A stretch of DNA of 22,895 nucleotides from a virus, in the IMG/VR virus record IMGVR_UViG_3300048588_000467, positions 1-22,895 of that record, one strand, 5' to 3'. Below are positions 1-22,895 of the stretch, piece after piece (the first letter of the stretch is position 1; every line of letters begins with the position of its first letter). Under the pieces are notes generated by a model. That model made no database searches. It worked only from the letters and a program-made list of their open reading frames with translations, and had not been told where the DNA came from. The translations under genes were made by a program, and so were the position numbers.

Positions 1-31
1 TCTGTGCCGCATCCTTCACTGGTGTTTCCAT
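1..31 (-). CDS. Possible 5' end of the next gene, cut by the left edge
   Basis: An ATG at 31-29 on the minus strand opens a frame reading METPVKDAAQ before the window ends. It lies 123 bases past the stop of the central tail gene, in the same direction, so it would be the next gene of the late region. No Shine-Dalgarno sequence is visible in front of it. Only ten codons can be read, so no function can be given and the start itself is uncertain. The tandem repeats just upstream would sit in its leader or promoter. Confidence 0.3.
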   Translation of the reverse strand, partial: METPVKDAAQ

Positions 32-44
32 GGCTCAGTTCTGT

Positions 45-85
45 AACGTCTCAAACGGTTTGTCCAAACGTCTCAAAGCTTTGTC
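45..85. repeat. Two tandem near-identical 20-bp repeats with internal dyads
   Basis: AACGTCTCAAACGGTTTGTC at 45-64 is repeated as AACGTCTCAAAGCTTTGTC at 67-85, with CA between them and a period of 22 bases, about two helical turns. Each copy holds an inverted repeat: CAAAC-G-GTTTG in the first and CAAAGCTTTG in the second. The pair lies in the non-coding stretch between the end of the tail operon and a possible next minus-strand start at 31. Repeats of this size and phasing suit operator sites for a dimeric DNA-binding protein. They could also be iterons or transcript hairpins. Nothing in the window identifies a binding protein. Confidence 0.6.
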
Positions 86-131
86 AGTTTTGAGGGGTTT
101 GGAGGGCTTCAGAGGATCCTTTCAGGGGCGT

Positions 132-149
132 TTTAACCACGTTTAACCA
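132..149. repeat. Short direct repeat TTTAACCA x2
   Basis: TTTAACCA occurs at 132-139 and again at 142-149 in the intergenic region just past the tail-tip gene. It is AT-rich in a GC-rich region. It may be part of a promoter or operator, but eight bases is short and chance is possible. Confidence 0.3.
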
Positions 150-153
150 ATCC

Positions 154-2634
154 TCAAGGCCCCTGGTGGGGGGGCTCCGGATCCACGACGAAATCCGCAT
201 AGACCCACGCGCTCCAAGTGGATCCATCCCCGGCCCTGGCCCAGATCCGGCGGGACGACACCAAGACCAGATCCCGCGTCAGCACCCCTGACGCCGTCGA
301 TGCTCCCGGTCCATCTGGCGGGGCTGAACCCAGGGAGGAGAGGACATAGGCCACTCGATCGGCTGGCGCCGAGGCTGTCACCGTCACCGTCAGGGGCCGA
401 ATGAACCCGTTTTCGCCGGGAGGTGAGAACGTCGGCGGTGCCATCGCTGTTCCAGCGGTCGGAGGCCGGTAGATCACCCTGCTTGAGGTGACCAATGGGT
501 TGCCTCGATCCCGCGCCGAGACGACAAGAACATAGGTTCCCGGATCGACCTGGACGGAGATTTCGCGCACATGGGAGGCCACCCCCCCCAATCGCTCAAC
601 CTGGTAGTCCGTGCGATCGCCCGATGGCGATACCAAGGTGGCCGAGACTTCCAGAAGGTCACCATCGCCATCCTGAATCGAAACCTCAGCGGTATAGGCC
701 CCGTCTTCCCCGGTCGTGCCAACGGCTCCTGAAGGCTCCACCCATGTGATAACTGGCGCTAGGTTAGCGCTGGATGGCATGCGGAACGTGCGATGAGGCA
801 GCGGGACAGATTCGTCTTCCGCCTCGACGGTGTAGGCCACCATGCGCACATGCCCCACGGCTCCCGTCTTGGTCATGCCCCGGATCCCCTCGTGCGTGAA
901 CGCCTGGAGGGAATCCTTCGGCACAATCCATCCTGGAGTTCCGGATGGCCAGGATCGAGGAGAGCTACCCAACCGGGCTCGCTTGATGGTGTAGATGGTG
1001 TCTTCTCCTATGATCGTCCTGGATTGGATCGAGCAGATCTCCAAAATCGCCTCGCCTCCTTGGATATCGACCCGCCCTTCTGCCGTCAGAGTCATCAGGA
1101 CGAGCAGGAGTTCATCAGCGCCGGCACCAGTTTCGGTGCCTGGATATCGGCCGGCGATGTACGCGTCCGGACTTGTCGATCCATCAGGGAGACTGATGGC
1201 GGCCGTCCCCTGAGTGTCGTCGATCGCAGCTGTCAGGGATGCCCGTGGAGCAAAGCCTGGCTGGCTGCCAAGATCCGCATAATCGGCATCGTCGACCGAG
1301 AACAGGACGCGGAATCCCACCACATCGATCCGCGGCCTCGGCGCCAGTATCGCCACGCTTGGAGTGGACCACACTCCGGCAGGTAGCGGGATGACCACAG
1401 TCTTTGCGGCATCGATGGGAGGGCAGGAGGCCGCCTGGGGAGTGGAGGGGATCCACGTGGGAGCGTACTGCGCGCCAGGAGCAAGCGCGTCGGGCCGGAG
1501 TTTCAGACCGACAGATCCAGTAGGACGCTGGACGATCTCCTCGATGACGCAGGTCTGGGCCAAACCCACACCCCCGGGTTCAGGATCGATATCCACGAGC
1601 ACCTTTTGTCCTGGATGCATGTCGGGTGCGAGCGGGTGCCGGATATCGATCTCCATCTGACCGGACGGAGCCCTGGTCTTGCGCACGGCATCAGCGGCGG
1701 CCGCCTCAGCCTGCTCTGCGAGGATCACATGAGGCCTGTCGATCCTGCGGTTGTTGGGTACGCCTCCCATCATCTGCAGGGCGACCAGGTTGTCGGCCTT
1801 GGCCTCGCGTTCCTTCCAAGAGGCGTCTCGATCCACGTAGCGCACGGAGATCGATGTCGGCACTTCGCCCCACCCACCACCGTCGATGCGTGGGCGTTCG
1901 GTGATGTGTCGGGCGTCGATGGTCAACGATGCTCCCGAAGAGACTCCTGGCTCGATCAGCGCCATTGCCAGCGTGCCCTCTGCCGTCCAGTACAAGGCAG
2001 CGTCCAGCATCTCCAGGAGGGAGAGGATGTGTTGTCTGGCTTGGGCCTGAGATGTCATTGCGCCGGCAACATAGATCCGATCTCGACGTGAGGAGTGTGC
2101 CGCCCAAGTAGAGGCAGCCAGCCATGAATCAGCATCAATCGTCTCCAAAGGTAGCCCGAGACCGTGGGGGCTGGTGAGCAACTCGGCGATCGATGCCACG
2201 GGATTACACCGGCCGTCATCGAGCAGCGCCGTGTGATCTGCAGCCACAACTGAGGGATCTATGACCGGCCGACGTGCCACAATCACCTGCAGGTTGGGTG
2301 CTGTGGTGCGTTCCCTCCCGAACAGCAGGTGCTTCGCGACAATGTACGCCAGCCCCCGGTAGGCGGGATGGCCAGGCAATGCGGGATCCGCTGTGGTTTG
2401 AGATCCGCGATAGATGGTGAGGCGTCCGCCGGCGTCCAAGTACTTGCCCTGATCTGGATCCAGGGAGAGGTCCGTCGCCGCAGAGCTCAGGACGATGGGC
2501 CCGGTGACGACCGTCTTGCCGTCCACGATCACCGCCTCGAGGATATCGATGGGCCCCCAGCAGATCACCCCTGCGACCGTGCCGAAATAGTCATAGGACT
2601 TCGCTCCGCTGCCGCCTTTGGATGATCCACCCAT
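154..2634 (-). CDS. Central tail (tip/hub) protein, lambda J / GTA g15-like
   Basis: This 826-aa protein is probably the central tail-tip protein that forms the hub below the tape measure and contacts the cell. The N-terminus (MGGSSKGGSGAKSYDYFGTV, then CWGPIDILEAVIVDGK) matches the Gly-rich opening typical of J-like proteins. PAYRGLAYIVAKHLLFGRE and NPVASIAELLTSPHGLG follow the family pattern of a beta-rich hub domain. Roughly residues 630-735 look like an Ig/cadherin-type domain (DGDGDLLEVSATLVSPSGD). The last 90 or so residues resemble the chitobiase C-terminal type of beta-sandwich (PPTFSPPGENGF...IWARAGDGSTWSAW). It starts two bases after the stop of the 64-aa gene and closes the tail cassette. 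It is shorter than many J proteins, which often exceed 1000 residues. The hub role is well supported by motif and by position after the NlpC/P60 gene; the C-terminal domain names are tentative. Confidence 0.85.
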   Translation of the reverse strand: MGGSSKGGSGAKSYDYFGTVAGVICWGPIDILEAVIVDGKTVVTGPIVLSSAATDLSLDPDQGKYLDAGGRLTIYRGSQTTADPALPGHPAYRGLAYIVAKHLLFGRERTTAPNLQVIVARRPVIDPSVVAADHTALLDDGRCNPVASIAELLTSPHGLGLPLETIDADSWLAASTWAAHSSRRDRIYVAGAMTSQAQARQHILSLLEMLDAALYWTAEGTLAMALIEPGVSSGASLTIDARHITERPRIDGGGWGEVPTSISVRYVDRDASWKEREAKADNLVALQMMGGVPNNRRIDRPHVILAEQAEAAAADAVRKTRAPSGQMEIDIRHPLAPDMHPGQKVLVDIDPEPGGVGLAQTCVIEEIVQRPTGSVGLKLRPDALAPGAQYAPTWIPSTPQAASCPPIDAAKTVVIPLPAGVWSTPSVAILAPRPRIDVVGFRVLFSVDDADYADLGSQPGFAPRASLTAAIDDTQGTAAISLPDGSTSPDAYIAGRYPGTETGAGADELLLVLMTLTAEGRVDIQGGEAILEICSIQSRTIIGEDTIYTIKRARLGSSPRSWPSGTPGWIVPKDSLQAFTHEGIRGMTKTGAVGHVRMVAYTVEAEDESVPLPHRTFRMPSSANLAPVITWVEPSGAVGTTGEDGAYTAEVSIQDGDGDLLEVSATLVSPSGDRTDYQVERLGGVASHVREISVQVDPGTYVLVVSARDRGNPLVTSSRVIYRPPTAGTAMAPPTFSPPGENGFIRPLTVTVTASAPADRVAYVLSSLGSAPPDGPGASTASGVLTRDLVLVSSRRIWARAGDGSTWSAWVYADFVVDPEPPHQGP

Positions 2635-2636
2635 GG

Positions 2637-2831
2637 TTATTTCTTGCCTGGCTTATCGTCTTTCGCCTGGCGCGTGACCATGTCCAACGCCGGACTGATC
2701 CACCTCAGAGCCACGAGGCGCGTGCCAAATACGAAAGGCACCGGAATGGTCTCCTGGTGTGTGGCCAGGTCCTCCTCCTCCATCGTGGTCTCATCCAGTT
2801 CTGCTGGGGTCTTTGAGGCTTTGGTGCTCAT
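2637..2831 (-). CDS. Small tail-tip accessory protein (64 aa)
   Basis: This 64-aa protein has an acidic N-terminal half (ELDETTMEEEDLATH) and then ETIPVPFVFGTRLVALRWIS, with a basic end (KDDKPGKK). The pattern 'IPVPFVFGTRLV' resembles a short segment found near the N-terminus of larger tail-tip hub proteins, so this may be a detached piece of the hub. Its ATG overlaps the stop of the NlpC/P60 gene by four bases (ATGA). Its own stop is two bases before the start of the J-like gene, so all three are probably translated together. It has no signal peptide or membrane segment. It is a real gene by position; its exact role is inferred. Confidence 0.75.
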   Translation of the reverse strand: MSTKASKTPAELDETTMEEEDLATHQETIPVPFVFGTRLVALRWISPALDMVTRQAKDDKPGKK

Positions 2832-3271
2832 AGCCGAGGACGGAAAACCCGATCAGTGAATCGAAGCCAGGCAGGGCTGATGCGGATGATCTCCACGCCA
2901 CGCTCGTGGGTGACATGGAGGAGATTCTGCCCTGGGAGAAATATCGCCAAATGGTGGGGGATGCGCCGCACCTTCACCAAGAGGGCGTCTCCAGGCTCCG
3001 CGTCAGCGATCGCCACTTCCGTAAACCAACGCGCACCATCACCCTGGAACCATGCCAGGATCGGGCTGGAGTCCATCCATCTGGCCCCAGTAGCGGGCCC
3101 GCCAGGCAGGTCCAACTGGGGCAGCCATCCCGCCTCGGCATAGACTGCGGCGACCAGTCGGTGGCAGCACGCACCGCGGCCGCGGGCGGCTGAATCGTCG
3201 CACCACGGTGTGCCCACCCATTGGAGGGCCGACGCGGTGAGTCTGGAGAGATCGGCGTCACTTCTTGCCAT
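2828..3271 (-). CDS. NlpC/P60-family tail-associated cell-wall peptidase (GTA g14-like)
   Basis: This 147-aa protein has the layout of phage tail NlpC/P60 cysteine peptidases, which cut peptidoglycan cross-peptides during DNA entry. It opens with ASALQWVGTPWCDD. GRGACCHRLVAAVYAEAG (residues 31-48) aligns with the family's G-x-D-C-x-G-L-V motif and makes Cys36 the likely nucleophile. PHHLAIFLPG (105-114) supplies the catalytic His. The motif is altered: Asp before Cys is Cys35, and the usual Gly two residues later is Arg38. The frame is open further upstream to 3409, but I chose the ATG at 3271, because it overlaps the hub gene by only 14 bases and places the family's N-terminal helix at the start. 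It lies between the DUF2163-type hub gene and the tip gene, as in gene transfer agents. Confidence 0.85.
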   Translation of the reverse strand: MARSDADLSRLTASALQWVGTPWCDDSAARGRGACCHRLVAAVYAEAGWLPQLDLPGGPATGARWMDSSPILAWFQGDGARWFTEVAIADAEPGDALLVKVRRIPHHLAIFLPGQNLLHVTHERGVEIIRISPAWLRFTDRVFRPRL

Positions 3272-5258
3272 AGGACGAGTTCGTGCGTTTGGGCACGGTG
3301 AATGACGGATTCTTGGCTGGGATATCGGGGAAACCCCCGAACCGAGGGAAGTTGGAGAACTTGCCCGTGCAAGTGGCTGCGCGGCCGTCACAACCCGGGA
3401 CCAGGTCAACCTCCTGAGAGCTGTCCCACGATGCCGCCCGGTCCAACTGCAGGGTGATCCGATCGTCTGCCACGGCTGAGGACGCCAAGATTAGAAACCG
3501 GTGCCCTTCCAAGACCATGAATCCGAGGGCAAACCAGTCGGCCGTGCCAAAACCCTCTGGCGCCCCCTCCCAGTCTCCCTGGATCTGCACCTGTGTGCCC
3601 GATCCACTCCCCGTTGTGGTGGCCGAGAACGTCCATGCCTCGATCGCCAGTCCACACTGGGCATCGAAGAGTGCGTGGTTGCAACCAGGCTGCATCACGA
3701 AGCGTGGTAACGGTCGATCAAACGCCCCGTAAGGCCCCCTTGCTGTCGCCTTGAGGAAGGGCCCGTCCCAGAACACCTGGACGATTTCTCCCGTCCATCG
3801 CGGCGAAATGGCCGTGGCCGTGGCTCCATCCAGATCTGCCTCGAGGATCGCGATCTTGACCCGGGCCGTCAGTTTTCCTGGAAGGAACTCCTCCGCCCAC
3901 GGCTCATGCCTGGCGTCGATGGTGGCCTCATCCCGATCCAACCTTACCGATCTTCGGATTTCGCTGTGCGTGATGGGGGCAGCTATCCACGTATGCCCGT
4001 CGCCGGTCAGTGATCGCTCGTAGCCCGTGCGGTAGAAATGGGTCTGAGCCCCTGCTCGATCGATGGTGATGCGGTAGAGCCAGGCACGCGGAGTCACTGC
4101 ACCGATGGTGCTGCCTCGGGATTCGTCCTGTGGATCCTGGATGGAGTACTCCTCCGGGATTTCCACCCATGCCAGACGGGCCTCCGCCAGGAATGGATTG
4201 TGGAAGCGGATCTCCAGTTCCTGATCCGCGTGGCGGGCCAGGATGGCCACGCTGGTGAGGGTGTACGATGGATCGACGTCAAACGGGAGGGGCGACAACA
4301 CGGGAACATTGTTGCCGGATGGCGAGAGGCATCGGATCACCCATTCTTGCCCTGCAGGATCAGTGAGACTGAGGAACCGGTAGGGACCCAGCAAGGCGGC
4401 ATCGTGGAGGGTGATCTGGGTCGCTCCCGCAGAGGCTGGACTTGCGATCCGCACCGCCTCGGACAAGGAGCCGACGTAGTGGTGGCCCACATCCGCCCGC
4501 ATGTCAGCCCACCACCTCAGCATGGCCGCCACCTCGGCCCTGGACTTCATCACCACCCTGGCGGCGGCCGCCATCGCTGGAGACTGCGGATAGTAGGCGG
4601 TGGACCGGCGCCGTGCAGATCTTCCCACCTGTCGTCGGGTCACCTCGACCTGGGGCAATCCACCTTGGGGCGGCTCTGCCCAATCCGCCATGAGGGGAAA
4701 TATCTTGGGCACGGTGCTATCGCCCAGGGCGGGTCCGGATCGCCAGACGACTGGGGCAGGATCGATGGCGACGTCGGCATCCGCGTCCTCCTCGAAAGCG
4801 AATCTGACACGTGTCACATCCGGCCTCAGTAAGGAGGGCAGCTCAACTTCCAGACGGCCAACGAGGGCCGGAGCCATCCACTCCCAATCTTCCGGCGCTG
4901 CTGGATTGATCTCCCAATCGGACCAATCCTCCAACCAGCCGATGGTGAGCCCACCCGTCACGAGTGCTGTGTCCCATTCAGATCCGGGGATGGCGAACGG
5001 CCACGCGGGGACGATCCGGAGGAAGTCCTGGTCCGAGGCGATCGCGTTTCTCAGGAGGTTCATTTCCTCCAGGAGCAGCAGGCTTTCCCACCGCATAATG
5101 CAGCGGAGGGACACCCCTAGGGATTCACGACTCTCTCGGCCGGTTAGGCTCCGCTCCCTCAATGTCGCCACCGAGATCCGGAGAGTCACTGGGGCATTCC
5201 AGTTCGGACCGAAGTTCGCGATCCAGGCGGACTGATCGTTGTAGGTCGTCGGGATCAT
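3258..5258 (-). CDS. Tail hub protein with C-terminal DUF2163/BR0599-like domain (GTA g13-like) and long N-terminal region
   Basis: This 666-aa protein carries the hallmarks of the DUF2163 / phage BR0599 hub family in its C-terminal part. They are FYRTGYERSLTGDGHTWIAA (408-427), PRFVMQPGCNHALFDAQCGL (518-537), PGCDGRAATC (621-630) and FSNFPRFGGFPDIPA (634-648), with Cys526, 535, 623 and 630 as the typical cysteine set. RcGTA g13 and its relatives form a ring under the distal tail. The first 340 or so residues (NFGPNWNAPVTLRISVATLR...) are extra relative to the roughly 300-aa stand-alone family. They could replace the separate distal-tail protein (g12/DUF2460 type), which I do not find in the window. 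Start and stop overlap its neighbours by a few bases (tape measure stop at 5255, peptidase start at 3271). The hub assignment is firm; the fused distal-tail role is inference. Confidence 0.85.
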   Translation of the reverse strand: MIPTTYNDQSAWIANFGPNWNAPVTLRISVATLRERSLTGRESRESLGVSLRCIMRWESLLLLEEMNLLRNAIASDQDFLRIVPAWPFAIPGSEWDTALVTGGLTIGWLEDWSDWEINPAAPEDWEWMAPALVGRLEVELPSLLRPDVTRVRFAFEEDADADVAIDPAPVVWRSGPALGDSTVPKIFPLMADWAEPPQGGLPQVEVTRRQVGRSARRRSTAYYPQSPAMAAAARVVMKSRAEVAAMLRWWADMRADVGHHYVGSLSEAVRIASPASAGATQITLHDAALLGPYRFLSLTDPAGQEWVIRCLSPSGNNVPVLSPLPFDVDPSYTLTSVAILARHADQELEIRFHNPFLAEARLAWVEIPEEYSIQDPQDESRGSTIGAVTPRAWLYRITIDRAGAQTHFYRTGYERSLTGDGHTWIAAPITHSEIRRSVRLDRDEATIDARHEPWAEEFLPGKLTARVKIAILEADLDGATATAISPRWTGEIVQVFWDGPFLKATARGPYGAFDRPLPRFVMQPGCNHALFDAQCGLAIEAWTFSATTTGSGSGTQVQIQGDWEGAPEGFGTADWFALGFMVLEGHRFLILASSAVADDRITLQLDRAASWDSSQEVDLVPGCDGRAATCTGKFSNFPRFGGFPDIPAKNPSFTVPKRTNSSYGKK

Positions 5259-7459
5259 GATTCCATTAGGTCGACGATCATGGAACGGAACCGAGGATCG
5301 CGCCGGAGCTGCTCAGCGTCGCGGCGGTTGTCGACGATCACGACGCGCATGGGCGATTGCTCCTGGGGAGCCGCTTGCGTCGGAGCCGACGCCATTATGT
5401 CTCCCTGCCTGAGGCCCTCCAGGAATGGGACTCCAAGCCTGTCGACGGCCGGGGCATCAAAGACGAACTCCTTCCGATGCACAGGGCCGGCGACCTGGGT
5501 GATCGGGCCGTCGCCAGTGTATCCACCGCCCATGAATCCCGTGGCGGCTTGCATGCCAGTGGCGGCACCGACCCCTGCGGCTTGGGCGGCGAGGAATGCG
5601 GCCACACCGACGCCGGCAGCCGTGCCCATGGTGGCGATCGAAGCCGAGACGGCGGCGGCGTGCCATGACGCCCCCACGGCCAACGCCTCTTTCTTTAGTG
5701 CAGTGCCCAGGACCTTTTGCAGGGCGAAACTGACAATCATCTGGGCGATCATCTGAGCGAAGGCCGAGATCACCGCGTCGAGGATTGCCCTCCCCACGTT
5801 GGCGAAGGCATCCGCCCACCCCATGGTGCCGCGGATCAGGCCTTCAATGGAGGAGGAGATCCCATTGAGTGCTCCTCCGATGGACGTCTGAATCGCCCGA
5901 CCCACCTGCTCGGCGGCCGTGCCAATCTCCATGAGGCTGTTCTGGAGCCCAGCCGTCACCCCCGCCCCCATTCCCATAGCCCCATCCACAGCGGCCGACT
6001 GCTGCCAACTGTCGAACCTCGCCTGGGTACCCAGGGTGTAAGACTGCATCTCGATCATCTCGCGATGCGCCTCAGCCATCGCTTCAGCGTGCGCCCTACG
6101 CTGTTCGTCCGTCCTGAGCTGGTCCTCCAGGAGGCGGTTCTGTTCCTGATAGTCCTTGATGGCCTGCTGGCGCCAGAACTCGTCCTCCTCGTTGGCCCCT
6201 TCCTGCTGTGCTTGGAGCCTGGCGAAGGTATTTTCCCCAGCCAGGTTGCCTGGTCCAAACATGCCCAGGTCTAGAATCAGATCCCTCTCCGCTTGCGCAG
6301 CCGACCCCGCTTTAGCCACTGCCGCAGCTCCAGCGCTCTCCAATCGACGGATGGCCACCTCCGTCGCTGCAATGGTCTGCAGCAGCTTTTCTTCCTCAGC
6401 GCGGAGTTCTTTCCTCTCCTTGTCCAGAACCCGAAATGGTCCCGCGGAAAGGAATAGAGGCTTGTTGCGATCCGCATCGATCTCAGCGTTGACCTCCTCC
6501 ATGCGTGCCCGGACCAATGGAAGGCGTTGCCGCTGCTGGTCGAGTTGTGCCTTGAGGGTGTCCAGGTTCTGCGTGCGCGCTGCCTCAGTCGTTGCCGTCC
6601 GGACCATGCCGAGGGCGGCTTCCTGTGCCCTAATGGCGGCCTCCTGCATTTCGTCCAGGGCCTTGGGCATTGCCCCCAGTGCCTGGAGAATGCCTCGTGT
6701 GATGTCCTGGAGCTTTTCCCACGCTGGCAAAACCGCGTCCGCTGCCATCGCGTTCAGAGTATCGCGGAGGGTGGATCTGAGGCCGGCTGCAGTCTTTGCC
6801 TGTTCCTCCATCGCCCCAGTGGTACCCGAGAATGCTTCGCGGATGATCTCCATCGCCCTACCGACTCCCCGCCCTGATTCTGCGAGGGTATCCAACCTCA
6901 GGCGGGTCTCACCACTGACGAGCCCCATCTCAAGGAGACGCATGGTTGCTTCCCCCACTGGAGTCCCCGATTGGAGTCCCGAGTAAAGTCGGCCGATCCA
7001 CATGGCGGCTTCACCGAACGGGCGACCGGCAGCAGCCGCCGCGTCCCCTACCAATCGTAACGCATCGCCGCTGGCCATGGCCCCAGCAGTCAACGACTGC
7101 AGCAGGCGAGATGCGTTGACCACCTCCGGCAACTCAAATGGTGTGCTCGCAGCAAAATCTGCCAGGTCGGTCATCCTGCGTTCCGCGGCATCCATGGACC
7201 CCAACAGGGTTTTGAATGCAATTGTGTTTTGCTGGAGGGCCGTGTTGAAGGCCATTCCTGCGCGGGCGGCCGAGGTGATGGCGTTGGCGGCACCTGCCAC
7301 CGACATCAGGCTGATCCCAAACACTCCCCCCATCCGAAACATCGAGGCAAAGGACTGAGCATTGGTGCGCAGAGAGAGGAATGACTCCTGGGCACGTCGC
7401 AGAGCCTCGAGGTCAGCCGAGGTCTTGATCGCGATCTGGACAATGCTTGGAGTGCTCAT
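5255..7459 (-). CDS. Tail tape measure protein
   Basis: This 734-aa protein sets tail length and travels with the DNA during injection. Residues 70-175 match the tape-measure N-terminal domain (QQNTIAFKTLLGSMDAAERR, DLADFAASTPFELPEVVNAS, then GDAAAAAGRPFGEAA). A long charged coiled-coil stretch follows, roughly 295-385 (LDTLKAQLDQQRQRL, KELRAEEEKLLQTIAATEVA). Around 545-645 lie hydrophobic and Ala/Gly-rich segments that could insert into the membrane. The end has the typical GGGYTGDGPITQVAGPVHRK and FVFDAPAVDRLG pattern. With the usual 0.15 nm per residue, the tail would be about 110 nm; this is an estimate. It starts inside an ATGA overlap with the 51-aa ORF and ends with a 4-base overlap with the hub gene. 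Confidence 0.95.
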   Translation of the reverse strand: MSTPSIVQIAIKTSADLEALRRAQESFLSLRTNAQSFASMFRMGGVFGISLMSVAGAANAITSAARAGMAFNTALQQNTIAFKTLLGSMDAAERRMTDLADFAASTPFELPEVVNASRLLQSLTAGAMASGDALRLVGDAAAAAGRPFGEAAMWIGRLYSGLQSGTPVGEATMRLLEMGLVSGETRLRLDTLAESGRGVGRAMEIIREAFSGTTGAMEEQAKTAAGLRSTLRDTLNAMAADAVLPAWEKLQDITRGILQALGAMPKALDEMQEAAIRAQEAALGMVRTATTEAARTQNLDTLKAQLDQQRQRLPLVRARMEEVNAEIDADRNKPLFLSAGPFRVLDKERKELRAEEEKLLQTIAATEVAIRRLESAGAAAVAKAGSAAQAERDLILDLGMFGPGNLAGENTFARLQAQQEGANEEDEFWRQQAIKDYQEQNRLLEDQLRTDEQRRAHAEAMAEAHREMIEMQSYTLGTQARFDSWQQSAAVDGAMGMGAGVTAGLQNSLMEIGTAAEQVGRAIQTSIGGALNGISSSIEGLIRGTMGWADAFANVGRAILDAVISAFAQMIAQMIVSFALQKVLGTALKKEALAVGASWHAAAVSASIATMGTAAGVGVAAFLAAQAAGVGAATGMQAATGFMGGGYTGDGPITQVAGPVHRKEFVFDAPAVDRLGVPFLEGLRQGDIMASAPTQAAPQEQSPMRVVIVDNRRDAEQLRRDPRFRSMIVDLMES

Positions 7460-7611
7460 ATCGTGGCCACGTGTTCGAGTTGTGTGTCTACCTGTTCCTG
7501 CTCGTACTCTTTTGGGCCACTTGGCCTAAGGGGGGAGTCTCTAATCCTTGGGACCCTGATTGATGCGTCTGGCGCCGCTCCTGCAATCGCGATTTCCAAT
7601 CTCTGGGTCAT
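7456..7611 (-). CDS. Small ORF translationally coupled to the tape measure gene (51 aa)
   Basis: ATG at 7611 opens a 51-aa frame beginning MTQRLEIAIAGAAPDASIRV and ending EYEQEQVDTQLEHVATI. Its TGA overlaps the tape measure ATG in ATGA. The spacing between chaperone and tape measure genes and the exact coupling argue that it is translated. It is hydrophilic, with no membrane segment or recognisable domain. No strong Shine-Dalgarno sequence precedes it. It could serve mainly to bring ribosomes to the tape measure start, or be a small tail protein. A chance ORF of this length in GC-rich DNA cannot be excluded. Confidence 0.5.
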   Translation of the reverse strand: MTQRLEIAIAGAAPDASIRVPRIRDSPLRPSGPKEYEQEQVDTQLEHVATI

Positions 7612-7628
7612 GATGCTAGGTTCACTTC

Positions 7629-7799
7629 ATGATCGTCGTTGCTCTATTGGGCCTGGTCTTCAGCGGCGGCTGCTTCTACCTGTCTGCTGTCATGCTGCAG
7701 GCGGTCCACCCGGCGGTACCTTTGTGGGCATGCATGCTGATACTTCTCCTGGCGATCGTGGCGATGTCGGTTTTCTTCAGGGTCACGAGGCGAACCTAA
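7629..7799 (+). CDS. Small two-helix membrane protein on the opposite strand (56 aa)
   Basis: ATG at 7629 to TAA at 7797-7799 encodes 56 residues with two hydrophobic segments: IVVALLGLVFSGGCFYLSAV (2-21, extending to about 26) and PLWACMLILLLAIVAMSVFF (31-50). A turn of AVHP lies between them and a basic RVTRRT tail ends the protein. Positive-inside logic puts both ends in the cytoplasm. It fills the minus-strand gap between the chaperone stop at 7796 and the ATG at 7611, ending four bases inside the chaperone's 3' end. The minus-strand frame opposite it reads as a charged, His/Arg/Gln-rich string, as expected of an antisense shadow. The ribosome site is weak (AGG at 7618-7620). A small holin, antiholin or other envelope protein is possible, but I do not recognise a family. 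Confidence 0.45.
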   Translation: MIVVALLGLVFSGGCFYLSAVMLQAVHPAVPLWACMLILLLAIVAMSVFFRVTRRT

Positions 7800-8358
7800 T
7801 CGGCAGACTTTCTGAGCTGCTTGCAGAGTCGTTCCGCCCCGCGTACGGCCTCCCTGGAGTGAGGACCTGCAGCAGCCAGTTGCATCATCACCAGCCATTC
7901 CGCCCTGTCTGATGCCTTCTGCCGCTGGCTTTCGTTGGCCCATAGTTCGATCTGCTCCAGTGTACAAGCATCGGCCGTCAGCGGATCGATCCCTGCTGTG
8001 ACGGAGATGTGCGCGACGTAGTCGTCCCATCCCCACGTCCGCCGACCTCTTTGCATTTCTCCAGGATGCTGCGGCTCCCTGCTCGGCGGCCGCACCAGGC
8101 GAAAAAACGATCACCCACCTGGTATAGGGCAGCAGCGGCTTCCTCGTAACTCTCGGGGGTCAAATCCCCAGCCCAATCTTTTCGATCAGGCATGGCCGGT
8201 CCGGAGTCCACCTCGTTGCGAGCGAGAATTTCAATCATCGCAGCCTCATCCTGCTTTTCCCATGCCGTGAACAGCGATGGGTATTGCCGGACCTTAGGAG
8301 CCCGGAACACTGCGGTCAGGGATGTGCCATCCTCGAGGGTCAATTGAAGGGGTTTCAT
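7796..8358 (-). CDS. Tail assembly chaperone, long form made by -1 frameshift (gpGT-like)
   Basis: Reading from ATG 8358, a -1 slip at TTTTTTC (8107-8101) joins the first 86 codons to a downstream frame that ends with TAG at 7798-7796, giving 187 aa. The downstream part contains WGWDDYVAHISVTAGIDPLT, ACTLEQIELWANESQRQ and SDRAEWLVMMQLAAAG, which looks like folded protein. The zero-frame continuation is Arg/Ser/Thr-rich and looks like a shadow. This is the gpG/gpGT arrangement known from lambda and many siphoviruses, where the T extension recruits the tail tube protein to the tape measure. It lies just upstream of the tape measure gene, where the family is expected. The frameshift is inferred from sequence; its efficiency is unknown. 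Confidence 0.8.
7978..8358 (-). CDS. Tail assembly chaperone, short form (gpG-like)
   Basis: The zero-frame product is 126 aa, starting MKPLQLTLEDGTSLTAVFRA and carrying a helical acidic region (WEKQDEAAMIEILARNEVD, TPESYEEAAAALYQVGDRFF) up to the slippery site at codons 84-86. The last 40 residues (CGRRAGSRSILEK...) are low in hydrophobics and overlap the -1 frame. Short-form chaperones coat the tape measure during tail assembly and are absent from the finished virion. The gene begins 37 bases after the lipoprotein gene stop, with only a weak purine stretch (AAAG) as ribosome site. Assignment rests on position, size and the frameshift signal rather than on sequence identity to lambda gpG. 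Confidence 0.8.
   Translation of the reverse strand: MKPLQLTLEDGTSLTAVFRAPKVRQYPSLFTAWEKQDEAAMIEILARNEVDSGPAMPDRKDWAGDLTPESYEEAAAALYQVGDRFFAWCGRRAGSRSILEKCKEVGGRGDGTTTSRTSPSQQGSIR
8070..8107 (-). other. Programmed -1 ribosomal frameshift site with downstream stem
   Basis: On the minus strand the heptamer T TTT TTC (8107-8101) is in the correct phase: codons CGT TTT TTC of the chaperone gene. It has the X XXY YYZ form that lets both tRNAs slip back one base. After a 6-nt spacer (GCCTGG), TGCGGC (8094-8089) can pair with GCCGCA (8075-8070) across a 13-nt loop, a suitable stimulatory stem. After the slip the frame continues CGC CTG GTG and stays open to 7796. Confidence 0.75.
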
Positions 8359-8395
8359 ACGAGCTTTAATCAGTGGTCAACCAACGGCCACGGAA

Positions 8396-8908
8396 TCACC
8401 TGGTGGCCCGAGCTTCTGCCTGAAGTTGCTCCAGCACGCCATGGGCTGGTGGGAGGGCTACAGGCCCGGACCTGGCGCCGGTCGATACCGGTCCCAAGGC
8501 GAGGTTCATGCCGGCGGCGATACCGGTGATGGTGGCCTCGGCGTAGCGGGATTCACGCAGGTCCCACTCGGCACCAGTGAACAGGTCAAGAAGCATGGGC
8601 GCGGCGGTCAGGACCAAGAGCCCTTCGTCGGATTGCATCTCCGGGAACCTCCCGCCAGCAATGATGACGAGAGCGGCCATATCCCATTTCTCCTGCGAGA
8701 CCAGGTCGTTGACTCCAGCCCTCACCTGCTCCAGGGCCGGACGAGACTGGGGGGATCGGATCAATTCGACCCTTGTGCCCGAGTATGCCGCCAGCTTGGA
8801 AATGGAGTGAATCCGGGCGACCGATTTGTCGGTCTCGGGTCCACCCTGATTGGTGGCGCATCCGGTGGAAATGACGATAGCAACGAGGCTAAGGAGTACG
8901 AGTTTCAT
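8396..8908 (-). CDS. Phage-encoded lipoprotein, function unknown (170 aa)
   Basis: The first 17 residues (MKLVLLSLVAIVISTGC) form a lipoprotein signal peptide: a Lys near the start, a hydrophobic core and a lipobox ending in Cys17. The next residue is Ala, so in proteobacterial terms it would be sent to the outer membrane. The mature part has several helical stretches (EQVRAGVNDLVSQEKWDMAA, LLVLTAAPMLLDLFTGAEW, YAEATITGIAAGMNLAL) and no domain I recognise. Its ATG overlaps the stop of the beta-helix gene by four bases, so it belongs to the same translated unit. Late phage lipoproteins include superinfection-exclusion proteins (T5 Llp) and small outer-membrane spanins. This one is longer than a typical o-spanin and no i-spanin is adjacent. 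An envelope role is likely, the mechanism unknown. Confidence 0.8.
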   Translation of the reverse strand: MKLVLLSLVAIVISTGCATNQGGPETDKSVARIHSISKLAAYSGTRVELIRSPQSRPALEQVRAGVNDLVSQEKWDMAALVIIAGGRFPEMQSDEGLLVLTAAPMLLDLFTGAEWDLRESRYAEATITGIAAGMNLALGPVSTGARSGPVALPPAHGVLEQLQAEARATR

Positions 8909-11082
8909 GGTGTCTGAAGGATGATGGAACCGACTTGAACCCGCCGGGCTGTCACGGTCCGCCCACCAGGAAGTGGGGGATCAATGTCCGGTGGAGGCGG
9001 ATCCACCGGAGGGGGAGGAGGAGTGTCGATGTCGAAGAGTTCGATTCTGACGTTGTCGTATTCGATGTTGTGGTTCTGGTTGGCCGTATAGGAACGGCGA
9101 AAGCCAACCTGGCCTCCGGATTCAAAGGTGGTGATTGCCAGGGCATCGGTATCCAGGACGTCAGGGTGCTCAAAGAGTCCGAATCCGCTGTCATCGAGAC
9201 GAACCAGAATCCCGTTGGTGCTCCAGGAGGCCCGAACCTCATACGTCTTGGATCCAGAGTTCCCGAGTCGCACGGTGGAAGGGTAGTTGTAGAGGGTGAC
9301 GACCTGGTTGGTCCCGTCGCGGACCATCGACCGCTTCAGCCGTGCCGCGCCTCCAGCGATCTCCATCCAGTAATAGTTGGTCAGATTTTGAGCCATGAAG
9401 ACCAACCCACCGCCGTTGGACTGGTAGTTGTTTTTCGCGAAATAGCGGGCGGAGATGTCGCGAGAGACTGGAGCGTTGCCGGCCACAGCAAACACGGTCC
9501 AGGTTGTCGTCGTGTCCGCGAAATAGTTCCGCCTGGACGCGGTCGACCGACCGTGAGTCATGCGCTGGCTCGACCAGTGCGTCCATCCGATACCCTGCTC
9601 GGTTGGGGTGCGAAGCCAGGGATCCTCGGTGGGCATCGCGTCCTCGAAGTCATCCACAAAAATCGCGACCTGGTTGGTGTACTGAGGTGGTGTGGGCACG
9701 GCGGCTGGATTGAACCCTGGCAACTCCCACGCCCCGGCCTCGGGTCTCGTCCCTCGGACAGTCCCGATGGCATCGTTCGTGATCACCTCCCAGCCCCAAG
9801 GCCAGATGGACGGGTCAATGCCGAAGCCCAACGCGGGAACGTCGTTGGTCAAAATCCCGGTCAACGAGAAGGCATCCACGAAAAGGTCACCGTCGAAATA
9901 TTCCGACCACCTCGGAAGCGGGGACGATGAAACTGGAGCATTGATCAGATTCCCAAACCCTCGCGACGTGGGACCTGTCAGGATGTTGTTGTACACCCGG
10001 ATATTGATCCCGCTGGAGATCCGGAGGGTGGAGTTGTTGCAGTTGATCGTCCGCCCACTGAGACTGTTCGGGTTGGTGTAGGTCATTCCACCAAGACTTC
10101 GGATGAACGTGCAGTGGACGACAGTCACGTTCTCAACGGCATCGGCCGCATTGAAGGCGTTCGCTCTCGTGGGCCCGAATACGCAGTTTCGGAAGGTGAT
10201 GTTCTTGTTTGCGATGGAGTCGTCCCAACTATAGCGGTCGTTGTTAAACTGAACACCAGCGCCCTCGCTGAAAGCGAAGGTGCAGTTCTCCACCAGGATG
10301 TTGTTGTTGTAGAACTCCGGGGGTAAATCCTTGGACCCAGGATAGAGGAAGTGCAGTAGATCGGAGTGGCGATCAGGTTGTGTGGTGTTGGCTGGATCTT
10401 TGTCGTTGAACCCATCGTCCGCTCCCACGAATCGGGTGTTCCGGATCACCGATTCCATCAGCCCAAACGACCTCATGCTGTCGTGGTTCACGTCGTACAC
10501 GTTGCAGCCGTCGATGGTGATCCTGTACCCGCGAGCTGAGATGCCGATGCCGGTTTTGGTGATCTCAAGGTTTTCAAGGGTGATGTCGGACCCCCATTTG
10601 ATCTCGGCCGCGGGAGCCTCGATGGACCCTCCGGTGTAATTATCGCGACGAATCAACCCGTTGCGTATGATCGCATTCCGGGCGCCGTACAGTTTGAACC
10701 CATCCGTGATGTCAACGCCGTCCAGGATCAAAAACAGGTTATACGTACCTGACCGATCAGAACCGAAGTAGGTCAGTCCGTCAGCCCCAGCCATGAAGGT
10801 TCCGATAGCTGGACTGTGCCCAGCCTCAGCGCGAATGGTGACCCATCCGGGGAAAAGGCTCACCCGGTTAATTCCGACCTGCCAGTCGCCATAATAACCA
10901 TCCCGAAGGACCACCTCGTCACCGGCCAGTAGCCCGGCGGATTGGACCTTAGACAACGTCTGCCACGGCATATCCGTTGTGCCCGGGTTGGCGTCGCTGC
11001 CAAGCACGGCGTCCACGAAATAGGTGGCAGCGTTCGCTGAAAGAAGCCCCGTAAGAAGAATGTGAAGGACAATCAGTCTCAT
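8905..11082 (-). CDS. Secreted right-handed beta-helix protein with lectin-like domain
   Basis: This 725-aa protein begins with a Sec signal peptide (MRLIVLHILLTGLLSANA, cut near residue 18). Residues 20-460 resemble pectate-lyase-like parallel beta-helix proteins. The opening TYFVDAVLGSDANPGTTDMP and GDEVVLRDGYYGDW is the classic start, followed by coils such as NAIIRNGLIRRDNYTGG, DITLENLEI, YRITIDGCNVYDVNHDS and NITFRNCVFG. Residues 474-684 look like a concanavalin/LamG-type beta-sandwich (AIFVDDFEDAMPTEDPW...IEYDNVRIELFD). A Pro-rich linker (688-705) leads to a short tail, RTVTARRVQVGSIILQTP. Such folds bind or cut polysaccharides in tailspikes and in secreted bacterial enzymes. Catalytic residues cannot be named. 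Four-base overlaps tie it to the upstream fibre/lectin gene and the downstream lipoprotein gene. A signal peptide is unusual for a virion part. Confidence 0.8.
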   Translation of the reverse strand: MRLIVLHILLTGLLSANAATYFVDAVLGSDANPGTTDMPWQTLSKVQSAGLLAGDEVVLRDGYYGDWQVGINRVSLFPGWVTIRAEAGHSPAIGTFMAGADGLTYFGSDRSGTYNLFLILDGVDITDGFKLYGARNAIIRNGLIRRDNYTGGSIEAPAAEIKWGSDITLENLEITKTGIGISARGYRITIDGCNVYDVNHDSMRSFGLMESVIRNTRFVGADDGFNDKDPANTTQPDRHSDLLHFLYPGSKDLPPEFYNNNILVENCTFAFSEGAGVQFNNDRYSWDDSIANKNITFRNCVFGPTRANAFNAADAVENVTVVHCTFIRSLGGMTYTNPNSLSGRTINCNNSTLRISSGINIRVYNNILTGPTSRGFGNLINAPVSSSPLPRWSEYFDGDLFVDAFSLTGILTNDVPALGFGIDPSIWPWGWEVITNDAIGTVRGTRPEAGAWELPGFNPAAVPTPPQYTNQVAIFVDDFEDAMPTEDPWLRTPTEQGIGWTHWSSQRMTHGRSTASRRNYFADTTTTWTVFAVAGNAPVSRDISARYFAKNNYQSNGGGLVFMAQNLTNYYWMEIAGGAARLKRSMVRDGTNQVVTLYNYPSTVRLGNSGSKTYEVRASWSTNGILVRLDDSGFGLFEHPDVLDTDALAITTFESGGQVGFRRSYTANQNHNIEYDNVRIELFDIDTPPPPPVDPPPPDIDPPLPGGRTVTARRVQVGSIILQTP

Positions 11083-12683
11083 GGGATGGTTAAAAATTCT
11101 TGGTGGGCAACCTTCAAGTCATCGAACCAGTGCTGCACCGCCACACTGCCGGATGTTGATTTGAAAGCTGAAAGACGCACTCGGTAGGCCGACGATCCTG
11201 AGGTGCCGTTCGTCAGGTCAGTCCGAATAGACAGTTCCGACCTGTCTGATCCGTTTTCATTGGCGTTGCCGCGCCACACCCTAAGGATCCCGTCTGAGCC
11301 TGTGGATTGGCGGTAATAGACCCAGATCCTGTAATAATTCCCGGGCCAAAAGTCCTGTGACGTCCTGCTCGTTACAGCGGAACCATGGGTCAAGCGGAGG
11401 TTGCCTGTTGTCCTGTGAGTCAAAAACGCGTTCCCGATCCTGAAAATCTCCGTGTCGGACTTAGGTTGCTCAACCGGGTCCATCCGATAAATGAATGTTG
11501 CCCAGGCCTCAGCCTGGCCACCCGGCAACGACCACTCGATGATGATATGGCTACCAGACGTGCTTGTGGTAGGAGCGACCATTTTCAGGCTCCCAGACCC
11601 GACCAACGGATCAGTGGTGTCGCTAGCGATGTAATTGTTCGTGATGCCCGAAGTCACCGTCCAATTTGTGCCCAAGGTCGAAGTTTCGAAGCCGTCGTTA
11701 ACCAGGTAGTCGAACCCGCTTGGAGTTGGCTCCCCTCCGATGATCGACAATTGTTTGAGCACCGCCTTCCAGTTGATGTGCTCGTTTTCCACACCCGCCA
11801 CCTGTAGCACCGCTGCCCCAGAATCGCTCCCCCAGAAAGCGGACGGTGATCCCGCTGACTGAAAAGACTCTAGGGTGTTGGTCCAACTGGTCCTTACCCC
11901 ATCGCGATCCCGAGTTGCGGCGGACAATCGAAACGCTGCTGAATTCGTCGGACCCTCCCCTATGATGTCGGCAATGACGAACTCGGCGACGTTGGTTGCA
12001 GGAGAGTTTGTCCATAGTGGAAATGGTGTCGCGTTGGTTGTGGTAATGGTGAGGTACGAATCCCCAGACCCTTCAGCGCCATCCGGCCACGTCGTCCTGG
12101 ACACCCCACCAAGTGTCAACTGGTCTGTGGACAGAAGGCCAATGTGCGCTTCGTTGGTTCGAGCCGCCGTCAGCGGGATCCGGGCGTCGTCCAGCACGCC
12201 GGTCGTGAGGCTCGAAGCATCAACCCCAGGTCCGATGATCGCTCCGTCGATGGGATCTGTAATGACGAGAGACTCGGCAATCAAATTGCTGACGTTGAGG
12301 TCGTTTTCGAAGTCAACCGCAGATCCAAAGGTCACCGGTTGGGAAAACGTCACGGGACCTGTGAAATCGTTGGTCCCATCCAAGGTCACCGTCCCTTGAC
12401 TTGGGTCGGGCCACCACCCAGGAAGCTCGTAAGCCTGCCAGTATCCGTTCTCGTCTGTCCCAAGGAACAGGCCAGGCGTCAGGACAAAGAGCCATGGGAC
12501 GTCATTAGTATGGACACGCTCCGGAAGTCCAATCGCCTCTGCAATCGCGGTGGAGTTCGACTTCCATAGGTTGGTCTCCAGACCAGTCGGTTGAAGCTGC
12601 GAGTTGAGGCGGAAGATGCCTTGCGCGTGGCCGGAGATGGCGACCCACAAGATGAGGACGGCGGTGACGATACGTTCGGTCAT
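11079..12683 (-). CDS. Fibre-like protein with signal peptide and C-terminal lectin-like domain
   Basis: This 534-aa protein begins with a Sec-type signal (MTERIVTAVLILWVAISGHA, cut near 20). Residues 95-200 resemble phage fibre shaft sequence: NDFTGPVTFSQPVTFGSAVD, then SLTTGVLDDARIPLTAARTN and GLLSTDQLTLGG. Residues 250-315 (FRLSAATRDRDGVR, VLKQLSIIGG) look like a fibre-tip segment. Residues 325-525 form a likely concanavalin/LamG-type beta-sandwich (LVNDGFETSTLGTNWTVTSG to VAVQHWFDDLKVAH). The gene overlaps the upstream 157-aa fibre gene and the downstream beta-helix gene by four bases each. It could be secreted to the cell surface late in infection, or it could be a fibre whose hydrophobic N-terminus is used for something else. 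The signal peptide is clear by eye, the destination is not. Confidence 0.75.
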   Translation of the reverse strand: MTERIVTAVLILWVAISGHAQGIFRLNSQLQPTGLETNLWKSNSTAIAEAIGLPERVHTNDVPWLFVLTPGLFLGTDENGYWQAYELPGWWPDPSQGTVTLDGTNDFTGPVTFSQPVTFGSAVDFENDLNVSNLIAESLVITDPIDGAIIGPGVDASSLTTGVLDDARIPLTAARTNEAHIGLLSTDQLTLGGVSRTTWPDGAEGSGDSYLTITTTNATPFPLWTNSPATNVAEFVIADIIGEGPTNSAAFRLSAATRDRDGVRTSWTNTLESFQSAGSPSAFWGSDSGAAVLQVAGVENEHINWKAVLKQLSIIGGEPTPSGFDYLVNDGFETSTLGTNWTVTSGITNNYIASDTTDPLVGSGSLKMVAPTTSTSGSHIIIEWSLPGGQAEAWATFIYRMDPVEQPKSDTEIFRIGNAFLTHRTTGNLRLTHGSAVTSRTSQDFWPGNYYRIWVYYRQSTGSDGILRVWRGNANENGSDRSELSIRTDLTNGTSGSSAYRVRLSAFKSTSGSVAVQHWFDDLKVAHQEFLTIP

Positions 12684-13153
12684 GGCGGTGGCGGGAGGAC
12701 TTCCCAGTCTGCGTTGTTGGAGTCGTTGACGAAAAATCGAATGCGGGTGCCGTTGCTCGGATGGTCCAGAATCAACTCAGTCTGTGATCCTGACGCCCCG
12801 GGCCACGGCGCACCGTTCCATGTCGGATTCCCCTCTCCGTCCTCCCCGATCTTCAGGAGGACAGCCCGGTTACCGATGGAAGCCTCAGCACCAATGGCTG
12901 TCCGGGCGGCGGCCTCGTCGGTGGCCGTCACAAGGGATCGGCCCACCGAGGAGGAATCGTTGATCTGGCTGGCCGGGTGGGAATGGGTGGCGGCGGCGAA
13001 TGTGGATCCGAGCTGGGTAGCCAACCAGGCGATGAACGCATCGAAACGCATGCGCCAGGCCCGCACCCCCTGACGGTACCCAGTGACCCAGTCGAGTGAG
13101 GGTTGCAGTCCCTCACTCGTCTTGTCGTCTGTCTGGTCCAGCCGCCGGCTCAT
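12680..13153 (-). CDS. Short tail fibre / fibre-attachment protein (157 aa)
   Basis: A helical N-terminal part (LQPSLDWVTGYRQGVRAWRM, FDAFIAWLATQLGSTFAAAT) leads to HSHPASQINDSSSVGRSLVT and ATDEAAARTAIGAEA. This is the common phage fibre motif in which a 'His-Ser-His' segment is followed by 'xxxRtAlGa'. A short beta-rich end (LLKIGEDGEGNPTWNGAPWP, TRIRFFVNDSNNADWEVLPP) follows. It is one of the few genes here with a good ribosome site: AAGGAAGG ending seven bases before the ATG. It lies two bases after the 87-aa gene and overlaps the next gene by four. Likely a trimeric fibre part or adaptor; no receptor specificity can be read. Confidence 0.75.
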   Translation of the reverse strand: MSRRLDQTDDKTSEGLQPSLDWVTGYRQGVRAWRMRFDAFIAWLATQLGSTFAAATHSHPASQINDSSSVGRSLVTATDEAAARTAIGAEASIGNRAVLLKIGEDGEGNPTWNGAPWPGASGSQTELILDHPSNGTRIRFFVNDSNNADWEVLPPPP

Positions 13154-13155
13154 GG

Positions 13156-13419
13156 TCAGCCTTCCTTGGTCTCAGTCTGGGTGGCTGCGGCTTTGAGTTG
13201 ATCGATCTCAGCCCGCGCGGCCGTCAGCTCCGCGGTGAGCTTGGCGATCTCGTTCTCCGATCCGGCAACGTGTCCGAGGACCTGTTGCATGTGGCCCTGG
13301 GCCAGCGTGCGGTCGGCAGTGGTCAACGGTGCCCGGTCCAGCAGGAACGACAGCTCATTCATGCGGCCGAAGATCGGGAATGGGATGTTGGGTTGGGTTT
13401 GGGGTGTCGCGGTATTCAT
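13156..13419 (-). CDS. Small coiled-coil protein in the fibre block (87 aa)
   Basis: I start this gene at the ATG at 13419 (MNTATPQTQPNIPFPIFGRM), five bases after the stop of the 587-aa fibre gene. The same frame is open upstream to 13500, but that part overlaps the fibre gene. The protein has a Pro/Thr-rich N-terminus, a helical middle (LTTADRTLAQGHMQQVLGHV) and a C-terminal heptad region (NEIAKLTAELTAARAEIDQL) that should form a coiled coil. It has no signal peptide or membrane segment. It may be a fibre chaperone or trimerising part; this is inferred from its position between two fibre genes. Confidence 0.7.
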   Translation of the reverse strand: MNTATPQTQPNIPFPIFGRMNELSFLLDRAPLTTADRTLAQGHMQQVLGHVAGSENEIAKLTAELTAARAEIDQLKAAATQTETKEG

Positions 13420-13424
13420 GGTGT

Positions 13425-15188
13425 TTACTGGATGACTTCGATGCAAAGGCGATCCACTGGGGTCGCCTGGAGAACGTCGTAGGGATTGCCGCTGGACCAA
13501 ACGTGGTAGGTGTGATGGTTCACCCCACCGACTGACTCGTCGGCGATCCGCTCGTAGGCAGGGGCATGGGCAGCGTCATCTATGGATCCCACCGGAGGAC
13601 GTAGCGTGATGCGGATGGAATAGCTGCCCAGGCTTGCAGGAACGCGCACAATGAACTCGTGGGCGTCCGAGTGTGCCTCGATGACGATCGCTGACCCTCC
13701 GCTGGACACCGTGCCGGTGACAGCCCCAGTAGTCGCGTTGACTGTGACGTGCTTCCAGGCCAGGACCGACGGCCCTCCGGATCCAGGAGGAGGGTTCCCG
13801 GCGTGATAGACGGCCTGCCCCTTGTAGAGGATCTCGGAGTTGTTGAACGTGAGAAGGACCGTGCCTCCGGTACCTGGATTGTTCGGGGTTCCGTCAGCAT
13901 GGACCCCACCCAGGAAGAAGCTGAACCTATCGGCCGTTCGCGCGTACCAGGTTGAGGACTGGACCCCTAAGGTATAGCTAGTGGCGTACAGGTTGAGCAT
14001 TTGCCTGGTCGCAGTGCCAAAGCCCAGGGTCCCGGTGATGGTGCCACCGGCGACCGGCAAAGCGCCGATGTCGGAGATCACCTCGGCGGGAGTGCGGGTG
14101 CCAAGGGTTAGCGGTCCAGATGACGGGTCTGATGCCCAAACCGCGAAATGGGTTGTGACCTCACCAGTGGGTTGCGCCCGAAGGTCGAGTCCACCCAAGG
14201 ACAGCGAGCCAGACTTGGACTGTCCGGTGCCACTGGTGTTGAGGAAGAAGCTTCCATGCTGCCCATCGATCAGGTCCGCATCCATACCGGATCCGTCACC
14301 CTGGTCTCCGGCATGCCAAATCCGTCGCCAGTTGGCCCATGACGCAGCGTCCGCTCCGAGTAGTTTGCGAAACCACAATCTCTCTGTTCCAGAGGAGCCA
14401 CTGGACCAGACTTGGAAGCTCCCGATCTTGCTGCCGGTGGCGTCGGCAAAGCGGGATAGGAAGAACCCAGCACCAGCTTGGTTGGGTGACGAAAGCTCAG
14501 GATAGTTGGTTCCACCTCCGGACCCGGTGGACCAGAACGGCTGGAAGCCCTGCCACCCTGGGACGTCACTCCCATCCGTCCTGGTGGCGAGGTTCATTCG
14601 GGTCGCCAGGCTGGTGGCCGGGTCGAAGTTTCCAGCGTGCCACACTGGCTGATTATTTACCCAGACCCCGGTGGCATTGATTCCGCCGGCGCCCTTGTCG
14701 CCGCCCGTGGGGGCACCGACCACAAGGCCGCCAGTGCCACCGAAGCGCCCAAGGATCTCCAGCGTGTTCTGTGCGGCCGCGCTGGAGGCATACCGTCCGA
14801 ACCGTATCTCACCGCCAGAAGGTGCGAACAGAGCCGTGCCCCACAAACTCCCGTTGTGGTGAGGCTCCAGACCAAACTGAGAGGCGGCGTCAAAGCGGAG
14901 TCCTGTGTTGCGTTGGCTGCCGGTCGAGTTGTTCGCGAACCCGACTTGCAGACTCCCAAGCGAGTGAAGCAATCCGGTCGAGGAATCACGGCGGAGAGTC
15001 ACGTCCGGAGCCGTAGTGCCGCCCGGACCGAACTCCATCTGATAATCCCGAAGCCGGAACCGGGGTTGCGTGTCGCCGGCCCGGAACAGTTCGACGAACC
15101 GGATCAGGTCAGAAGTGACCGACGCGAATCTCGTGAACTCGCTCTCCGGTGCCCCTGCCTGGGCGACGATGTCGGCGATCTCCAGCAT
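13425..15188 (-). CDS. Tail fibre protein (587 aa)
   Basis: Residues 172-186 and 285-294 end in the phage fibre signatures VWHAGN and IWHAGD, and VYHAGN follows at 460-465. These 'HAG' motifs mark repeated shaft-to-knob modules in tail fibres. Between them residues 197-292 (NLATRTDGSDVPGWQGFQPF, FFLSRFADATGSKIGSFQVW, LWFRKLLGADAASWANWRRI) resemble the pyocin-knob type of fibre domain. MDADLIDGQHGSFFL (302-316) is a common fibre linker. The C-terminus (477-587, WKHVTVNATTGAVTG and onward) is a separate beta-rich domain, possibly the receptor-binding tip. The N-terminus (MLEIADIVAQAGAPESEFTR) would attach to the virion. It starts three bases after the 960-aa fibre gene stops. Confidence 0.85.
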   Translation of the reverse strand: MLEIADIVAQAGAPESEFTRFASVTSDLIRFVELFRAGDTQPRFRLRDYQMEFGPGGTTAPDVTLRRDSSTGLLHSLGSLQVGFANNSTGSQRNTGLRFDAASQFGLEPHHNGSLWGTALFAPSGGEIRFGRYASSAAAQNTLEILGRFGGTGGLVVGAPTGGDKGAGGINATGVWVNNQPVWHAGNFDPATSLATRMNLATRTDGSDVPGWQGFQPFWSTGSGGGTNYPELSSPNQAGAGFFLSRFADATGSKIGSFQVWSSGSSGTERLWFRKLLGADAASWANWRRIWHAGDQGDGSGMDADLIDGQHGSFFLNTSGTGQSKSGSLSLGGLDLRAQPTGEVTTHFAVWASDPSSGPLTLGTRTPAEVISDIGALPVAGGTITGTLGFGTATRQMLNLYATSYTLGVQSSTWYARTADRFSFFLGGVHADGTPNNPGTGGTVLLTFNNSEILYKGQAVYHAGNPPPGSGGPSVLAWKHVTVNATTGAVTGTVSSGGSAIVIEAHSDAHEFIVRVPASLGSYSIRITLRPPVGSIDDAAHAPAYERIADESVGGVNHHTYHVWSSGNPYDVLQATPVDRLCIEVIQ

Positions 15189-15191
15189 GGG

Positions 15192-18074
15192 TCAGGCAGT
15201 CACGGTGACGACGTAGTACTCGGAGGATTGAGGAGGTGAGGTGAACCAGACCCGGACCGTGTTCGCATCGATGACGTCCCATCCTGTGGTCACGTTCCTC
15301 GATGGGTTCAGGGTGTCCCCTGAGTTGGTCCGGCGGAGCGTCACATCGGCGATGTCGCGTGTCGCAAATGGATGGGTGAACGAGACAGACCTGGTTCCGG
15401 GGTTGGTCCCCTGGTAGAGCGTGCGCCAAGTCCGCATCCAACCTGTGGCGGCCCCTGTACCTGCAACCCCAGTTCCGCGGGTGCCGAGCCATGGGCGCCA
15501 GGCAGGCAGGCCACCCGAGAGACCAAGGAGGTGGGTATCAGTCCCGGTCCCAGGTCGGGTCCGTACAGACCAGGCGCCAGTCCCGCTGGCATACAGGAGA
15601 TCGCCAGTCGCGCAGGTGTCGGGGATGGTGGCGGTGGACCAAGTGGCCTCGGTGCCATTGTGCCGTGGGAATCGACCAGCGGCCGGCGTCCCCGGCATCT
15701 GCTTCATGACGTTCCCGCTGCCGCGGATCACGAAGTTGCCCACCGCGAGGTTGGCGGTGGACGAAAGGTTCGCAGCAAGTCCCCCGTATTGGAGAGCGAT
15801 CAAGCCAGCCTGCCAGAGGCCAGTCCCGGTGACATTCACTCCAGTGATGTCCAGTCCACCCACTCCACCTGCGCCGGCGACCAGGTTGAGCCGGCCGCGC
15901 ACGGTGGCGGCTGCGGCGCCCGATCGCTCCAGTGTCCAGTCCAAGGCGGAAGCTCCACCTGGGCCGAGCCGGATCCGTCCACCAAGGTCGCCAGTAGCGG
16001 CGGGATCCAAGGCCATCCTAGGATTGGCGTCTCCAGATTTTTGGACCCGCAGATTGTCGGCGGTGCCCTGGAAAATCTGAGCGACGCTGAAGACGTTGGT
16101 AACATCCTGCATCGCAACCAATCCACCAGGCTCGGGGAATGAAACTGTGGTGGCGGCGGATCCTTGGATGACGGTGGCACCCACCTTCAGAGTGGCGGAG
16201 ACGTCATCGGCGAAGACCTCCATCCCTTTGGTTGCCGGTTTGACTGCGATGGCAACAGACCAAGCGCCGGCGGCCGCGCTGGCTTGGTTGATTGAGGACA
16301 GGAGATTCCAGTCTCGCCCTGTGACCCGCTGGCCAAAGTGGTGGTAGCTGACGGTCCCGGAAGCGTCCGTCTTGCCCTCCTGCCGGATCAGCGGGGATGA
16401 GTTCTGACCGTTGGTGCTCGGCGCCTCGGAGGATCGAAGAGCGATCGCTTCACCGCCGGCGCCGGAGGTGAGCTGGAAAGTATTAAGATTCGCCCAGGTG
16501 TTGGCCCTGGTGAAAATGTTGACCAGGTCAACCACCCCGGGCGAGATGACCATGGGCATCATGTCCACCACGGGGGAAGTGGCGGTCAGTCCGATAGTGC
16601 CAGCGCCGGTCTTGTAAGCCACAGCGCCGATCGCACCGGAAGAATTGTCCTGACCCATGCCACCCTTGCCGATAGCCAGGAGAGAATCAGCGGTGAGAAT
16701 CGCATGTCCTTGGACCGTGAAGGAGAATGGAATGTTGTTCCCGGCCGCGACCTGATCTGACCCACCGACAACGGTGGAGTAGTAGAGAGCGTTGGCGGGA
16801 GGGTCGATGTACTCATACCGCGGTGGGTTGCTCCAGTTCCAGCCAGTGGCAGGGACGATCAACTGTGCAAGGTAGCGTTGCTCCCCTGCCGCGCTGGCAG
16901 GTGGGTCGGAAAGTGCAAACGGTGACCATCCCGGGACCCCGTTGGTTACTCCGGCGGCGGAACCGAGGAAGACTTGTTTGCGATTTCCGTTGAGGGCGGA
17001 GGCAGCTCCCGATCGTCGGAGTTGGGAGTTCCAGAAAAACAGCATCTCTCCCACGTTGGCACTACCCGCGCCGGCGGTGGATGTCGTGCTACCGCTCGCA
17101 TCCCTGGTGAGTAGTGCGATCGCGTTTCCGGTCAGGTCGATCCCAACCCCAGCGGTGAACGTGGGGACGGCAATGTAATCGACCCAGGTCAACGTCCCGG
17201 TGCCTGCGCTGATGTCGAAGTCACCGGCAGGTCGGGATTGCCGAAAGATGATCCCTTGTGATGTGCCATTGAGGACGCGGGTCTGGGCATTGAGGAGTTC
17301 CCCGTTGGAGTTGCTGTCATCGGTGCGGATCAAAACCCACTGACTTCCACCACTGCCAAGAGAGGAAATGCGGTAGAGCCCTGTCTGGACCGAGGTGGAT
17401 TGGTTCTTGATCAGAACGCGGGTGCCAACTCCCTCGGCGCCGGCGACGAGTGTGAACCCGACCAGACCTGAATCGATCAGAGCCGAGGTCAAGGTGCCGT
17501 TGGCGCTGGCGGTGAGTGTGCCCGCGGCCGCGTTGTAGATGCAGGAGGGGAGAGCCTGGTTGCTTGCCAAAGCGACCGGGTCTTTCACATTGGATCCGCT
17601 GGCGATGGTGTCCACGTAGGACTTGGTCGCACCGTCTGAACTGGCAACCGGATCCGCCATGCCAGTGATGCGGTTCGCCCCCATGGCCACATTTGCGGTG
17701 GCCGCACCCCAATCAGAGACAGGGATGGCACTCCGGGCCACTGGCACTCCACGGCCATTGGCTTGGCCGGTGATGATCATTCCCTTCCCGCCACTCTGAC
17801 CAAGGTCCAAGAACGGAAACTCGCCTCCGATCAACTTTTGACGCGCGAACGAATCCCACGCGGACCCATCAAAGAACATGGGACCACGAGTAGGCGACAG
17901 GGCGAACAGTCCCTTGTGGGTGGCACCCAACGCTCCACCCGGGCTGACAATGTCGCCCTCGGTGTCGGCTGGCAGAGTGGCCGCATTGATCTGCTCGTCG
18001 GTCAGGTCCCAGAGCCTCCAAGCGCGCAGCTCGTTCCTACCGGATTCGTGGGTGAGATTGTCGCAGAATTGCAT
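15192..18074 (-). CDS. Large tail fibre protein (960 aa)
   Basis: This is the largest gene in the window. Residues 119-155 (SDWGAATANVAMGANRITGM, ADPVASSDGATKSYVD) and 162-300 (NVKDPVALAS, VGTRVLIKNQSTSVQTGLYR, WVLIRTDDSNSNGEL, FRQSRP, LTWVDY) match the widespread fibre N-terminal module in which a collar helix is followed by a 'vKdPV...RVLiKnQ' beta domain. The middle is Gly/Ala/Ser-rich shaft sequence, with repeated beta motifs such as LRVQKSGDANPRMALDPAAT and GGLDITGVNVTGTGLWQAG. The last 80 residues (RTLYQGTNPGTRSVSFTHPF, NTVRVWFTSPPQSSEYYVVT) form a terminal beta domain likely to bind the host surface. It starts one base after the stop of the 144-aa gene. Function as a fibre is clear; the receptor is unknown. 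Confidence 0.85.
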   Translation of the reverse strand: MQFCDNLTHESGRNELRAWRLWDLTDEQINAATLPADTEGDIVSPGGALGATHKGLFALSPTRGPMFFDGSAWDSFARQKLIGGEFPFLDLGQSGGKGMIITGQANGRGVPVARSAIPVSDWGAATANVAMGANRITGMADPVASSDGATKSYVDTIASGSNVKDPVALASNQALPSCIYNAAAGTLTASANGTLTSALIDSGLVGFTLVAGAEGVGTRVLIKNQSTSVQTGLYRISSLGSGGSQWVLIRTDDSNSNGELLNAQTRVLNGTSQGIIFRQSRPAGDFDISAGTGTLTWVDYIAVPTFTAGVGIDLTGNAIALLTRDASGSTTSTAGAGSANVGEMLFFWNSQLRRSGAASALNGNRKQVFLGSAAGVTNGVPGWSPFALSDPPASAAGEQRYLAQLIVPATGWNWSNPPRYEYIDPPANALYYSTVVGGSDQVAAGNNIPFSFTVQGHAILTADSLLAIGKGGMGQDNSSGAIGAVAYKTGAGTIGLTATSPVVDMMPMVISPGVVDLVNIFTRANTWANLNTFQLTSGAGGEAIALRSSEAPSTNGQNSSPLIRQEGKTDASGTVSYHHFGQRVTGRDWNLLSSINQASAAAGAWSVAIAVKPATKGMEVFADDVSATLKVGATVIQGSAATTVSFPEPGGLVAMQDVTNVFSVAQIFQGTADNLRVQKSGDANPRMALDPAATGDLGGRIRLGPGGASALDWTLERSGAAAATVRGRLNLVAGAGGVGGLDITGVNVTGTGLWQAGLIALQYGGLAANLSSTANLAVGNFVIRGSGNVMKQMPGTPAAGRFPRHNGTEATWSTATIPDTCATGDLLYASGTGAWSVRTRPGTGTDTHLLGLSGGLPAWRPWLGTRGTGVAGTGAATGWMRTWRTLYQGTNPGTRSVSFTHPFATRDIADVTLRRTNSGDTLNPSRNVTTGWDVIDANTVRVWFTSPPQSSEYYVVTVTA

Positions 18075-18075
18075 G

Positions 18076-18510
18076 TCAGTTCAGGGCGTTGGATGGGTCC
18101 TCCTGGAGGAGGAGAGAAACCACCCCGCTTCTGGGGATGGAAAATCGGGCGTAGATCGTGGAGGCGTCAGGATCCCACCACCATCTCGGGACCATTGGGC
18201 GCTCTTCAGTGTCCACGAATTGCACCCCCGCCGGCCGCACTCCCCACGGCCAGGCGATGGCCCATAGATGCAGGGGCGTGCTCTGGATGTGAGTGATGAC
18301 CTGGACACCGGTGATCGCCAGGCCACCCGGCAAGTCCTCGAGGGCGACACCGTCTAGGTCTGTCAGCGGCGTGTCGTCCAGGTCGAGGAACTGACCGGGG
18401 GTCGAGGTCTCTGGAACGTCACCCTCCAGGAGGAATCTGCGCCCATCAGATTTCCGGGCCAGGCCCTCGACGACCAGGTCGCCGGAAATATGTTGGGACA
18501 CCCGGCTCAT
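18076..18510 (-). CDS. Unrecognised fibre-block protein (144 aa)
   Basis: The N-terminus MSRVSQHISGDLVVEGLARK resembles short fibre-attachment segments. A repetitive acidic stretch (FLDLDDTPLTDLDGVALEDL) follows, then a beta-rich part (HLWAIAWPWGVRPAGVQFVD, RWWWDPDASTIYARFSIPRS). There is no signal peptide. The gene overlaps the upstream 145-aa gene by four bases and ends one base before the large fibre, so it is likely co-translated and may be a fibre adaptor. I do not recognise a family. Confidence 0.65.
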   Translation of the reverse strand: MSRVSQHISGDLVVEGLARKSDGRRFLLEGDVPETSTPGQFLDLDDTPLTDLDGVALEDLPGGLAITGVQVITHIQSTPLHLWAIAWPWGVRPAGVQFVDTEERPMVPRWWWDPDASTIYARFSIPRSGVVSLLLQEDPSNALN

Positions 18511-18944
18511 AGCGGGCGATGGCCGGGAGCGGTGTTATCGAAGGCGGCTGCGGCCGCGAGAGTTGCCGCCGACGGAGCGCCGTCATTGAATCCTCCACCG
18601 ATAGCCACCGCTGCGGCGGCGGGGACGAAACGGAGAACGTCCGATACCTCCAGGTCCACCAGTGCCCCGGTGTCCTCGCCTGCGGTGAGGCTCACTTCGG
18701 TGCCGGCGGCGATGGGAATCCCATTCACCAAAGCGGCGATCTCTCCAGTGGGGGCTGGCATGCCCACCACACGAATCGTGGTGTAGAGGGGGTTGGCGGC
18801 GGCGACCTCACCAGTGCTTCGCAGATGAGTGACCAATAGGCCATCCCAGGGGGCTGTGAATGTGGCCGTGGCCTCGGTGGTCCCCACCCAGAGGATGGCT
18901 GGCGAGTGATCCCGCAGGTGATCAGGTTTGATGAATGCTGACAT
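18507..18944 (-). CDS. Unrecognised small structural protein (145 aa)
   Basis: A beta-rich protein follows the tail tube gene after a 31-base gap. MSAFIKPDHLRDHSPAILWV leads into ATATFTAPWDGLLVTHLRST, and later LVNGIPIAAGTEVSLTAGED. The C-terminus is Ala-rich (VPAAAAVAIGGGFNDGAPSA). Its makeup resembles small virion decoration or fibre-support proteins, but I cannot place it in a family. It has no signal peptide or clear ribosome site, and it overlaps the next gene by four bases. Confidence 0.65.
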   Translation of the reverse strand: MSAFIKPDHLRDHSPAILWVGTTEATATFTAPWDGLLVTHLRSTGEVAAANPLYTTIRVVGMPAPTGEIAALVNGIPIAAGTEVSLTAGEDTGALVDLEVSDVLRFVPAAAAVAIGGGFNDGAPSAATLAAAAAFDNTAPGHRPL

Positions 18945-18975
18945 GGATCAAGGAGTGGAGGGTGAACCCGACAAG

Positions 18976-19524
18976 TTAGGATGTGGGTTTGGATCCGGTG
19001 TTGAGGGTGCTGTGCAGCCCCCATGCCTTGAGACGCACCGTGGTCAGGGCGCCGTCGCCAGCATCGATCCGGGTGGATCCTTCCACGGTCAGGCAGACCC
19101 AGTGGTCCATCACGATGAACTGGGCGTCCTTGTGGTCGTACACCTGGCCCTTGATCCATCCCTCGATCTCCGATCCCTCGAGGGGATTCCACTGGGCGGT
19201 GTTGTTGGCCAAAGGGCCGGTCCCGAAGAGTGACTCCAGCGCCAGGTTGCTGATCTCCTGGCACGTGAACATCAAATCCAGGGTCTTCTTGGTCTCAATG
19301 ACCTTCAGTCGACGGATCTGTCCGGGGGACGCCCCAAACATCTCGATTTTCTGGCTCTGCTTATCGACCTGGACGTCGATGACGCTGCCCAGGTTGACCC
19401 ATGCGGGATCGGCGGCGCCAGGCTTGCTCGTCTTGGAGCAGGTGCCAGCGGACGGAACGGTGTAGGCGGCCCCATTCCGGAAGAAGAGGAGATGGGTGCC
19501 GAGTGCGCGAGGTTCAGTGTTCAT
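18976..19524 (-). CDS. Major tail (tube) protein
   Basis: This 182-aa protein is the best candidate for the tail tube subunit that stacks into the long tail. It has the size and beta-rich character of such proteins (AWVNLGSVIDVQVDKQSQKI, RRLKVIETKKTLDLMFTCQE, EGWIKGQVYDHKDAQFIVMD, TTVRLKAWGL). Its place directly after the neck genes fits. EMFGASPGQIRRLKVIETKK and TLDLMFTCQEISNLALESLF recall siphovirus tube proteins with a 'change of reference frame' from neck to tail. It overlaps the terminator-like gene by four bases. No sheath gene is adjacent, which supports a non-contractile tail. A minor tail protein is the alternative. Confidence 0.75.
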   Translation of the reverse strand: MNTEPRALGTHLLFFRNGAAYTVPSAGTCSKTSKPGAADPAWVNLGSVIDVQVDKQSQKIEMFGASPGQIRRLKVIETKKTLDLMFTCQEISNLALESLFGTGPLANNTAQWNPLEGSEIEGWIKGQVYDHKDAQFIVMDHWVCLTVEGSTRIDAGDGALTTVRLKAWGLHSTLNTGSKPTS

Positions 19525-20021
19525 GGTTCAGGAGGTGGCGGTGGAGTTTGGAGGGTGAATCGAAGTGCCCGGCGGAATTGGAAATCGGCGTAATAGGTGA
19601 GCGTGCCTTGCGCATCAGTCTCGGAGTCGAATCCCGATAGGCCCACCGGAGGTTGCCCTGGTCCGGATGCCCACCCCTGCAGTAGGCCGATCACCTGGGC
19701 GAGGAGATCCAGCGCCTGTTTGCCGATGCCGCCATCCGCGCGATTGACCAAGGGGTTCTCAGCAATGACGACCCGCACGGTAATATCCGCCTTGAGGACT
19801 GGAGTAGGGTTCTCGTCCCGCGAGACTCCATCGGGAGTGATGACCAGGATGACCGCCCCGCCCTTGCCCTGTGCATTGCCCAACAAGCCGCCCATTCCCA
19901 ATGCCTGGGATATCTTGTCTACCAGGTCCTGGTCCTCAGTGAGGATGGGCACATCGCTGAGCCATGGATCGGCGGATAACCTGGCTGCAACGGCGTGTTG
20001 AATGGCGGTGAAAGGGTTCAT
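19521..20021 (-). CDS. Tail terminator / gp37-like neck protein
   Basis: This 166-aa protein has a helical N-terminus (MNPFTAIQHAVAARLSADPW), a central strand pattern (KGGAVILVITPDGVSRDENP, LKADITVRVVIAENPLVNRA) and a helix LDLLAQVIGLLQGW. The layout of tail terminator and Mu gp37-type proteins is similar: a small alpha/beta fold that caps the tail tube and joins it to the head. 'VRVVIAENPLVNR' is the most telling segment. It ends in a Pro-rich tail. It lies seven bases after the tail completion gene and overlaps the tube gene by four bases, the usual place for a terminator. Confidence 0.65.
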   Translation of the reverse strand: MNPFTAIQHAVAARLSADPWLSDVPILTEDQDLVDKISQALGMGGLLGNAQGKGGAVILVITPDGVSRDENPTPVLKADITVRVVIAENPLVNRADGGIGKQALDLLAQVIGLLQGWASGPGQPPVGLSGFDSETDAQGTLTYYADFQFRRALRFTLQTPPPPPEP

Positions 20022-20028
20022 GTGGGGG

Positions 20029-20709
20029 CTATGTGCTGGCTGTGGACGGCACGGTTCCCCGGGCGCGGGCGACGGAAAGCCACTGGTTCATGGCGTCCAC
20101 GGCCGCCTTGGCCATGTCCTGCTGGGGAGGCAGCACGGTGGGATCGGGCCGTTGGACCACCTGGCGCACGAGGGCGTAGAGGGCAATGCCTGTGGTGGTG
20201 GATTCGGGCGTGATCTTCCTGCTCCCGTCCTTGCGCCGCCGGCCCAGGCGGATGTTCGTCATCCTGGATTGCACCAGCACGCCACCCCCTCGCTTGCCGG
20301 GGATAAAGTCCAGGTCGTCCCTCTCTGCCGGGCGGCGACCATAGGCGTCAGGGTGGATGGGTATCGCCAGCAGCCGGATGGGTCGTCCGGTCCTTCGGTT
20401 GGTTCCACGGCCGGGCCGGATGATGCCCCCCTGCAGCCGCTGGCGAATCCCCACATGATTGATGGCCACCACAGCCGCGTTGCCGGAGAGCACCGGGTTC
20501 TGGACGGACCTTTTGACCCCGAGCCAGAAATTCACACGCTTGCCACCGAGCTTGTTGGGGCGGGTCTGGTGGAGATGGTCGTAGTGAGACCGCAGCCGGT
20601 TGGCGACCCCCCGGCCACCCACCCGCAGGAGGGCCGGAGCCTTGGCGCTGGCCAGCAGGTTTTTGAGCGCCGGCGAGGCCTGATCGGTGATGGAAAGGGT
20701 GACTTTCAC
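20029..20709 (-). CDS. Phage virion morphogenesis / tail completion protein (Mu gpG, P2 gpS family)
   Basis: This 226-aa protein fits the virion-morphogenesis family that completes the tail or its joining to the head. The N-terminal part (ITDQASPALKNLLASAKAPA, RVGGRGVANRLRSHYDHLHQ) has the pattern of two helices and a basic region. It is followed by FWLGVKRSVQNPVLSGNAAV and the positively charged IRQRLQGGIIRPGRG, RRTGRPIRLLAIPIH. The start is GTG at 20709. An in-frame stop lies shortly upstream and GAGG sits about nine bases before the GTG, a good ribosome site. An 81-base gap separates it from the F-like gene, the largest gap in the neck region. That gap holds a small hairpin (stem 20730-20734/20741-20745). 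Confidence 0.75.
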   Translation of the reverse strand: MKVTLSITDQASPALKNLLASAKAPALLRVGGRGVANRLRSHYDHLHQTRPNKLGGKRVNFWLGVKRSVQNPVLSGNAAVVAINHVGIRQRLQGGIIRPGRGTNRRTGRPIRLLAIPIHPDAYGRRPAERDDLDFIPGKRGGGVLVQSRMTNIRLGRRRKDGSRKITPESTTTGIALYALVRQVVQRPDPTVLPPQQDMAKAAVDAMNQWLSVARARGTVPSTAST

Positions 20710-20729
20710 GATTTTGCCCTCAGACGCGT

Positions 20730-20745
20730 CGGACCCCCCTGTCCG
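20730..20745. other. Small intergenic hairpin before the tail completion gene
   Basis: CGGAC (20730-20734) pairs with GTCCG (20741-20745) over a 6-nt loop in the 81-base gap before the GTG start at 20709. No U-tract follows, so I do not call it a terminator. A weak leader structure is possible. Confidence 0.3.
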
Positions 20746-20790
20746 CTATCCTCACCCTCCCCGCCTAAAGCAGGGGCCGATTTACCAAAA

Positions 20791-21618
20791 TTAACCAACA
20801 TTGCGGGCCTCCTCCCGGTCGGCTCGGCTGGAGAATTCCTGCCGTTGGGGTTCAACCCGCTCCTCGAGGCGCACCAGGCCCAATTCCACGGCAGTGCTGC
20901 GGTCCACATCCCGGACGTCCATCAGGGAGTTGAAAGCGAAGGGGGGATAGGGGTTGTGGAGGGCGTCGGATGCCTCGTTTTCAGGGAGCCCGAGGCCGTC
21001 ACCCAGGGCCTGCCAGATGGGCGAATCCTTCCGAGCCACCATGATCCCACGGCCTTCCAGGATCCGCAGGGCGTCGGTGTCTCCCACTACCCCGGCGGCC
21101 GCGCGCCACCTGCGGTACCAATCCCGGGCCACCTTGGGGGATCCGGCCCGGTACAGTTCCTGGGCGGGAAAGGCGTCCAGGACGTCCTCATCCATCCCCT
21201 GTATCCATTGCCCGTAGCCCTGCGAGGTTTCCACGTTGGTCCGGACGACCAGGTCGAGACGGGCCTCGCTGGACAAATCACGCAGCGTCCCCCGTTCCTC
21301 CGGGGCCGGCTGGTAGCCCAACTGGCGGAGCACATCCCGCAGTTCCACACGGGCGTCAGCCAGGTTGATGCCCTCGGTGATGGGCGTGCCGTCATCACGT
21401 GTCCGGAGCCCGGGCTGCGGATCCAGGATCAGCCGCACCTGGTCGCGGATCTTCTCCAGGTAGGTCCGCATGGTGGTGCGGGCCGAGAAGAACGAATTTC
21501 GGAGAATATCTCCGTCCAGCCGCTGCAATTCAGCGGTACCCAACCGGGTCGGCATCGTTTGGCGGGCAGCCAGTCGGCTGATGGCCTGGACGAATGGCAT
21601 GGGTGCCGAGATCTCCAT
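20791..21618 (-). CDS. Minor head / head morphogenesis-like protein (Mu F-like, tentative)
   Basis: This 275-aa protein has a helical N-terminal half (AISRLAARQTMPTRLGTAEL, TYLEKIRDQVRLIL, RVELRDVLRQLGYQ). A conserved-looking segment follows: VRTNVETSQGYGQWIQGMDE, YRAGSPKVARDWYRRWRAAA, then IMVARKDSPIWQALGDGLGL and NPYPPFAFNSLMDVRDVDRS. The pattern 'TNvetsqGygq...YPPFaFnS' is what I associate with Mu F / SPP1 gp7-type minor head proteins in Verrucomicrobia-type prophages; the match is from memory. It is shorter than Mu F. In Mu, F and G are adjacent and precede the capsid gene. Here F and the gpG-type gene are also adjacent but follow the capsid gene. The start at 21618 is one base past the upstream stop. 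Confidence 0.55.
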   Translation of the reverse strand: MEISAPMPFVQAISRLAARQTMPTRLGTAELQRLDGDILRNSFFSARTTMRTYLEKIRDQVRLILDPQPGLRTRDDGTPITEGINLADARVELRDVLRQLGYQPAPEERGTLRDLSSEARLDLVVRTNVETSQGYGQWIQGMDEDVLDAFPAQELYRAGSPKVARDWYRRWRAAAGVVGDTDALRILEGRGIMVARKDSPIWQALGDGLGLPENEASDALHNPYPPFAFNSLMDVRDVDRSTAVELGLVRLEERVEPQRQEFSSRADREEARNVG

Positions 21619-21619
21619 A

Positions 21620-22072
21620 TTACGTAGCGCTCAAGCCCGCGAAGGGATGCGGAGTGGTGCGTGGATCCCGGACCACCCGCACGGCGGGTCCGGGTTCCGG
21701 GTGCAATCCTTCCGGGCTCTCCACCCGGAAGCGTCCGGCGGCCACATCGCGGAGGAGGGCGATGGCCTGTTTGTTGGCCTCCACCCGGTCCTCGGTGAGG
21801 AGGGCACGAGTCACCGGCAGCCGTGTGAATGCTTCGAAGCGCGCCCTGCTCAGGGCGGCGGTGGTCAGGGATGGCGGGATGGTGCCGGCCGGGCCCAGGG
21901 AGGCCTCGGGCCGGGCGGCCAGGTACCCGCGGATCTCCTGGGTGATATCTGCCAGGATGCCTGGCAACGGACTCGTCTGCCCCGCCCCCAGGGCCGCCGA
22001 CTGCAACGCCTGTCGCTCCGGGCCACTGAGGGACCGGAGCAGGTCGTCGGCGCTGAGGGTGATCCAGGACAT
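21620..22072 (-). CDS. gp36-like head-tail connector protein (DUF1320-like)
   Basis: This 150-aa protein is mostly helical. It begins MSWITLSADDLLRSLSGPER, with GILADITQEIRGYLAARPEA, SRARFEAFTRLP and ALLRDVAAGRF. This matches the Mu gp36 / DUF1320 pattern: an N-terminal 'D-L' helix, a central helix with 'ei+gyl', and 'RLP' before a last helix. These small proteins form the connector ring under the portal, and they usually follow the capsid gene, as here. A 74-base gap with a strong hairpin separates it from the capsid stop. Its C-terminus is Pro-rich (PEGLHPEPGPAVRVVRDPRT). Confidence 0.7.
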   Translation of the reverse strand: MSWITLSADDLLRSLSGPERQALQSAALGAGQTSPLPGILADITQEIRGYLAARPEASLGPAGTIPPSLTTAALSRARFEAFTRLPVTRALLTEDRVEANKQAIALLRDVAAGRFRVESPEGLHPEPGPAVRVVRDPRTTPHPFAGLSAT

Positions 22073-22092
22073 GACTGGCGGGCTGTGATCGT

Positions 22093-22131
22093 GGGGTGGC
22101 GGCGCCTTCTCTGCTCAGACGCCACCACCCC
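22093..22131 (-). other. Strong hairpin between the capsid and gp36-like genes
   Basis: In the minus-strand RNA, GGGGUGGUGGCG (22131-22120) can pair along its full length with CGCCGCCACCCC (22104-22093), with one G-U pair and a 15-nt loop. No U-run follows, so it is not a standard terminator. It lies 16 bases beyond the capsid stop codon. A second, smaller stem, CCCCT/AGGGG (22128-22132/22136-22140), uses the same arm and would exclude the larger one. A role in limiting read-through or protecting capsid mRNA is plausible. Confidence 0.55.
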
Positions 22132-22146
22132 TATCAGGGGTAGATG

Positions 22147-22895
22147 TCAGGAAACGGTGAACTTACGGATCCCCAGGGTGCTGGTGATCTTGAGTGCTTC
22201 GTAATGCTCCACGGTGATGTCGTAGAGCTTGGCTCCCACCTGCTGGGTGTAGACGCGCACGTCCCCGCCCGAGATCGTGGGAGAGACGAAGCGCTTGATG
22301 TTGCTGGCGTCCTCGCTGTCCTGGCCGGACATGGCGTTGAACATCAGCACCAGGTTCCCGACCACCTGGGTCTTGGCCGCGGCGGCGGACTGGTAACGAG
22401 CCTTGCTGACACGCACCTGGTCCACGCCCAGGAACTGAGCCAGGGCACCTTCACCCAAACCCGCGGAGGCAAACCCACCGGCGGAGTTCTGCGCTCGATG
22501 CGCCAGGATGCGTTTGCTCCAGGCCGTCTCGCCGTAGCCGATCCGGGTGGGACGCACCCCACTGCTGTCCGCAGCGGTCACCAGGTCGAGCACCACGTCC
22601 TGGTCGGGATCCTTCCCGGCCGTCGTATCCCAGGTCTTGGCGGTGTTCGTGGCGGCCGCACTGAGGAGCGCAAACGCCCGGCGGAGGGAATTGCGGCGCA
22701 GCCGGCGCAGCAACTTGGAGACGAAGCGTTCCTCCCATCCAGAGGTCTCGGAGACTTCGTCCAGGTCTACGCGCATGGTCAGTCCGCGGTTCTCGGTCTT
22801 CGCGTTGACCTTCTTGCTGGTGTACTCCACCCGCTTGAAGTCCGAGTGGAACGTGCGCAGATCGTCGGTGGTATCGGAGAACCATTCCTCCGCGT
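22147..22895 (-). CDS. Major capsid protein, N-terminus beyond the window
   Basis: The frame is open to the right edge, upstream of the internal GTG at 22830 (…RTFHSDFKR before VEYTSKKVNAK), so at least 248 residues are present and the start lies outside. The sequence fits an HK97-fold capsid protein: an N-terminal-arm-like part (ENRGLTMRVDLDEVSETSGW), a long helix (RLRRNSLRRAFALLSAAATN), and the P-domain-like pattern PTRIGYGETAWSKRILAHR. A beta-rich part follows (DQVRVSKARYQSAAAAKTQV, TISGGDVRVYTQQVGAKLYD) and the protein ends ALKITSTLGIRKFTVS. Its order before the gp36-like gene is as expected. Which capsid subfamily it belongs to cannot be told; the fold is inferred from pattern and context. 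Confidence 0.75.
   Translation of the reverse strand, partial: AEEWFSDTTDDLRTFHSDFKRVEYTSKKVNAKTENRGLTMRVDLDEVSETSGWEERFVSKLLRRLRRNSLRRAFALLSAAATNTAKTWDTTAGKDPDQDVVLDLVTAADSSGVRPTRIGYGETAWSKRILAHRAQNSAGGFASAGLGEGALAQFLGVDQVRVSKARYQSAAAAKTQVVGNLVLMFNAMSGQDSEDASNIKRFVSPTISGGDVRVYTQQVGAKLYDITVEHYEALKITSTLGIRKFTVS

Follow-up and report, generated by a model that had tools for sequence, protein, structure and literature searches.

Three consecutive proteins with predicted export signals in the late tail operon of a putative Verrucomicrobiota phage

Tailed phages are taken to assemble their adhesion machinery in the cytoplasm. Their tailspikes, including the P22-type depolymerases with a beta-helix in the fibre or spike gene position, are likewise assembled there and carry no signal peptide. 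Phage-carried genes for exported outer-membrane proteins are nevertheless known, as in the case of lambda Lom and Bor; the lom gene lies between the tail spike and fibre genes (PMC12309495). Another group comprises small phage-encoded lipoproteins that act in superinfection exclusion, such as T5 Llp and TP-J34 Ltp. Signal peptides are scarce in published rumen phage genomes (0-2 per genome; PMC5723332), and their absence from the target proteins of phage DGRs has been remarked upon (PMC6199706).

How does a row of export-tagged genes within a tail operon compare with these systems? The window analysed here, a 22.9 kb IMG/VR virus record, contains three consecutive minus-strand reading frames, P534, P725 and P170 (the triad), flanked by the fibre block on one side and the tail chaperone on the other. 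Like Lom and Bor, they are phage-carried genes for proteins predicted to be exported. However, Lom is a beta-barrel, whereas the triad consists of two large fibre or beta-helix proteins and a lipoprotein, and in the lineage of the window the operon slot has been refilled with unrelated exported proteins. P725 shares the beta-helix and the gene position of P22-type tailspikes but differs from them in its signal peptide. P170 is small and phage-encoded like Llp and Ltp but matches no sequence family. A search of the open-access literature found no phage lineage for which signal peptides on fibre or spike genes had been described as a characteristic. What is new here is the recurrence of export-tagged, unrelated families in the tail operons of such a lineage.

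Operon layout and export signals

The minus strand of the window has a single head-to-tail gene order, which runs in the direction of transcription from the capsid to a TipJ-like tip (Table 1). Export was predicted with a rule-based test written here, which considers the n-, h- and c-regions and the lipobox. P534, P725 and P170 all pass, compared with 0/9 other window genes tested, and the false-positive rate is 1.1% of 17,886 internal start codons; passes at start codons inside tape measure genes were taken as false positives. The sequence-only reading had proposed three exported proteins within the tail operon, and the reading frames, their starts and the rule-based passes agree with it. P534 and P725 have all three regions and small residues at positions -3 and -1. 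The predicted cuts fall between MTERIVTAVLILWVAISGHA and QG in P534, between MRLIVLHILLTGLLSANA and AT in P725, and between MKLVLLSLVAIVISTG and CATN in P170. The weakest signal is that of P534 (score 3.68, cut after residue 20). Its n-region has a net charge of 0 when the amino terminus is excluded, and the protein passes only if a net charge of zero is permitted.

Table 1. Features of the window, with an exported family of the relatives in the last row
Feature	Position	Strand	Remarks
Major capsid	22147-22893	-	phrog_1005
Two small head-tail genes, then gp10-like gene	after capsid	-	
Tail terminator	19521-20021	-	PF23840 just below its cut-off
Putative tail tube	18976-19524	-	matches gene preceding fibre slot in many relatives
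Two small genes	between putative tail tube and fibres	-	
960-aa fibre	upstream of triad	-	first of three fibres without export signal
587-aa fibre	13425-15188	-	no signal; phrog_25747 tail fiber, E = 4.5e-9
88-aa gene	between 587-aa and 157-aa fibres	-	small gene
157-aa fibre protein	12680-13153	-	no signal; phrog_5711 head fiber protein, E = 3.5e-12; adjoins triad upstream
157-aa fibre/P534 overlap	12680-12683	-	ATGA, 4 nt
P534	11079-12683	-	534 aa; Sec signal
P534/P725 overlap	11079-11082	-	ATGA, 4 nt
P725	8905-11082	-	725 aa; Sec signal, beta-helix
P725/P170 overlap	8905-8908	-	ATGA, 4 nt
P170	8396-8908	-	170 aa; lipobox STG, then C
Tail assembly chaperone	7978-8358	-	directly downstream of triad
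Tape measure	after chaperone	-	
Tail hub protein	3258-5258	-	PF09931, PF09356, phrog_778; anchor for relative search
NlpC/P60, 64-aa gene, TipJ-like tip protein	after hub, in that order	-	
Exported early head-tail family	L115:3291-3833; L014:1502-2029; L086:31-627; L209:5001-5519		just after capsid gene in L014

Could these be chance hydrophobic N-termini or mis-called starts? The predictor is a rough one and the n-region charge of P534 is marginal, but the ATGA overlaps fix the starts, the chance of three adjacent passes is about 2.5e-5, and signals recur in relatives; we regard this explanation as practically negligible. The overlaps themselves had been read as a special tie within the triad and to the fibre gene in front of it. 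All three exist, but at least four other operon junctions are alike (2828/2831, 5255/5258, 18507/18510 and 19521/19524), and the overlaps are therefore a mark of operon membership rather than of any particular bond.

Between the triad and its neighbours, no promoter or terminator was found above chance with a simple sigma-70 consensus, which may not fit this host. This bears on the idea of lysogenic conversion, in which the triad would be expressed in a lysogen and alter the host surface, as lambda Lom does. The location of Lom within the lambda tail genes (PMC12309495) is in its favour, and at least one relative, L092, looks temperate, with an integrase-like gene adjoining its tail operon. 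By contrast, the triad has no separate promoter or terminator of the kind that a Lom-like moron would have, within the reach of that consensus, and its ATGA overlaps indicate co-translation with the tail genes. We consider lysogenic conversion very improbable.

Two other features of the operon are worth recording. An open frame at 7644-8114 (window:7460-8114) overlaps the chaperone gene toward the tape measure, as would be expected if the chaperone were extended by programmed frameshifting. Read from its TTG start, the NlpC/P60 frame (window:2828-3409) shares 152 nt with the hub gene, and its actual start probably lies more internally.

The three proteins

P534 consists of a Sec signal (residues 1-20), a fibre-like region to about residue 300 and a lectin-like C-terminal domain at about 315-534. 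Over residues 315-475 it is similar to a 241-aa protein of phage vir555 that also bears a signal (33.5%, E = 5e-10); there is no Pfam or PHROG match. A match in a Verrucomicrobiota genome (E = 1.8e-4) is spurious, as it runs out of frame over a transposase-like reading frame.

P725 has a Sec signal (residues 1-18), a right-handed beta-helix, a C-terminal domain and a tail (residues 681-725). The signal is followed by ATYFVDAVLGSDANPGT, a motif typical of secreted beta-helix proteins. The beta-helix model PF13229 is matched at residues 124-221 with 25.9 bits, exactly at its cut-off of 25.9, and PF22842 reaches 23.6, under its cut-off of 25.2. The N-terminal 46 residues resemble rhamnogalacturonan lyase 5olq (E = 7.5e-4), a likeness limited to that segment, and no PL or GH family matches across the fold. 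Cleavage of glycans by P725 is probable, judging from its fold.

Where does P725 come from? Matches were found in 81 of 388 sampled Verrucomicrobiota genomes, mostly to the N-terminal part, and most of the host beta-helix relatives that were read likewise start with a signal followed by YYVD. One Verrucomicrobiota chromosomal gene matches residues 8-680 at 32% (E = 4e-71), so that the homology begins inside the signal. This homologue lies between PTS/CBS-type and fumarase-type genes (named by eye), and no neighbour in the 5 kb read is a phage gene. Since it has a signal of its own and non-phage neighbours, P725 is of a host secreted type. With the secreted beta-helix proteins of the host (Pel9A-like, PL9 type) it shares the signal, the YFVD N-terminus and 672 residues of a Verrucomicrobiota gene, but it differs from them in lying in a phage operon and in an extra C-terminal tail. 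These last 45 residues, proline-rich and then GGRTVTARRVQVGSIILQTP, are absent from the chromosomal homologue and are phage-specific.

P170 carries the lipobox IST-G-C after a hydrophobic stretch, with the cysteine at residue 17 (score 5.11 in the rule-based test). The alanine at position +2 fits outer-membrane sorting by the enterobacterial rule, and P170 is predicted to be a small outer-membrane lipoprotein. A weak model suggests that it is mostly helical. No homologue was found in phages, viral contigs or the 388 Verrucomicrobiota genomes, and a weak PDB match to designed armadillo repeats (E = 0.014) was disbelieved.

None of the three matches a PHROG tail family or a PADLOC anti-phage or exclusion family at E<=0.1. 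Models made by AlphaFold2 without an alignment had pLDDT values of 36 and 31 and were of no use.

Predicted exported proteins in related loci

A scan of 84,980 genomes with the tail hub protein found ten relatives: eight Verrucomicrobiota metagenome-assembled genomes, one from Acidobacteria and one from Omnitrophota. Single-protein scans of viral contigs with P170, P725 and the hub gave no matches. The order of tube, fibre block, chaperone, tape measure, hub, NlpC, 64-aa gene and TipJ is mostly kept, and the host of the phage is taken to be a Verrucomicrobiota-type bacterium. The chaperone matches the gene in the same slot in L086 (E = 3e-5) and L095 (E = 6e-5), and the C-terminal domain of the 587-aa fibre is kept in L099 (43.7% over residues 470-587).

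Signal-bearing proteins recur in these late operons. Thirty-five were listed by hand, the window's own three included, and they fall into 29 families without detectable similarity to each other; L086 1164 aa, L094 223 aa and L089 824 aa were admitted by eye, below the predictor threshold. Their domains include beta-helix, GDSL esterase, LamG and fibre. The fibre slot of L087 and L098 holds signal-bearing beta-helix spikes of 755 and 769 aa, followed by a small lipoprotein-like gene, and in L088 it holds a signal-bearing GDSL esterase with a fibre-type motif. Other signal-bearing slot proteins are found in L096 (806 aa), L115 (299 aa) and L094 (608 aa, start uncertain), and in L099 a 223-aa one directly follows the homologue of the 587-aa fibre. 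Small signal-bearing proteins immediately precede the chaperone in L014, L095 and L209, and small lipoprotein-like genes lie ahead of it in L087, L098, L014 and L209. The fibre slot appears to be a cargo slot, which relatives fill with unrelated proteins whose common element is an export leader. In the relative with the closest hub, L007/L097, the slot is free of exported genes; the module is thus dispensable and not essential to the tail. The view that such proteins are ill-suited to ordinary cytoplasmic tail assembly is strengthened by these signal-bearing genes.

In L089, which lies on a 571 kb Puniceicoccaceae contig, three proteins with signals or hydrophobic N-termini lie in a row between tape measure and hub (3432-7596): 411 aa with LamG, 839 aa with Fn3 and below the threshold, and 151 aa. 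The locus is a Puniceicoccaceae prophage with a second three-in-row export set. The signal-bearing protein of L099 (L099:5949-6620) has, by eye, a PEP-CTERM-like C-terminus (VPIPEPSTLWGG...WNHRR), which no Pfam or NCBIfam model confirms.

Is this frequency of signals unusual? With the same gene caller and predictor throughout, the loci were compared with 84 dereplicated phage loci that have the same hub domain. Among non-core genes of at least 150 aa, signals occur in 30/112 genes of the Verrucomicrobiota-type loci and 22/494 genes of the controls, a share of about 23-27% versus 4.5%; for core genes the figures are 0/69 and 1/109. A conservative count, which leaves out L209 (found through an exported family) and the four of the 30 that are probably host flank genes, gives 24 of about 105 non-core genes and P of about 2e-8, although P values are too small because some genes share ancestry. 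The number of families, 29, speaks against a single event passed on by descent. Nor is the trait restricted to Verrucomicrobiota, since some control matches are real signal-bearing fibres. Two such fibre-like proteins are L076:14323-16221, with GAHA before the cut and QNLTTVSAANITDINGTKLAAGQ after it, and L081:14285-15223.

A conserved exported family is found early in the head-tail genes of four relatives. The leader is present in every member, while the rest of the protein shows 39-52% identity. The L115 leader is of the type IV prepilin kind (TIGR02532 score 18.0, cut-off 16.3), so the pilin pathway may receive the product of a late phage gene. Because leaders persist within families, export itself looks selected. 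This bears on the suggestion that the N-termini stay uncleaved and the proteins cytoplasmic, with the hydrophobic segment serving virion assembly or being the relic of a host gene. Kinship with a host secreted protein means that P725 could have inherited its signal. However, these operons have signals on 29 families that are unrelated to one another, and a relic would have decayed within families as divergent as the early head-tail one. We judge this suggestion improbable.

Possible sites of action

We lean slightly towards reading the triad as an exported module that binds glycans, probably cleaves them, and works outside the cytoplasm. As it lies inside the late tail operon, it would presumably be made late, together with the tail genes. 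P534 and P725, whose signals are evident, would cross the membrane via Sec and shed their signal peptides, while P170, by its lipobox, would be lipidated and reach the outer membrane. Outside the cytoplasm, P725 and P534 would bind glycans of the host surface or matrix, which P725 would probably cleave, and P170 may alter the surface or block adsorption. The functions named in the sequence-only reading, namely a changed host surface, a block to superinfection or the breakdown of exopolysaccharide, are conjectural at this stage. The most likely site of action would be the envelope of the infected cell late in infection, and then the lysate. This is supported by the signals of the triad against a null of 1.1%, the host-type character of P725, the 29 families and the vir555 row described below. 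Against it, the fibre-type sequence in P534 fits a virion part, and exported proteins of relatives show hallmarks of fibres or tailspikes (phrog_23059 in L098; fibre motifs in L014 and L088); the empty slot of L007/L097 also counts against it.

Such hallmarks point to exported virion decoration, in which outer fibres, spikes and decoration proteins would fold in the periplasm and be added externally to finished particles upon lysis. The signal-bearing proteins are of outer-virion kinds and never of the tail core (0/69). L098, L087 and L212 have a common exported tailspike-like protein with YGAKGD..DDT and the tail fibre family phrog_23059; the slot of L088, L096 and L098 contains no large fibre-like gene other than the exported one; and the early head-tail family lies next to the capsid gene in L014. 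Since signals are restricted to fibre-, lectin- and spike-type genes, decoration stays a candidate for some of the proteins. On the other hand, we know of no tailed phage that exports its fibres, lipoprotein and prepilin leaders suggest anchoring in the host envelope, and three fibre genes without signals are already present upstream in the window. For the triad, decoration is possible but unlikely. The wider proposal, that a Verrucomicrobiota tailed-phage lineage uses host export pathways for its outer virion proteins (fibres, spikes and perhaps the capsid-adjacent protein), which finished particles acquire from outside upon lysis, is also rather doubtful.

If correct, these readings would imply either that the phage acts against host surface glycans through a late programme aimed at the envelope, as in the export module that we prefer, or that virion assembly includes a new step outside the cytoplasm. 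An export-leader rule would aid the annotation of many 'hypothetical' genes in Verrucomicrobiota phages.

A comparable row is present in vir555 (BK063671.1; L213), a circular phage record with T7-like genes. After its tail protein gene come three consecutive signal-bearing proteins, all annotated as hypothetical: a 768-aa fibre, the 241-aa homologue of the P534 C-terminus and a 524-aa protein with an N-terminus of the P725 kind. As in the window, consecutive signal-bearing fibre, lectin and beta-helix genes follow a tail gene, but the gene set is T7-like, the proteins are split differently and no lipoprotein was found. The exported fibre/lectin/beta-helix set thus occurs in two unrelated phage types. 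The host field of the record gives Methanomicrobiales despite the T7-like genes and the leaders, which makes the host assignment questionable. At L213:38140-43157, Sec-type or hydrophobic leaders are present on four successive vir555 genes.
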